64,000 nucleotides of DNA from Maribacter aestuarii. GTDB lineage: Bacteria > Bacteroidota > Bacteroidia > Flavobacteriales > Flavobacteriaceae. Under the pieces are notes generated by a model. The model was given only the letters and a program-made list of their open reading frames with translations. It was not told where the DNA came from and searched no databases. The stretch covers positions 3,797,001 to 3,861,000 of the forward strand of contig NZ_CP107031.2 in the NCBI RefSeq assembly GCF_027474845.2, read 5' to 3'. Of this stretch, positions 1 through 64,000 are shown in pieces. Each line of letters begins with the position of its first letter. Position 1 is the stretch's first letter. A program made the translations under genes and the position numbers.

Positions 1-2379
1 TCCCAGAAAACGGCGGCGTTACTTACAGACCTAGGTCTTGAGGTGGAAGGCATTGAACCTTTTGAATCTCTTAAGGGGGGATTGGAAGGAGTTGTCGTTG
101 GTCATGTTTTAAAGTGCGAAAAGCATTCCAATGCGGACAAACTAAAGGTTACCATGGTGGATATTGGAGCAGCAGAACCTGTTCAAATTGTTTGCGGTGC
201 CCCGAATGTTGAAAAAGGTCAAAAGGTACCTGTTGCAACCATTGGCACTACCCTCTTTACAAACGAAGGCGAACCTTGGAAGATAAAAAAAGGTAAAATA
301 CGTGGAGAGGAAAGTCATGGGATGATTTGTGCCGAGGACGAACTAGGTCTTGGAGAAAGCCATGATGGTATTTTAATCTTGAACGATAAGCTAAAGCCAG
401 GAACGCCCTGTTCGATGATATTCGAAATAGAAAAAGACGAGGTCTTTGAAATAGGCCTAACCCCTAACCGTGCGGATGCCATGAGCCATTATGGAGTGGC
501 CCGAGACCTCAAAGCAGGTTTAAAGCAGAAAGAGATTACCAAGGAATTGATAACTCCCTCTACCAGTCATTTCAATGTAGACAATAGATCCCTAAAGATT
601 GATGTTGAGGTAGAAAAAAACGAACTGGCACCAAGATATTGCGGTGTGACGCTGAGCAATCTCATCGTTCAACCTTCTCCTGATTGGCTTAAGCATCGCT
701 TAAATGCTATCGGAATTACACCAAAGAACAACATCGTGGATGCCACGAACTATGTGTTACATGAACTTGGTCAGCCTCTACATGCCTTTGATGCCAATAA
801 AATTAAGGGAGGAAAAATTGTAGTGCGGACCATGCCACCAGGTACCAAATTTACAACGCTGGACGGTATAGAGAGAGAACTACACGAGGAAGACCTTATG
901 ATTTGCGATACTGAAAAGCCCATGTGTATCGCTGGGATTTTTGGTGGGCTGCATTCTGGGGTTACTGAACATACTACTTCTATATTTTTGGAGAGCGCGT
1001 ATTTCAATCCCATTTCCATTCGTAAGTCTGCCAAAAGACATGGGCTTAACACCGATGCGTCCTTTCGTTTTGAAAGAGGGATAGATATTGAAAATGTGGA
1101 ATATAGTCTCAAAAGAGCCGCTTTATTAATAAAGGAAATTGCCGGTGGAGATATCACTTCGGATATTGTTGATATCTATCCGAACAAAATGAAAGATTTT
1201 GAAGTTTTCTTGGCTTTCGAAAAAATAGACAAACTTATTGGCCAGAATATCCCACAAGACACCATAAAATCTATTTTGGCTTCTTTGGATATTAAGGTAA
1301 GGAATGTCACCGAAGCAGGAATGGGATTATCCGTACCTTCCTATAGGGTTGATGTACAGCGACAAGTAGATGTAATAGAAGAGATTCTAAGGGTTTATGG
1401 TTATAACAATATCAATTTTAGTGAAAAACTCAATGCATCCGTTGCACCAACTGGACGCTTGGACGACCATCGAATTCAACATATTATAGGGAACCTTTTG
1501 GCGTCAAAAGGATTTTATGAAATATTGACCAATAGTCTTACATCACCACATTACAACAACTTTTTAGAGGATACCGATAAGGGCACTACCTCCGTGGAGA
1601 TTATAAATCCTCTTAGTGGAGATTTATCAGTACTAAGAAGAAGTTCTCTTTTTTCGGCGTTGGAAGTTGCAAAATATAACATCAATAGAAAGCGATCCAA
1701 TTTAAGGCTGTTCGAGTTCGGAAAGACTTATCACCAATCAAGTTCAAATCGCCATGAAAGAAAATACTTGAGCATTTTGCTTTCTGGTAGTGTTAACGAA
1801 CCAAGTTGGACAGGCGAGAGCGGTCAAACTGGTTTTTTTAAAATGAAATCGATTGTAGAAACAATTCTTTTGAGACTTGGAATAAACGCTACCATTAGTA
1901 TTCCAACGTCGTCTACAGTGTTTTCAGAAGGTATTACCCTTACAAGTCGTGATAAAGCGTTAGTATCGCTCGGCGTCGTAAAAAAATCAATTGCAAAGCA
2001 ATTTGATTTAAAGCAAGAGGTATTGTTCGCCCATTTTGAATGGGATATGATTTTAAGTCTTTTGGAAAATAAGAGCATAAAATACAAGGAAATACCGAAG
2101 TTCCCAGAAGTAAAGCGAGATTTTGCACTCTTATTGAACGAAGCGACTACTTTTAAGGAGGTGTACGATATTGGGTTCAGGACAGAAAAAAAGATGCTTA
2201 CCAACATCACTCTTTTTGACGTCTACCAAGGGAAAAGCCTTCCAGAGAGTAAAAAATCTTATGCGGTAAGTTTTACCCTTCAAGATTCTAAAGGTACGCT
2301 TACGGACAAACAGATTGATAGAATTATGGCCAAATTGCAAAGCAATTACGAGCGGGAATTAGGCGCAGAACTTAGATAA
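1..2379 (+). CDS. pheT: Phenylalanine--tRNA ligase beta subunit (5' end outside window)
   Basis: Beta chain of the alpha2beta2 enzyme that charges tRNA-Phe in the cytoplasm. The frame is open to the first base of the window (reading SQKTAALLTDLGLEVEG), so the start and roughly the first 15 residues lie outside. Domains in order: a tRNA-binding OB fold near the N-terminus (GVVVGHVLKCEKHSNADKL), the B3/B4 editing region, B5, the catalytic-like core and a C-terminal FDX-ACB anticodon-binding domain (IPKFPEVKRDFALLL). The length fits the family of about 800 residues. It ends directly against the stop codon of the convergent fasciclin gene, without any spacer. No frame disruption seen. Confidence 0.97.
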   Translation, partial: SQKTAALLTDLGLEVEGIEPFESLKGGLEGVVVGHVLKCEKHSNADKLKVTMVDIGAAEPVQIVCGAPNVEKGQKVPVATIGTTLFTNEGEPWKIKKGKIRGEESHGMICAEDELGLGESHDGILILNDKLKPGTPCSMIFEIEKDEVFEIGLTPNRADAMSHYGVARDLKAGLKQKEITKELITPSTSHFNVDNRSLKIDVEVEKNELAPRYCGVTLSNLIVQPSPDWLKHRLNAIGITPKNNIVDATNYVLHELGQPLHAFDANKIKGGKIVVRTMPPGTKFTTLDGIERELHEEDLMICDTEKPMCIAGIFGGLHSGVTEHTTSIFLESAYFNPISIRKSAKRHGLNTDASFRFERGIDIENVEYSLKRAALLIKEIAGGDITSDIVDIYPNKMKDFEVFLAFEKIDKLIGQNIPQDTIKSILASLDIKVRNVTEAGMGLSVPSYRVDVQRQVDVIEEILRVYGYNNINFSEKLNASVAPTGRLDDHRIQHIIGNLLASKGFYEILTNSLTSPHYNNFLEDTDKGTTSVEIINPLSGDLSVLRRSSLFSALEVAKYNINRKRSNLRLFEFGKTYHQSSSNRHERKYLSILLSGSVNEPSWTGESGQTGFFKMKSIVETILLRLGINATISIPTSSTVFSEGITLTSRDKALVSLGVVKKSIAKQFDLKQEVLFAHFEWDMILSLLENKSIKYKEIPKFPEVKRDFALLLNEATTFKEVYDIGFRTEKKMLTNITLFDVYQGKSLPESKKSYAVSFTLQDSKGTLTDKQIDRIMAKLQSNYERELGAELR

Positions 2380-2949
2380 TTACATCTTAACGGGAAGAAA
2401 AACAGAATCAATCTCATGGATTACTCCATTACACTGGTTTGAATCTGCCAATATAATCTTGGCTGAATTTCCTGCAGGGTCGGTTAGTATAATATCAATT
2501 CCGTCCATGGTGGCCGTTATCTCCTCACCCAAAATTGTTGTAAACTTTGCCTTTCCATTTCCTTGGCACATGGCCCTGAGAATTTTGGATGCAGAAAGTT
2601 TACGGGCTATTATATGATAGGAAAGAATGTTCTTTAGAGCTTCAGTGTTTTGTGGGTCTAGCATTCTGCTAAAGGTTGCTTTCGAAAGCTTTTCAAATGC
2701 GAGGTTTGAAGGCGCAAAAACTGTGAATTGCCCGTCATAATCTAGAACTGCGTCCAATTCCGTTGCACGTAAAGCGGTTAATAACGTAGTATGTCTTTCC
2801 GAGGTTTCCGTATTTACAATAATGGATTTGTTAGGATCCATAAAGGAAACTATGCTTTTTAGTTCTGCGTTGGGGGTCCTTTCCTGTGCTGTGCAAAACA
2901 TGGAGAAAAGCACAAAACATAGGGACACGGGGGATGTCCAGTTTTTCAT
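2380..2949 (-). CDS. Fasciclin (FAS1) domain secreted protein
   Basis: A 189-residue exported protein with a single FAS1 domain, a fold used for adhesion or matrix contacts. I start it at the ATG at 2949 because this gives a good signal peptide (MKNWTSPVSLCFVLFSMFCTAQ); the frame remains open 20 codons further upstream, but those codons give no signal. FAS1 landmarks are FTVFAPSNLAFEKL and a late YHII block before VIHEIDSV. Its stop codon abuts that of pheT. The ligand and role are unknown; single-FAS1 proteins are common in Bacteroidota. Confidence 0.85.
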   Translation of the reverse strand: MKNWTSPVSLCFVLFSMFCTAQERTPNAELKSIVSFMDPNKSIIVNTETSERHTTLLTALRATELDAVLDYDGQFTVFAPSNLAFEKLSKATFSRMLDPQNTEALKNILSYHIIARKLSASKILRAMCQGNGKAKFTTILGEEITATMDGIDIILTDPAGNSAKIILADSNQCNGVIHEIDSVFLPVKM

Positions 2950-3061
2950 TTTAGGTTCTTTTGGGGCAAAAATTATTATAATCGATGAAAGGCAACCTTT
3001 CTCCGACAAGATACAATTTGAAGCCGAAATTGCATTATGAATATTAGTCCATTCATCTTAA

Positions 3062-3077
3062 TTAACATAATATTAAC
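3062..3077 (+). promoter_or_regulatory. TTAAC-N6-TTAAC direct repeat (candidate regulator box 1)
   Basis: Two TTAAC half-sites on an 11-base pitch between the divergent fasciclin gene and the gene at 3153; a further TTAA lies at 3089-3092. The 11-base tandem layout is what OmpR/PhoB-family regulators bind. The same pattern recurs at 6780-6795 and 38261-38276. The assignment to a regulator is inference. Confidence 0.4.
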
Positions 3078-3121
3078 ATTTGTAAAGGTTAAACAGAATT
3101 TCTTCGTTGTCATTTAATAAT

Positions 3122-3129
3122 TAACTTTG
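3122..3129 (+). promoter_or_regulatory. Candidate -7 element (TAACTTTG)
   Basis: A perfect match to the flavobacterial -7 consensus TAnnTTTG, 23 bases before the ATG at 3153. No TTG lies at the usual 17-23 base spacing, but the TTAAC direct repeat at 3062-3077 lies upstream and could mark an activator site. Confidence 0.5.
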
Positions 3130-3152
3130 AAAGAATTGCTAAAAAAAGAAAG

Positions 3153-3875
3153 ATGCTACTGAAGAAAACCAATATTCGGGAGAAATTAAATGCCGAAAAG
3201 TTAAGGGATGCAAAACTACAGCAAAATACACTGGAGCAGGTCTATAGAATTTTGCTTACTGATAGTAAAAATCAGGAAAGAATTGAAAGTACGATTGCTG
3301 AGGGGAAAGTCGTTCCAACCAATGCATTTAATTTTGACCTGCTGGAAACCGATAGAATTTATCATATTAACGAGATAAAAAATATATGTATTGATTATCG
3401 ACTAAGATTTTTGGAGTCAAAGTATTTTAAGGGTCAAATTCCCCAGGAAGCCATTTCCAAAATTAAATTATTAGAAAAAGAGCATAAAATTGAAGTTACT
3501 GGCTACAAGATAATTGCGCCGTCTAAACTTTTTAAATTGGAGGATAAAGATGATCCTTTATTATTTGCACCCATTGGCAACGAATATTTCTATTTGATAC
3601 ACCAATGGGGTAATGACCTACATCCTTTGAGAAAGTTATTAATGTGGCCTTTTAAAAACATTATCAACCTAACTTTTCTCGTTGTAGCCATAAGTTTTTT
3701 GGCAACACTTATGATTCCTTCCGGGTTATTCTCAAAATCCAATTCGGCCATGGAATTTTGGATACTTTTCTTTTTTATGTTTAAGTGTATCGCTTCGGTG
3801 GTTATTTTTTACGGTTTTGCCTTGGGCAAAAATTTCAACCCTGCAATTTGGAACAGTAAATATTTCAACGCGTAG
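3153..3875 (+). CDS. Hypothetical membrane protein, two C-terminal TM segments
   Basis: A 240-residue protein I do not recognise. The first about 165 residues are charged and soluble-looking, with a basic, probably coiled N-terminus (MLLKKTNIREKLNAEKL). Two hydrophobic stretches follow near residues 172-195 and 203-226. That suggests an inner-membrane protein whose N-terminal domain is cytoplasmic. There is no signal peptide. A -7 promoter element lies just upstream, so it is probably transcribed alone; the next gene is convergent and ends 13 bases away. Function not assignable from sequence. Confidence 0.75.
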   Translation: MLLKKTNIREKLNAEKLRDAKLQQNTLEQVYRILLTDSKNQERIESTIAEGKVVPTNAFNFDLLETDRIYHINEIKNICIDYRLRFLESKYFKGQIPQEAISKIKLLEKEHKIEVTGYKIIAPSKLFKLEDKDDPLLFAPIGNEYFYLIHQWGNDLHPLRKLLMWPFKNIINLTFLVVAISFLATLMIPSGLFSKSNSAMEFWILFFFMFKCIASVVIFYGFALGKNFNPAIWNSKYFNA

Positions 3876-3888
3876 TTTTTGAGTCGAT

Positions 3889-5016
3889 TTACTCTACAAA
3901 AATAGCATAAGGAACTCCTCCCAAATCTATGTTATCCACAAAGGTAAGGTCTGGTGACGGCGTTATGCGCATTAACCCACCCTTACTTTGGGTTCCGGTT
4001 TTTTCGTAGCCTATAAGGATTAAATCGTTTTTGTCGTCATACTGGACCGATGTTGCCGAAGACACCTTAAATTCTACATTTAATTGACTGTCCGTCAGAA
4101 AGTTTTCGAAATAATACAATACTGCCGTATTGGTATCGAAATCGTAAACGGCGGGAATTGTTTCGGTTTCACCTTCCAAAGTTTTCAGTTGATAGTACAT
4201 TTTACCTTCTAAGTCAAACGAAACAGTCTCGGAATCTATAAACTTTGGCTCAGTACCTTCTCCATACTGCGTATAGACTATCTCCAAAGTATTAGGGTTC
4301 AAGGTAGTATGAAGTGTAGGGTAACTAATTATTATGTCACCGTCCGGGTTTTTGAAAATTTTACTCGCATCAAATCCTAGGTTCATCTCATGGATAAGGG
4401 TGCCCGAAACAATTTCCATAACACTTATACCATTCTGGTCGGTAATGTCTTCGTCAAAAGTCAATATGAAGAGTCTGTTGCTCGTAGGTACCAGTCCAAT
4501 GGGTCTTTTCACCATTTCCAAATCAACAAATACTTTGTTCTCGGATGCTAGGTTTACAGTTCTCACAAAATATTCCTTATCCTTTCCAACCACCTCAATT
4601 ACATAGGATACAAAAAGTCGACTATCCGTATGGGATATAGCTGTTACGGTAATATCGCAGGAGCCTAAATCATTAAAAAGCTCAAATTCATCTTTGGTGT
4701 CGGTACTAAAATCGTAAATAAGCACTTCTCCAAGACAATTTCCGGTTTTGTGAAAGAGACTTAATTTAGAGTCCGTTCGATAGCTCAAATCAGGGTTTGC
4801 GAATCCAGGAAAATTACTTCCCTTAGGATTTGGTTTGAGGCCATCAGCATCCTCATTTAAAAAAGTTTGTGTAAGTGAGGAGGCACTTTGTAGCAAAATA
4901 GCATAATCGGCAGCGACAGGATTTTCACCCTCGTTGACCGGTTCTACTTGAGATTTACTGCAAGACAATAGTAATAAGGCCGACAGCATGCCGACTACGG
5001 AGGCGTAGGTTTTCAT
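3889..5016 (-). CDS. Hypothetical lipoprotein
   Basis: A 375-residue protein with a lipoprotein signal (MKTYASVVGMLSALLLLSC, Cys19 lipidated). The mature part consists of repeated short beta-like segments (for example SRLFVSYVIEV, SNRLFILTFDED, DDKNDLILIGYEKT), which suggests a beta-propeller. I recognise no catalytic motif. It follows the ABC-F gene on the same strand with a 26-base gap and may be read from the same promoter. Probably anchored in the outer membrane or periplasm; function unknown. Confidence 0.8.
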   Translation of the reverse strand: MKTYASVVGMLSALLLLSCSKSQVEPVNEGENPVAADYAILLQSASSLTQTFLNEDADGLKPNPKGSNFPGFANPDLSYRTDSKLSLFHKTGNCLGEVLIYDFSTDTKDEFELFNDLGSCDITVTAISHTDSRLFVSYVIEVVGKDKEYFVRTVNLASENKVFVDLEMVKRPIGLVPTSNRLFILTFDEDITDQNGISVMEIVSGTLIHEMNLGFDASKIFKNPDGDIIISYPTLHTTLNPNTLEIVYTQYGEGTEPKFIDSETVSFDLEGKMYYQLKTLEGETETIPAVYDFDTNTAVLYYFENFLTDSQLNVEFKVSSATSVQYDDKNDLILIGYEKTGTQSKGGLMRITPSPDLTFVDNIDLGGVPYAIFVE

Positions 5017-5042
5017 AATGTACAGATTTGGGTTAAACTATA

Positions 5043-6731
<1,689 letters not shown>

Positions 6732-6779
6732 TTAATGTATGTCCGCCTTATCATACCTTACATCTTAACAAGCTATTAT

Positions 6780-6795
6780 TTAACGCGCTATTAAC
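6780..6795 (+). promoter_or_regulatory. TTAAC-N6-TTAAC direct repeat (candidate regulator box 2)
   Basis: A pair of TTAAC half-sites on an 11-base pitch, with a third TTAAC at 6765-6769. The repeat ends 22 bases before the -7 box at 6818, so a bound regulator would occupy the -33 region of the lipoprotein gene at 6852. Same pattern as at 3062 and 38261. Confidence 0.4.
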
Positions 6796-6817
6796 AGCAT
6801 TGGCGCGGGGGGTTCAT

Positions 6818-6825
6818 TAAATTTG
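6818..6825 (+). promoter_or_regulatory. Candidate -7 element (TAAATTTG)
   Basis: Perfect TAnnTTTG, 26 bases before the ATG at 6852. A TTG at 6800-6802 is only 15 bases upstream, which is short for a -33 box; activation through the TTAAC repeat is an alternative. Confidence 0.5.
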
Positions 6826-6851
6826 AAATTGAATCATTGGTCAATTTGTGT

Positions 6852-8237
6852 ATGGATAAATATCTATCCCTAATATTTTTACTTCTATGCATCAGCTGTT
6901 CCGACAGCGAAACAAATAACAATTCGGTTTACTTTGCCGGAGAAATCGTAAATGCAACCAACGAATATGTTGTATTGTATAAAGGTGGGAAAGCGTTAGA
7001 TTCCACAAAATTAGACGGGAATAACAGATTTTCTTTCCAACTCGACTCCATTGAGGACGGCCTGTATCACTTTAATCATGAGCCAGAATATCAATATGTC
7101 TATCTAGAAAAAGGTGATAGCCTCCAATTACGTCTTAATACGGTTGACTTTGACGAATCACTAATTTTCTCTGGAACAAACGAAGGTGTCAATAATTTTC
7201 TTCTAGAACTTTTCTTAGCACAAGAAGAAGAAGAGAAGGATATGTACCGGACTTACTATGACTTAGAACCTGATGATTTTAAAGCACAAATAGAGACTTT
7301 AAAGGAAGAGAAGCTTAAAACATTGGATGAAGTACAAAGTGAAACTGGTCTTTCAGATCGGGCTTATGAAATTGCAAAGGCTAGTATTGATTACTCCTAT
7401 TTTAGGCATATGGAAATCTACCCTTTTGAGCATAAAAGAAAATTACGTGAGAACGCGCTTCACAATCTGCCTAATGACTTTTATTCCTATAGAAAAAATA
7501 TAAACTACAACAACGGACATCTAAATTACTTAAGGCCCTATTATGATTTTATGAAATCTCACTTCGGTAATATTTCGTATATGACCTGTGCTGAAAAATG
7601 CGGTATAAAAGGAAAGGCTGTGGGCAATCAGTTGCATTTCAACGAGCATAAACTTCATGTGATAGATAGCTTAGTGCAAGAAAGGGAATTAAGGGACAAT
7701 CTATTTAGAAATGTCGCCTTCAATTATTTGTTGAAGGAACACAATCAGCCAAAAAATAATGAAATATTTATCCAAAAATTTCAAAAAGTCTCTGGAAACA
7801 ACGTTCATATAAAGGAGATCGAAACGCTCTATAATGGTATTAGAAAAATTCAACCTACGGAAGAGGTTCCGAATATCGATGTCATTGGTTTTGATGGAGA
7901 AAGAATATCTCTTAGGGAAGTAGCCAAAAATAAAAAGGTAGTATTTTACTTTTGGTCATCTGCTGATAAAAACCATTATGAAAACATTTTTAAAAGAGTT
8001 ACTGAATTATATAGTGCTGATGCAAGTTTAGAGTTTATTGGGATTAGCATGAAAACAGATGAAAAGAATTGGAAAGGAATTATTCAAAATCATGGATTGA
8101 ATCCTTCTAAACAATATCGTGCTGAAAACTTTAAGAAATTGACGGAAACATTTATAATAGATAAAATGAATAAGTGCATAATAACGGAAGACGGTATAAT
8201 CGTGGATGCATTTTCTAACATTTATAGCACCCTATAA
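6852..8237 (+). CDS. DUF4369 / thioredoxin-like lipoprotein without CxxC
   Basis: A 461-residue lipoprotein. I start it at the ATG at 6852, which gives MDKYLSLIFLLLCISC with the lipidated Cys at 16; an in-frame TTG 15 bases upstream adds only polar residues. An N-terminal DUF4369-like beta domain (VYFAGEIVNATNEYVVLYKG) is followed by a helical middle and a C-terminal thioredoxin fold (KKVVFYFWSS...LEFIGISM). In TlpA/ResA relatives, WC-x-x-C follows the FYFW strand; here the residues are SSADK, so no redox pair exists. Probably a periplasmic binding or scaffold protein rather than an oxidoreductase. The -7 box at 6818 supports this start. Confidence 0.82.
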   Translation: MDKYLSLIFLLLCISCSDSETNNNSVYFAGEIVNATNEYVVLYKGGKALDSTKLDGNNRFSFQLDSIEDGLYHFNHEPEYQYVYLEKGDSLQLRLNTVDFDESLIFSGTNEGVNNFLLELFLAQEEEEKDMYRTYYDLEPDDFKAQIETLKEEKLKTLDEVQSETGLSDRAYEIAKASIDYSYFRHMEIYPFEHKRKLRENALHNLPNDFYSYRKNINYNNGHLNYLRPYYDFMKSHFGNISYMTCAEKCGIKGKAVGNQLHFNEHKLHVIDSLVQERELRDNLFRNVAFNYLLKEHNQPKNNEIFIQKFQKVSGNNVHIKEIETLYNGIRKIQPTEEVPNIDVIGFDGERISLREVAKNKKVVFYFWSSADKNHYENIFKRVTELYSADASLEFIGISMKTDEKNWKGIIQNHGLNPSKQYRAENFKKLTETFIIDKMNKCIITEDGIIVDAFSNIYSTL

Positions 8238-8255
8238 TCCATTATTTTATACTTG

Positions 8256-9065
8256 TTACATTCCACTGTGTTTAAGAAGTAACTTCTCATAAACCTTATC
8301 TGGTAAAATTCTCTTAAGTACTATCGAAAAGCGCTGAAGGAAGGATCCTACTTTATAATGCACTTTAGGGTTTTTGGTATGGATTATTTGCAATATCTTC
8401 TTAGCCACTTCTAAAGGATTACCGCCATTATCCACATCCTCGTCTATAGCGGAGAGCGTCCTCTTATAAACCTCCCTATATGGAGAGTTCGCCTGCACAG
8501 GTGAATGATAACGGCCTGAAGCAATATTGGTGGAAAAGTCACCCGGTGCGAGACATGTAAAATGAATCCCAAACGCTTTCGTCTCTAGTCTAAAACTCTC
8601 TGTTATAATTTCTAAAGCTCCTTTTGTAGCACAGTAAATACCTCTAAAAGGCAGTCCCATATATCCTGCTATGGAAGTTATGTTTATAATAAGACCATGG
8701 TTTTGCAAGCGCATTTGTGGCAATACTGCTTTGACTACATTGAGCGGTCCATTGAAATTAGTGTCAAATGCCTTCAGAATCTCAGTTTGGGGTGTTTCCT
8801 CCAACGGTCCGGTTATGCCTATGCCTGCGTTATTTACTACGACATCCAATCTACCTTCCTTTTCAATTAAAATGTCCACAGCAGCTTGTATGCTTTCCGG
8901 ATTACGTACATCCATAGATAACAATTGAAAATGGGAAAAATCGTGATACTTTGCAAGGTTACGTGTGGTACCATATACCGTAAAGCCTTTGGATGTCAAA
9001 AACACACCTATGGCCTTTCCTATACCCGAGGAGCCGCCCGTTATCAATATAATTTCACGTTTCAT
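8256..9065 (-). CDS. Short-chain dehydrogenase/reductase (classical SDR)
   Basis: A 269-residue cytoplasmic NAD(P)H-dependent oxidoreductase. Rossmann glycine motif TGGSSGIGKA is at residues 9-18, NNAG at 78-81, and the catalytic triad is Ser131, Tyr144 and Lys148 (YCATK). The basic residue after the glycine motif region (TTRN) suggests NADP preference. The C-terminal extension (LQRFSIVLKRILPDKVYEKLL) is amphipathic, as in retinol/steroid dehydrogenase-like SDRs that touch membranes. The substrate cannot be told. It stands alone between a convergent lipoprotein gene and the SRP RNA. Confidence 0.9.
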   Translation of the reverse strand: MKREIILITGGSSGIGKAIGVFLTSKGFTVYGTTRNLAKYHDFSHFQLLSMDVRNPESIQAAVDILIEKEGRLDVVVNNAGIGITGPLEETPQTEILKAFDTNFNGPLNVVKAVLPQMRLQNHGLIINITSIAGYMGLPFRGIYCATKGALEIITESFRLETKAFGIHFTCLAPGDFSTNIASGRYHSPVQANSPYREVYKRTLSAIDEDVDNGGNPLEVAKKILQIIHTKNPKVHYKVGSFLQRFSIVLKRILPDKVYEKLLLKHSGM

Positions 9066-9175
9066 CTAGTGTGCAAATTAACAAATAAAATAGGGATGAA
9101 GAACACCAGGTAACCGTAAAAAAACTTGATGAAAACCTAGTTAGAATTACCGTCTCCAGAATTTTGGGCACAAAA

Positions 9176-9276
9176 AAAGGCAAGCTACCTACATCGCACC
9201 GCTACAACCGTATACCCTTGCTGCGTTCCCGCCCTGGGGGATTCTACAGGAGCTGGTCGTGTAGGACTTGCCCGGC
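9176..9276 (-). ncRNA. ffs: Signal recognition particle RNA, bacterial small type
   Basis: The minus strand carries the universally conserved SRP apical loop (GGGCGGGAACGCAGCAA, close to GGUCCGGAAGGAAGCAGCC of E. coli 4.5S RNA). The 5' end GGCAAG-x-CCTAC pairs with the 3' end GTAGG-TAGCTTGCC, giving a closed hairpin of about 97 nt. It is followed by a run of seven T, which fits Rho-independent release. It pairs with Ffh to target nascent membrane proteins. The 5' end is set by the promoter at 9278-9307. Boundaries are accurate to a few bases. Confidence 0.93.
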
Positions 9277-9277
9277 A

Positions 9278-9307
9278 CAAATATACAATCTTTTAAATCT
9301 TTGCCAA
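9278..9307 (-). promoter_or_regulatory. Promoter of the SRP RNA (TTG-N19-TATATTTG)
   Basis: On the minus strand TTG (9307-9305), exactly 19 bases, then TATATTTG (9285-9278). This is a textbook flavobacterial vegetative promoter, placing transcription start at about 9273-9275, just where the RNA stem begins. Confidence 0.85.
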
Positions 9308-9417
9308 TCCTTTTTACTTTCTAAATTTTATGATTTAACTTGCCTATGCAACACATAAGACATTCAAGGAAACAATAGCCTAGTCATATAAAATACCCAA
9401 TTGATAATTACTTGTTA

Positions 9418-10470
9418 ATGAATAGTTTCAAGCAACTTAATTTAATATTCATCCTCTTTTTTTTAGTTTCCTGCGGAAGTGGTAATCAAAAAGCATCCTC
9501 ACTTTTCGCAATAGATTTGGAAGGTAATCCAAGAAGTATCAACCAAAATGACATATTAGGGGTAGCCATTAAAAATTTGAAAGACAAGAAAATTGAAAAG
9601 GTCACCTATAGTATAGATGGTACTGAACTTGCATTGCGGGGAAACAAATTAAACTTCGCTATTTCCAAACTCGGAAATAGGATTTTGAAAGCAACAATCG
9701 TTTATGAAAATGATACGGTAGAAGTAACCAAAAAACTAAAGGTACTGGCAAAAGAAGCACCCGAGATTTATACCTATACCATTCTGAATGAATACCCCCA
9801 TGATAATAATGCCTATACTCAAGGCTTGGAGTTTTATAAAGACACCTTATACGAAAGTACGGGACAAAAAGGAAGGTCCTTTTTAAGGAAATTAGATTAC
9901 CAGACCGGAAAGGTTTGGGCCCAAGTAGATTTGGACAAGGCTTATTTTGGGGAGGGGATTACCATTCTAAACGATAAAATTTATCAATTGACTTGGCAAA
10001 GTGGTATTGGTTTTATTTACGATCAAAAAAATATGGCCAAGTTGGATAATTTCCAATACGGAAAAAGTAGAGAAGGTTGGGGATTGACCAATGATGGTGA
10101 AAAAATTTATAAAAGCGATGGAACTGAGAAAATTTGGATTTTGGACCCAGAGACGCTTATCGAAGAAAGTTATATTGAAACGGTTACAAATTCCTCTATT
10201 TTCAATAAGGCCAACGAGCTGGAATATGTTGATGGGAAGATTTATGCCAATGTCTATCAAAAACCCAGTGTTATGATAATTGACAGCAAATCCGGTGCTA
10301 TTGAGGGCGTGGTTAACTTTAGCGGCCTGAGCGACAGGATCACCAAAGGCGCAGATTGGGATGCTAATAATGTCCTAAATGGCATTGCATACCATCCCGA
10401 AAGAAAAACTTTTTTTGTAACCGGAAAGGAATGGGATAAACTGTTCGAAGTAACCATACAAAAAAAATAA
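9418..10470 (+). CDS. Glutaminyl-peptide cyclotransferase (plant-type), lipoprotein
   Basis: A 350-residue lipoprotein (MNSFKQLNLIFILFFLVSC, Cys19) of the plant/bacterial glutamine cyclotransferase family, a five-bladed beta-propeller that converts N-terminal Gln of peptides to pyroglutamate. Family landmarks: YTQGLEF, ESTGQKGRSFLRK, FGEGIT, QLTWQS, NELEYVDGKIYANVY and LNGIAYH near the end. About 110 N-terminal residues precede the propeller as an extra beta domain. I prefer the ATG at 9418 over the in-frame TTG two codons earlier. The next gene starts on its stop codon (TAATG), so the two are translationally coupled. Confidence 0.9.
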   Translation: MNSFKQLNLIFILFFLVSCGSGNQKASSLFAIDLEGNPRSINQNDILGVAIKNLKDKKIEKVTYSIDGTELALRGNKLNFAISKLGNRILKATIVYENDTVEVTKKLKVLAKEAPEIYTYTILNEYPHDNNAYTQGLEFYKDTLYESTGQKGRSFLRKLDYQTGKVWAQVDLDKAYFGEGITILNDKIYQLTWQSGIGFIYDQKNMAKLDNFQYGKSREGWGLTNDGEKIYKSDGTEKIWILDPETLIEESYIETVTNSSIFNKANELEYVDGKIYANVYQKPSVMIIDSKSGAIEGVVNFSGLSDRITKGADWDANNVLNGIAYHPERKTFFVTGKEWDKLFEVTIQKK

Positions 10471-10859
10471 TGTCCAGCCATTCAAAGGAAATTCTAGTAT
10501 CGGAAAATGATTTGGACGATCTTGAACATGTGAATAATGTACGCTACGTTCAATGGATTCAGGATATTTCAAAAGAACATTGGCAAAAAGTTGCTCCCCC
10601 GGAAGTTCAAGAAGAAGTGGTCTGGGTTGTAATGTCGCATTACATCGAATATAAATCTTCGGCACTCAAAGGTGAGACAATACTTGTAAAAACCCATATC
10701 AAAGAAAGCAAAGGGGCTAGGTCAACAAGAATAGTAGAGATGTTTCACAGCATAACAAATAAGCTCATCTTACGTTCAACTACAGAGTGGTGCCTAGTAA
10801 ATAAATACAGTCAAAAACCAATACGGATATCGGAGGAAATTACGATTTTGTTTTCCTGA
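10470..10859 (+). CDS. Acyl-CoA thioesterase (4HBT-like hotdog fold)
   Basis: A 129-residue single hotdog domain. Landmarks: the early D-x-x-x-H-V-N-N motif (DDLEHVNNVRYVQWI), where Asp and His belong to the 4-hydroxybenzoyl-CoA thioesterase type active site, then VVMSHYIEYKSSALKGE and STEWCLVNKYSQKP at the end. It probably hydrolyses acyl-CoA or acyl-ACP in the cytoplasm. The start codon overlaps the stop of the glutaminyl cyclase gene by one base. Exact substrate unknown. Confidence 0.87.
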   Translation: MSSHSKEILVSENDLDDLEHVNNVRYVQWIQDISKEHWQKVAPPEVQEEVVWVVMSHYIEYKSSALKGETILVKTHIKESKGARSTRIVEMFHSITNKLILRSTTEWCLVNKYSQKPIRISEEITILFS

Positions 10860-10886
10860 ACAAGTCCAAATCTAAAGAGAATTAAG

Positions 10887-12425
10887 GTGTTAAATAAGGC
10901 TATAGTTCTGGTTTTTCTGGCGGGATTTCTCATTTTGAGCATGTCTTGCCGCAAGGATTTTGACTATAGCTCCAGCCAAGGCGATTTAACCTTTTCTAAG
11001 GATACCGTATATCTGGATACCATTTTTAGCAACATAGGCAGTAGTACTTATTCTTTAACAGTGTATAACCGTTCCAAAGAGGACGTAATTATTCCTTCCA
11101 TTCGTTTAGAGAAAGGAAATAAAAGCAACTACCGATTAAATGTTGATGGTTCAGCAGGCAAATCCTTTACCAATGTGCCCCTCTTTGCTCGGGATAGTCT
11201 ATACATATATATAGAAATCACTATTGATATTGAGAATAACTCCGAAAATTCACTTTTATATACGGATGTCATTCAGTTTGACAGTGGAAGTAATCAACAG
11301 AACATTCCATTAGTAACCCTAGTAAAGGACGCAACTTTTCTTTATCCGGGAACCAATACCGATGGCACCAAAGAAACGATTACCCTAAGCACGGATGCGA
11401 ACGGAAACGAGATTAAGGTGCAAGGCTTTGTCCTTGATGACGATCACCTCAATTTTTTAAATGACAAACCCTACGTTATATATGGCTATGCCGTGGTGCC
11501 AGAAGGTAAAGTGTTGGTAATAAATGCAGGGGTACGGGTTCACTTTCACCAAAACTCTGGAATCCTAATCCAAGACGGTGGTGTAATCAGCATAAACGGG
11601 GTGCTAAGTGAAGATGAAGAACTTTTGAATGGTGAGGTAATCTTTGAGGGAGACCGCTTAGAACCTCAATTTTCCGATATACCTGGACAGTGGGGTTCAT
11701 TATGGATTGCCAAAGGAAGCCAAGGAAACACCATAAACCATTTGACTTTGAGAAATGCAAATATTGGTCTATTCGTAGAGGGTGATGATGTGCTTGATTC
11801 GCCCACCCTATATATTAAGAATAGCCAATTCTACAATAGTGCTACATATAACCTATTTGCAAATGGTGCTTCCATTGCGGCCGAAAACGTAGTTATTGGA
11901 AGTGCTGGGATATCTTCGCTACACTGCCAATTGGGTGGAAATTATACCTTTGTTCATAGTACGATTGCTAATTATTGGAACAAAGGTTTTAGAAATACGT
12001 CCACCATAGTAATTTCTAATTATAATCTTTTAAATCCGAATGAAGCCAGTGACTTAATAAAGGCAGATTTTAAAAATTGTATTATTGACGGAATAAACGA
12101 TTTTGAACTTTCCCTACTTACAGATAATCAAAATGCATTTGAGTTCAACTTCATGAATTGTTTTCTCAAATTCTCAAGCACAGAAGGACAGCTTACCAAT
12201 CCATTATTTGATTTTGAATCCAGTAACAACTACAGCAATCTAATTTTAAATGGTCAAACGGACTTTTTCAATCCTTATTTAGATGATTTCAGGATTGGTC
12301 TTGATTCTGACGTTGTAAATGCAGGTGATAGCAATGTGGCCTCCACCCTACCCTTGGACATTTTGGGGAAAGAAAGGAGCTCGAATGCCGATTTAGGAGC
12401 TTATCAAGCAGCATCCAAAGAATAA
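10887..12425 (+). CDS. Right-handed beta-helix lipoprotein
   Basis: A 512-residue lipoprotein with a GTG start at 10887 (no ATG fits) and signal MLNKAIVLVFLAGFLILSMSC. The N-terminal about 150 residues form an Ig-like/immunoglobulin-type beta region (SNIGSSTYSLTVYNRSKEDVIIP); the rest has the Gly/Asn-rich short strands of a pectate-lyase-like parallel beta-helix (INHLTLRNANIGLFV, YIKNSQFYNSATYNL). It ends with an ILGKERSSNADLGAYQ motif, the usual closing turn of choice-of-anchor beta-helix proteins. No catalytic residues recognised; likely cell-surface. It follows the thioesterase by 27 bases and may be in the same operon. Confidence 0.85.
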   Translation: MLNKAIVLVFLAGFLILSMSCRKDFDYSSSQGDLTFSKDTVYLDTIFSNIGSSTYSLTVYNRSKEDVIIPSIRLEKGNKSNYRLNVDGSAGKSFTNVPLFARDSLYIYIEITIDIENNSENSLLYTDVIQFDSGSNQQNIPLVTLVKDATFLYPGTNTDGTKETITLSTDANGNEIKVQGFVLDDDHLNFLNDKPYVIYGYAVVPEGKVLVINAGVRVHFHQNSGILIQDGGVISINGVLSEDEELLNGEVIFEGDRLEPQFSDIPGQWGSLWIAKGSQGNTINHLTLRNANIGLFVEGDDVLDSPTLYIKNSQFYNSATYNLFANGASIAAENVVIGSAGISSLHCQLGGNYTFVHSTIANYWNKGFRNTSTIVISNYNLLNPNEASDLIKADFKNCIIDGINDFELSLLTDNQNAFEFNFMNCFLKFSSTEGQLTNPLFDFESSNNYSNLILNGQTDFFNPYLDDFRIGLDSDVVNAGDSNVASTLPLDILGKERSSNADLGAYQAASKE

Positions 12426-12447
12426 TGTCATCAAATTATTAAATAGA

Positions 12448-12467
12448 TTGAAAGATTTTTCTTTCAA
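12448..12467 (+). terminator. AT-rich hairpin after the beta-helix gene
   Basis: Perfect 8-base arms TTGAAAGA/TCTTTCAA around a TTTT loop, 23 bases after the stop codon. It is weak for a terminator because it has low GC and no U run, so it could equally be an operator. Confidence 0.35.
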
Positions 12468-12499
12468 ATAGTCTGATTTACTGCATTTTATAACAAAAA

Positions 12500-12525
12500 C
12501 CTCCATTTTTCTAAGGATTTCCTAG
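12500..12525 (+). promoter_or_regulatory. Shared 26-base motif, copy 1 (before the LytTR gene)
   Basis: CCTCC-N4-TTCTAAGG-N-TTTCCTAG. A second copy at 16562-16587 agrees at 22 of 26 positions. The core CTAAGG-N4-CCTAG is an imperfect dyad, as expected of a protein-binding site. It lies about 50-75 bases before the gene it precedes. Confidence 0.45.
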
Positions 12526-12573
12526 CTTAAGTTTTTAATACCTATTTGTAACTTGCTGTGGAACACTATTATT

Positions 12574-13305
12574 TTGGAATATTCTTACACCATCATTGAC
12601 TCGGATGCTGTTTCCAATTTGCAATTGCGTGCATTTTTGGAAGAGTATGGCGACTTTGAGTGCGTTAGCCTCACAAAGTCCGCGTCGGATGGTATCAATA
12701 CGATTCTAAAGTATTCTCCTGATATAGTTTTCATAAATCTTAACGAACATGCCGCCAGTCTTTTTCAAATGGTCATGGAGTTGCACCAGTATGTGAATCA
12801 ACTTCCCATTATCATTGGTATTTCAAAATCAAAAGAGCACGCCTACGAAGCCATCAAGAATAACTTCTTTGATTATTGGCTACAGCCTTATAACGAGTTT
12901 GACATTCGCAAGTCCCTCTTAAAACTAAAACGTAAAGCGCCTAAAGAAAAAGCACCGGAGACTATCTGCCTTCAATCTTACAAAGATTTCCATTACTTAA
13001 ACACAAGGGATATTCTATATCTAAAAGCGGATAATAACACCACAGAATTTATAATGAAAGACGGTACGGTCACCAATGCCTACAAGACTTTAAAAACGTT
13101 CGAGACCCGACTTCCTAAAAACTTTATTAGAATCCACCAGAGCTATATCGTCAATACGGATTACGTTTCTCGGATAAACTTTGGTAAATCCATTTGTGCC
13201 TTAAAAGATGCGCAAGAAACACTTCCCTTTTCAAAATCGTACCGTGAGAATATGGACAATTTAAAAAAAATCCTCTCCAAGAGCACTGTTTCCAGCCTAA
13301 ATTAA
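12574..13305 (+). CDS. LytTR DNA-binding regulator with degenerate receiver domain
   Basis: A regulator of about 243 residues: N-terminal receiver-like fold (about 1-115) and C-terminal LytTR DNA-binding domain (about 130-230; FHYLNTRDILYLKADNNTTEF, FIRIHQSYIVN). No ATG exists near the 5' end; I choose TTG at 12574, which places YTIIDSD correctly as the first receiver strand. TTG at 12553 is an alternative. The phospho-acceptor Asp is Asn55 (VFINLN) and the conserved Lys before Pro is Gln104 (WLQP), so phosphorylation is not expected. No kinase is adjacent on its own side; a TPR kinase and LuxR regulator follow 400 bases downstream. Confidence 0.85.
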   Translation: MEYSYTIIDSDAVSNLQLRAFLEEYGDFECVSLTKSASDGINTILKYSPDIVFINLNEHAASLFQMVMELHQYVNQLPIIIGISKSKEHAYEAIKNNFFDYWLQPYNEFDIRKSLLKLKRKAPKEKAPETICLQSYKDFHYLNTRDILYLKADNNTTEFIMKDGTVTNAYKTLKTFETRLPKNFIRIHQSYIVNTDYVSRINFGKSICALKDAQETLPFSKSYRENMDNLKKILSKSTVSSLN

Positions 13306-13445
13306 CAGATTCTCGCAGAAACCACTCATTTACTCATACATTTAAGTAATTCACTAAGTGTGAGCGCAATTACTTCCTACACCTGCAAAAGCTTATTACT
13401 TTGGTAGAGTAATAAAGAATTCCTCTAACTAAAAATAAATAAATT

Positions 13446-13622
13446 ATGAAAAAAGCAGTAAGTATTTTCGCAGTAGCATTGATGACTTTAGGTCTAACCA
13501 CTTTTGTAGTTGAAAACAGTGCAAACGAGTTTGATTTTATGCAAGATTTGAGCAGCATGCTCGCATGTGATGATTGTGATCAAAAGTCTGAGGATAGAGA
13601 AGAGAAAGACACGTTAAGTTAA
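13446..13622 (+). CDS. Small secreted peptide (58 residues) with CDDC tail
   Basis: A short frame starting MKKAVSIFAVALMTLGLTTF, a convincing signal/hydrophobic segment after two lysines. The mature part (from about residue 22) is acidic and carries CDDCDQ followed by a charged tail. It has a clean intergenic ATG, its own strong terminator 27 bases after the stop, and lies between two regulator genes. I do not recognise the family. A CxxC peptide of this size beside a two-component system could be a secreted signal or small redox/metal peptide; that is conjecture. Confidence 0.65.
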   Translation: MKKAVSIFAVALMTLGLTTFVVENSANEFDFMQDLSSMLACDDCDQKSEDREEKDTLS

Positions 13623-13648
13623 ACATCCATAATAATTATTTTATAGAT

Positions 13649-13679
13649 AGCCTTGAACCTTTGGTTCAAGGCTTTTTTT
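13649..13679 (+). terminator. Rho-independent terminator after the small peptide gene
   Basis: Perfect 11-base arms AGCCTTGAACC/GGTTCAAGGCT around a three-base loop, followed by six T. The strongest hairpin terminator in the window; it ends the peptide transcript just before the kinase gene. Confidence 0.88.
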
Positions 13680-13693
13680 ATATCTTGTGATTA

Positions 13694-15787
13694 ATGCTTG
13701 ACCAAACCACCATGATTGGAATAACAACTTTTCAAAAAGGAATTATACTATTAGTCCTATTATTTTCTTTGCAAAGTAACGGGCAATACAAGGTGGACCG
13801 TTTTGAACTACTACTGGAAAAAAGTAAAGAACAATCTCTCTCTAAAAGCGAACGGCTAGATGCTCTTAAAGAAGCATCGCTAATAGCACAAGATGAAGTC
13901 CAAGATTCCTTGAAATTGAGATTTTTATCAAAATTATCCCTTGCTACCCTAAAAAGGGGAGATTCAATCCTATTCCGTCAGACCAACAACAAAACCCTTG
14001 AACTTGCCAAAAAAAATGGAGATTCAATCATTTTAGCAGAGGCCTATTGGGATTTAGCTACCTTTTTTAATAAGTCTAGTATTAAAGATAGTGCCTATTA
14101 TAGTTATTCCGAAGCCCAAAAAATTTTTGAAGCTAAAAAAGATTTATTCTCCTCAGGTAGGATGTTCTATAACATGGGACAGCACCAAAGTGATGTGCGA
14201 GATTATATTGGCAGTGAAACGGCTTATATAGCGGCTATAGAACGACTCAAACCACTGAATAAATACAAACAATTGTATAAAAGTTATGATGGGTTGGGCA
14301 TCGTGGCCAATGCCTTGGGTGAACAGGAAAGAGCTTTAAAATATTATAAAGAGGCACGTTTTTATCTCGAAAAAATGGGGAAGCCCAAACTGTTGATTAC
14401 CAGCAATACTAATAATGTCGGAATCGTCAACAGGGACAACGGCAATTACCAAGAAGCGATTGAGAAGTTTAAAGAAGTGCTTTCTACCGATAGTCTTAAG
14501 CAAAAAGATGCCATACTTTATGCCAAGGCCCTGAACAATTTAGCACTTTGCAAAATAAGGGTGAATGATACCTCAGGAGTATTACAGCTTATCAATAACT
14601 CTATAAAACTTAAAGATAGTATTGGCAATATAAGCAGTTTGGCCAGTTCTTATTTTACCCTAGCGGAATATCGATTAATGCAAAGCGATACCATTAATAG
14701 CATCTCCAATGCGAAAAAAGCGGTCGCATTATCCAAAGAAAGCAGTAACAATGATCGTCTCTTAGAAACCTTGGCCTTTTTAGCTCAAATAGATGCAAAA
14801 AAAGCTTCCAGCTATGCACAGCACTATATAAGACTTAACGACAGTTTACAACAGGAAGAGCGACAGGCAAGAAATAAATTTGCACGAATCCGTTTTGAAA
14901 CAGATGAATTCATTGCAGAAAACGAGGTGTTGGCGGAACAAAAAGAATTGTTGTCCAAAGAAAAAAGAATGTGGACGGGCATTGCCGTCGGGTTTTTCCT
15001 ATTAGGTTTATCGGTATATGTGATCATAAACCAACGCGTCAAAAATCAAAAATTAGTTTTCCAGCAGCAACAGCAGGCCAACAACCAAGAAATATTCAAT
15101 TTAATGCTGGCCCAAAAGCAAAAGGTAGATGAGGTTAAGCGGATGGAACAGAAGCGAATCTCAGAAGAACTACACGACGGTGTTCTAGGAAAAATGCTGG
15201 GAGCCCGCATGGTCCTGACAGGGCTCAACAAAAAATCCGATGCCGATGCTATAAAAGAGCGTTCCGAGGCTATAAACGCCCTAAAGAATGTAGAAAACGA
15301 AGTCCGTTCCATCTCTCACGAACTCAGTCATACGGCTTATCAAAAGTTAAGCAATTTTGTAAGTTCCATTGAAACGTTACTCACCACTGCAAAAGAAAAT
15401 GTAGATTTAAATACCAGTTTTAGCTACGAAGAGGACGAGGATTGGGATAGCCTAAAGGGAGATATCAAAATTAACGTTTATCGAATCATTCAAGAAACGC
15501 TTCAAAATTCGATCAAACATTCAAATTGTGAAAATTTCTTTATTAATTTTGAGCGTGACGAAGATTTTTTTAATTTAATAATACGGGATGACGGAAAAGG
15601 ATTTAAATCCAATAAGGAAAAGAAAGGTATAGGCATACGGAACATAACTTCCAGAGTATCAAAATTAAATGGTACATGGACTTTGGATACAGCACCCGGA
15701 AAAGGAACTCTGATTTCAATTAAAATACCTATTACCAGTAATCCCTCCGTAGAAGAAAGTAATAAAGGACATTTAGAAAGCGTTTAA
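13694..15787 (+). CDS. TPR-containing sensor histidine kinase (HisKA_3 type)
   Basis: A 697-residue inner-membrane kinase. Signal/anchor (IGITTFQKGIILLVLLFSLQ), then a periplasmic array of tetratricopeptide repeats to about residue 390, a coiled stretch, a TM segment at about 428-446 (GIAVGFFLLGLSVYVI), a HisKA_3 dimerisation helix with His494 in ELHDG, and an HATPase_c domain (N-box QETLQNSIKHS, G-boxes DDGKGF and KGIGIRNI). The start may be 13694 or the ATG at 13712, which trims a short polar leader. The partner regulator follows after 22 bases. TPR sensors of this class are frequent in Bacteroidota; the stimulus is unknown. Confidence 0.93.
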   Translation: MLDQTTMIGITTFQKGIILLVLLFSLQSNGQYKVDRFELLLEKSKEQSLSKSERLDALKEASLIAQDEVQDSLKLRFLSKLSLATLKRGDSILFRQTNNKTLELAKKNGDSIILAEAYWDLATFFNKSSIKDSAYYSYSEAQKIFEAKKDLFSSGRMFYNMGQHQSDVRDYIGSETAYIAAIERLKPLNKYKQLYKSYDGLGIVANALGEQERALKYYKEARFYLEKMGKPKLLITSNTNNVGIVNRDNGNYQEAIEKFKEVLSTDSLKQKDAILYAKALNNLALCKIRVNDTSGVLQLINNSIKLKDSIGNISSLASSYFTLAEYRLMQSDTINSISNAKKAVALSKESSNNDRLLETLAFLAQIDAKKASSYAQHYIRLNDSLQQEERQARNKFARIRFETDEFIAENEVLAEQKELLSKEKRMWTGIAVGFFLLGLSVYVIINQRVKNQKLVFQQQQQANNQEIFNLMLAQKQKVDEVKRMEQKRISEELHDGVLGKMLGARMVLTGLNKKSDADAIKERSEAINALKNVENEVRSISHELSHTAYQKLSNFVSSIETLLTTAKENVDLNTSFSYEEDEDWDSLKGDIKINVYRIIQETLQNSIKHSNCENFFINFERDEDFFNLIIRDDGKGFKSNKEKKGIGIRNITSRVSKLNGTWTLDTAPGKGTLISIKIPITSNPSVEESNKGHLESV

Positions 15788-15809
15788 AAGAGTACATAAA
15801 TATTAGTTG

Positions 15810-16478
15810 ATGAAGACGGTTAGGATTTTGGCGGTAGATGATCATGAAATGACCACGTTGGGGTACAAATATATTTTGGAAGATCAGGAATTTAGCGATA
15901 TAACTGTTAAAGTAGATATTGCCAAGAGTTTTGATCAGGGTAAAGAGAAAATTGAATTTTCTGCCAAATCGCTGCGCTATGATATTATACTTTTAGATAT
16001 TCAATTATTTCCATCCGAATCTAAGGACCCAAGAAGCGGTGTAGATTTAGGATTACTGGCTAGAGAAGTCGTTCCTAAATCCAAAATTGTATTCATGTCC
16101 TCTTTTAGTGATAACTACCGAATCAACAATATTTTTCAGACTGTTGACCCGGAAGGTTACATGGTTAAATCCGAGATTGATGAATTGTCCTTAAAGGCCA
16201 TGGTAGAAACCGTTGTAAGGCAACCTCCCTACTACACCGCAGGAGCGCTGGCGGCAATTAGACGAAGAATGTCCAATGATATCATACTCGATAAACAAGA
16301 CGAAAAAATATTATATCACCTCTATAAAGGAATTAATACCAGAGACATAGCTCCATTAATAGCATCTACCAATACCACAGTTGAGACACGTAAAAGACAA
16401 TTAAAATCAATCTTCGGTGTTAAGAATGGTAATGATATGGCCCTGATTGAACAGGCCAAAAAGAGAGGTTTTTTGTAG
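15810..16478 (+). CDS. LuxR/NarL-type response regulator
   Basis: A 222-residue regulator downstream of the TPR kinase and surely its partner. The receiver has acidic residues Asp10/Asp11 and phospho-acceptor Asp63 (IILLDIQ). The C-terminal helix-turn-helix lies around INTRDIAPLIASTNTTVETR. I use the ATG at 15810 rather than the preceding in-frame TTG. The HTH is at the divergent end of the LuxR family. It could bind the dyad motif found at 12500 and 16562; that is inference from position. Confidence 0.9.
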   Translation: MKTVRILAVDDHEMTTLGYKYILEDQEFSDITVKVDIAKSFDQGKEKIEFSAKSLRYDIILLDIQLFPSESKDPRSGVDLGLLAREVVPKSKIVFMSSFSDNYRINNIFQTVDPEGYMVKSEIDELSLKAMVETVVRQPPYYTAGALAAIRRRMSNDIILDKQDEKILYHLYKGINTRDIAPLIASTNTTVETRKRQLKSIFGVKNGNDMALIEQAKKRGFL

Positions 16479-16519
16479 TAGTTTTCTTAATAATATATTA
16501 TTTATTATAAATAATTGAT

Positions 16520-16547
16520 TATCAATAAGTTATGATTTTTATTGATA
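16520..16547. repeat. AT-rich inverted repeat after the response regulator
   Basis: Arms TATCAATAA/TTATTGATA, nine perfect bases with a ten-base spacer, 42 bases after the stop codon. In sequence this AT-rich it may be chance; it could also be a weak terminator or a binding site. Confidence 0.3.
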
Positions 16548-16561
16548 TTTTATAATAATAT

Positions 16562-16587
16562 CCTCCGAATTTCTAAGGTTTTCCTAG
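16562..16587 (+). promoter_or_regulatory. Shared 26-base motif, copy 2 (before the gene at 16647)
   Basis: Second copy of the motif at 12500 (22 of 26 positions equal), CTAAGG-N4-CCTAG dyad core, followed 23 bases later by TATCTTTA, a 7/8 match to the -7 consensus. It would sit over the -33 region of that promoter. Confidence 0.45.
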
Positions 16588-16646
16588 GCTCACAAATTAG
16601 AGTATAAAGTTATCTTTAATCGTTAAATGATAAAATTTATTCATTT

Positions 16647-17300
16647 ATGCGATTAGATTTAGGCGGTTACAAGCTTACAGATTTAACCAAATTGGATTCG
16701 TCATCAGGAATTCTGGGACTGGATGAATTTCTAAAATCTCTCGAACGGGATTACTATTCTAATATACATATAAGAAAATACAGTTCAGTTGAAAACTCAA
16801 CGAATATGGCCTTGGATATAATTTGTCCCGTAAGCCTTTTGGAGATTTTAGGGCATTACAATAAAGGCAGATGGGGCCAAGATTCTAAAGGAAATTCTGT
16901 GCTTCAAGAAAGTTTCAAAACTTTATGTCAACAAAATTCATCCAATAGCTTTGATATTGAAGAGTTAACCCTATTCTTTAAAGATACCAGCATTGTTGTA
17001 AAGCGGCTTTACGATCGCAGTATTCCGGAGCAATTGGATAATATAATTACTGAGATTGCAAGGCACTACGTATTTTTTACAAAAGGCTTAACGGAAAGAC
17101 CTTACGAGATTTTTGTTCCAGTTTTTGAAGATACGTTACATAGTGAATCGCATAAAAAACCAATCACACAACTATCCCCTCAAACATACTTTGAATATTG
17201 GGGTGTTTATTTGGATTCAGAGGATGAGGCATTGATTTATGACCTCCGGAAAAATTCTTTCATTCCGGCCGATCTTGATTTGTATATGTTGGAAGACTAG
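16647..17300 (+). CDS. Hypothetical protein (orphan)
   Basis: A 217-residue soluble-looking protein I do not recognise: no signal peptide, no TM segment, balanced charge, predicted mixed alpha/beta ([40 protein letters not shown]). It has a clear ATG and a candidate promoter with the shared motif upstream, and its stop overlaps the convergent glyA stop by four bases. Its position next to the TPR kinase/LuxR pair, under the same motif as the LytTR gene, suggests it belongs to the same regulon. Confidence 0.7.
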
Positions 17301-18586
17301 GCTTTTACCAACATAGGATTAAAAATAGGTCTACCTCCCATCATTTTATTCACGGTTGTCTTCACTTCGGAAATAATAGCACTATCCTCTGGATGAAGCA
17401 AAACCTTATCCACCAGTGAAACGATTGTTTCCATATCACTTTCTACGAGGCCTCTCGTGGTAATGGCAGCGGTGCCAAATCGTATTCCAGAGGTTACAAA
17501 AGGTGATTTGTCATCAAAGGGCACCATATTTTTATTAGCGGTAATATCTGCCAAAACCAATACTTTTTCGGCATCCTTCCCAGAAATATTCTTGTTTCTA
17601 AGATCAATTAACATCATATGATTATCCGTGCCACCAGAAATTATCTTATAATCCCGAGCTACAAAAGCTTCAGCCATGGCATACGCATTTTTCTTTACTT
17701 GATGCATGTATTGGCCAAACTCTTCCGTAAGTGCTTCACCAAAGGCTATCGCCTTGGCGGCTATGATGTGCTCTAGGGGACCCCCTTGATTTCCTGGGAA
17801 AACCGCTAAATCTAACAAGGCGGACATTTTTCTCAAATTTCCGTTTTTCAACTTGATACCAAACGGGTTATCAAAATCCTTACCCATTAGTATAAGTCCT
17901 CCCCTTGGACCACGCAAGGTTTTATGCGTAGTGGTGGTTACGATATGGCAATGAGGAATAGGATCGTTTAAAAGCCCTTTAGCGATGAGACCAGAAGGAT
18001 GCGAAATATCCGCAAGTAACAGTGCTCCTACACTATCAGCTATAGCTCTAAATTTCTTAAAGTCCATATCCCGTGAATAGGCGGAAGCTCCAGCAATAAG
18101 AAGCTTCGGTTTTTCCTTAGTTGCTATTTCTTGTATTTTATCATAATCAAGTCTACCGGTATTTTCGTCAACTCCATAGAACACAGGATTATATAATCTA
18201 CCCGAAAAATTGACGGGAGACCCATGGGTTAAGTGACCTCCATGTGCCAAATCAAAACCGAGTATAGTATCCCCAGGCTGTAGACAGGCATGGTAGACCG
18301 ATGCATTGGCCTGAGAACCCGAATGTGGTTGCACATTGGCATACTCAGCGCCAAATAACTCTTTAGCCCTATCAATTGCTAGTTGCTCAATTTTATCCAC
18401 AACCTCGCAACCCCCATAATATCTCTTTCCAGGATATCCTTCTGCATATTTATTGGTCAAAACGGAACCGGCAGCCTCCATAACTTGTGGACTAGTGAAA
18501 TTCTCCGACGCAATTAATTCGATTCCATTTATTTGCCGTTGCCTTTCTTCTTCAATTAGTTCAAAAACCCTAGAATCCCTTTCCAT
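17297..18586 (-). CDS. glyA: Serine hydroxymethyltransferase
   Basis: PLP enzyme interconverting serine and glycine and supplying 5,10-methylene-tetrahydrofolate, a homodimer or tetramer in the cytoplasm. The PLP-binding Lys222 sits in the [14 protein letters not shown] signature; [16 protein letters not shown] and DISHPSGL are family blocks. Full length at 429 residues, starting at the conserved MERD-x-x-VF-x-L-I. It stands alone, with a convergent neighbour downstream and about 260 bases of AT-rich intergenic sequence upstream. Confidence 0.97.
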
Positions 18587-18846
18587 TTTGTATTGTATTT
18601 TATATAAGTTGTAAAAATACGAATAGCCTTCAATTCCAACTAAAAAAATTTTAATGTGGGGTAACTTTTTATCAAAGAAAAGTTAACAAATACTTCATTT
18701 AAACAGCGGTAATACTAAATCCAAAATAATTTTTGATAATCGTTTCGCAACCGATTTACACTATTCTTGAACCTTTAACGTTATCATCAAAACAATTTAT
18801 GGCACGGCAATTGAAAAGTATACCTACAAACCATAAAAATCAAATC

Positions 18847-20031
18847 ATGAGAAAATTTCTTCTTTATAGTGTATTAATCGTCTTATGCTCTTGTAGTGGA
18901 GTTAAGAAGACACAGGAAGCCCTAAATTCAGGTAATTACGAAGCGGCCATTAATAAGGCCATTATAAACATTGCCGAAAACAAGAACAAAAAAAGTAATC
19001 AGCCTTATATCGCATTGTTGGAAGAAGGATTCAAGAAAAATACAGAACGAGAGCTTCAGCAAATAAAATTTCTCAAAAAAGATGGCAATCCAGCGAACTA
19101 CGAAGAAATATTTGAAGCCTACAGCAGATTAAAGTCCATTCAGCAAAGAATAAGACCTTTATTGCCACTACAAATTGTAGAGGAAGGTAGAAACGCTAGG
19201 TTCAATTTTAACAACTATGATGATGCTATCTTAAGCTCAAAAACAAAATTATCTGATTACTTGTACAGCAGGGCAGTAACCTTACTGAATCAAGCCATAA
19301 ATAAGATGGACTACAGACAAGCATATAATGACTTAAAATATCTGGAGGACATAAATCCAAATTACAAGGATAGCAAACAACTTATGGAAGAGGCCTATCA
19401 ACAAGGTTTGGACTATGTGGTTGTGGAAATGGTCAATAATACGGACAAGGTTATCCCAAAAAGATTAGAGGATGAGTTACTGAATCTTAATACTTACGGG
19501 CTTAACAATCTTTGGACGGAGTATCACACGAACAGAATGTCCAATTTGAACTATGATTACAAGATGCAAGTTTCTTTCCAAGACATTCTTATTTCTCCGG
19601 AACAAATAAGTGAAAAACAAATAAGCAAGGAAAGACAAATAAAGGATGGTTATAAATATGCCTTGGACAAGGAAGGTAACGTGGTTAGAGATAGTCTTGG
19701 AAATAGAATTAAGATTGATAACTTTAAAACTGTGAGGTGCGATTTCTATCAATTTACACAATTCAAAAGTGCTCAAGTAACCGGTGTTGTTAATTTCACG
19801 GACTTAAAGAAAAAGCAGCAAATTAATCAATACCCCTTGGCAAGTGAGTTCGTATTTGAGCATGTATACGCCAATTATGATGGAGATAAGCGTGCATTGG
19901 ACAATGAACTAGTATCTTTACTACAATTAGCAAGAGTTCCATTTCCAACAAACGAGCAAATGGTATATGATGCGGGAGAGGACTTAAAAGGGAATTTAAA
20001 AACCATCCTGAACAGACAAACATTCAACTAA
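18847..20031 (+). CDS. Hypothetical helical-repeat lipoprotein
   Basis: I start this at the ATG at 18847, giving MRKFLLYSVLIVLCSC with a lipidated Cys; the frame is open 114 bases further upstream but without a signal. 394 residues. An N-terminal helical region with TPR-like units (TQEALNSGNYEAAINKAI; MDYRQAYNDLKYLEDINPNY) is followed by a beta-rich C-terminal half (ITEQISKERQ..., VTGVVNFTDLKKKQQ). Function unknown; probably outer-membrane associated on its periplasmic face. It ends at a shared hairpin terminator. Confidence 0.8.
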   Translation: MRKFLLYSVLIVLCSCSGVKKTQEALNSGNYEAAINKAIINIAENKNKKSNQPYIALLEEGFKKNTERELQQIKFLKKDGNPANYEEIFEAYSRLKSIQQRIRPLLPLQIVEEGRNARFNFNNYDDAILSSKTKLSDYLYSRAVTLLNQAINKMDYRQAYNDLKYLEDINPNYKDSKQLMEEAYQQGLDYVVVEMVNNTDKVIPKRLEDELLNLNTYGLNNLWTEYHTNRMSNLNYDYKMQVSFQDILISPEQISEKQISKERQIKDGYKYALDKEGNVVRDSLGNRIKIDNFKTVRCDFYQFTQFKSAQVTGVVNFTDLKKKQQINQYPLASEFVFEHVYANYDGDKRALDNELVSLLQLARVPFPTNEQMVYDAGEDLKGNLKTILNRQTFN

Positions 20032-20032
20032 T

Positions 20033-20060
20033 AAAAAGCTCCGGCAATCCGGGGCTTTTT
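20033..20060. terminator. Bidirectional terminator between lipoprotein gene and ytxJ
   Basis: AAAAAGC-T-CCGG / CCGG-G-GCTTTTT hairpin with a CAAT loop. The A run before and the T run after let it work for both convergent genes; it touches the ytxJ stop codon. Confidence 0.8.
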
Positions 20061-20455
20061 CATATATATTGCTCCAAATCAATTTCCGATATCGCTCCAT
20101 GTGAATCGTGTGCCACCACTACACCATTTTTAATAACCAGAAGTTGAGGTGATTGATGCATGACCTGAAACCTTTCCGCTATTTTATTCGATATTCCCCT
20201 GAAAGCGTGTAAATCTAAAAAATAAAAGTCCATTTGACCGGGTTCCAAATTATAAGAGGACGTAAACATATTCAGCACCATTCTACTAATTCCACAGGTC
20301 GTAGAATGTTTAAAGATTACTTGGGGCACACCTTTAGAGTTCGTCTTTATTTCATCTAGCTGCTCCATCGATTCCAACGGCACCCAAGGAACTTTTGGCA
20401 GTTCTTCTCTTTTGTTGTCTTCTTTATTCCCAAACAAACCTCCTAATATTCCCAT
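20060..20455 (-). CDS. ytxJ: YtxJ family monothiol bacilliredoxin-like protein
   Basis: A 131-residue thioredoxin-fold protein of the bacillithiol system. The family motif HSTTCGISR holds the single reactive Cys54, with no second cysteine two or three residues later, as expected for this monothiol family. The cis-Pro region is HQSPQLLVIKNG. The partner thiol in Bacteroidota is presumably bacillithiol, with de-bacillithiolation of protein thiols as the inferred role. It is divergent from clpB; the 163 bases between them contain two palindromes. Confidence 0.85.
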   Translation of the reverse strand: MGILGGLFGNKEDNKREELPKVPWVPLESMEQLDEIKTNSKGVPQVIFKHSTTCGISRMVLNMFTSSYNLEPGQMDFYFLDLHAFRGISNKIAERFQVMHQSPQLLVIKNGVVVAHDSHGAISEIDLEQYI

Positions 20456-20533
20456 GTCATTTTTTTTGATTAGGTCTCCCTTAATTACTAACCTTACATA
20501 CTGACTTATTGTCCTCTACATCAAGTGTTTTAC

Positions 20534-20578
20534 CGACATTATGTCGTGTGATTTTACTTGGTAGGATTGTTGCAATCC
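20534..20578. promoter_or_regulatory. Two palindromes between ytxJ and clpB
   Basis: CGACAT-T-ATGTCG (20534-20546) and GGATTG-TTG-CAATCC (20564-20578) are perfect inverted repeats, 40-85 bases before the clpB ATG. No TAnnTTTG box is visible before clpB, so its promoter may rely on another sigma factor or an activator bound here. Which protein binds is unknown. Confidence 0.4.
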
Positions 20579-20618
20579 AATCCTCAAAATTAAGACACTT
20601 AATTAAAACATATATAAA

Positions 20619-23219
20619 ATGAACTTTAATAATTTTACTATAAAATCCCAGGAGGCCATTCAACGGGCACAGCTCTTAGCCCAAGAAATGGGGCATCAAC
20701 AAATAGAGAACGAGCATATTTTTAAAGCAATTACAGAGGTTGAAGAAAATGTAGTTCCCTTTATCCTTAAAAAATTAGGTATCAATTTTGGTATGCTACA
20801 GCAAATTCTGGATAAGGAAATGCAGACTTTTCCTAAAGTAGAGGGTGGAGATATTGTGCTTTCCCGAGAAGCCGGTAAAACGGTGAACGAAGCCACGATA
20901 CTTGCCAAAAAAATGGGAGATGAATTTGTTTCCATTGAACATCTATTCTTGGCGATTTTTAAATCAAAAAGCAAAATTGCTCAAATCCTAAAGGACCAAG
21001 GAGCCAATGAAAAGGATTTACAAGCGGTCATAGCCGAATTGCGGAAGGGAAGCAACGTTACTTCACAAAGTGCAGAGGAAACTTATAATTCTTTGGAGAA
21101 GTATGCAAAAAACTTAAATAAACTTGCGGACAGTGGTAAGTTGGATCCGGTCATAGGTCGGGACGAAGAAATCCGTAGGGTACTTCAAATTTTATCTCGA
21201 AGGACCAAGAACAATCCAATTTTAGTGGGTGAACCCGGAGTGGGTAAGACCGCAATTGCAGAAGGTCTGGCCCACCGTATTATTCAAGGAGACATTCCGG
21301 AAAACTTAAAGGACAAAGTTCTTTATGCCTTAGATATGGGAGCTTTGATTGCCGGGGCAAAATATAAAGGAGAATTCGAAGAACGTTTAAAGGCCGTGAT
21401 AAAAGAGGTCACAGATGCCCAAGGAGATATTATCCTTTTTATTGACGAGATACATACATTGGTAGGAGCCGGTGGCGGGCAAGGTGCTATGGATGCCGCC
21501 AATATCCTTAAACCTGCTTTGGCTAGAGGTGAACTTAGAGCCATTGGGGCAACCACATTGGATGAATATCAGAAATACTTTGAAAAAGACAAGGCACTAG
21601 AACGAAGATTTCAAAAAGTCGTTGTAGACCAACCAGATACCGAAAGTGCAATATCCATTTTAAGGGGAATAAAGGAGAAATACGAGGCCCATCATAAAGT
21701 CCGTATAAAGGACGAAGCAGTAATAGCGGCAGTGGAACTATCCCAACGGTACATTACAAATCGTTTCTTACCGGATAAGGCTATTGATTTAATGGACGAG
21801 GCAGCTTCCAAATTACGGATGGAAATCAACTCAAAGCCCGAAGAGCTTGATGTACTAGACAGAAAAATAATGCAGTTGGAAATTGAAATTGAGGCCATTA
21901 AGCGAGAAAATGATAAAGAAAAGCTGAAAGTGTTGAATATGGAGTTGGCCAATGTCAAAGAAGATAGGAACGAAATTTTCACGCAATGGGAAAGCGAAAA
22001 ATCTGTAGTGGACAATATTCAAAAAACAAAACAGGATATTGAAAACTTCAAGGCCGATGCCGAGAGAGCCGAACGCAATGGTGATTATGGCCTAGTAGCG
22101 GAGATTAGATACGGGAAAATAAAGGAAGCCCAAGAGAATTTGACCACATTACAAGAGGAACTAGCAGCTCAGCAAGAAGGAGGGACTTTAATTAAAGAGG
22201 AGGTAACTAATGATGACATTGCAGAAGTCGTTGCCAAATGGACCGGAATACCAGTTACTAAAATGCTTCAAAGTGAGCGTGAAAAACTGTTGAAATTGGA
22301 AGATGTGCTACATGAAAGGGTCGTGGGACAGGAGGAAGCCATTAACGCCGTCTCTGATGCGATTAGAAGAAGTCGCGCAGGCCTTCAAGACCAGAAAAAA
22401 CCTATTGGTTCGTTCCTTTTCTTAGGTACCACAGGTGTTGGTAAAACCGAGCTTGCCAAAACCTTGGCATCTTATTTGTTCGATGATGAGAGTGCCATGA
22501 CTAGAATTGACATGAGCGAATACCAAGAGAGGCACTCCGTAAGTAGATTGGTAGGAGCTCCCCCAGGATATGTTGGTTATGATGAGGGTGGTCAGTTGAC
22601 AGAAGCTGTTCGAAGAAGACCCTATTCAGTGGTGCTGTTGGACGAGATAGAGAAAGCGCATCCGGATACCTTTAATATACTTTTACAGGTATTGGATGAA
22701 GGTCGATTGACCGACAATAAGGGAAGAGTTGCGGATTTCAAGAATACAATTATTATCATGACCAGTAACATGGGAAGTGAAATCATTCAGGAGAAATTTG
22801 AAAATTCAAAAGATAACTTTAGTGCGGCCGAAGCTGCAAGGGTCGAGGTTCTAGGCTTGTTAAAGAAAATGATACGGCCTGAATTCCTGAATAGGATCGA
22901 TGATATTATCATGTTCACTCCATTGAGCAAGGAAGACATTAGAAAAATTGTAAAACTACAATTGGAGCTATTGAAAAAGATGTTGAGTAAACAACAAATT
23001 GTTTTAGACGCAACCGATGAGGCCATAGACTTCTTGGCGAACAAGGGCTACGACCCACAATATGGTGCAAGGCCAGTAAAAAGAACGCTACAAAAGGAAG
23101 TGCTTAATAATATGTCCAAAGCGCTGTTAAGTGGGGAAATTAAAGCGGATAGTGTTGTGCTATTGGATTCTTTTGACAACACCTTGGTCTTTAGAAACCA
23201 AAATGACTTGGTGGTATAA
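20619..23219 (+). CDS. clpB: ATP-dependent chaperone ClpB
   Basis: Hexameric AAA+ disaggregase working with DnaK on heat-damaged protein aggregates. N-terminal Clp_N double repeat (1-145), AAA-1 with Walker A GEPGVGKT (204-211), the long coiled-coil middle domain (about 400-525) that separates ClpB from ClpA/C, AAA-2 with Walker [10 protein letters not shown], and the C-terminal D2-small domain ([12 protein letters not shown]). 866 residues, normal. No IGF/IGL ClpP-binding loop seen. A strong terminator follows. Confidence 0.97.
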
Positions 23220-23238
23220 GCAATCATCTTTAAAAGGT

Positions 23239-23270
23239 AAAAGCTCCCAAAATATTTGGGAGCTTTTTTT
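23239..23270 (+). terminator. Rho-independent terminator of clpB
   Basis: AAAAGCTCCCAAA-TA-TTTGGGAGCTTTTTTT: a ten-base GC-containing stem with flanking A and T runs, 20 bases after the stop. Confidence 0.85.
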
Positions 23271-23280
23271 ATGAACAATT

Positions 23281-23311
23281 TATACCATACAGTATAGATT
23301 TTTTATCTTCG
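23281..23311 (+). promoter_or_regulatory. Promoter/operator of the TetR gene
   Basis: An inverted repeat TATAC-N6-GTATA (23281-23296) precedes TATCTTCG (23304-23311), a 7/8 match to the -7 box, 16 bases before the ATG. The palindrome would overlap the -33 area, the usual place for TetR autorepression. Confidence 0.4.
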
Positions 23312-23327
23312 CATAAAACCGCCATGC

Positions 23328-23924
23328 ATGTCTACCAAAGCTGAAAGAACTACCGCCTATATCATAGAGACCGTTGCGCCTGTTTTTAATAAACATGGAT
23401 ATATTGGCACCAGCATGAGCGACCTCACGGAAGCTACCGGTCTTACCAAAGGTGCATTATACGGTAATTTTGAAAATAAGGAGGCATTAGCACTTTCTGC
23501 TTTTGAACATAACAGAAAGACGCTCTTGAATGGAATAGAAGAAAGGCTTGCTATTCCTGGTTCTGCTTTGGATAAAATTTTTAACCTTACCGAGTTTTAC
23601 AAGAAATACGACATTTTTACTTTGGACATGGGAGGCTGCCCTATTTTAAACGTAGGTGTAGACGCACAGCACAACAATAGTTTGTTGGCGGCCGCTGTGA
23701 AGGAAACCATCAAAGAGATTGAAGGCAAGATTGCCTTGGCCTTGGAAACTGGCGTAAACAAGGAAGAGATAAGACTTCCAGTAACCCCGCTTCAATTTGC
23801 CAAACAACTGTTTACCATGATACAGGGAGCCATCACTATGGCCACGCTGACCAAGGATAGAAAATATTTGTTTAATACGATAGCTTATTTGGAGGTATTA
23901 ATTAAAATTGAGCTCAAAAAGTAG
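23328..23924 (+). CDS. TetR/AcrR family transcriptional regulator
   Basis: A 198-residue regulator. The N-terminal TetR helix-turn-helix is clear (FNKHGYIGTSMSDLTEATG, then LTKGALYGNFENKEAL), followed by an all-helical ligand domain with a TetR_C-like GGCPILN segment. It is close to the subgroup that controls stress or efflux genes, but no target gene adjoins it: clpB upstream is separated by a terminator and the downstream gene is convergent. Probably self-regulated through the palindrome at 23281. Confidence 0.9.
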   Translation: MSTKAERTTAYIIETVAPVFNKHGYIGTSMSDLTEATGLTKGALYGNFENKEALALSAFEHNRKTLLNGIEERLAIPGSALDKIFNLTEFYKKYDIFTLDMGGCPILNVGVDAQHNNSLLAAAVKETIKEIEGKIALALETGVNKEEIRLPVTPLQFAKQLFTMIQGAITMATLTKDRKYLFNTIAYLEVLIKIELKK

Positions 23925-23983
23925 TTTAGTTCCTTCAAACGCACTGAATACTTGCTGTATTCACTTGCTGCTAATCTCCACAA

Positions 23984-25636
23984 TTATTTTCCAACTACCC
24001 TGAATATCCACGTCTTTTCCGGATACTTTCCTCCAAAGTTAGAATCTCGTGCTTTTCGTGCTTCTTGAATGGAATTATATCTTTCCAAATACACATAATT
24101 ATACTTGTTCGAATCCCTAAAAAATGATTTCGGTTCAAGTCCCTTCTTACGGAGGTCGGTCATAAATGCATCAAAATAACGTTTGGTACCAAAAACATTG
24201 GCTATCAAGTAATAACCTGGCTCCAAGACCCCTTCTTTGGCTACCTCTTCATATTTTTCTCCTGCCTGTGGTTTCACAACTTCATTCTGTTGCGCCAACC
24301 TCTCTAACTCAGCCTTCTTTTTGGCAATTTCTTCTTGAGCCAATTGCGCTGAGGTAATTGAATCTTGAACACGTTTTTGTTCCATGGCAATTGCTTCTTC
24401 TTTTGCCTTTGCTGCCAGGGCTAAGGAATCTTGTATTCTTTTTTGGTCTAGAGCTCTTGCTTCTGCCAAAGCTTCTTGCTCCTGTACTTTTTGAATAGAG
24501 TCCGCTTTTCTTCTTAAATCCCTTCTGCTTTCCTTTACAGCAATTTCAGAAGCTTTATTAACCTCCTGAATGGAGTCTTTGATTCGTTTTGCATTCTCTT
24601 TTGCCAAACGTTCGTTCTCTTTGGAGATTTCCTTGTTGGCCACTTCTTCAGTCTTTGCCAATTCCTCTTTTAATTTTTCTTCTTCCCTGCTCTTTTCTTC
24701 TGCTATCAACTGTTCTTGCTCTTCTTCTTTTGAAACTTCCGGGCTGCCAAGCTTATAGGCTGTCACAAGTTCAAATGAAGGGTCTTGACCATCAAGTTCG
24801 GAACTTATCCCAAATTCAACCAAGGCCCCGATAGATACTCGTTTGAAAAATCGTCCACCGAAACCCGCAGAAATCCCATAAAAATTGTTGTACCCCCCTT
24901 GTGCCCAAAATTTACTGGTGGACAATAACGCGTTTAAGCCGGCTTGCGTATCCAAACCAGGTATGGTCCTAATGTAAACAGCAGGTCTAAAAACTGAATT
25001 TCCCTCTAAATTACCTATGCGTACAGGAAAGTCATAACTAGCAAGTGCAAACAAAGAGGTTCCGGATATACTCGTGTTACGCTCATTCGTGCTGAAGTTA
25101 TAGTCAATTAAGTTCTCGGAGGCAAGACCTAGACTAAACTTATCAATCTTCAGATTAATCCCTGGGGCCACCTGTAAAACAAAATCGTTCGTAATGGATG
25201 TCTGGATTGGGTTTGGTTGAAAAAAACGCTGATCCGCCAACTTTTGTTGGTAGCCAAATACATTTATGCCTACGCCAAGACGCACCAAAGGCATCAATTC
25301 AAATTCATAACCATAATTCAATGCTCCGCCGGTGTTAATGAAAATACCTGTATTATGTTGAAAAAAACCAATGCTAGCGGCTGAAGATTCATTGATATCC
25401 CTAGAATAACTTAAAAAAAGGGACGTAGGATCAGCATCCAGAATTTGCCACTGCCATCTTGCCCAAAAGGCTACGGATGAGGCATTGTTTCGATCGAAGA
25501 CGTAGGCGGGATTTAATAAGCTGGAATTATACTCAGTTAGATTGTGCTGCCGAAAATCAGCAGGCAGGACAGGTTCTTGTGCTTTTACACCAAAAATTAC
25601 AAAAACAATAAGAAGTGTCCCACATAAAAATTTCAT
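23984..25636 (-). CDS. PorP/SprF-type outer-membrane protein with coiled coil and SPOR-like tail
   Basis: A 550-residue protein starting at the ATG at 25636, which gives signal MKFLCGTLLIVFVIFGVKAQ; the open frame upstream adds 15 codons without improving it. Residues about 20-305 form a PorP/SprF-like outer-membrane barrel of the type IX secretion/gliding family (QHNLTEYNSSLLNPAYVF at the start). A highly charged helix of about 150 residues follows, with repeats of DSIQ/EEAIA type. The last about 75 residues look like a SPOR fold (PGYYLIANVFGTKRYFDAFM, YVYLERYNSIQEAR). The tail could bind peptidoglycan, tying the barrel to the wall. No PorP partner cargo gene is next to it. Confidence 0.85.
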   Translation of the reverse strand: MKFLCGTLLIVFVIFGVKAQEPVLPADFRQHNLTEYNSSLLNPAYVFDRNNASSVAFWARWQWQILDADPTSLFLSYSRDINESSAASIGFFQHNTGIFINTGGALNYGYEFELMPLVRLGVGINVFGYQQKLADQRFFQPNPIQTSITNDFVLQVAPGINLKIDKFSLGLASENLIDYNFSTNERNTSISGTSLFALASYDFPVRIGNLEGNSVFRPAVYIRTIPGLDTQAGLNALLSTSKFWAQGGYNNFYGISAGFGGRFFKRVSIGALVEFGISSELDGQDPSFELVTAYKLGSPEVSKEEEQEQLIAEEKSREEEKLKEELAKTEEVANKEISKENERLAKENAKRIKDSIQEVNKASEIAVKESRRDLRRKADSIQKVQEQEALAEARALDQKRIQDSLALAAKAKEEAIAMEQKRVQDSITSAQLAQEEIAKKKAELERLAQQNEVVKPQAGEKYEEVAKEGVLEPGYYLIANVFGTKRYFDAFMTDLRKKGLEPKSFFRDSNKYNYVYLERYNSIQEARKARDSNFGGKYPEKTWIFRVVGK

Positions 25637-25719
25637 ATGCAAAAAAACAAAAAATAGACTATGTTTCGTATTAATTTCCATTAATTTTAGTTTGTTAATT
25701 ACATTAATCCATAATACAG

Positions 25720-26262
25720 ATGAAAGCTGTCACTCTAATCGTTTTAAGCGTCTTTTTATTTTCCGTGTCTTGCAAAGAGGATAAACCTCTAGAAAACAAT
25801 AATGAAGACACAGCTATTTCTACTATTTATTTAATAAGACATGCAGAAAAGGATAGAACAGATACTGACGATGTAGACCCGGAATTAAATCAAGAAGGAC
25901 TTGGAAGAGCAATGCATTGGGCCGAAATCTTAAACGATGTGGATTTGGATGCTATCTACTCTACGGATTTCAACAGGACGTCCATGACGGCTGCACCTAC
26001 TTCGGTAAAAAAGAATGTTGATGTGCAATATTATGACCCTAGAACCATTGACTTTGAGCAGTTTAAAACAGATAACCTGAACAAAAAAGTGCTGGTTGTT
26101 GGGCATAGCAATACCACTCCAGATTTTGTGAACAAACTAATTGGGGAAGAAAAATATAGCCAAATAGACGATAGTGAAAACGGAAGCTTATTTATTGTGC
26201 AAATAGTTAATGGAGTAGCCACCGACACTAAACTTATCTTTAATTGTAATTGCCCTGACTAA
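25720..26262 (+). CDS. Histidine phosphatase superfamily lipoprotein
   Basis: A 180-residue lipoprotein (MKAVTLIVLSVFLFSVSC, Cys19) of the phosphoglycerate-mutase-like histidine phosphatase fold. The catalytic RHAE motif is at Arg40-His41, and the second catalytic His is in VVGHSNTTPD. Short like SixA-type enzymes. Being lipidated, it would act in the periplasm on small phosphates or phosphoproteins. Its last 23 bases overlap the convergent DUF6503 gene. Confidence 0.87.
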   Translation: MKAVTLIVLSVFLFSVSCKEDKPLENNNEDTAISTIYLIRHAEKDRTDTDDVDPELNQEGLGRAMHWAEILNDVDLDAIYSTDFNRTSMTAAPTSVKKNVDVQYYDPRTIDFEQFKTDNLNKKVLVVGHSNTTPDFVNKLIGEEKYSQIDDSENGSLFIVQIVNGVATDTKLIFNCNCPD

Positions 26263-26989
26263 CGGCAATGTTCTCCAGCCTTATTTCGGAAAGTAGCTCC
26301 AGTTCATTTGCTTCGAACAAACTATCAATTTTATAAATAGGGACGTCTAAATCATTGGACTTATAGTTTTTATAATCAACAAAACGAATCCCGCCTACTA
26401 ACCTTTCGTTGAAAGCTTCCCTGAATCGTTGTCCCCCACCATTAACATGAAATTCGTAGGCCAAATAATCTGGTTTATAGGATCGTGCATTAAACCAATA
26501 TATATAAACGTCATCGAAATCATCCCCACCACCTTCTTGGTCAAAAGTGACCATTACCTTATAATATTCCTCTTCCTTAATTGTGACTTTTCCCAAATGT
26601 TCTTTGTTCACCGCTGCATCGTTTAAACCATAGGGTAAATACGCAAAATAATGGACGGAGTTTACCGCATTGGCAAGGGTATTCGCGGTACTATCAGGAA
26701 GAATAACCAGACTACCGTTGGAATAGCGCTCAAATTTTATTGGAGATTTAACGTCCAATAAGTCAAGCGTATCATTTTTGATTCTACGTTTTAAAATTTT
26801 CTGCTTTCCTATAGGTTCTGAGCTGTACTGTCTATCCCTAAAATCAAATGAAATCTGACTTTTATCATAGCGTTCCCCACCACTGACCTCAATGCTACTA
26901 TCAACAATAGCCTGCGCAGTGGGCAAGTCTTCATGCTGTTTGCATGAAAACAAGATTAAAATCAGAAATATTCCAATTATTTTTTTCAT
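26240..26989 (-). CDS. DUF6503 family lipoprotein
   Basis: A 249-residue lipoprotein (MKKIIGIFLILILFSC) with the DUF6503 layout: AQAIVDSSIEVSGG after the lipid anchor, then ISFDFRDRQY and a run of antiparallel strands like LolA/outer-membrane lipoprotein sorting folds (YKVMVTFDQEGGGDDFDDVYIYWFN). The acidic DDFDD loop could bind calcium. Role unknown. The 3' end overlaps the convergent histidine phosphatase gene. Confidence 0.82.
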   Translation of the reverse strand: MKKIIGIFLILILFSCKQHEDLPTAQAIVDSSIEVSGGERYDKSQISFDFRDRQYSSEPIGKQKILKRRIKNDTLDLLDVKSPIKFERYSNGSLVILPDSTANTLANAVNSVHYFAYLPYGLNDAAVNKEHLGKVTIKEEEYYKVMVTFDQEGGGDDFDDVYIYWFNARSYKPDYLAYEFHVNGGGQRFREAFNERLVGGIRFVDYKNYKSNDLDVPIYKIDSLFEANELELLSEIRLENIAVSQGNYN

Positions 26990-27085
26990 TGATGTTTTTC
27001 TCTATGGTTCGTGAAAATGAAGCTTTCATTACAAAAGAAAGGTTTTATTTCCTTTTAAAAATCCATAGGATTATTTAATTGTCCT

Positions 27086-27093
27086 TATTTTTG
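27086..27093 (+). promoter_or_regulatory. Candidate -7 element before smpB (TATTTTTG)
   Basis: Perfect TAnnTTTG only six bases before the smpB ATG, implying a leaderless or nearly leaderless transcript if used. No -33 TTG at the right spacing, so confidence is limited. Confidence 0.4.
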
Positions 27094-27099
27094 TTGAGC

Positions 27100-27561
27100 A
27101 TGCAGAACAACATCAACATAAAGAATAAAAAAGCCCGTTTTGAGTACGAATTGTTAGACAAATTTACAGCAGGGATTGTTCTGGCCGGGACCGAAATTAA
27201 ATCCATACGCTACGGAAAAGCATCCATTACAGAGAGTTTTTGCGAATTTAACGATAAGGACGAGCTATTTGTCATCAACATGCAGATAGATGAATATTCC
27301 CATGCCTCCCATTTTAACCACAAACCAAAAGCGGAAAGAAAACTATTACTCAATAAAAGAGAATTAAAAAAATTGGCGAAAGAAGTTAAAACTTCGGGGC
27401 TTACCATAGTTCCCCTAAGACTATTCATTAATGAAAGGGGACTGGCCAAATTACAAATTGCATTGGCCAAGGGTAAGAAACTTTATGACAAGAGGGAAAC
27501 CATTAAGGACAGGGACAACAAACGAAACCTTGCTCGCATCAAGAAGGATTTTAATAATTAA
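27100..27561 (+). CDS. smpB: SsrA-binding protein SmpB
   Basis: Binds tmRNA and delivers it to stalled ribosomes for trans-translation. 153 residues from the ATG at 27100 ([19 protein letters not shown]); an upstream in-frame TTG extension (MSLFLLS) is unlike the family. Landmarks: [14 protein letters not shown], the basic C-terminal tail [14 protein letters not shown] that enters the mRNA channel. Followed by about 100 bases of nothing recognisable and the convergent pcm gene. The tmRNA gene is not in this window. Confidence 0.95.
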
Positions 27562-27659
27562 CTCGATAATCTAGATTTAAATGACCCAAGGCTTACTACG
27601 AAAATTTAAAATTATTTCCTTCCGAATGGATTGTGGGCTAACACCGAAGTAGTTGTCGC

Positions 27660-28301
27660 TTAGTTTTTATCTTCTAAAAGTGGTACGAAACGGAAAGGTC
27701 CATACTCCGTCTTTTCAAATTCCTTTTCTGAACTACGTGTGTACACTGTCATGATTTGGTCCTCAATACCTACGGGAATCACCAATCTCCCACCTACTTT
27801 TAATTGAGAAAGTAGTGCCCTTGGCACCTCTGGTGCGCCTGCGGTAACAATGATACCATCATAAGGAGCATTTTCAGGAAGACCTTTATATCCATCGCCA
27901 AAAATAAATTTCTTAGGCCGGTAGCCCATTTTCTTAAAAAACAGACTGGTTTTTTTAAAGAGTTCCAGTTGCCTTTCTATGGTATAGACCTTAGCCTTAC
28001 ATTTTAATAAGACCGCCGTCTGATAGCCACTCCCCGTCCCTATTTCGAGAACGGTCTGATTTGGTTTTAAATCTAAAAGTTCCGTCTGAAAAGCTACGGT
28101 ATACGGTTGTGAGATAGTTTGGTTCGCGGCAATAGGAAAAGCTTTGTCCTGATAGGCGTGCCCTTCAAAACTACTGTCCATGAACATGTGTCTAGGCACT
28201 GCTCGTACAGCGTCCAGAACAGTTTTATCCGTTATTCCCTTCTCAATTAATACTTGCGCCAATTTATTGCGCATTCCCTTATGCTTAAAGGTATCTTTCA
28301 A
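27660..28301 (-). CDS. pcm: Protein-L-isoaspartate O-methyltransferase
   Basis: Repairs isoaspartyl residues in aged proteins using S-adenosylmethionine. 213 residues. Motifs: ISQPYTVAFQTELL before the SAM site, motif I VLEIGTGSGYQTAVL, and IIVTAGAPEVPRALL. The start codon is TTG at 28301 (reading LKDTFKHKG), which matches the family N-terminus better than the ATG nine codons in; a -7 box at 28321 leaves a leader of about 14 bases for it. Confidence 0.93.
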   Translation of the reverse strand: MKDTFKHKGMRNKLAQVLIEKGITDKTVLDAVRAVPRHMFMDSSFEGHAYQDKAFPIAANQTISQPYTVAFQTELLDLKPNQTVLEIGTGSGYQTAVLLKCKAKVYTIERQLELFKKTSLFFKKMGYRPKKFIFGDGYKGLPENAPYDGIIVTAGAPEVPRALLSQLKVGGRLVIPVGIEDQIMTVYTRSSEKEFEKTEYGPFRFVPLLEDKN

Positions 28302-28320
28302 TGGTAGTTGGTTTGAAACT

Positions 28321-28328
28321 CAAAGTTA
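28321..28328 (-). promoter_or_regulatory. Candidate -7 element of pcm (TAACTTTG)
   Basis: Perfect TAnnTTTG on the minus strand, 20 bases before the TTG start; a TTG at 28346-28344 is only 15 bases further, a short spacing. Confidence 0.45.
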
Positions 28329-28419
28329 GGAAACATATAATTACAAAAGAACATCCCAATAAAAAGTTATAGCGATGCCAAATATGAAAAGTGATTCCCC
28401 TAAACTTATAAACTATGCT

Positions 28420-28427
28420 TATTTTTG
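28420..28427 (+). promoter_or_regulatory. Candidate -7 element of the Gfo/Idh operon (TATTTTTG)
   Basis: Perfect TAnnTTTG six bases before ATG 28434 and fifteen before ATG 28443. This favours 28443 as translation start unless the mRNA is leaderless. No convincing -33 box. Confidence 0.4.
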
Positions 28428-28433
28428 GGAAAA

Positions 28434-29417
28434 ATGAAAACTATGTTGAAAGTAGGGGTTTTAGGGGCTGGACATCTTGGAAAAATACATTTGCGATTAC
28501 TGAAAGAGTCCCAGAAATACCAATTGATTGGTTTCTATGACCCCGATGTGGCCACCGGAAAGAAAGTTGCCGATGAATTTGGCTATAAATACTTTGAAAA
28601 AATAAATGATTTGTTAAATGCCGTAGACGTTATCGATATTGTAACCCCTACCGTTTATCATTTTGATAGTGCAAAAAAGGCGATAGAAAAAGGTAAACAT
28701 GTCTTTATAGAAAAACCTATAACTAGCACGCTTAAAGAGGCTCAAGAACTCTTAAAGTTAGCACAGGAATACGGTGTTAAAGGTCAAGTAGGCCACGTAG
28801 AACGGTTTAATCCTGCATTTACGGCCGTAAAGGAGTTGATAAATAAGCCAATGTTTATAGAAACGCATCGCTTGGCGGAATTCAACCCAAGGGGAACTGA
28901 TGTTCCTGTGGTGCTCGATTTAATGATACACGATATTGATGCCATTTTAAGTGTCGTAAATTCAAAAGTCACCCAAATCAATGCGAGCGGAGTTTCGGTA
29001 ATAAGCCAATCACCGGATATTGCGAACGCAAGGTTGGAATTTGAGAACGGTTGTGTAGCAAATCTTACCGCCAGTCGGATATCATTAAAAAATATGCGTA
29101 AATCCAGGTTCTTTCAGAAGGACGCTTATATTTCGATAGACTTCTTGGAGAAAAAGGTAGAAGTTGTTAAAATGAAGGATGCCCCCGAAAACCCTGGAGA
29201 TTTTGACATGATACTCCAAAATGCCGAAGGGGTTAAAAAACAGATTTATTTTGAGAATCCATCTATTGATACCAATAATGCTATTTTAGACGAATTGGAA
29301 TCGTTTGCTGACGCCATTAATGCCGACTCCACACCAGTGGTCACCTTAGCACAGGGAACAGAAGCCTTAAAGGTTGCGCTAGCGATAATCGACTCTTTTA
29401 AAACCAAACAATTATGA
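28434..29417 (+). CDS. Gfo/Idh/MocA family oxidoreductase
   Basis: NAD(P)-dependent oxidoreductase of about 325-328 residues. N-terminal Rossmann fold (VGVLGAGHLGKIHL), EKPIT with the conserved catalytic-region Lys, then the C-terminal alpha/beta half (GHVERFNPAFTAVKELI). Start at 28434 or, more likely given the -7 box, at the ATG at 28443 (MLKVGVLGAG). The stop overlaps the start of the next gene (ATGA). The context with an acyl-CoA dehydrogenase-type gene does not fix the substrate; sugars or UDP-sugars are usual. Confidence 0.9.
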   Translation: MKTMLKVGVLGAGHLGKIHLRLLKESQKYQLIGFYDPDVATGKKVADEFGYKYFEKINDLLNAVDVIDIVTPTVYHFDSAKKAIEKGKHVFIEKPITSTLKEAQELLKLAQEYGVKGQVGHVERFNPAFTAVKELINKPMFIETHRLAEFNPRGTDVPVVLDLMIHDIDAILSVVNSKVTQINASGVSVISQSPDIANARLEFENGCVANLTASRISLKNMRKSRFFQKDAYISIDFLEKKVEVVKMKDAPENPGDFDMILQNAEGVKKQIYFENPSIDTNNAILDELESFADAINADSTPVVTLAQGTEALKVALAIIDSFKTKQL

Positions 29418-30307
29418 AAAATATTACAGTAATTGGCTCAGGTACCATGGGTAATGGAATTGCCCATGTATTTGCTCAAAATGGCTATGCCGTAAACTTG
29501 GTCGATATATCCAAAGAGGCACTGGAAAAAGGTATCGCTACCATTACCAGAAATTTGGATAGAATGATTACCAAAGAGCACATCACCGAATCTCAAAAAT
29601 CAAGTACCTTAAATCATATAAAAACAACTACTGATTTAAAAAGCGGGGTCAAGAACGCTGATTTAGTGATTGAAGCAGCCAGTGAAAACATTGATGTTAA
29701 ACTCAATATTTTTAAGGAGTTAGATGCAGTATGTGGCACAGACACCATATTAGCAACCAATACTTCTTCCATATCCATTACCCAAATTGCCGCCGTTACG
29801 AATAGACCCGAAAAAGTAATTGGCATGCATTTTATGAATCCAGTTCCGATAATGAAATTGGTTGAGATTATTAGAGGTTTTAGTACTTCCGATGAAACCA
29901 CCAAAACTATTATGGACTTATCTCTAAAATTGGAAAAAACACCCACCGAGGTGAACGACTATCCCGGATTTGTGGCAAATCGTATTTTAATGCCCATGAT
30001 AAATGAGGCTATTGAAACCTTGCATCACGGCGTGGCAGGAGTTTCGGAGATAGACACAGTTATGAAACTGGGAATGGCACATCCTATGGGACCTTTACAA
30101 TTGGCTGATTTTATAGGGCTGGATGTATGCCTTTCCATTCTTAATGTAATGTACGAGGGATTTAAAAACCCGAAATATGCACCATCTCCCCTATTGGTAA
30201 ATATGGTCACTGCAGGCAAATTAGGTGTCAAATCAGCGGAAGGATTCTACGATTATTCTCAAAGCAAAAAAGCGGAAACGGTATCAAATCAATTTTCAAA
30301 AAGATAA
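29414..30307 (+). CDS. 3-hydroxyacyl-CoA (3-hydroxybutyryl-CoA) dehydrogenase
   Basis: A 297-residue stand-alone enzyme of the PaaH/Hbd type oxidising (S)-3-hydroxyacyl-CoA with NAD. Dinucleotide motif GSGTMGNGIAHVFAQNGY at the N-terminus, catalytic His in GMHFMNPVPIMKLVEI, and the 3HCDH C-terminal helical domain (LMPMINEAIETLHHGV, MGPLQLADFIGLDVCL). Overlaps the preceding oxidoreductase gene by four bases and is directly followed by the DUF1015 gene without spacer: one operon. Works in fatty-acid or aromatic degradation, or butyryl-CoA metabolism. Confidence 0.94.
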   Translation: MKNITVIGSGTMGNGIAHVFAQNGYAVNLVDISKEALEKGIATITRNLDRMITKEHITESQKSSTLNHIKTTTDLKSGVKNADLVIEAASENIDVKLNIFKELDAVCGTDTILATNTSSISITQIAAVTNRPEKVIGMHFMNPVPIMKLVEIIRGFSTSDETTKTIMDLSLKLEKTPTEVNDYPGFVANRILMPMINEAIETLHHGVAGVSEIDTVMKLGMAHPMGPLQLADFIGLDVCLSILNVMYEGFKNPKYAPSPLLVNMVTAGKLGVKSAEGFYDYSQSKKAETVSNQFSKR

Positions 30308-31537
30308 ATGGCAGACGTAAAACCTTTTAGGGCTATAAGGCCTACTAAGGACAAGGTAGCCTTTGTCGTTTCAAAATCTTATCAGGAGTATTCACAAAAT
30401 GAACTTAAAGCCAGCCTTAAATTCAACCCATTTACATTCTTACATATAATTAATCCCGGATTTAAGTTCGATAAGAAAGTTACTGGTAGCAAAAGGTTTG
30501 CTTTAGTACGTAATCGGTACTTGGAATTTTTGGAGGAGGGTATTTTCAAAAAAGACAAATCACCAGGATATTATTTGTACGAGATTAATAACTCAGATTT
30601 TAAGTCTTACGGGCTTTTCTGTGCTACTTCAGTTGCGGATTATAGGAACGGTATCATAAAAAAACACGAGGATACTATAAAAAGACGAGAGGAATTGTTC
30701 GCCAACTATTTGAAAACCGTAAGATTTAACACAGAGCCCGTGTTAATGACCTATGAAGAAAATTTAAGCACCAAAAATCTTATGGAATCCCAAAAGAGTA
30801 AGAGCCCAGACTATCACTTTACAACAACCGATAAGGTTACACATAAGCTCTGGGTAATTTCCGAGATCGAAACATGCAAGCAAATAGAGGAAGAATTCAA
30901 GAAAGTAAAAAAATTATATATAGCCGATGGTCATCATAGAAGCGCGTCCTCAGATCTGCTGTGCAATTTGTTGGACAATAAAAATGTCAATACAGAAAAA
31001 GCCTCCAGCTTTTTTATGAGCTATCTAATCCCTGAATCCGAAATAAAGATTTATGAATTCAACCGAATGATTAAAGATTTGAATGGACTTGACAAGGAAG
31101 AATTTCTAATCCGTTTAGATGCTTATTATAGAATAGAGAATAAAGGTGCCATGCTTTACAGACCATCTAGAAAAAATCATTTCAGTATGTATTTGGATGG
31201 AGAGTTCTATGCGCTATACTTAAGGAAGAAAGTCTATAATTTTACGGATGCTTTAAGTAGGCTGGACACTCAAATCCTATATACGACGATATTACAGCCT
31301 ATTTTAGGAATATCAGATTTGAGAAATGATAAACGTATAGCATATGGTTGTGGAAAACATAACAGCATACATATGAAAAATGAGATAGATTCCGGTAATT
31401 TTGAAGTGGGGTTCAGTATGCTTCCAGTTACCATAAAGGAAATTAAGGAGATTGCAGATGCAGGTTTGGTCATGCCTCCAAAAAGCACGTATATAGAACC
31501 AAAATTAAGAAGTGGGCTCGCTATCTATGAGATTTAA
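30308..31537 (+). CDS. DUF1015 family protein
   Basis: A 409-residue soluble protein of the DUF1015 family (related to SerC-adjacent proteins of unknown role). It begins MADVKPFRAIRPTKDKV and has the hallmark ADGHHRSASS motif at about residue 208 and GCGKHNSIHMKNEI late. The conserved His-rich motif suggests a catalytic or metal/phosphate site, but no reaction is established as far as I know. Starts on the base after the preceding stop codon. Confidence 0.88.
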   Translation: MADVKPFRAIRPTKDKVAFVVSKSYQEYSQNELKASLKFNPFTFLHIINPGFKFDKKVTGSKRFALVRNRYLEFLEEGIFKKDKSPGYYLYEINNSDFKSYGLFCATSVADYRNGIIKKHEDTIKRREELFANYLKTVRFNTEPVLMTYEENLSTKNLMESQKSKSPDYHFTTTDKVTHKLWVISEIETCKQIEEEFKKVKKLYIADGHHRSASSDLLCNLLDNKNVNTEKASSFFMSYLIPESEIKIYEFNRMIKDLNGLDKEEFLIRLDAYYRIENKGAMLYRPSRKNHFSMYLDGEFYALYLRKKVYNFTDALSRLDTQILYTTILQPILGISDLRNDKRIAYGCGKHNSIHMKNEIDSGNFEVGFSMLPVTIKEIKEIADAGLVMPPKSTYIEPKLRSGLAIYEI

Positions 31538-31555
31538 AAATTTAGAGAATAAAGA

Positions 31556-32209
31556 ATGTCGATAACCGAAAACATAAAAACCATTCTGGCAACACTGCCG
31601 GAGCACGTAACTTTAGTTGCCGTTTCCAAAACCAAGCCTGTTAGTGATCTTAAAGAAGCCTACGATGCAGGGCAACGTGTTTTTGGGGAAAACAGAATTC
31701 AGGAAATGACGGAGAAATGGGAGATTTTACCCAAGGACATTGAGTGGCACATGATTGGTCATGTGCAACGAAACAAAGTCAAGTACATGGCGGAATATGT
31801 CGCGCTCGTGCATGGTGTAGACAGTCTAAAACTATTAAAAGAAATTAATAAGCAGGGTAAGAAGTATAATCGTAAAATACCCTGTCTTTTGCAAGTTCAC
31901 ATTGCCGAGGAGGATACCAAATTTGGTTTCGATGAAAAAGAGTTGAAGGAGCTGGTAGACAATTCAGAATTTTTGGGACTTACAAACGTAACCATAAAAG
32001 GATTAATGGGTATGGCAACGTTAACGGATGATATGAAACAAGTGAGGAGGGAATTTAAATCGCTTAAAACCCTCTTTGAGTCACTGAAATCGAACTTTAA
32101 GAACTTGGAAATCCTGTCCATGGGCATGAGTGGGGACTACCAGGTGGCCATTGAAGAGGGAAGTACCATGGTGCGTATTGGAAGTAGTATCTTTGGTGCT
32201 AGAAAGTAA
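31556..32209 (+). CDS. yggS: YggS family pyridoxal-phosphate homeostasis protein
   Basis: A 217-residue alanine-racemase-type barrel (PLPHP/YggS/PROSC), which binds PLP and buffers its supply without known catalysis. PLP lysine is Lys25 in AVSKTKP; FGENRIQEM, WHMIGHVQRNKVKYM and LSMGMSGDYQVAIEEGSTMVRIG are family blocks. 18 bases after the DUF1015 gene, same operon. Confidence 0.95.
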   Translation: MSITENIKTILATLPEHVTLVAVSKTKPVSDLKEAYDAGQRVFGENRIQEMTEKWEILPKDIEWHMIGHVQRNKVKYMAEYVALVHGVDSLKLLKEINKQGKKYNRKIPCLLQVHIAEEDTKFGFDEKELKELVDNSEFLGLTNVTIKGLMGMATLTDDMKQVRREFKSLKTLFESLKSNFKNLEILSMGMSGDYQVAIEEGSTMVRIGSSIFGARK

Positions 32210-32246
32210 AATCAAGGAATAGATTCTAAATTTTTGAAAAGTATAC

Positions 32247-33611
32247 ATGTATTCGATACTGGATATTGAAACAACTGGGGGGAAATATAACGAAGAAGGG
32301 ATAACCGAAATCGCTATACACAGGTTTGATGGGCAAAAAGTGGTGGATAAGTTTATTAGTTTGGTAAACCCAGAAAAAGACATTCAACCCTTTGTGGTGA
32401 ACCTTACTGGCATCAACAATAAGATGCTTAGGACCGCCCCGAAATTTCATGAGGTTGCCAAGAGAATAGTGGAAATTACCCAGGACACCGTAATCGTTGC
32501 CCACAATGCGCAATTTGACTACCGCATCCTAAGAACCGAATTTAGACGGCTCGGCTACAATTTTGAGCGCAAAACCCTATGCACAGTAGATTTATCCAAG
32601 GCATTATTACCAGATGCTGAATCTTACAGCCTTGGCAAATTGGTACGTTCCCTGGGGATTCCAGTAAGTGACCGTCACAGGGCCAATGGGGACGCGTTGG
32701 CAACCATTAAACTGTTTAAGCTATTACTGAACAAAGATTCCGAGAAAACAATCATAAAGGAAGTTATTCGTAAAGAAACTCAAGGCGAACTTTCGGAAAA
32801 ACAACTGGATATCGTTCGGAGTATGCCCAATGAAACGGGAGTGTTTTATGCACATAATAAAGATGGTGAAGTTATCTATTTGAGCAAGAGCACGAACATT
32901 AAAAAAAGGGTCAATCAGTTATTCACAAGAAGTAGTACAAAATTCCGAAAATTGATAAAGGAAACCAAAAAGGTGACCTTTGAGCAAACGGGAAGTGAAC
33001 TCGTGGCATTATTAAAGGAACATCAAGAACTTATAAGGAACAGACCCAAATACAATATCATTCCCAAAAAGCGAATGTTCTCCCATGTGTTGTGCAGTTC
33101 TAAGAACGAAAATGGGTATAGAGAACTGAGAGTGCTACCTAATCGCGAATGTAAGGATAGGCTGGGGGTATTCAATGGTGTATTCAGTGCTAAAAACCAT
33201 TTATACAAAATTACTGAAGAGTTTAAGCTTTGTGACAAGCTCAATGGTATTAGCAAAGCGAAGAAGAACTGTTCCAAATACGAAAAGGGAGAATGTTTCG
33301 GCGCTTGTATTCGAAAAGAGGATGTAAGCAATTATAACCAGCGCGTACATGAGGCCGTTGCAAAATATAGCTTGAGGGATAAGAATGTACTCTTAGTGGA
33401 CAAAGGGCGAGAGATTGGAGAATATAGCGCAATCCTCGTAAAAAAAGGATCCTTAGTAGGTACCGGCTATTACGATTTGAACCATCAAATAAATAATATT
33501 CATATCTTAGAAAGCCTTATTACACCAATGGACGGCACCGAAAATGCCAATTTTATCCTAGAATCATACTTAAGGAAAAAAAGGATTTTGAAAACTATTC
33601 AACTTAATTGA
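32247..33611 (+). CDS. DnaQ-like 3'-5' exonuclease fused to a GIY-YIG domain
   Basis: A 454-residue two-domain nuclease. Residues 1-165 are a DEDDh exonuclease like DNA polymerase III epsilon (DIETTGG, VAHNAQFDYRIL, HRANGDALAT). Residues about 190-275 are a GIY-YIG fold like the UvrC N-terminus/Cho: GVFYAHNKDGEVIYLSKS, then NIKKRV with the catalytic Arg, and LIRNRPKYN. The YIG triplet reads YLS, lacking the usual glycine. The C-terminal about 170 residues resemble the linker after GIY-YIG in Cho-type proteins and contain a CSKYEKGECFGAC cysteine cluster. Probably DNA repair; no uvr genes nearby. Confidence 0.9.
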   Translation: MYSILDIETTGGKYNEEGITEIAIHRFDGQKVVDKFISLVNPEKDIQPFVVNLTGINNKMLRTAPKFHEVAKRIVEITQDTVIVAHNAQFDYRILRTEFRRLGYNFERKTLCTVDLSKALLPDAESYSLGKLVRSLGIPVSDRHRANGDALATIKLFKLLLNKDSEKTIIKEVIRKETQGELSEKQLDIVRSMPNETGVFYAHNKDGEVIYLSKSTNIKKRVNQLFTRSSTKFRKLIKETKKVTFEQTGSELVALLKEHQELIRNRPKYNIIPKKRMFSHVLCSSKNENGYRELRVLPNRECKDRLGVFNGVFSAKNHLYKITEEFKLCDKLNGISKAKKNCSKYEKGECFGACIRKEDVSNYNQRVHEAVAKYSLRDKNVLLVDKGREIGEYSAILVKKGSLVGTGYYDLNHQINNIHILESLITPMDGTENANFILESYLRKKRILKTIQLN

Positions 33612-33617
33612 CCTGAA

Positions 33618-34472
33618 GTGAGCAAGCAAAAGCCACAGGCAGAATGGAAGCTTAAACTTCATGAGATAATCTATGAAGCGGATACTCCAATGGGTAAGTT
33701 GTTTGACATTTTGCTCTTTATCATCATTATTTTCAGCGTTATTCTGATAATGCTAGAGAGTGTTAAGGAAATTGATGCGGAATACCATGGAGTTCTTTTG
33801 ACACTGGAATGGATTGTAACTATCTTTTTTACGGTAGAATATATTGCCCGGATCATCTGCATTAGAAAACCAACGAGCTACATATTCAGTTTTTATGGCA
33901 TCATCGATTTTCTTTCCACCATACCATTATATCTATCTTATATCTTGGCCGGTTCTCAAGTTCTTTTAGCGGTTAGGGCATTTCGATTGTTAAGGGTATT
34001 TAGAATTTTGAAGCTTGTCCAATTTTTAGGTGAGGCCTCACAACTTAAAAAGGCACTGAAAGCAAGCAGGGCAAAGATTACCGTTTTCTTGTTCGCTGTA
34101 TTGATAGTTTCCGTAATGCTTGGTACGCTTATGTATATTGTAGAGGGCGATGAAGCAGGTTTCACGAGTATCCCTACGAGTATATATTGGACCATCGTTA
34201 CATTGACCACCGTGGGTTACGGAGATATTGCACCCATCACTCCACAGGGGCAGTTGATTGCAACGATAATTATGCTTTTGGGTTATGGGATAATTGCAGT
34301 ACCCACAGGCATTGTTACAGTTGAGTTTGGTAAACAGGGTAAGGGTAAAACCGACGGTAATGTACAGCAATATGTTCATGTGAACACTCAAGCTTGCCCC
34401 AACTGCAGCAAAGAAGGGCATAGGGATGATGCCACGCATTGTTATAATTGCGGGAGTGTATTAAATGAATAA
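33618..34472 (+). CDS. Voltage-gated-type potassium channel with C-terminal zinc ribbon
   Basis: A 284-residue six-TM ion channel. S4 has regularly spaced arginines (RAFRLLRVFRILKL), and the pore carries the K+ selectivity filter TVGYGD. Start is GTG at 33618; no ATG suits. The unusual part is the tail: after the last TM segment a linker leads to a CxxC-x11-CxxC zinc ribbon (Cys260, 263, 275, 278). Six bases after the nuclease gene; its 3' end overlaps miaA by eight bases. Confidence 0.92.
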   Translation: MSKQKPQAEWKLKLHEIIYEADTPMGKLFDILLFIIIIFSVILIMLESVKEIDAEYHGVLLTLEWIVTIFFTVEYIARIICIRKPTSYIFSFYGIIDFLSTIPLYLSYILAGSQVLLAVRAFRLLRVFRILKLVQFLGEASQLKKALKASRAKITVFLFAVLIVSVMLGTLMYIVEGDEAGFTSIPTSIYWTIVTLTTVGYGDIAPITPQGQLIATIIMLLGYGIIAVPTGIVTVEFGKQGKGKTDGNVQQYVHVNTQACPNCSKEGHRDDATHCYNCGSVLNE

Positions 34473-35383
34473 TATCCTAATCTCCATAACAGGTCCAACA
34501 GGCATTGGTAAGACCAAGTTGGCCGTATTACTGGCCCAACATTTTAACACGGAAATCATATCTGCCGATTCCAGACAGTTTTATAAAGAAATGACCATAG
34601 GTACAGCCGTTCCTAGCAAAGAAGAGCTTACTGCTGCACCACATCATTTTGTACAGCATTTGAGTATTAAGGAGTCTTATTCTGTGGGTGACTTTGAACG
34701 GGATGTCATTACAAAATTGGAGCAATTATTTGAAACCAAGGAATATGTCATAATGGTTGGTGGCAGTGGCCTGTATTGTGATGCCGTAATTTCTGGTTTG
34801 GACAGATTCCCAGTAGTAGATTCAAATATAAGAAGAGATTTAAATAAGGAACTCAAAGATAATGGTATCGCTAGCCTACAAAAAAAGCTAGCATCGTTGG
34901 ATCCAGAATACTTTAAAATAGTTGATTCCAATAATCCGCACCGATTAATACGAGCATTGGAAATATGTATTGGAACGGGAAAACCCTACTCTTCATTTTT
35001 AAACAAAAAGAAACCAAAAAGGAACTTCATGGTATTGAATGTGGGTCTCACTGCGGACAGAAAGATAGTATACGACCGAATAAATACCCGCGTAGATGTA
35101 ATGATTGCGGAAGGTTTGGTAGAAGAAGCGAAAAAATTATTTCCTTTTAAAGAGTTGAATGCCTTACAAACAGTAGGATACAAGGAGCTCTTCAAATATT
35201 TTGAAGGAACCCTAGATTTGGAATTTGCGATAGCTGAAATAAAAAAATACCCGGCGATTTGCCAAACGACAAGTTACTTGGTTCAAAAAAAGCCAAAATA
35301 TGCTATGGCTCAATTTTGATTACAACAAACAGGAGGCCATTCAACAAATTGAAGAAAAACTAAGTGAGCTTAAAAATGAATAA
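34465..35383 (+). CDS. miaA: tRNA dimethylallyltransferase MiaA, out of frame near the 3' end
   Basis: Adds dimethylallyl to A37 of tRNAs reading UNN codons. Walker A GPTGIGKTK is at 9-17; SADSRQFY and the DMAPP/tRNA motifs follow. The first frame stops at 35319 with a C-terminus (KKYPAICQTTSYLVQ) unlike the family. Skipping one base at the A7 run at 35241-35247 gives TRRFAKRQVTWFKK and continues to a stop at 35383, the correct MiaA ending. That stop overlaps the gntK start, as expected in an operon. Restored length is 305-306 residues; six or nine A would restore it (nine gives the family-like IKKNTRR). Either a sequencing error or a real mutation. Confidence 0.9.
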
Positions 35384-35870
35384 TGATGTGATCATATTTG
35401 TCATGGGAGTTTCTGGTAGTGGGAAATCTACTATTGGTAAACTCTTGGCAGAAAGGTTGGACTACCCCTTCTTTGACGGAGACGATTTTCACCCCAAGGC
35501 CAATATAGAAAAAATGGCGCAAGGAAAACCCCTTAATGATACGGATAGAAAGAGTTGGTTGGAGCGGCTGAATCGATTGTCCATTGAACATAAAAACAAA
35601 GGTGCCGTAATTGCCTGTTCCGCGTTGAAGGAATCGTACCGGCAGACACTTTCCAAGCATCTAAACGAAAATTGTCGCTTTGTATATCTAGAAGGAAGCA
35701 TGGATGAAATTAATCAGCGATTGGCACAACGAACCGATCATTTTATGCCACCGGCACTTTTAAAATCACAGTTTGAAACCCTAGAGGTTCCTAAAAATGC
35801 CATTAGAGTGTCAATTAACAATTCCCCCGAAAAAATCGTGAATACTGTTGTAAAAGTGTTAGAAACGTAA
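35376..35870 (+). CDS. gntK: Gluconokinase
   Basis: Phosphorylates gluconate to 6-phosphogluconate. 164 residues from the ATG at 35376 (an in-frame GTG twelve bases upstream is possible). P-loop GVSGSGKST near the start, then DGDDFHP, RKSWLERL, ACSALKESYRQTL and the substrate-loop region ending in DHFMPPALLKSQFETLE, all typical of the small GntK family. Start overlaps the restored miaA stop. No gluconate transporter or dehydratase is adjacent. Confidence 0.92.
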   Translation: MNNDVIIFVMGVSGSGKSTIGKLLAERLDYPFFDGDDFHPKANIEKMAQGKPLNDTDRKSWLERLNRLSIEHKNKGAVIACSALKESYRQTLSKHLNENCRFVYLEGSMDEINQRLAQRTDHFMPPALLKSQFETLEVPKNAIRVSINNSPEKIVNTVVKVLET

Positions 35871-35894
35871 AAAGCATCCAACTAAGGATGCTTT
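35871..35894 (+). terminator. Hairpin terminator after gntK
   Basis: AAAGCATCC/GGATGCTTT arms with a six-base loop, starting at the gntK stop codon. The T run is short, so moderate strength. Confidence 0.65.
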
Positions 35895-35917
35895 CTAACT
35901 TTTAAGAACCTCAAAGG

Positions 35918-36631
35918 TCATTCGTCCTCATTTTTTATGACCAAACGGAAACCTTCTCCATGAATGTTCAGTATTTCCACAGTATCGTCACGCTTTAGAT
36001 ACTTACGTAATTTGGCGATATACACATCCATACTTCTTGATGTGAAGTAATTATCGTCTCTCCAAATTTTTGTGAGTGCTAATTCCCTAGGCATCAAATC
36101 ATTTTCATGTAAGGCCAACAAGCGTAATAATTCATTTTCTTTTGGAGACAACTTAATGACTTCCTCGTCCTTATATTTTAAGAACCTTAATTTTGAATTT
36201 AAGTGAAAACCACCAATTTTAAATTCAAATTTCTTACTATCAGCTAAACTATTAGATGCTTTTCTTTGAAGTATTGCTTTAAGTTTCATTAGAAGCACCT
36301 CAGAGTCAAACGGTTTGTTCAGATAATCGTCCGCACCGGCTTTGTATCCTTTTAAAACATCTTCCTTCATAGTCTTGGCGGTTAAAAAAACGATTGGAAC
36401 ATTCTCATTCTTCTCCCTAATTTCTTTGGCGAGGGTAAAACCATCTTTATAGGGCATCATTACATCTAGGATACAAATGTCATAATTGTCCTTTTTAAAC
36501 TTCTCAAATCCCTCCATGCCGTTTTTAGCTAGGGTAACATCAAAGTCGTTCATGGACAAATAATCCTTAAGTACGATGCCAAAATTTGGGTCATCTTCTA
36601 CTAATAAAATCTTCTTATTTATTGTTTCCAT
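35918..36631 (-). CDS. OmpR/PhoB-family response regulator (RprY-like)
   Basis: A 237-residue regulator, downstream partner of the kinase that ends five bases before it. Receiver with Asp56 (DICILDVMMP) as phospho-acceptor and KPF near 108; C-terminal winged helix Trans_reg_C (LSPKENELLRLLA, FTSRSMDVYIAKLRKYL). Regulators of this family bind tandem 11-base repeats; such a repeat lies before the operon at 38261-38276. Confidence 0.93.
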   Translation of the reverse strand: METINKKILLVEDDPNFGIVLKDYLSMNDFDVTLAKNGMEGFEKFKKDNYDICILDVMMPYKDGFTLAKEIREKNENVPIVFLTAKTMKEDVLKGYKAGADDYLNKPFDSEVLLMKLKAILQRKASNSLADSKKFEFKIGGFHLNSKLRFLKYKDEEVIKLSPKENELLRLLALHENDLMPRELALTKIWRDDNYFTSRSMDVYIAKLRKYLKRDDTVEILNIHGEGFRLVIKNEDE

Positions 36632-36636
36632 TATTG

Positions 36637-38217
36637 TTAAATTAAAGGCAGTTTAATGTAAAAAGTACTTCCTTTTCCTTTTTCACTTTCCGCATATACT
36701 TCACCTTGGTGATCATCTACTATTTTTTTTACGTAGGCCAACCCTAATCCGTGACCTTTTACGTTGTGAATATCTCCTGTGTGTTCTCTATAAAATTTTT
36801 CAAAAACCCTTTTTAGAACCGCTTTACTCATGCCAGCACCTTGATCTCTTACTTTTATAATTATAAAATTCTTGGCCTTCTCTGTAAAAACATCAATTTT
36901 TGGTGCCTTAGGGGAATATTTGATGGCATTATCCAACATGTTCACGACAACGTTGGTCAAATGCATTTCATTAGCCAATACTTCCGAACGTTCAGCCTCT
37001 AAGTGCGTATTAATATAACCACCCTTATCAGCAACGATTAACTCCACATGTGTAATGGCGTCTTTTATGATGTCGTGTGCGTCTACCCTATCCTTACTTA
37101 TGTCCAATTGGTTTTTCTCCAGTTTGGAGATCCGCAAGACATTTTCCACTTGGGCATGCATTCGTTTATTTTCGTCCCGGATCATCTGTAAATAACGAGA
37201 GACCTTTTCCTTGTCACCGATTATCTTCGGGTTCTTAATAGCTTCTACTGCCAAGTTGATAGTAGCTATCGGTGTTTTGAACTCGTGTGTCATATTGTTG
37301 ATGAAATCCGTTTTGATTTCCGAAATCTGCTTTTGCCTTATAAGCTGATAGATAGCGCCGGAATAGGCCACCACTATAATCAAGGTAAACAATAAGGATA
37401 ACAACGCAAGACCCAGTATTGACTGCACCAGAAAACGCTTCTTCTTTGGAAAGGAGACCAAGAGATCAAAAGTGGAATTTCCCTCAATATCCGTAAACAT
37501 ATGTGCCTTGTAGACGTTAGTCTCGGAATACTTGAACTTTCTGGATTTTACTTTAGTTGGAAGTCCATTGCTATAAACCCCATATTCAAAATCGATATCC
37601 ACTCCCCTATTTTCCAGTTCTCGCTGTACCAAAAGTTCTATCTCCTGTTTGGAAACACGTTTATGGATAGGCACCCGTTTTGCGTATGTGCCAAAAACAT
37701 CTTCCATAGCGGCTTTCTCCATGGCCGAAAGACCTCCTATTTTCTCAATACGCTGAATAGGGTCTAAACGATAACTCTTACCGTCTAAATCGTAGTCCTC
37801 CTTAAAGACCGAAGTTGTCCGTTTGCTGGTATAATTTTTAATGACAGTGGTATCACCACCATCACCATTATCAAAGAACGTAGAGGAAATGCCATAATCC
37901 TCTTCTAAAATACCATGTTCGTAAAGCAGTATTTCATTGGAATTGACATCCCTATTAATAAAAAAGAAGTTAGTGAATTGAGTTCCCTTTAAATCCCCTA
38001 CACTATCCTTAGCCCGGAGGTATCTATCAAAATAGTTTTTCCTCTCCCGCTCTTCAATTTTCAGCGTAACGCTATTTAAAGCCTCTGAAACGATGTTAGA
38101 AAACTGTTCCTCCTTATCCTCGACCGATTTTTTAATCCAAAAACTTTGAACAAAAATCAATCCTATAAGCGACAAGCTCATCAGGATAACTAAGAGCACG
38201 AATAACCTCTTGTTCAT
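36637..38217 (-). CDS. Sensor histidine kinase (two-TM, HisKA)
   Basis: A 526-residue inner-membrane kinase. TM1 lies at about 5-26, a periplasmic domain of about 220 residues follows, then TM2 (SILGLALLSLLFTLIIVVAY). The phosphorylated His is in MTHEFKTPIATI; the N-box reads MLDNAIKYS and G-boxes RDQGAGMS and HGLGLAY. No HAMP or PAS domain is obvious. Kinase-then-regulator order; similar to the RprX/RprY pair of Bacteroides. The stimulus is unknown. Confidence 0.93.
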   Translation of the reverse strand: MNKRLFVLLVILMSLSLIGLIFVQSFWIKKSVEDKEEQFSNIVSEALNSVTLKIEERERKNYFDRYLRAKDSVGDLKGTQFTNFFFINRDVNSNEILLYEHGILEEDYGISSTFFDNGDGGDTTVIKNYTSKRTTSVFKEDYDLDGKSYRLDPIQRIEKIGGLSAMEKAAMEDVFGTYAKRVPIHKRVSKQEIELLVQRELENRGVDIDFEYGVYSNGLPTKVKSRKFKYSETNVYKAHMFTDIEGNSTFDLLVSFPKKKRFLVQSILGLALLSLLFTLIIVVAYSGAIYQLIRQKQISEIKTDFINNMTHEFKTPIATINLAVEAIKNPKIIGDKEKVSRYLQMIRDENKRMHAQVENVLRISKLEKNQLDISKDRVDAHDIIKDAITHVELIVADKGGYINTHLEAERSEVLANEMHLTNVVVNMLDNAIKYSPKAPKIDVFTEKAKNFIIIKVRDQGAGMSKAVLKRVFEKFYREHTGDIHNVKGHGLGLAYVKKIVDDHQGEVYAESEKGKGSTFYIKLPLI

Positions 38218-38260
38218 TTTATGTTAAAATTAAATATTTAGTAGGTAGTGCCTTGTACGT

Positions 38261-38276
38261 TTAACCTAACCTTAAC
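38261..38276 (+). promoter_or_regulatory. TTAAC-N6-TTAAC direct repeat (candidate regulator box 3)
   Basis: Two TTAAC half-sites on an 11-base pitch, with another TTAA at 38284-38287 one turn further, 44-70 bases before the kinase ATG at 38217. Since the genes on both sides are read leftwards, the site can only serve the kinase/regulator operon: likely autoregulation. Confidence 0.45.
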
Positions 38277-38300
38277 AAAAATGTTAAAATTTGGTAAGCC

Positions 38301-38885
38301 TTAGCAATATTCAAGGATAGCGGAGTTTAACTCCCCAACTTTTACCCTTGTTTCTTCCAAATTGATATTTTCTATTACAAAATCCGCCAATTCTATTTTT
38401 TTAGAATCTTCTAATTGATTATCCATCCTTGCTATTATGGCTTTTCTATCGGCACCGTCCCTATCCATTACACGCTTGATACGGACTTCTACCGGGGCTG
38501 TTACCAATATAGTTTTATCATAGAAATCCATGGCTTTGTTCTCAAAAAGAAGTGCCGTTTCCTGGACGACGTAGGGGGCATCCTGTTTATCCACCCATTT
38601 GAGGAAATGTTTCCTAACTGCCGGATGAACAAGCTCATTTAGTTTGTTTAGCATCGTTTTGTCCCCGAAGACTGATTGGGCAATGTACGGACGATTTAAT
38701 TTGTCCCCGAGATATGCCTCCTCACCAAATAAATCACGTATTCCTTTCCTTAATTTTTTGGAGGATTCCATCAACTTTTTTGCCCACATATCGGAGTTGT
38801 ATACCGGAACTCCTAATTCGGTAAAGAAACTGCCCACTTTGGTTTTTCCACTACCTATACCACCCGTTAACCCAACAATCATCAT
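38301..38885 (-). CDS. coaE: Dephospho-CoA kinase
   Basis: Last step of coenzyme A synthesis, phosphorylating the ribose 3'-OH of dephospho-CoA. 194 residues with P-loop GLTGGIGSGKT, DMWAKKLM (substrate region), and VQETALLFE. Starts with two ATGs (MMIVG); its start overlaps the stop of the YbbR-like gene by four bases. Confidence 0.95.
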   Translation of the reverse strand: MMIVGLTGGIGSGKTKVGSFFTELGVPVYNSDMWAKKLMESSKKLRKGIRDLFGEEAYLGDKLNRPYIAQSVFGDKTMLNKLNELVHPAVRKHFLKWVDKQDAPYVVQETALLFENKAMDFYDKTILVTAPVEVRIKRVMDRDGADRKAIIARMDNQLEDSKKIELADFVIENINLEETRVKVGELNSAILEYC

Positions 38886-39841
38886 TCCCTTAAGAGTATA
38901 AATTCTATTTCATTGACCAATAAACGGGCATTCTTAATGTCTTTCGGATATTCTTCCAAGGTAATCGGCAAAGTATTATTGTCCGTTCCAGAAGCATTAG
39001 AATAATCAGCAACGACATGAAAATCAGTTGTTTCAAATTCCTTCATGTTTTCCAATTTACCTTGACAAAGTACTTGAACACTGCCCGGAAAGGTACGCAC
39101 TTTCACATTATCCGGAAGGTTAACAACGGTTACGGGAACTTCTATGATATTTTCGGAAAATCGAAATACCTGCCCGGAAATTTCGACGGTATTAGACGAA
39201 AAGACTACGGTTTCCAAACTTTTAGGTTTAATCAAACCAACATTTTTCACAAAAGCGTTGTCCACATTTTTTAATTCCAGATAAGCCGTACGTATGCCGG
39301 TAATGGTATCTATTTCATTTTTTGCACCCGTTATTTCAATTTTGGACGGGCTTACCCTAATTGAGTCCTCTAACATGAAATTAGTGGCCAAACTAAAATT
39401 CACTCTTGGAATTACCGGAACCTCTTTGGTTACCAGCGTAGTAAAATTAAAAAATAAGGTGTCGTCCTCTATTTCCAACAAGGTCATTGAATTTGGTAAT
39501 TGATCTTCAATTTGCTTACGGTATATATCCGGGGAAATGTAGTATATTGAATCTTTACGTTTTAATTTAGACATATCTATGGAAACTTTCTTTTTTCGCA
39601 ATTCAAACCCTAAAAATTGAAACCCTAAAGCCTGTAACCTAAGCTCTACGGTATTTTTGGGCTGATTAGTCAATAATAGCTCTTTGGGCGTATTAACATA
39701 ATCCAGTTCGAAGTAGGTAGTACTGTTATAGGAAAATGACAGATTATTTATAAACCAAGCAAGTGCAGAAAAAGCAAGAATTATCAGAAAAACTTTGACC
39801 TTTCTTTTTTTCAAACCCGAACGTATCCATTCTAAAACCAC
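38882..39841 (-). CDS. YbbR-like domain protein
   Basis: A 319-residue protein with one N-terminal TM segment (VFLIILAFSALAWFINNL) and periplasmic YbbR-like repeats (VPVIPRVNFSLATNF, VPVTVVNLPDNVKVRTFP). In Firmicutes, YbbR (CdaR) regulates the c-di-AMP cyclase; here it lies between coaE and a glycosyltransferase with one- to four-base overlaps, the ordinary flavobacterial order. Its function in Bacteroidota is not settled. Confidence 0.88.
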   Translation of the reverse strand: MVLEWIRSGLKKRKVKVFLIILAFSALAWFINNLSFSYNSTTYFELDYVNTPKELLLTNQPKNTVELRLQALGFQFLGFELRKKKVSIDMSKLKRKDSIYYISPDIYRKQIEDQLPNSMTLLEIEDDTLFFNFTTLVTKEVPVIPRVNFSLATNFMLEDSIRVSPSKIEITGAKNEIDTITGIRTAYLELKNVDNAFVKNVGLIKPKSLETVVFSSNTVEISGQVFRFSENIIEVPVTVVNLPDNVKVRTFPGSVQVLCQGKLENMKEFETTDFHVVADYSNASGTDNNTLPITLEEYPKDIKNARLLVNEIEFILLRE

Positions 39842-40854
39842 TATTGCTTATTTTTTTTGAAAAACAAATTTGGGAATATTGACTCTGGTGCTCTCTGCGT
39901 AAAGTTAAGGTAAAGGCTAGATTTCAAAAAACCGAACCCGTAACCAAAAAACTGAATAACTACGGCCAACAGGGCCGTTAATGCTATAGGTATACTCCTA
40001 GTCTTAAGAAACGCATCCATAAACAAAAGAACAAAATAGCCGGCAAAAACCAGTATGGGCCACCATATATTCCAAAAAAGCAACATGACGGACACCAAAA
40101 TCCCTAAAATAAAAAGTGACGGAAACCAGTAAGTCAACTTTGCGGTCTTTGGATGCCATTTGTTCAAAATTGGCCGGACCATACCGAATTTTTTTACCTG
40201 GATATAAAACTTTTTCCAGTCTATTCGTCGCTTATGATAAACAAAAGCATCCGGTATTAGTTTCGTCTCAAATCCGGCTTCCCAGATACGTATGGTTAAA
40301 TCTGGGTCTTCCCCGGGATGAATATTTCCGTATCCCCCAACTTTTTCAAAAGCAAACTTTGAAATTCCCATATTAAAACTCCGCGGTTGAAACTTATCTA
40401 CCGAGTTTTTCTTTCCCCTAATGCCACCTGTGGTCAAATAGGAGGTCATCGCATAATTTATTGCCTTTTGCACCAGCGTAAATGAGGGATGAGCCGCATC
40501 TGGCCCTCCATAACAATGCACAAAATCGTTCTCCAGATGTTTTTTTACTTCTGAAAGGTACTCAGGCGGCAGTATGCAGTCAGAATCCAGGATAATAAAG
40601 TAATTTCCTTTTGCCGCCCGCATCCCGTAATTTCTGGAATCTCCCGGACCTGAATTCGGTTTCTCGTAGTAAGAGATATTGAGTTGATCTGAAAACTGCC
40701 CAATGATATCCTTGGAAGATACGGTAGAGCCGTCCTCTACAATAACAATTTCGAACTCCTTTCCAAAAGTTTGCGCAATAAGACTATCTAAAAGCTCTCT
40801 AATCTCATTAGGCCTATTGAAAACCGGAACAATAAAAGAAAAATATAAATCCAT
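39841..40854 (-). CDS. Family 2 glycosyltransferase, membrane-bound
   Basis: A 337-residue GT-A fold enzyme. N-terminal VPVFNRPNEIRELLDSL, nucleotide-sugar site VEDGST and metal-binding DSD-type motif LDSDCILP, acceptor region GEDPDLTIRIW. Two to three hydrophobic segments fill the C-terminal third (LFILGILVSVMLLFWNIWW, VFAGYFVLLFMDAF), so it is anchored in the inner membrane. The sugar and acceptor are unknown. Overlaps the YbbR-like gene by one base. Confidence 0.9.
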   Translation of the reverse strand: MDLYFSFIVPVFNRPNEIRELLDSLIAQTFGKEFEIVIVEDGSTVSSKDIIGQFSDQLNISYYEKPNSGPGDSRNYGMRAAKGNYFIILDSDCILPPEYLSEVKKHLENDFVHCYGGPDAAHPSFTLVQKAINYAMTSYLTTGGIRGKKNSVDKFQPRSFNMGISKFAFEKVGGYGNIHPGEDPDLTIRIWEAGFETKLIPDAFVYHKRRIDWKKFYIQVKKFGMVRPILNKWHPKTAKLTYWFPSLFILGILVSVMLLFWNIWWPILVFAGYFVLLFMDAFLKTRSIPIALTALLAVVIQFFGYGFGFLKSSLYLNFTQRAPESIFPNLFFKKNKQ

Positions 40855-40927
40855 TGTTACTTTTCTTTATTTGAAAGCCCAGGTTTAAAAATCAAAAATT
40901 AATTTATTGATGGGGTTTTCGGCGATA

Positions 40928-41734
40928 TTAAAATTTATCTATCACTTCTTGACTAACTCCTGTATTGGAAAATCCTCCGTCGTGAAAAAGATTTTGCATG
41001 GTGACCTTTCTAGTAAGGTCGGAAAAAAGTGTAAGAGTATAATCTGCACAGTCTTGAGCGGTAGCATTGCCCAAAGGTGCCATTTTTTCGGCATAATTTA
41101 TAAAGCCGTCAAAACCTTTTATCCCTTGCCCGGCAGTGGTTGCAGTAGGCGATTGAGAAATAGTATTTACCCGCACCTTCTTTTCTTTGCCAAAGAAATA
41201 CCCAAAACTACGTGCTACGGACTCTAAGTATGCCTTATTATCTGCCATGTCATTATAGTCAGGAAAAGTACGCTGAGCGGCCATGTATGTAAGCGCTACA
41301 ATACTACCCCACTCTTTCATTGCATCAGCTTTATATAGTGCCTGCATCACTTTATGAAAAGACAGCGCGGAAACATCCCAGCCCTTTGCTGTAAAATCAT
41401 AATTTTCATCCGTATATGACCTACCTTTTCTAACATTTACAGACATCCCAATGGAATGCAGGACAAAATCCAGTTTCCCACCTAAAATCTCCATGGATTT
41501 AGTTACTAGATTTTCTAGGTCTTCTTCACTGGTGGCATCAGCTGGAATAATTTCAGAACCCGTCTCCTCTGCCAAAACCTTAATTTGTCCCATCCTCATG
41601 GCAATAGGAGCGTTGGTCAATACAAACGTACCTCCCTCATCGTGCACACTTTTGGCAGTTTTCCAAGCGATTGAGTTTTCGTCCAATGCTCCAAATATGA
41701 TTCCTTTTTTACCTTTTAATAAGTTATAAGCCAT
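40928..41734 (-). CDS. fabI: Enoyl-[acyl-carrier-protein] reductase (NADH)
   Basis: Final reduction in each round of type II fatty-acid synthesis. 268 residues; SDR fold with the FabI-specific spacing Tyr160-x6-Lys167 (DYNDMADNK) and Tyr150 in ALTYMAAQ, and the GIIFGALDENSIAW nucleotide loop. The target of triclosan-type inhibitors. Promoter box TATCTTTG lies 30 bases upstream. Confidence 0.95.
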   Translation of the reverse strand: MAYNLLKGKKGIIFGALDENSIAWKTAKSVHDEGGTFVLTNAPIAMRMGQIKVLAEETGSEIIPADATSEEDLENLVTKSMEILGGKLDFVLHSIGMSVNVRKGRSYTDENYDFTAKGWDVSALSFHKVMQALYKADAMKEWGSIVALTYMAAQRTFPDYNDMADNKAYLESVARSFGYFFGKEKKVRVNTISQSPTATTAGQGIKGFDGFINYAEKMAPLGNATAQDCADYTLTLFSDLTRKVTMQNLFHDGGFSNTGVSQEVIDKF

Positions 41735-41763
41735 GTTAGTTGGTTCAAAAAATTAGATTTAAT

Positions 41764-41771
41764 CAAAGATA
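41764..41771 (-). promoter_or_regulatory. Candidate -7 element of fabI (TATCTTTG)
   Basis: Perfect TAnnTTTG on the minus strand, giving a leader of about 24 bases before the ATG at 41734. No TTG at standard spacing. Confidence 0.5.
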
Positions 41772-41811
41772 TTTAAAATATGTTAAAACGGATTTTAATC
41801 CAAGACACAAT

Positions 41812-43464
41812 TTAGTTTAATAACTGTCTCGCGTGGGCCATTGCAGAATCCGATATGTTTTTTCCACCCAACATCTGGGCCAACTCCACAATGCGCTCAT
41901 CACTGGACAGCTTTTTCATATCGGTTTTGGTACGGTTCTCTTCTTCAGATTTAAAAACTTTAAAATGGTGGTTTCCCTTGGAAGCCACTTGCGGAAGGTG
42001 GGTAATGGAGAATACTTGCATTTTTCCGCTCATCTCTCGCATAATGTCTGCCATTCTGTTGGAAATTTCACCGGATACCCCTGTATCTATCTCGTCGAAC
42101 ATAATGGTGGGCAGTTTCTCGTATTTGGCCAATATGGATTTAATCACCAACATAATTCTTGATAATTCCCCGCCAGAGGCTACTTTTTTCAACAAACCAA
42201 AATCACTTCCTTTATTCGCAGTGAATAAAAAGGAAAGATCGTCCATTCCGTTAACCTTAAAATCCTCTGCTACTTTTAAAGTAATTTGGAAAGCGGCACT
42301 CGGCATTCCCAATAGGGCTAATTTCTCCTCCAATTGCTTTTTTAGGTCGGGAATAACAGCTTGGCGCCTTTCCCGTAAAACCAGACTCTGCTCCTCCAAG
42401 ATAGATGTCAACTCCTGTAATTCCTTTGTTTTCAAGGCAATGTTTTCTTCCACATTCGCTGTTTCAAGCGCCTTTGCAGCCAGGGATTCTTTGACAGCTA
42501 TCAGTTCTAAAATGTCACTAGCCCCATGCTTTTTGAGTAAATTATATAACAGTTGTAGTTTTGCGTTTACCTCTTCTAACATAGACGGATTGACTTCCAC
42601 CCCTTCCTGGAAATCTTGAAGCTGGGAATTTACATCATCCAGTTCTATAAAGGCGGATTGAATTCTTTCAAATAATTCCGCATACTGTTTACCGAATCCA
42701 GCTAATTTTGAAATGGCTGATTTTATTTCCGTACCCAACGCCATTACGCCAATCTGGTCGTCATTAAAAAGTTGGTCGGCCTTGGAAAGTTGCTCCAGTA
42801 TCAGTTCTACGTTGCTCAGTTGTTCCTGTTGTTCTTCCAATTCTTCCATAACACCCTCTTTTAAGGGGGCGGACTCCAGTTCGTTAAGCAAAAATGTCGT
42901 GTAGTCTTGTTCCTTGGTTGCGTTTTGCTGAAAATCGATGAGCTTTTCGAGCTCCTTTTGAACTTTGGAATATCTGGACAGCGATTCGGAATAATTAATT
43001 AAATGATTCTTGTTATCCGCCAGGGCATCGATTAGTTTTAATTGAAAATCATTCTCCGTAAGCTTTAAAGTCTGATGCTGTGAATGCACATCGATCAATC
43101 GATCCCCAAGTTCTGAAAGGATATCCAAGGTAACAGGGGTATCGTTTATAAAGGCGCGCGATTTTCCACTAGGTAAAATTTCCCTTCTAATAACGGTAGT
43201 CTTCTCGTAATCCAAATCATTGTCTTCAAAAAATGGTTGTAGCCCATAATCCGAAATTTTAAAATCGGCCTCGACAATACATTTTTTTTCCTTATCGCGA
43301 AGAAGGGATAAATCCGCACGTTTCCCCAGCACCAAGGAAAGACCTCCCAGCAAGATGGATTTCCCCGCCCCCGTTTCACCCGTAATCACGGTGAAACCCT
43401 CATCCAATTGGACATCTAGGGCGTCAATTAGGGCATAATTATCAATAGAAAGATTGGATAACAA
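41812..43464 (-). CDS. recN: DNA repair protein RecN
   Basis: SMC-like ATPase acting early in double-strand-break repair. 550 residues: N-terminal half ATPase with Walker A GETGAGKS at 29-36 and Q-loop, central coiled coils (about 150-370, rich in Glu/Leu/Gln), and a C-terminal half with LASGGELSRIMLVIKS-type signature and Walker B PTIMFDEIDTG. Last gene of the bamD-rpoZ-coaBC-DUF4835 group. Confidence 0.96.
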   Translation of the reverse strand: MLSNLSIDNYALIDALDVQLDEGFTVITGETGAGKSILLGGLSLVLGKRADLSLLRDKEKKCIVEADFKISDYGLQPFFEDNDLDYEKTTVIRREILPSGKSRAFINDTPVTLDILSELGDRLIDVHSQHQTLKLTENDFQLKLIDALADNKNHLINYSESLSRYSKVQKELEKLIDFQQNATKEQDYTTFLLNELESAPLKEGVMEELEEQQEQLSNVELILEQLSKADQLFNDDQIGVMALGTEIKSAISKLAGFGKQYAELFERIQSAFIELDDVNSQLQDFQEGVEVNPSMLEEVNAKLQLLYNLLKKHGASDILELIAVKESLAAKALETANVEENIALKTKELQELTSILEEQSLVLRERRQAVIPDLKKQLEEKLALLGMPSAAFQITLKVAEDFKVNGMDDLSFLFTANKGSDFGLLKKVASGGELSRIMLVIKSILAKYEKLPTIMFDEIDTGVSGEISNRMADIMREMSGKMQVFSITHLPQVASKGNHHFKVFKSEEENRTKTDMKKLSSDERIVELAQMLGGKNISDSAMAHARQLLN

Positions 43465-43518
43465 ACTTCAAAAATTTAGATAACCAAAGGTAATCTATAT
43501 TCTGATTTGAAAAAAGGG

Positions 43519-44405
43519 TCAGTACTTTATATCATTCCAGGTGCTGGAATATAAGGGAGCAATCTTGGTAAGCGTTTCCTTAAGCTTTACGATATCCACT
43601 TTGGGACCATCCGAAAATATATTCTGGATTTCGTCTGACTTGGCATCAAAAAATGTGGATATCAGAAATGCATTAGGTCTTCTATTAATCATGGTCTCGA
43701 ACAATTTCATGGTTCCCGCTACTACTTGCTTTCCCGTACTATTATTATCGGCCATAATGTCCATCCCTTTCCTATGATAATTGTACATGGCCACACGATA
43801 TTCTCTATAGGTGTTTGACAGCAGGTTGTCTACCAGTTCAAACCTACTACGATCGGTAGATTGGCTCCAACCCGCAAAGTTTGTTCCCTGGGCTTGGGTA
43901 ACTATTCCCTGTGCCTTTCTAAAGAAATCCGTTCCCCCTTCTAAAGAAAAGGTATCCGCATCCAGGCCTAAAACGATATAAACGTAGTAAGAGACCACAG
44001 CGATTAAATTCGATTCAAATACATTTTCATTATAGACTAGGGGCTGAAACTCAATATATTGAAAATTAAATTGATTGTCCTTGTAATTAAAAACCGGAGT
44101 TTCATAAGAGGTATTGTAAACCGGCCTTGACGATTGAATTTGAATATTACCTTTAAACCTGTTGGACTCGTATTCGGTTATCGTAATGAACATTTGTCCA
44201 TTGATACGTTCGTTCTCCTTATATACTCGGTTCGTCCACTTATTTTTATTCACGAAATCGTTTAAGGAGCGCTCCAACGTATTAAATATAGGTAAGTCAC
44301 CTTGTGATAACTGATCCGAGTTTACGGTTATATTAAAATTTAGTTCCTGTCCGCATACGGATAAGGCAACGCAACCAAAACAAATAAAAAAAGGAGCTTA
44401 CGCAT
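43519..44405 (-). CDS. DUF4835 family protein with apparent N-terminal frameshift
   Basis: Homologues of this exported protein begin with a signal peptide ending near QELNFNI. Here the ATG at 44405 (overlapping the coaBC stop) opens MRKLLFLFVLVA but runs into a stop in that frame, while the main frame (LERSLNDFVNKNKW onwards, 252 residues) is open upstream through SVCGQELNFNITVNSDQL with no start codon. One additional T in the T7 run (plus-strand A7 at 44386-44392) joins them into 295 residues with a proper signal peptide. The gene sits between coaBC and recN, its normal place. Function unknown. Confidence 0.85.
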
Positions 44406-45603
44406 AGCGTCTCTTAATGATTTCATTAAAAATATCCTTGGCAACGGCTGCCTTGGTTTTTAATTCAAACGTTTCTATATTGGAATTGGTATCTATAAAA
44501 GTAATTTTATTAGAATCGCCACCGAAACCTGCTCCCTTGTCCATTAATGAATTCAGCACGATAGCATCCAGGTTCTTTCGCTTAAGCTTTTCTTTGGCGT
44601 TCTCTAGTTCATTTTCGGTTTCCAATGCAAAACCTACAAGATATTGTTGTTTTTTAGCCTCTCCCAAGGACAGAAGTATATCCTTGTTTTTAACAAGCGC
44701 CAATTCAAGGTTTTCGTCGGATTTTTTAATTTTTTGTTCCGCCATGGTTTTCGGCCTATAATCTGCAACGGCCGCAGCACATATAACGATATCGGCATCT
44801 GAAAAATGGTCGTGTACCCTATCATACATTTCATCAGCTGAAACCACTTTAATCAAATGAATGGCGTTATTGTCAACGGTAAGGTGTGTTGGACCTGAAA
44901 CAAGGTACACCTCGGCACCTAAATTTGCTGCCGTTTTTGCTAACTCAAACCCCATGAGTCCGGATGAATGGTTTCCGATAAACCGAACTGGATCTATGGC
45001 TTCGTAAGTGGGTCCAGCCGTTATTAGAACCTTTATGCCACTTAATGGAAGTCCGGCCAATAAATGTTTATGAATATGTGCAATGATTTCCTCCGGTTCC
45101 GCCATTCTCCCCTCACCGTGCAGTCCGCTAGCCAGTTCTCCTGAGGTGGCAGGAATCATTACGTTTCCAAAAGATTGTAATTTTTCTATTGAGGCAACTG
45201 TACTTGGATGCCTGTACATATCCAAATCCATGGCAGGAGCAAAAAAGACGGGACACTTTGCGGATAAATAGGTGGCCAAAAGCAAGTTATCGCAGGCTCC
45301 GTTGGCCATTTTGGACATGGTATTGGCGGTTGCGGGAGCAATGACCATGAAATCTGCCCATAGCCCCAGTTCCACATGATTATTCCAATCGGTGGTATGG
45401 GCTTCCGTTTTCTCAAAATCGGTTACTACAGGATTCTTAGAAAGTGTGGCTAAGGTAAGAGGGGAAACAAAAGAGCTGGCACTAGGCGTTAAAATGATTT
45501 TAACGTTAGCACCAGCTTTTATCAATAAACGGACAAGGAAAGTAGTTTTGTAGGCGGCGATTCCTCCGGTAATGCCTAAAAGGACGTTCTTGCCACTCCA
45601 CAT
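44398..45603 (-). CDS. coaBC: Bifunctional phosphopantothenoylcysteine decarboxylase/phosphopantothenate--cysteine ligase
   Basis: Two consecutive steps of CoA synthesis in one 401-residue polypeptide. Residues 1-180 are the FMN-dependent decarboxylase (GITGGIAAYKTTFLVR, HVELGLWAD, VIAPATANTMSKMANG with the flavoprotein signature). Residues about 190-400 are the CTP-dependent ligase (ITAGPTYEAIDPVRFIGNHSSG, AAAVADYRPK, KNKDIL). Five bases after rpoZ. Confidence 0.95.
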   Translation of the reverse strand: MWSGKNVLLGITGGIAAYKTTFLVRLLIKAGANVKIILTPSASSFVSPLTLATLSKNPVVTDFEKTEAHTTDWNNHVELGLWADFMVIAPATANTMSKMANGACDNLLLATYLSAKCPVFFAPAMDLDMYRHPSTVASIEKLQSFGNVMIPATSGELASGLHGEGRMAEPEEIIAHIHKHLLAGLPLSGIKVLITAGPTYEAIDPVRFIGNHSSGLMGFELAKTAANLGAEVYLVSGPTHLTVDNNAIHLIKVVSADEMYDRVHDHFSDADIVICAAAVADYRPKTMAEQKIKKSDENLELALVKNKDILLSLGEAKKQQYLVGFALETENELENAKEKLKRKNLDAIVLNSLMDKGAGFGGDSNKITFIDTNSNIETFELKTKAAVAKDIFNEIIKRRYA

Positions 45604-45608
45604 ATCAA

Positions 45609-45941
45609 CTATGCGTCTTTCTCTGTGTTCCTATGGTATATTTTATCCATCAACCACTCCTCTACTGCCATTGCGTGTGGTTTTGGTAATTTTTCGTAGA
45701 ACTTGGAAACTTCTATCTGCTCTTTATTTTCAAATACCTCCTCCAAGCTATCGCTATACGTTGCGAACTCTTCCAATTTTTCCAACAATTCCTTTTTTAT
45801 TTCGGAATTGATCTGAACGGCACGTTTGGCCGCAATGGAGATTGCCTCGTAAATATTATCTGTTTTTTCATCAAACTCGTTCCTATTGATAGTTACAGTT
45901 GATACGGGTGCTTTAGAATTCTTAAGATCGTTCATATTCAT
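45609..45941 (-). CDS. rpoZ: RNA polymerase omega subunit
   Basis: A 110-residue omega subunit of the Bacteroidota type, which stabilises the beta' subunit. Family core KTDNIYEAISIAAKRAVQIN is at about 26-45; the extended C-terminal tail (EKLPKPHAMAVEEWLMDK) is typical of this phylum. Start at 45941 or the second ATG six bases in. Placed between bamD and coaBC as in relatives. Confidence 0.9.
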   Translation of the reverse strand: MNMNDLKNSKAPVSTVTINRNEFDEKTDNIYEAISIAAKRAVQINSEIKKELLEKLEEFATYSDSLEEVFENKEQIEVSKFYEKLPKPHAMAVEEWLMDKIYHRNTEKDA

Positions 45942-45953
45942 AATGAAAACTAT

Positions 45954-46772
45954 TTATTTTGCTTCTGTGGTGAACTTTTGCAGTTCACTTTCAATTTTAT
46001 TTATTAAGTCTGTTGCTTCTTCTTCGTATTTCGTATTCGGATACTGCTTTTTTAAAACCGTGTAGGCAGCTTTAGCGCTCTGCAAACGCTCTTTTTGTAA
46101 ACTTTCAAAACTATTCATTGCCATGTAGGTCGTTGCTTCTAACTTAACGAACAGGGCATCTTCCCTATAAACGGAACCCGGGTAATCCGAAACAAAGTTA
46201 TCACTTGCGGCTACGGCCGATTTCAACATATCATAGTTGAACTCTCCTAACCTATTGTACTGTTTTAAAATTTCGTAGGCCTTTCTTTCTTTCTTGGTAG
46301 TTAACTCCTTTGCCATGGCGTTAGCTTCAGCAAAATATTCTGACTCGGCGTAAGCATTTATGAAATTCTGAAGTTTCAATAAGGCCTTATCCGTATCGGT
46401 TTGGTCCAAAGAGTATTTTGGTGAAAGTTCATAATAACTCTTGGCGCCCAAAAATGTTGCTTCTGCCAGTTTATCGCTCTTGGGATAGGACTTTACGAAC
46501 CGCTCGAACTGATAGCCGGCCATGTTGTAATCCTCACGTTCAAAATAAGTGTTGGCAAGAAAGAACATTACACGCTCGCCCTGAGGTTTACCTACATACT
46601 TTGGTGCTATTTGCTCAAAAAGTCTATTAGCGCGCTTAAAATCCTTTTCTTCATAATACTTCTCGGCTGCATCGTATTTCGCCTTAACATCCTCATTTTT
46701 AAGTACCTTTTGGTACTCACTACAAGAGGAAAGGACAATGACCGCTACAAGAAGAAAAAAGAATTGCCTCAT
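45954..46772 (-). CDS. bamD: Outer-membrane assembly lipoprotein BamD
   Basis: Lipoprotein component of the BAM complex that inserts outer-membrane beta-barrels. I prefer the ATG at 46772 (MRQFFFLLVAVIVLSSC, lipidated Cys) over the one at 46784, because the -7 box at 46789-46796 would leave the latter without leader. 272 residues with TPR-like repeats (KYDAAEKYYEEKDFKRANRLF; YFEREDYNMAGYQFERFVKSYP). First gene of the group with rpoZ, coaBC, DUF4835 and recN. Confidence 0.93.
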   Translation of the reverse strand: MRQFFFLLVAVIVLSSCSEYQKVLKNEDVKAKYDAAEKYYEEKDFKRANRLFEQIAPKYVGKPQGERVMFFLANTYFEREDYNMAGYQFERFVKSYPKSDKLAEATFLGAKSYYELSPKYSLDQTDTDKALLKLQNFINAYAESEYFAEANAMAKELTTKKERKAYEILKQYNRLGEFNYDMLKSAVAASDNFVSDYPGSVYREDALFVKLEATTYMAMNSFESLQKERLQSAKAAYTVLKKQYPNTKYEEEATDLINKIESELQKFTTEAK

Positions 46773-46788
46773 TTTAAAAAACATTTTG

Positions 46789-46796
46789 CAAAATTA
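46789..46796 (-). promoter_or_regulatory. Candidate -7 element of bamD (TAATTTTG)
   Basis: Perfect TAnnTTTG on the minus strand, predicted to start transcription at about 46783. It decides for the ATG at 46772 as the bamD start. Confidence 0.5.
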
Positions 46797-46894
46797 GTGA
46801 TTCTCAACGGATTTAAAAAACATTTTTGGCGGTCTAAAATTAACTTGATTTCGGGGTTATCCGCCTGATTTTGGGTAAGATTTAACGTAACTTT

Positions 46895-47785
46895 TTAAGC
46901 AGGAATCTTTGTAAGGGAAGTAACAAAGGACTTGATTTTGATCTTTAAGTTGGCACTAGCCTCCACCAATGGAAGCCGTACAAAAGCTTTTGAAAGTTCC
47001 AATAACTCAAAAAGGGCCTTGATACCTGCGGGGTTTCCTTCCTCAAAAATAAGTTGCATTCCTTCTTGCAATGCATAGTGCTGATTGTAGGCAGCCTTTA
47101 CATCACCGGCTAAACCAAGCCGTACCATTTGAGTGAATTCGGCGGGAAGTCCTTGACCTATTACAGAAATTACACCCTCACCACCGGCTAAGAGAGTCGG
47201 CAACGTGTTAATATCGTCTCCGGAAAGCACTAAAAACCCTTTAGGTCTTTTTTCTATGATTTCCATAATTTGGATTAGGTTTCCACACGCTTCCTTGATG
47301 GCTACGATATTTTCAAAATCATTTGCCAAACGAAGCGTTGTAACAGGCAACATATTGCTGCCGGTTCTGCCAGGAACATTGTAAAGGATTATCGGTATGG
47401 GCGAAGCTTCTGAAATTGCCTTAAAATGTTGATAGATACCTTCTTGGGTTGGCCTGTTGTAATAAGGAGAAACGGAAAGTAGGGCAGCGAAAGAAGTAAG
47501 GTCTCTTGAACGCAATTCCGTTACTATTTGCTGGGTATTATTACCGCCCACGCCGAGCACTACGGGTAATCTTCCTGCATTGGCTTCCAATATGGCCTGA
47601 ATCGCCGAATCCTTTTCATCAGCGGTTAAGGTAACCGATTCCGCCGTTGTTCCCATGGCCACGAGGTAATCTATGCCGCCGTCGATACAATGGTTTACTA
47701 TGGCCCTAAGTGCGCTTAAATCCAAGCTCCCATCTTCCTTAAATGGTGTTACCAAAGCCACACCAGTGCCCTTCAATTGTTCCAT
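46895..47785 (-). CDS. dapA: 4-hydroxy-tetrahydrodipicolinate synthase
   Basis: Condenses pyruvate with aspartate semialdehyde, entry to lysine and meso-diaminopimelate for peptidoglycan. 296-residue TIM barrel with Schiff-base Lys164 (AIKEACGN), Tyr135 ([10 protein letters not shown]), and [10 protein letters not shown] at about 45-54. Three bases after the DUF6913 gene, so read with it. Confidence 0.95.
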
Positions 47786-47788
47786 AAC

Positions 47789-48322
47789 CTATATCTCTTT
47801 GAATACGCCCAGGTACTTTTTCAGTTCTGTTTTAAAGGTCTTAAAATCCTTAAGCGGGGTATCCAATATTAAATCGTTGTATTCCGGTCCTACACCTTTG
47901 AAACCTACTTTAATACGTGCTTTGGTTTTAACGGACATTAAGTTTAAAAGCAAATTTTCCTCATCGTAATAGTTCACCAACAAATCGTATTCCCTACTTA
48001 AAAACTCCAGTGCGTAGCTATTCTCAATATCCCCGTTCCAACCTAAATCCTTGTCGGAAAAAACAGGTGTGGAGTACGGCGAATTTTTATCGTAATAGCT
48101 TCTATAACCAATAATCTTCACGGCATTGGGCGTCAGCTTAAACTCCTCCAGAAACTCATAAAAAACGTCGGAATCCTGAAACTTATCTAAATCCACTATG
48201 CATCCCAGCTTCCGTATTCCCTTTCCTCTAGTACTTTCCTCCGTTGGATTTGCTAGGGCCTGCTTGATAAATTTGCGACCGGATTTCTGCTTAAACTTGT
48301 CCTTAATTCCTTTTAAAAACAT
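47789..48322 (-). CDS. DUF6913 family protein
   Basis: A 177-residue cytoplasmic protein common in Bacteroidota next to dapA. Features: basic N-terminus (FLKGIKDKFKQKSGRKFIKQ), LGCIVDLDKF, VKIIGYRSY, DYDLLVNYY-like central strand and a final LKKYLG helix. Function unknown. Promoter inside a palindrome 18 bases upstream. Confidence 0.82.
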   Translation of the reverse strand: MFLKGIKDKFKQKSGRKFIKQALANPTEESTRGKGIRKLGCIVDLDKFQDSDVFYEFLEEFKLTPNAVKIIGYRSYYDKNSPYSTPVFSDKDLGWNGDIENSYALEFLSREYDLLVNYYDEENLLLNLMSVKTKARIKVGFKGVGPEYNDLILDTPLKDFKTFKTELKKYLGVFKEI

Positions 48323-48327
48323 GTATT

Positions 48328-48349
48328 TTTACATTTCTACAAATGTAAA
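48328..48349. promoter_or_regulatory. Palindromic divergent promoter between DUF6913 gene and nucleotidase genes
   Basis: TTTACATTT-CTAC-AAATGTAAA, a perfect nine-base inverted repeat. Its halves contain a -7 box in each direction: TACATTTG on the minus strand (48347-48340, perfect) and TACATTTC on the plus strand (48330-48337, 7/8). A protein binding the dyad would control both transcripts; alternatively the symmetry is simply two facing -7 boxes. Confidence 0.5.
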
Positions 48350-48367
48350 TAATATCCCTTCAACTCT

Positions 48368-49153
48368 ATGGCGAAGTTACTACAGTTTAGGATTTTAAAA
48401 ATTAAACATTTTGTTATATTTACAACAATACTGATTTTCAGCTCTTGTCAGCGGCAACCCAACTCCATCAGTAAAATAGAGGGAAAACAAATAGCCATAG
48501 ACAGTTCATGGGCGGAAATGCCGGAGATTAAAAATTTCATAGCCCCTTACCATAATCGGGTAAACACCATGTTGGACAGTACCCTGGCCTACGCCCCCTA
48601 TAAAATCACGAAAGATGATGGGGCATACAACACCACTGCAGGAAATCTCATGGCGGACCTTATGCTCTCCGAAGCCAACCCCATCTTTAAAAAGCGCACA
48701 GGAAAGGAAATCGATTTTGTATTGATGAACCACGGTGGTATTCGATCCATCATCTCTCAAGGGAACGTTTCCGCCAGAACGGCCTACGAGGTAATGCCTT
48801 TTGAAAATAATATTGCTGTGGTAGAACTGAACGGGAAATCGGTTTTAGAAATGATACATTATATCATCCAATCCAAAAGAGCGCATCCCTTGGGCGGTAT
48901 ACAGGTGGTTCTGAATAAAGATGACAGCATCAATAAAATTCTAGTACAAGGAAAGGCATTTGTCGTGGACCAACACTATTATATAGCTACTTCGGACTAT
49001 TTGGTAAGCGGTGGCGATGATATGGTATTCTTTAAAGATGCCATTACCATAACCGATATCGATTATAAAATTAGAAATGCGATGATCGATTATTTCTCTA
49101 AAGTCGATACCCTATCGCCCAAAGTAGATGATCGTTTTTATAAATTGAACTAG
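48368..49153 (+). CDS. 5'-nucleotidase C-terminal domain lipoprotein
   Basis: A 261-residue protein with a lipoprotein signal (FVIFTTILIFSSC) after a 15-residue basic leader, holding only the C-terminal, substrate-binding domain of UshA-type 5'-nucleotidases (NTTAGNLMADLML, FVLMNHGGIRS, FENNIAVVELNGKSVLEMI, VATSDYLVSGGDDM-like end). The catalytic half is the next gene, three bases downstream. The two products presumably assemble in the periplasm to hydrolyse nucleotides. Confidence 0.9.
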   Translation: MAKLLQFRILKIKHFVIFTTILIFSSCQRQPNSISKIEGKQIAIDSSWAEMPEIKNFIAPYHNRVNTMLDSTLAYAPYKITKDDGAYNTTAGNLMADLMLSEANPIFKKRTGKEIDFVLMNHGGIRSIISQGNVSARTAYEVMPFENNIAVVELNGKSVLEMIHYIIQSKRAHPLGGIQVVLNKDDSINKILVQGKAFVVDQHYYIATSDYLVSGGDDMVFFKDAITITDIDYKIRNAMIDYFSKVDTLSPKVDDRFYKLN

Positions 49154-49156
49154 CAC

Positions 49157-50065
49157 ATGGAAAGAAGAAAATTCATACATCATACGCTGGCCACGGCATC
49201 CTTTATTGGAGCGGGTGGGCTATCCTTAAATTCTTGTGGAACGAATAAAAAAAGTCATCTGACCATATTGCACACCAACGATGTGCACAGTCATATTGAT
49301 GCTTTCCCAAAAGACCATTCCAGTTTTCCGGGATTGGGTGGTTTGGCGCGTAGAGCCGGTCTGGTGAAATCCATACGAGAGGGGAATCCGAATACGCTGC
49401 TCTTTGATGCCGGTGATATTTTTCAGGGAACCCCGTATTTCAATTTTTATGGCGGCGAATTGGAAATGAAATTGATGACCATGCTCAATTACGATGCCGC
49501 CACAATCGGTAATCACGATTTTGATAATGGAGTCGATGGTCTTCTGGCGCAAATCCCCTACGGCAAATTCGATTTTATTTCTTCCAATTACGATTTCAGC
49601 AAAACGGTACTGGCCGGGTTCACGAAACCCTATCAAACCTATTTGCGCGATGGTATTAAAATTGGGGTTTATGGTCTAGGCATTCAACTAGCTGGCCTGG
49701 TCACCAAAACGCTGTATAAGGAAACGGAGTATTTGAATCCTTATGAAATCGCCACCGACATGGAACGCCGATTAAAGGAGGAGGAACAATGCGATTTAAT
49801 CGTATGTCTTTCCCATCTGGGTTATAGCTATAATGATGAAAATCGCCCAGACGATATGACATTGGCCTCAAAGACCAAACACACGGACCTTATCATAGGA
49901 GGGCATACCCATACCTTTTTGGACAAACCGACTATCGTAGTCAATGCCGAGGGTAGGGAGATTCTAGTGAACCAGGTGGGCTGTTATGGCATCAACTTAG
50001 GTCGTATCGATTTTTACTTTGATGAAAACGGAATTACTACGGATGGGGTATCCATTGCCGTATAA
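49157..50065 (+). CDS. 5'-nucleotidase catalytic (metallophosphatase) subunit, Tat-type signal
   Basis: A 302-residue calcineurin-like phosphatase, the N-terminal catalytic half of a 5'-nucleotidase. Metal-binding motifs: HTNDVHSH near residue 38, DAGDIFQG, GNHDFDNG, SHLGY, GGHTHTF. The N-terminus MERRKFIHHTLATASFIGAG carries twin arginines and ends in a lipobox-like LNSC, suggesting Tat export and lipidation. The order of the two halves on the DNA (C-terminal half first) is the reverse of the fused enzyme. Confidence 0.92.
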   Translation: MERRKFIHHTLATASFIGAGGLSLNSCGTNKKSHLTILHTNDVHSHIDAFPKDHSSFPGLGGLARRAGLVKSIREGNPNTLLFDAGDIFQGTPYFNFYGGELEMKLMTMLNYDAATIGNHDFDNGVDGLLAQIPYGKFDFISSNYDFSKTVLAGFTKPYQTYLRDGIKIGVYGLGIQLAGLVTKTLYKETEYLNPYEIATDMERRLKEEEQCDLIVCLSHLGYSYNDENRPDDMTLASKTKHTDLIIGGHTHTFLDKPTIVVNAEGREILVNQVGCYGINLGRIDFYFDENGITTDGVSIAV

Positions 50066-50076
50066 ATTATATTCAG

Positions 50077-50526
50077 ATGGGGCGAATCCTAAGAACAGAC
50101 TCCTCAAATCCTGATTTTTTCAAATTAGTGGCACTCTTGGATGCCGATTTAGCCTTGCGCGATGGGCCCGACAATGCCTTCTATGCCCAATTTAACGGAA
50201 TAGACGTACTAAAGCATTGTGTGGTCTATTACGAGAATGATACCTTTTTAGGTTGCGGAGCTATAAAGCGTTTCAATGCTTCCGCAATGGAGGTTAAACG
50301 GATGTTCGTAGAACCTGCTGCACGTGGCAAGGGAATCGCTTCCCTCCTATTGTCCGAATTGGAAAAATGGACAAAAGAGCTGGGCTATTCCCATTGTGTT
50401 TTGGAAACAGGATTACGTCAACCCGAAGCTATCGCACTCTACAAAAAAAACGATTATACTGTAATTCCCAATTATCCGCCTTACGAAGGGGTTGAGAATA
50501 GCGTTTGTTTTAGAAAGGAGCTTTAG
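50077..50526 (+). CDS. GNAT family N-acetyltransferase
   Basis: A 149-residue acetyltransferase with the acetyl-CoA pyrophosphate loop in VEPAARGKGIASLLL and the typical AMEVKRMFV strand before it; it ends CFRKEL. The substrate is not evident. Eleven bases after the nucleotidase gene, in the same orientation, so possibly co-transcribed. Confidence 0.9.
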   Translation: MGRILRTDSSNPDFFKLVALLDADLALRDGPDNAFYAQFNGIDVLKHCVVYYENDTFLGCGAIKRFNASAMEVKRMFVEPAARGKGIASLLLSELEKWTKELGYSHCVLETGLRQPEAIALYKKNDYTVIPNYPPYEGVENSVCFRKEL

Positions 50527-50634
50527 TCTTTGCACTTCTCTGTTAAAAACTTTCTCACAAACCCAATCTCCAATCCCAAAAAATCATAGTAAGAATAACG
50601 AACTTAGACCACAATTAACCAAACACCCATCCCT

Positions 50635-51939
50635 ATGAAACCGTTCCATTTTATTTTTTTAATCTTCATTTTAACCATCCTAGCTTCCTGCAGAACGGAA
50701 ACCAAGACCGTTGCAGCCGTAGAAAAGTTTCAATTTGCAGAACCCAGTGCAGTGGGCATGATAGCGGATAGTTTGGCCAAAATTGATGATATGGTGATGG
50801 AATTTGTAGAGGCCAACAAATACCCGGGAGCCGTCACACTAGTGGCTAAAGACGGAAAAATTATTTATGAATCCGAGGTGGGCTGGTCGGATTCATCACG
50901 AACAATACCCTATAGAAAGGACCATTTATTCCGTATGGCCTCCATGACCAAACCGCTGGTCTCCGTGGCGGCCATGCAATTGGTGGAGAACGGAAAATTG
51001 AACCTGGATGACCCCGTTGGCAAATACATTCCCACCTTCAGCGAAACTGAAGTACTTACCAATTTTAATCCCGCAGATACGACGTGGACCAGCACACCCT
51101 CCGCATCAGCCCCTACTGTGCGGCAGTTATTGACCCATACCGCCGGCGTACCCTATGCATTTACAAATCCCCCGGTACATGGTGCCATTCTGGCCAAGCA
51201 TGGTATTCCCGACTTGAGCACCTATTTGCCCATGACCGTTGCCGAAACTATGAGCAAATTGGGAAATCTTCCTTTAATGCACGAGCCAGGAGCCCAGTGG
51301 ATGTATGGTCTGAATACCGATGTCTTGGGACGCGTAGTGGAAGTTGCCTCCGGACAAAAATTGGATAATTACATCCGTGAGCATATCACAAAACCGTTGG
51401 GGATAGAAAAATTGGACTTTTATTTCAACGATTCCCTAACGACCGACCTTCCAAAGGTATTCGTACCCGATCCTGAAGGAGGGATTACCCAGGTGGACTC
51501 CGCAATGGGTCCCTGGTATATTCCCAACTATCCTACGCAAGGAGCGCAAACCTACCATTCCGGAGGTAGCGGCATGACCGGTACGGCGCGCGATTATTTC
51601 CTCTTTTGCCAAGCCATGCTGAACGACGGAATCTTAGGAGGTAAACGGATTTTAAAAACGGAAACCGCGCAAATCATGCATCAGGATCAAATAGATACCA
51701 TTTCGTATCCATGGGGGACAGCACGTTTCGGTTTTGGTTTTGATGTGGCGGATGGCCATCCCCTACGACCCAATGGCACCTACAGCTGGAGCGGTGCTTT
51801 TAGTACCGTTTTTTGGATAGACCCTACGAACGATCTCATCGTAATACAATTACGGCAAGTCCTGAGCTCTCCCGATAACGCCGATATTAATTCAAAACTG
51901 GAGAAAATTGTATATGGTGCCTTAACTGAAAGTAAGTAA
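50635..51939 (+). CDS. Serine hydrolase, class C beta-lactamase/esterase family
   Basis: A 434-residue lipoprotein (MKPFHFIFLIFILTILASC, Cys19). S12-family fold: catalytic Ser103 and Lys106 in SMTK, Tyr224 in WMYGLNTDVLG, and HSGGSGMTG where KTG stands in true class C beta-lactamases. That points to an esterase or D-peptidase rather than an antibiotic-resistance enzyme. Third-codon positions are richer in C and G than in neighbouring genes. The amidohydrolase gene follows after 38 bases, probably one operon. Confidence 0.9.
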   Translation: MKPFHFIFLIFILTILASCRTETKTVAAVEKFQFAEPSAVGMIADSLAKIDDMVMEFVEANKYPGAVTLVAKDGKIIYESEVGWSDSSRTIPYRKDHLFRMASMTKPLVSVAAMQLVENGKLNLDDPVGKYIPTFSETEVLTNFNPADTTWTSTPSASAPTVRQLLTHTAGVPYAFTNPPVHGAILAKHGIPDLSTYLPMTVAETMSKLGNLPLMHEPGAQWMYGLNTDVLGRVVEVASGQKLDNYIREHITKPLGIEKLDFYFNDSLTTDLPKVFVPDPEGGITQVDSAMGPWYIPNYPTQGAQTYHSGGSGMTGTARDYFLFCQAMLNDGILGGKRILKTETAQIMHQDQIDTISYPWGTARFGFGFDVADGHPLRPNGTYSWSGAFSTVFWIDPTNDLIVIQLRQVLSSPDNADINSKLEKIVYGALTESK

Positions 51940-51977
51940 CAATCGCTATCTTAAATCCTTAATAAAATCAACCTGAT

Positions 51978-54020
51978 ATGAAACTACGAATCCTCTATTT
52001 ACCCTTTATTTTATTGCTGCTCATTTCCTGTAATCAAGAAGCGGATGAAAAATCTTCTTTGGAAGCTTATCAGGGCGATGAAACGTACTCCGTCATCTTT
52101 GGCGGTACCGTGGTCGGTCATTTGAAGACCCTGACCGTTGGAGATACTATACAAGTGGATTACGATTATAAAAACAATGGTCGTGGACCTACCATGAAAG
52201 AGACCATCGTGTTAAATGCGGCCGGGTTTCCGGTGCAATGGGATATTTCCGGGAACACCACTTTTGGCAATAGCGTGGACGAAAAGTTTAGGATGAATGG
52301 AAACAACGCTTCCTGGACCGATGCCACTGGTAGCGATAGTACGGCGACCAACACGGCGTTGTGGTATGTGAATCAATCTGGTAGTCCGTATTCGGAGATA
52401 CTTACGGCACGTAGCCTTATGAACGCTCCCGATTTTTCTGCCGATGTACTTCCGGCGGGCAAACTGAAACTCACCGAAATGGAAAAAACCAGCATAACGG
52501 TAGATTCCACCATGGTGGACCTGACCACATATGCCATGTCCGGTGCGGATTTGAATCCCTCCTATTTCATTGCTGATAACGACCAAAGGTTATTCGCCGT
52601 TATCAGTCCGTCGTTCGTCATTGTTCGGGAAGGTTTTGAATCGAAAGAAAAAGAACTCAGGGCATATGCCGAAAAATATTCCACAGAGCGTTTTGAATCC
52701 CTTCAAAAGCAATACGCCCATAACTACGGGAAAAAGGTGCGTATCACCAACGTAAAAATCTTTGACCCCAATACCTTACAATTGTCCGCACCATCATCTG
52801 TGTTGGTAGACGGGGAGCGTATTGTAAGTATCGATGCCTCAGACGCCAGTGGCGCGGATGAGGTGGTCATTGACGGAGCCGGCGGCACCTTGGTGGCCGG
52901 AATGTACGAAATGCATGCCCACACCGGGGATGAGGGCGCCTTGCTGAATGTACTGGCGGGCGTAACTTCCTTCCGGGATATGGGGAACGATAATGAGGTC
53001 CTGGACGAGCTCATCAAGAAAATAAATTCAGGCATTTTAGCCGGACCTCGGGTACATCGCTTAGGTTTTATTGAGGGACAAAGTGAGTACAGCGCCAATA
53101 ACGGTATTTTGGTTTCCAGTGAGGAAGAGGCGCTGGCGGCGGTGGACACCTATCATGACAAAGGTTTTTATGGTGTCAAACTGTACAATTCCATGAACGG
53201 GGATTGGGCCCCGGTCATCGTTAAAAAGGCCCATGGCTACGGCATGTTCGTCTGTGGACATGTGCCCGCGTTCTCCAATGCTAATGCCATGTTACGTGCC
53301 GGTTTTGATGAAATGACGCATATAAACCAGACGATGTTGGGTTGGGTATTGGAGCCCGATGAAGATACCCGGACGTTACTACGACTTACGGCCCTGAAAC
53401 GTTTTCCGGGCTTGGACCTGAACAGTCCCAAAGTGCAGCAAACCATGGACTTGTTCGTAAAGAACAATACCGCTATGGACCCCACCTTGGCCATCCATGA
53501 GGTGTTGATGAAAGCGAGAAACGGGAAAGTCTGGGACGGCACCAAGGATGTCATAGACCATTTGCCCCCCAACGCCCAACGGGGATATAAGGTAGCCTTG
53601 GCCGATGTAGCTTCGTCCGAGGACGACACTGCCTATCGTGAGGGTTATGAAAAAATTGTGGAGACCTTAAAAATGATGAAGGATAAAGGTATCCAGATCA
53701 TACCGGGCACGGATTTGGGTGGCTCTTTCTTTTACCATAGGGAACTGGAGCTGTACGAACAATTGGGCTTTACCCCTGCGGAACTCGTGAAACTGGCGAC
53801 CTATGATATGGCGAATTATTTGGGCGACAAGGACCTGGGAAGCATTGCGCCCGGCAAACTGGCGGATTTCTTCCTCATTCCCGGTAACCCCGTGGAGGAT
53901 ATTAAGGCCATAAAAACCATAGCCCTGGTATCCCGAGGTGGTACGTTCTACTACCCTAGTGAGGTCTATCCTGCGTTTGGTATTGAGCCTTTTACCGAAA
54001 TGCCGAAAGTAACGGAGTAA
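51978..54020 (+). CDS. Secreted metal-dependent amidohydrolase, lipoprotein
   Basis: A 680-residue lipoprotein (MKLRILYLPFILLLLISC, Cys18). The first about 270 residues are a beta-rich accessory region; the amidohydrolase barrel starts near 280 (DGERIVSIDASD) with His313-x-His315 (MHAHT), a Lys in GVKLYNS, His in CGHVPAF and MTHINQ, and Asp in PGTDLGG, a full metal set for the imidazolonepropionase-like/Xaa-Pro dipeptidase-like group. C-terminal LGSIAPGKLADFFLI is the family ending. Probably acts on peptides or cyclic amides in the periplasm together with the preceding hydrolase. Same GC-rich codon use as that gene. Confidence 0.92.
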   Translation: MKLRILYLPFILLLLISCNQEADEKSSLEAYQGDETYSVIFGGTVVGHLKTLTVGDTIQVDYDYKNNGRGPTMKETIVLNAAGFPVQWDISGNTTFGNSVDEKFRMNGNNASWTDATGSDSTATNTALWYVNQSGSPYSEILTARSLMNAPDFSADVLPAGKLKLTEMEKTSITVDSTMVDLTTYAMSGADLNPSYFIADNDQRLFAVISPSFVIVREGFESKEKELRAYAEKYSTERFESLQKQYAHNYGKKVRITNVKIFDPNTLQLSAPSSVLVDGERIVSIDASDASGADEVVIDGAGGTLVAGMYEMHAHTGDEGALLNVLAGVTSFRDMGNDNEVLDELIKKINSGILAGPRVHRLGFIEGQSEYSANNGILVSSEEEALAAVDTYHDKGFYGVKLYNSMNGDWAPVIVKKAHGYGMFVCGHVPAFSNANAMLRAGFDEMTHINQTMLGWVLEPDEDTRTLLRLTALKRFPGLDLNSPKVQQTMDLFVKNNTAMDPTLAIHEVLMKARNGKVWDGTKDVIDHLPPNAQRGYKVALADVASSEDDTAYREGYEKIVETLKMMKDKGIQIIPGTDLGGSFFYHRELELYEQLGFTPAELVKLATYDMANYLGDKDLGSIAPGKLADFFLIPGNPVEDIKAIKTIALVSRGGTFYYPSEVYPAFGIEPFTEMPKVTE

Positions 54021-54073
54021 TAGTTATGATTAAGTTTTGATATTAAGGTTCGCCTAAGGTTAATCTACTTTGG

Positions 54074-54235
54074 ATGTCACTTCGAGTGAATTTCCCAGAC
54101 GTTGCCCTGAGCGGAGCCGAAGGGTACGAGGAAATTTGTATCGAGAAGCAATCTCGTGCCAAAAGGCACTGCCCTAAGCGGAGTCTAGTGTTCTCGATAC
54201 AACGTCCCTTTCAGGACGTCACTCGAACTGACAAT
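54074..54235. repeat. Palindromic repeat A, copy 1
   Basis: About 160 bases bounded by near-perfect terminal inverted repeats (TGTCACTTCGAGTGA against TCACTCGAACTGACA). Inside is a second perfect inverted pair (TTGTATCGAGAA/TTCTCGATACAA) and two related GCCCTGAGCGGAG units. Non-coding; short frames through it are artefacts. Copies 2 and 3 are at 55780 and 56118. Confidence 0.85.
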
Positions 54236-54264
54236 CGTGATTATTCAAAAAAAACTATTTAATG

Positions 54265-54419
54265 TGAGAGGGGAGCTTATTAAAGTACTACGAAGGTAAA
54301 ACAAGCCAACGGCTCCTCCCTTTAACTAAAGGGAGGTGGTCAATTTAATTGGCATGAGGGTTCTGACTTTACCACAATACGAATTGAAAACAGAACTCCC
54401 CGGTTTGACAAGCCAAACC
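54265..54419. repeat. Palindromic repeat B, copy 1
   Basis: About 155 bases: AGAGGGG start, then CCTCCCTTTA-N4-TAAAGGGAGG hairpin, then GGGTTCTG...CAGAACTCCC arms, then GGTTTGACAAGCCAAACC. The last 64 bases are identical to copy 3 (54356-54419 = 56407-56470). It lies directly downstream of the putative anti-sigma gene. The remaining intergenic sequence from 54021 holds nothing else I recognise. Confidence 0.85.
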
Positions 54420-54465
54420 TCAAAACCAAATCGTTATATTCAATAAATCAAAATCCCTGCTATTT

Positions 54466-55056
54466 TTAATTCTCTAGTCCACTTATTAATTCATCAACCT
54501 TATCAATTCTTGGGTCGATTTCATTTTTCACTCTTTTTTTATTTAAAAAATATGCATAAATCCCTATGGATATGGTAGCCAAATAACTAATAATTATTAT
54601 ATGGCGCTTTTCGGGCAACTCCCAAAAACCAACTAGAAAAAGGAACATAATAGGGAAAATGGGAAGAACTCCCCAATAGAAATACGTTTCAAGCAATTTC
54701 TTTTGTGCTTTAAGGTATATCTTAGTCCTTTTGAGATATTCAAGATAATTTTCTTCCAAATCACTAGGTTTAATATTTTTTATACCCAATACTTTGATCA
54801 ATGTCGTGATTCCTAAAATAATTATTAATATGCAAGCAATTTTGGTAGTAGTAAAAGGAACCCGAAAAATGAGGTAAGCAAAGGAAAGAATACCAATAAT
54901 TAAAGAAATCACCTCTACGAGTTCAAGATATTTCCACCATCTATGTAACCGTCCCAAACTTGATTTTAATTCTATCATCAGTTTTGATTTATTGAATTTT
55001 ATCTGTTCGTGATCGCTTGAGGATTGCCAAATTTTAATAAGTTCATCTTCTATCAT
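54466..55056 (-). CDS. Membrane protein, putative anti-sigma factor
   Basis: A 196-residue protein with a short charged N-terminus (MIEDELIKIWQSSSDHEQIK) and four hydrophobic segments (about 48-66, 71-90, 125-143, 152-170). Overlaps the ECF sigma gene by four bases (ATGA), the usual layout of a sigma/anti-sigma pair; the W-Q-x-S N-terminus resembles that of Bacteroidota membrane regulators paired with sigma-70 genes. AT-rich compared with the core genes. Assignment as anti-sigma is from context. Confidence 0.7.
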   Translation of the reverse strand: MIEDELIKIWQSSSDHEQIKFNKSKLMIELKSSLGRLHRWWKYLELVEVISLIIGILSFAYLIFRVPFTTTKIACILIIILGITTLIKVLGIKNIKPSDLEENYLEYLKRTKIYLKAQKKLLETYFYWGVLPIFPIMFLFLVGFWELPEKRHIIIISYLATISIGIYAYFLNKKRVKNEIDPRIDKVDELISGLEN

Positions 55057-55559
55057 AATGTTTTATTTATACAGTTCAACAATTTTGACTTTATACGTTT
55101 GACCTTTACAGCTATGTGGTTTTCGGATAATCCTAGAATACTTGAAATTTCCCTGTAAGCAACCTCTTCCAAGTAAAGAGCAACTATTGCCTTATCAGCT
55201 TCATCCAATTTTTTCACACATTTTCTTAGACTATTCAGTTTTTCATTTACTTCTTCGTTATTTTCTGCTGAACCAAGATTGGAAATAGTCATGCTATCCA
55301 ATCGTATGAAGCGCTTTTGATTTTTAGTCTGCTTAGATTTGGAACGAAGACAAACATTTAAGGCAATTCTAAACATCCAAGTTCCAATGGACGAATTATC
55401 TTTAAATGTGTTCATCGACCTCCATATATGGACTAACACCTCTTGAAATAGGTCTTTGGCGTCCTCCTCGTCTTTGGAATATATCGAGCAAATTCTAAAT
55501 AGCTTTTCTTGATTTTTTTCTAGTGCATCAAGAAATATAGTTTCCTGTTCTTTTTCCAT
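55053..55559 (-). CDS. ECF-type RNA polymerase sigma factor
   Basis: A 168-residue sigma-70 family protein. Region 2 (LFRICSIYSKDEEDAKDLFQ and VLVHIWRSMNTFK, TWMFRIALNVCL) and region 4 (EVAYREISSILGLSENHIAV) are both clear, linked by a short acidic loop. It would direct polymerase to its own promoter set. Pairs with the overlapping membrane protein gene; both lie between arrays of repeats A and B. Confidence 0.92.
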   Translation of the reverse strand: MEKEQETIFLDALEKNQEKLFRICSIYSKDEEDAKDLFQEVLVHIWRSMNTFKDNSSIGTWMFRIALNVCLRSKSKQTKNQKRFIRLDSMTISNLGSAENNEEVNEKLNSLRKCVKKLDEADKAIVALYLEEVAYREISSILGLSENHIAVKVKRIKSKLLNCINKTL

Positions 55560-55654
55560 TGTTAAGGCTTCTGTCCACTATTTTAGTTACCAAAGTCTTC
55601 TAAATATGACAATTTATTATTATAAATTTTGATTTATACCAGCCTATTGATTTT

Positions 55655-55775
55655 CCACTTGGATGGAAGCGGCTTGTTTTTGCAGACTGACTACACACGG
55701 ATGCAATGGCCGGAGGGTTCTGATTTTGCTAACGTATCAGTTGAAAACAAAACTCCTTTTCTTCCAGCGCTCCGC
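55655..55775. repeat. Partial repeat B (degenerate copy)
   Basis: Contains the GGCCGGAGGGTTCTGA-TTT and GTTGAAAACA-AACTCC parts of repeat B but lacks the AAGGTAAAACAAGCC start. Adjoins repeat A copy 2. Of the 1-kb gene-free stretch 55560-56578, nearly all downstream of here is repeat. Confidence 0.6.
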
Positions 55776-55779
55776 GCAC

Positions 55780-55940
55780 TGTCACTTCGAGTGAATTTGC
55801 GAGAGTTGCGGCGAGCGGAGCCGAAGGGTACGAGGAAATTTGTATCGAGAAGTAATCATGTTCCAAAGGGTACTGCCCTGAGCGCAGTTGTAGGGTTCTC
55901 GATACAACGCCTCTTTCAGGCCGTCACTCGAACTGACAAT
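55780..55940. repeat. Palindromic repeat A, copy 2
   Basis: Same terminal inverted repeats and inner TTGTATCGAGAA/TTCTCGATACAA pair as copy 1, with scattered substitutions (for example GAGAGTTGCGGCGAGCGGAG). Confidence 0.85.
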
Positions 55941-55974
55941 CGTGATTAATCAAAAAACCCTCTAAAGGGCAACT

Positions 55975-56095
55975 AACAGAGCATCACCAAGGTAAAACAA
56001 GCCAACGGCTCCTCCCTTTAGACAAACGGAGATGGCCAATGTAATTGGCCGGAGGATTCTGATTTTGCTTTGCATGAGTTGAAAACAGAGCTCCC
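55975..56095. repeat. Palindromic repeat B, copy 2
   Basis: Shares 32 identical bases with copies 1 and 3 (55989-56020, AAGGTAAAACAAGCC onwards), then diverges; its CCTCCC/GGAGAT arms are damaged. Ends against repeat A copy 3. Confidence 0.75.
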
Positions 56096-56117
56096 TTTAT
56101 TCTTACGCCCCGTTTGC

Positions 56118-56278
56118 TGTCACTTCGAGTGAATTTCCAAGTCGTTGCCCTGAGCGGAGCCGAAGGGTACACGGAAATTTGTAGCGAGAAGTAATCATGT
56201 TTCAAATGGCACTGCCCCGAGCGTGGTCCTAGGGTTCTCGATACAACGTCTCTTTCAGGACGTCACTCGAACTGACAA
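56118..56278. repeat. Palindromic repeat A, copy 3
   Basis: Third full copy with intact terminal arms; closest to copy 1 in the GTTGCCCTGAGCGGAGCCGA part. Confidence 0.85.
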
Positions 56279-56295
56279 TCGTGATTATTCTAATA

Positions 56296-56499
56296 AAACT
56301 CTTAAACTTAAGAGGGGGGCTTATAAAAGTATCACCAAGGTAAAACAAGCCAACGGCTCCTCCCTTTAGAGATAGGGAGGTGGACTTTGAGTAAGCGAAA
56401 AGGCCGGAGGGTTCTGACTTTACCACAATACGAATTGAAAACAGAACTCCCCGGTTTGACAAGCCAAACCACCCCTCTTAAACTTAAGAGGGGAGCTAA
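56296..56499. repeat. Palindromic repeat B, copy 3, with flanking CTCTTAA palindromes
   Basis: The fullest B copy. CTCTTAA-AC-TTAAGAG palindromes flank it on both sides (56300-56315 and 56475-56490), suggesting these are its true ends. Its final 64 bases equal copy 1. It ends about 80 bases before the TIR gene. Confidence 0.85.
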
Positions 56500-56519
56500 T
56501 TTATTTAAGTGTTAAAAAC

Positions 56520-56540
56520 TTCTTACAACTCTTGTAAGAA
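56520..56540. promoter_or_regulatory. Perfect palindrome before the TIR-ATPase gene
   Basis: TTCTTACAA-CTC-TTGTAAGAA, nine-base perfect arms. TAAATTTT (56551-56558), a 7/8 match to the -7 box, follows at ten bases, so the palindrome covers the -33 region: a candidate repressor site for the gene at 56582. Confidence 0.5.
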
Positions 56541-56581
56541 TGGTTACAGATAAATTTTAGAAAGCCCGAACTTCGTTATTG

Positions 56582-58129
56582 ATGGATATTAGGATTAAGC
56601 CCATTCATATTCAAAACGCTGTAGGGCATCTAAAATCAACTATGAAAGCATATTTAGAGGATGTATTCAAAACTTCAGGAATTCCAACCCATACGTTCGT
56701 AAGACCAGATGAATATAACACAATTTTAGTTTCTCTTAGAACTAAGGGAAGGTGTTTAGTCGTTGAAGGACCATCAGGAATTGGTAAAACTACTTGTGTA
56801 ATAAAAGTTATTGAAGAATTAGGTCTTAATAAAAACATCACCTCTCTAACTGCAAGGAAAAAAGACGACCTTGAGATGATAAGACTTTTACCAGAATTTC
56901 ATGGCATGGGTACTGTAATTATTGATGATTTTCATTTATTAGAATTTGATTTAAAATCATCAATTGCTGACTACATGAAAGTTTTGGCCGATGAAGAAAG
57001 AGATAATGATAAATTGATTTTAATAGGAATAAATAAGGCAGGTGATTCATTGGTTCAAATAGCTGGTGACTTAAATAATAGAATTGATACCATCAAGTTT
57101 GAGCAAAATCCTCCTAATAAAATCACCGAATTAATTGAACTAGGTGAAAAGGCCCTCAATATTAAAATAAGCACAAAAGAAGACATTACTATATTAGCAA
57201 AAGGCAGTTTTCATATAGCACAGCTATTATCTAAAGAAACCTGTATAAACTCTGAAGTATTACAAACATGCGATAACACAAAAGATTTAAAATCTAGTAT
57301 TGAAGTAATTAGAGAGAAGGTTCTATCTGATTTCGATAGGATATTTTATCCAAAAGCAAGAAAATTTGCGATTGGAAATAGGCTAAGACGAGAAGGAAGA
57401 GCACCATATTTGCATCTTTTATATTGGCTTTCACAATCTGACGAGTGGGCAATTCAAATTGATGACATATATCTTAAATATCCTGAAAACAAACTAAGTA
57501 TTACGCAAATTGTTGATAAAGGATTTCTTGAAGCTATTATAAGGGATAATGAGGAGTTAAAGGATGTGATACATTACGATACAAACTCGAGAGTTTTAGC
57601 AGTTGAAGACCCCAAATTTATGTTTTATTTGAGGAATGTTCTTTGGTCTAAATTTGCAGAAAAAGTCGGTTACATTAGTCTAGCTTTCTCAAATAAATAT
57701 GACTTCGCTTTATCTTTTGCGGGTGAGAACAGGAATCTGGCTTCAAAAATTAATGATTTACTACTTGAAAGAGAAATATCTGTATTTTACGACAAAAACG
57801 AACAATCCAGAATATTAGCAGAAAATGTTGAAGAATATTTAGCCCCAATATACAAATCTGAGGCATATTTCGTGGTAGTTTTACTAAGTCAAGATTATCC
57901 AAAAAAGATTTGGACAAAATTTGAATCAGATAATTTCAGGGAAAGATTTGGAACAAATTCAATTATTCCAATTTGGTATTCCGATAACTATCCAGGTTTA
58001 TTTGATGAAACTCAAAAATTAGGAGGTTTAAGTTTTGACCCTTCAAATGACCTTGACAAACAAGCTACCAAAATTGTAGATTTAATAGTGGAAAAACTTT
58101 CTGACCATAGAAACAAAGAAAAAGAATAA
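56582..58129 (+). CDS. P-loop ATPase with C-terminal TIR domain (candidate defence protein)
   Basis: A 515-residue protein starting at ATG 56582. Residues about 45-230 are a STAND/AAA-like ATPase: Walker A GPSGIGKTT (63-71), Walker B VIIDDFH (Asp115-Asp116), sensor-like ILIGINKAG and an Arg in LNNRIDTI. Residues about 240-365 look like a helical/winged-helix region (LYWLSQSDEWAIQIDDIY). Residues about 372-505 are a TIR domain: YDFALSFAGENRNLA, ISVFYDKNEQSRI, and the putative NADase Glu448 in WTKFES. No signal or TM segment. Clearly more AT-rich than its surroundings and beside repeat arrays, so probably acquired. ATPase sensing with TIR NAD+ cleavage on infection is inferred from related families. 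Confidence 0.88.
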   Translation: MDIRIKPIHIQNAVGHLKSTMKAYLEDVFKTSGIPTHTFVRPDEYNTILVSLRTKGRCLVVEGPSGIGKTTCVIKVIEELGLNKNITSLTARKKDDLEMIRLLPEFHGMGTVIIDDFHLLEFDLKSSIADYMKVLADEERDNDKLILIGINKAGDSLVQIAGDLNNRIDTIKFEQNPPNKITELIELGEKALNIKISTKEDITILAKGSFHIAQLLSKETCINSEVLQTCDNTKDLKSSIEVIREKVLSDFDRIFYPKARKFAIGNRLRREGRAPYLHLLYWLSQSDEWAIQIDDIYLKYPENKLSITQIVDKGFLEAIIRDNEELKDVIHYDTNSRVLAVEDPKFMFYLRNVLWSKFAEKVGYISLAFSNKYDFALSFAGENRNLASKINDLLLEREISVFYDKNEQSRILAENVEEYLAPIYKSEAYFVVVLLSQDYPKKIWTKFESDNFRERFGTNSIIPIWYSDNYPGLFDETQKLGGLSFDPSNDLDKQATKIVDLIVEKLSDHRNKEKE

Positions 58130-58351
58130 AATTAAATACAATTTACAATAATAGCTATAAAGAACGCTGAATTTGCTTTTTATTCTGAGGTAAGCGCCTA
58201 TTTAACATGTCCACAAATTCTTTTCGATTTTGCTATGGCATAAAAATATAGGGCAAAATAAAATTGGTTTTGCTACATACAAAGACAGAAACAAAGAGAT
58301 TTCCATGCCTCCGCAATAGCCACCATCTAAACGATAACGAACCTTCCAAGC

Positions 58352-58660
58352 TTACAACTCCTTTTTCTTCAAAAGAAAATCTACTATTTCCCGTAACTCT
58401 TCCTCTAAAGAAATTTCCGGATAGCTTCTCCCCGCCTGCCGGTACCAATACCCGGCATTAAAGCGGTCGCCTTCTTTACGGTGCAAATAAGCGTGTAACC
58501 AACTGCCCAATTCATTGTGCATATCCTGGGCAATATTATGGGAGCTTTCCCAATCGCCCTTGGCATCAAACCACATGGCCTTTAAGGCATCCGGCCAAGC
58601 TGCCGGTGGTGCAACTTGTTGCAGGGTCTCCTGAAATTCGGTGTAATTCTTAGGCAGCAT
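58352..58660 (-). CDS. Hypothetical protein (102 residues), antiporter operon
   Basis: A small soluble protein ([20 protein letters not shown]), Trp/His rich ([41 protein letters not shown]). Homologues of similar size are widespread in bacteria as conserved unknown proteins. The start overlaps the end of the antiporter gene by eleven bases, so the two are co-translated. The upstream 220 bases to the TIR gene hold nothing I recognise. Confidence 0.8.
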
Positions 58661-59897
58661 GGGTCGTCACTTTTTTAACGAGTTTGCCTACGGTTAAGCC
58701 CTGCCCCACTATGGAGAAAACCACCACTACGTAGGTTATCACCAGGAATAAATCGCGATGCATTTCTTGGGTCAGCCCCAAGGCCAAGGCAATGGAGATA
58801 CCCCCACGTAGTCCACCCCAGGTCATGACCAAGTTCGTCTTGGGGACAAAGTCCAGTTTTTCTTCAAAGAACTTAATCGGCAACAAAAGTGAGAGGTAAC
58901 GGCAGGCCAGCACCACGGGAATGGTAATCAGACCAGCGATGACGTAATCGGTTTCAAAAGAAATGACCAACATTTCCATACCGATCAGTACAAACAATAG
59001 CGTATTCAGTAAAATATCAATCAATTCCCAAAACTTGTCCACATAGTTTTCGGTGATTTTGGACATGGCCGAATTACGCACTTTGTCATTACCTACCATC
59101 AATCCTGCAGTCACCATGGCCAAAGGCGCGGAAAGGTGGAATTTTTGCGCTACCACGGTCCCCATCATCACGGCGGCCAAGGTAATGATGACCTCAATAT
59201 CATAATCGTCTATCGAGCGCATTAAGCGGTAGGTGACCCATCCTATGAACAGCCCGAAAAAAATACCACCAATCACCTCTACCCCAAAAAGTTCTAAAAT
59301 AGCCAAGGGTTCAATATCCCCGGTGCCAGAGGAGGCCAATTGAAAAATGGTCAAAAACACCACGACCCCAACCCCATCGTTGAACAGGGACTCGCCCACA
59401 ATCTTGGTCTCCAGCTTCTTAGGTGCGCCTGCCTGTTTTAAGATTCCCAAAACGGCAATGGGATCTGTAGGTGAAATTAAGGCCCCGAACAACAAGCAGT
59501 AAATGAAATTCACCTCCATTTGCAGTAATTGTAACAGGTAATACATGAGCGTCCCTACCAGAAAGGTCGATACCAAAACCCCAAGGGTAGAGAATACCAA
59601 AATAGGCCAACGTTGTACTTTTAACTGTTCAAAGTTGGTGTGTAGCGCTCCTGCAAAGAGGAGAAAACTCAACATGATATCTAGCAGCACGGTCTTAAAG
59701 TCGATTTGACTTATAATATACCTTTCGGCATTTAACAGCGTATCATCAAAATAACTAATCCCGAAAACCGCCAGGGTAAACACGATGGTAATCAACATTA
59801 GCCCAATGGTGTTGGGCAATTTTAAAAAGCGTACATTGATATAGCCAAATATGGCGGATATAAACACTAGTATTGCTGCAATAATAAAGTAATCCAT
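58650..59897 (-). CDS. Cation:proton antiporter (CPA1/NhaP type)
   Basis: A 415-residue inner-membrane exchanger of Na+ or K+ for H+ with about 12 TM segments. Family motifs: FALLFAGAL-like region ([14 protein letters not shown]), the [15 protein letters not shown] motif, and the core [14 protein letters not shown] with the ion-binding N-D pair. C-terminal [16 protein letters not shown] is diagnostic of CPA1. No long cytoplasmic tail. Followed by the overlapping 102-residue gene. Confidence 0.94.
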
Positions 59898-59986
59898 GTT
59901 TTTATTTTAATAGCACTACGATCTGAATAAAGGCTTTACCCTAATTGAACATCTTTGCAAAAATTATTTATAATATGGCTTGGCCA

Positions 59987-60025
59987 CTAAATCATATTCA
60001 AGAATTCCTGTTCCGTAATTATTAG
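59987..60025 (-). repeat. Diverged duplicate of the ligA 3' end
   Basis: Read leftwards this encodes [12 protein letters not shown] followed by a stop, against [16 protein letters not shown] at the end of ligA, offset by 91 bases. Two of the codon differences are synonymous (TTT/TTC, CTA/TTG). So the ligA end is present twice, the outer copy detached from any gene. Confidence 0.75.
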
Positions 60026-60032
60026 GTCAAAA

Positions 60033-60053
60033 GGTCTTCGACTCCGCTCAGGC
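60033..60053 (-). repeat. Remnant of repeat A beyond ligA
   Basis: GGCCTGAGCGGAGTCGAAG on the minus strand corresponds to the GCCCTGAGCGGAGCCGAAG core of repeat A. It lies exactly between the ligA stop codon and the detached ligA end copy. Confidence 0.6.
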
Positions 60054-60077
60054 CGCCATATTAATTTTTCTATTCAT

Positions 60078-62649
<2,572 letters not shown>

Positions 62650-62653
<4 letters not shown>

Positions 62654-63513
62654 ACTTTAATTGCCTTTATCATCCGGTCATTTCCGAAAACATCCTTTCG
62701 CAACTCGATATTCCTAAAAGTATAATTTTCGAGTAAATCTACCATCTCTTTTCCCAAATATTGATTTATTTCCAGGTATAAACTTCCTCCCTCAGTCAAT
62801 CGATTCTGCGCAAATTCGGCAATTGCCTTATAAAATACCAAGGGGTCTTTATCCGGAACAAAGAGGGCCTCGTTCGGTTCATAGTCAACAACATTAAGGC
62901 TCATTTTTTCCTTTTCCAACTCTTTGACATACGGAGGATTAGAAATAATTATATCATATTTTTGTTTAATACTAGAACTGGATATCCCTTTCAAGATATC
63001 TCCCTCAAAAAAATTAACTTCAATTCCGTTCAACAGGGCATTGGAACGTGCTATGGTTAAAGCTTTACTTGAGATGTCCAAACCGGCCACCTGAGCGTTT
63101 TCGAGGTTCTTCGCCAAAACAATTGGAATACAACCACTACCCGTTCCTATGTCCAGGATATTTATATTTTGCAGGTTTGTCTCTTGATAATCTTCCATAA
63201 TCCAACGCACTAAATCTTCAGTTTCCGGTCTTGGAATTAATACATCCGGACCAACGTTGAACTTCAATTCCATAAAATAAGTATGACCAATAATATGCTG
63301 TATAGGCTTTTGGAGCTTAAGCTGACTTAGTGCAGCAAATAAGGGATTTTCATCTTCCTTAGAAACGACCAAATTGGGTTGGATGGCTAAAATAAATCGT
63401 TCAAGACCTAAATAATGCTCAATGAGAAGGTAAAAAAAACTGGATACCTCGTCAGCTCCATAAAGCTCATCCAATTCATGATGGAAAATCTTCTTTATTT
63501 CGGCTAGTAGCAC
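62650..63513 (-). CDS. prmC: Peptide chain release factor N5-glutamine methyltransferase
   Basis: Methylates the Gln of the GGQ motif in release factors RF1/RF2. 287 residues: helical N-terminal domain, then a SAM-dependent methyltransferase with ILDIGTGSGCIPIVLA (motif I) and the catalytic/substrate motif NPPYVKE. PRPETEDLV precedes the SAM site, as in the family. Two bases after the acetyltransferase gene; overlaps the LOG gene by four. Confidence 0.95.
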
Positions 63514-63515
63514 AG

Positions 63516-64000
63516 TTATATGGTTTTAAGCATCCAAACGGGACAAGAGTAATGGCCGGTATTTCCCATCGGGGCATCAATATATTCAAAACCCGCTTTT
63601 TTGTACAACTCTTGGGCATCGGTCATATAGGGCATGGTTTCCAAATAGCACTTTTCAAACCCGTATTCCCTTGCGCGCTGTAAACAGGTGTTGATCATTT
63701 GCTTTCCCAAGCCTCTACCCCTGGCCTCTTCCAAAAAATACATCTTCTGTAATTCACAGACGTTCCCCTCATAATTTTCCAACTGTGCGACCCCGGCGCA
63801 GCCAATGATTTTACCGTTCTCCTCTACTACGAAGTAAGTCGCCTTGGGAACGTCATAATTCTCGAACATACTATCCAAAGCCGTATCCGCATATGCCGTA
63901 CCTACTTTTGGAACGCCCAGGTCCTCCAGAACCTTGCGTACAACTTTTGCAACTTTGACATTGTCGTCTTTACGTATTTCCCTAATTCTTGCCCTTTCCA
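63516..64000 (-). CDS. GNAT family N-acetyltransferase (5' end outside window)
   Basis: At least 161 residues; the frame is open through the window edge (ERARIREIRKDDNVKVAKVV), so the true start is just beyond 64000, and the first internal start-like codon (63878) is not the real one. Acetyl-CoA loop is in EARGRGLGKQMI; MPYMTDAQELYKKAGFEYID is typical of the family, ending in HYSCPVWMLKTI. Substrate unknown. First gene of the operon with prmC, LOG and ligA. Confidence 0.92.
   Translation of the reverse strand, partial: ERARIREIRKDDNVKVAKVVRKVLEDLGVPKVGTAYADTALDSMFENYDVPKATYFVVEENGKIIGCAGVAQLENYEGNVCELQKMYFLEEARGRGLGKQMINTCLQRAREYGFEKCYLETMPYMTDAQELYKKAGFEYIDAPMGNTGHYSCPVWMLKTI

Follow-up and report, generated by a model that had tools for sequence, protein, structure and literature searches.

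Can one gene that joins an ATPase to a C-terminal TIR domain serve as an immune system on its own? The question is raised by an ORF on the forward strand of Maribacter aestuarii DNA, at positions 56582-58129 (+) of the 64,000-nucleotide stretch analysed here (the window). The frame is open throughout and encodes 515 aa; residue numbers below follow this 515-aa ORF.

Gene limits and domain architecture

The sequence-only reading had placed the start at 56582, which we rejected as 20 codons too far upstream. An alignment of 31 rows holds 30 relatives, of which 25 start within about two residues of Met21 and the other five have longer, dissimilar N-termini; residues 1-20 of the 515-aa model have a pLDDT below 50; and nucleotide identity to other genomes, followed across nine fetched loci that represent six distinct genes, starts at 56620-56639 and ends at 58038-58141. 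Judging from these alignments and the model, the true start is very probably the ATG at 56642, giving a likely coding sequence at 56642-58129 (+) for a 495-aa ATPase-winged helix-TIR protein with about 40 residues ahead of Walker A, counting from Met21. The 20-codon N-terminal extension of the longer ORF (56582-56641, +), absent from the relatives, is probably an untranslated leader. Because DNA identity has these limits, the unit common to these genomes is one gene, without neighbours or a common upstream region. The single-gene nature proposed earlier therefore stands: the shared DNA is one ORF, and an E. coli prophage insert described below has one annotated gene. The gene is present as a single copy in its own genome. 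Several loci in our set are duplicates: L003, L043 and L052 are the same (G672), as are L002 and L057 (identical match statistics), and identical LigA place and score equate L010 with G347 and L002 with G1040.

The fusion of an ATPase with a C-terminal TIR domain was confirmed by a Pfam match, a TIR model of the domain alone and conserved catalytic residues, and the positions first assigned to Walker A, Walker B and the TIR glutamate hold in the 515-aa numbering. A P-loop/AAA+ type ATPase domain spans residues ~40-230 (56699-57271, +); sequence alignment places in it a P-loop with Walker A at G63-T71 (56768-56794, +), including K69, and Walker B at D115-D116 (56924-56929, +). R167 (57080-57082, +), in an LNNRI motif, is a candidate arginine finger. 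A helical and predicted winged-helix region follows at residues ~240-362 (57299-57667, +), drawn from the secondary structure of the model and lying within the range aligned to 2qen and 2fna, and the TIR domain occupies residues 372-509 (57695-58108, +). Pfam TIR_2 (PF13676) scored 34.8 bits on residues 375-480 (cut-off, 28 bits), and a phmmer search of solved structures matched AbTIR (8g83) to residues 360-509 (E = 2.9e-7). In the alignment, E448 (57923-57925, +), at the WxxxE-type position of the NADase glutamate, lies opposite the Glu of the AbTIR WTNYELD motif, which we take to be the catalytic glutamate of AbTIR, and W444 lies opposite its Trp. The TIR domain was modelled alone because the fold matches of the whole model were taken up by the ATPase part; this model matched TIRs, in keeping with the TIR fold expected at 372-505. 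The absence of a sensor repeat was also upheld, as the protein stops after the TIR domain and homologues measure 468-552 aa among the 120 matches listed.

Conservation was assessed in 144 sequences, made up of 121 protein records including the query and 23 ORFs from other loci, some of them near-duplicates. G63, K69, D115, R167, G208, Q214, Y403, D404, W444 and E448 were found in 144/144 sequences, and D116 in 143/144; the set consists mostly of top matches and is thus biased to conservation, and it also takes in distant members such as a Pantoea plasmid protein (30% identical).

The ATPase part gave only below-cut-off Pfam matches (AAA_14, Rad17, nSTAND_NTPase5, RuvB_N and others). Since no curated STAND family rose above its cut-off (nSTAND_NTPase5, 19 against 34 bits; nSTAND3, 15.7 against 27.2; NACHT, 12.4 against 26.7), we file the protein as "STAND-like" and not as a STAND family member. 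The putative order of ATPase, helical lid and winged helix comes from the predicted model (pTM 0.70 at full length; pLDDT 67-90 in the TIR blocks). Foldseek ranked Cdc6 first for this model; 5 of the 50 VIA rows extend beyond residue 350 (2qen, 2fna, 2qby, 7stb and 7st9), the archaeal pair 2qen and 2fna with an rmsd of 5.1-5.3, and clamp loaders come at most 1 Z behind 2qen. No chain with the ATPase-TIR architecture was among the structure matches listed, which does not in itself prove absence. Among PADLOC profiles, PDC-S59 (PDLC05049) matched residues 110-351 (E = 7.1e-17) over positions 153-401 of its 428, and PDC-S66 matched residues 370-466 (E = 1e-10).

Genomic context, distribution and transfer

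GC content at 57001-58000 is 31.0%, the lowest of the 64 bins in the window. The gene lies in a variable chromosomal spot (50527-58351) flanked by a conserved GNAT gene on one side and a conserved pair, a 102-aa gene and a Na+/H+ exchanger gene, on the other; two sampled congeners have other genes between the same flanks, without the ATPase-TIR gene. The spot beside the exchanger gene differs in these two congeners (L050:3373-15301 and L051:8213-12666). Because no defence domain was found in the ten congener spot proteins scanned (a tricorn-like protease, glycosidases, an HTH regulator, an FAA hydrolase and others), the spot appears to be a site of general gene turnover. Neither a defence gene nor a phage gene was found among the four own-locus neighbours scanned. 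A 680-aa gene in the spot (51978-54020), presumably amidohydrolase-like, had no match at E 1e-60 in the two sampled congeners. Upstream of the ATPase-TIR gene, local direct repeats (within 54070-56500, at 54070-54419 and 55708-56470) bracket a pair of overlapping genes (54466-55559, -), one for a sigma factor of the ECF type and the other for a putative membrane protein of 196 aa, a possible anti-sigma factor. The repeats were rejected as a genome-wide insertion element, since the piece searched occurs at three local places only. An operon with the sigma pair was also rejected, because the pair is on the opposite strand and the DNA common to six other genes ends at the ORF.

The gene was found on 12 IMG/VR contigs, and a search of 50,697 phage records returned no full-length match and one TIR-only match. 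At L016, L017, L019 and L023, which are P2-like prophages, it has the tail completion gene on one side and the baseplate gene V on the other (the S-V position), with flanks identified by PHROGs for L017 and by homology for the other three. Since gene and flanks have diverged about equally at these loci, sequence comparison suggests that they probably represent one old insertion. L019, L023 and L044 are more than 97% identical across 13 kb. The gene comes after gene V in L013; a large terminase gene lies directly 3' of it in L018 and ~1.3 kb upstream of it in L021. The viral contig L018 also carries, ~0.6 kb upstream, a gene for a HEPN/Toprim_N protein (L018:4447-5763), possibly another defence gene.

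A search by DNA similarity to the L017 gene, which misses more distant homologues, found carriers in 2 of 5426 E. coli genomes, and in each the gene occupies the S-V position. Another E. coli strain has a sister prophage whose flanks are 99.9% identical; there, 69 bp stand in place of the carrier's 1724 bp. The one annotated gene of this 1724-bp insert is the ATPase-TIR gene (L044:11984-13510), with 133 bp of the insert upstream of it. Phage P2 itself has orf30, annotated as nonessential, in the S-V slot. The published P2 defence hotspot, according to the available text of PMC9122126, is a different one, between gpA and gpQ; L022, in which a single ORF of 236 aa separates the gene from a nearby portal gene, may be that site. 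Full-length copies were found in 5 of 72,556 plasmid records, three with neighbours annotated as CBASS phospholipase, TIR or caspase, one with integrases and MazF nearby, and one in a record without annotation.

In a Clostridia MAG (L008) the gene sits inside a type I restriction operon, flanked by hsdS and hsdR, and at L059 hsdM, hsdS and hsdS lie 3' of it on the same strand. Six loci, with one to three neighbours scanned at each, had ordinary or domain-free neighbours: L001 has a secreted protein, L005 glycosidases, L010 DNA polymerase III alpha, L060 a protein of the sortilin type, L064 polysaccharide genes and L065 PNPase. The large neighbours at L064 were rejected as restriction genes, as Pfam identified two as polysaccharide-type and gave no match for the third. 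Using PADLOC (E <= 1e-10), we compared 110 neighbour proteins from nine loci (ORFs >= 120 aa only; 111 before a diverged family member at L063 was taken out) with 87 control proteins from six stretches. Among the best 25 of 189 families, the neighbours gave up to three matches per type I methylase model and up to two per specificity model; the controls gave no type I methylase or specificity matches and hit 12 other families, including SspA, DndA and one type IIG. With few loci, this comparison is suggestive only of an association with defence. All-against-all clustering of neighbours, from flanks of differing length, showed no gene that recurs, outside prophages, at three or more distinct loci. 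We therefore rejected a recurrent partner gene: the clusters were phage late genes from related prophages or otherwise reached at most two distinct loci, namely a small gene pair (L005/L010), a phospholipase annotated as CBASS (L032/L035), one protein (L006/L008) and integrase-type genes (L032/L033 and L033/L036). As the sequence-only reading required, the homologues are not consistently placed in non-defence operons, although several have ordinary neighbours.

A protein search yielded at least 2339 homologues at E <= 0.001 among 7997 scored candidates, and the records seen are named only "TIR domain-containing protein", "AAA family ATPase", "ATPase" or "hypothetical protein". Full-length matches occurred in 5 of the 397 genomes of the family sample (TIR-only matches in 3 more), 6 of the 395 of the phylum sample and 3 of the 395 of the order sample; these samples overlap, and every count takes in the M. 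aestuarii genome. The family is large, strongly conserved and patchily distributed. A distant branch (L028 and L035) has TIR domains 33% and 31% identical, with another loop after FYD, and lacks the NEQ motif seen in the main branch. When protein identities were set against those of LigA, the ATPase-TIR protein was the more alike in Kaistella (91% vs 58%), W. costae (95% vs 74%) and G672 (83% vs 50%); the gap was small or absent for G347 (82% vs 81%) and L005 (79% vs 72%); and the ATPase-TIR protein was less alike than LigA in G556 (62% vs 73%), G355 (64% vs 77%) and G191 (61% vs 68%). As the gap is present in some relatives and missing in others, these sequence comparisons make recent horizontal transfer clear for some relatives, not for all. 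The gene appears to pass between bacteria and prophages on its own. From this transfer, the prophage accessory slot, the two type I R-M loci and the TIR/CBASS/caspase plasmid neighbours, we infer a role in defence.

Proposed function and alternative explanations

We consider it likely that the protein is a stand-alone, horizontally moving anti-phage NLR-like protein, with a STAND-like ATPase and a C-terminal effector. At rest it would be closed. As the protein has no sensor repeat, infection would have to be detected by its ATPase/winged-helix part or else by an unlinked protein; a phage-made trigger might be sensed by that part itself or via a host or phage protein. The trigger would bring about ATP-dependent assembly, in which the invariant R167, as a candidate arginine finger, may complete the neighbour's site. 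Assembly would gather the TIR domains, E448 would hydrolyse NAD+, and the infected cell would stop growing or die ahead of phage release (abortive infection). It is unlikely, though conceivable, that the ATPase, which is like clamp loaders and origin-binding proteins, and the winged helix directly recognise a phage replication structure (e.g. an unusual DNA end or a protein-DNA complex) and fire the C-terminal TIR NADase without any distinct sensor domain.

Instead of depleting NAD+, the TIR domain could signal, through a product of the cyclic ADP-ribose type, to a separate effector located elsewhere in the cell. Thoeris works in this manner, its TIR protein turning NAD+ into a second messenger (available text of PMC9122126), and another TIR gene is nearby in L032, L034 and L035; however, the E. 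coli prophage insert has its one annotated gene, and in clustering of flanks of unequal length each neighbour outside prophages was confined to at most two distinct loci, so we think such signalling improbable. We also doubt that this is a prophage or plasmid fitness gene of other purpose, such as superinfection exclusion by another route, counter-defence or an addiction module. Its occurrence on 12 IMG/VR contigs and, at full length, on 5 plasmids would suit such a gene, but it is also chromosomal, as at its own locus, where the four neighbours scanned include no phage gene, its TIR catalytic residues are invariant (144/144), and its conserved DNA is shared without any partner. A host regulatory or stress protein with the TIR as a scaffold and not an enzyme seems very improbable: while the gene adjoins a sigma-factor pair on the opposite strand and several relatives have ordinary neighbours, Y403, D404, W444 and E448 are invariant (144/144), and the patchy presence is unlike that of a core regulator.

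If the stand-alone anti-phage reading is true, the protein would rank with the simplest NLR-like immune proteins, with a switch and a killing domain in ~495 residues and no sensor repeats, and would isolate the question of how an NLR-like switch detects infection. The pair of E. coli prophages, only one of which carries the gene and whose flanks are 99.9% identical, opens the defence question to direct test.

Comparison with known systems

We found no description of the ATPase-TIR architecture in the titles, abstract openings and passages covered, a partial sample of the literature that does not prove novelty. It is not described in the available text of PMC8195603 or PMC12847820, and a term search showed "TIR" to be absent from the main text of DefensePredictor (PMC13092281). 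Since that text reports P-loop NTPase domains in 7 of 31 further validated systems, an ATPase-TIR relative could be among them.

The TIR-NLR of P4-like satellites, which protects against phages (Rousset et al. 2022, PMC9122126), is also a single gene with a TIR domain and a STAND NTPase on mobile elements. As its available text describes, it carries the TIR at its N-terminus and TPRs, proposed to be the sensor, at its C-terminus, whereas here the TIR is C-terminal with no sensor repeat; in the model proposed by its authors the TPRs sense, the protein oligomerises in dependence on ATP or GTP, and the TIR is activated. TIR-NLR and Avs proteins have an N-terminal effector and long C-terminal sensor repeats, while here the TIR is at residues 372-509 and the protein ends after it. 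SpbK of Bacillus subtilis ICEBs1 is likewise a single gene with a C-terminal TIR on a mobile element, but its N-terminal domain is a small one of four helices and it lacks an ATPase; its TIR domains must associate to cleave NAD+, and their clustering is driven by the dodecameric phage portal (available text of PMC12847820).

PDC-S59 shares the ATPase/winged-helix core (residues 110-351), but its profile runs only 27 positions past the match, and its genomic members L037 and L038 are without a TIR; genes neighbouring these TIR-less relatives could be separate effectors. L038 has a GLP motif where the ATPase-TIR protein has GSF. PDC-S59 had no match in 14 control genomes. The archaeal ATPases PABY2304 (2qen) and SSO1545 (2fna) also have no TIR. 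Thoeris ThsB is alike in having a TIR domain acting on NAD+, an activity that is predicted here; Thoeris has a thsA partner, whereas the one-gene insert and the shared DNA of one ORF contain no partner, and an ATPase is present here. The parts are known, and it is their order, a switch, then a TIR domain and nothing else, that differs from the TIR-STAND proteins as described in the literature searched.
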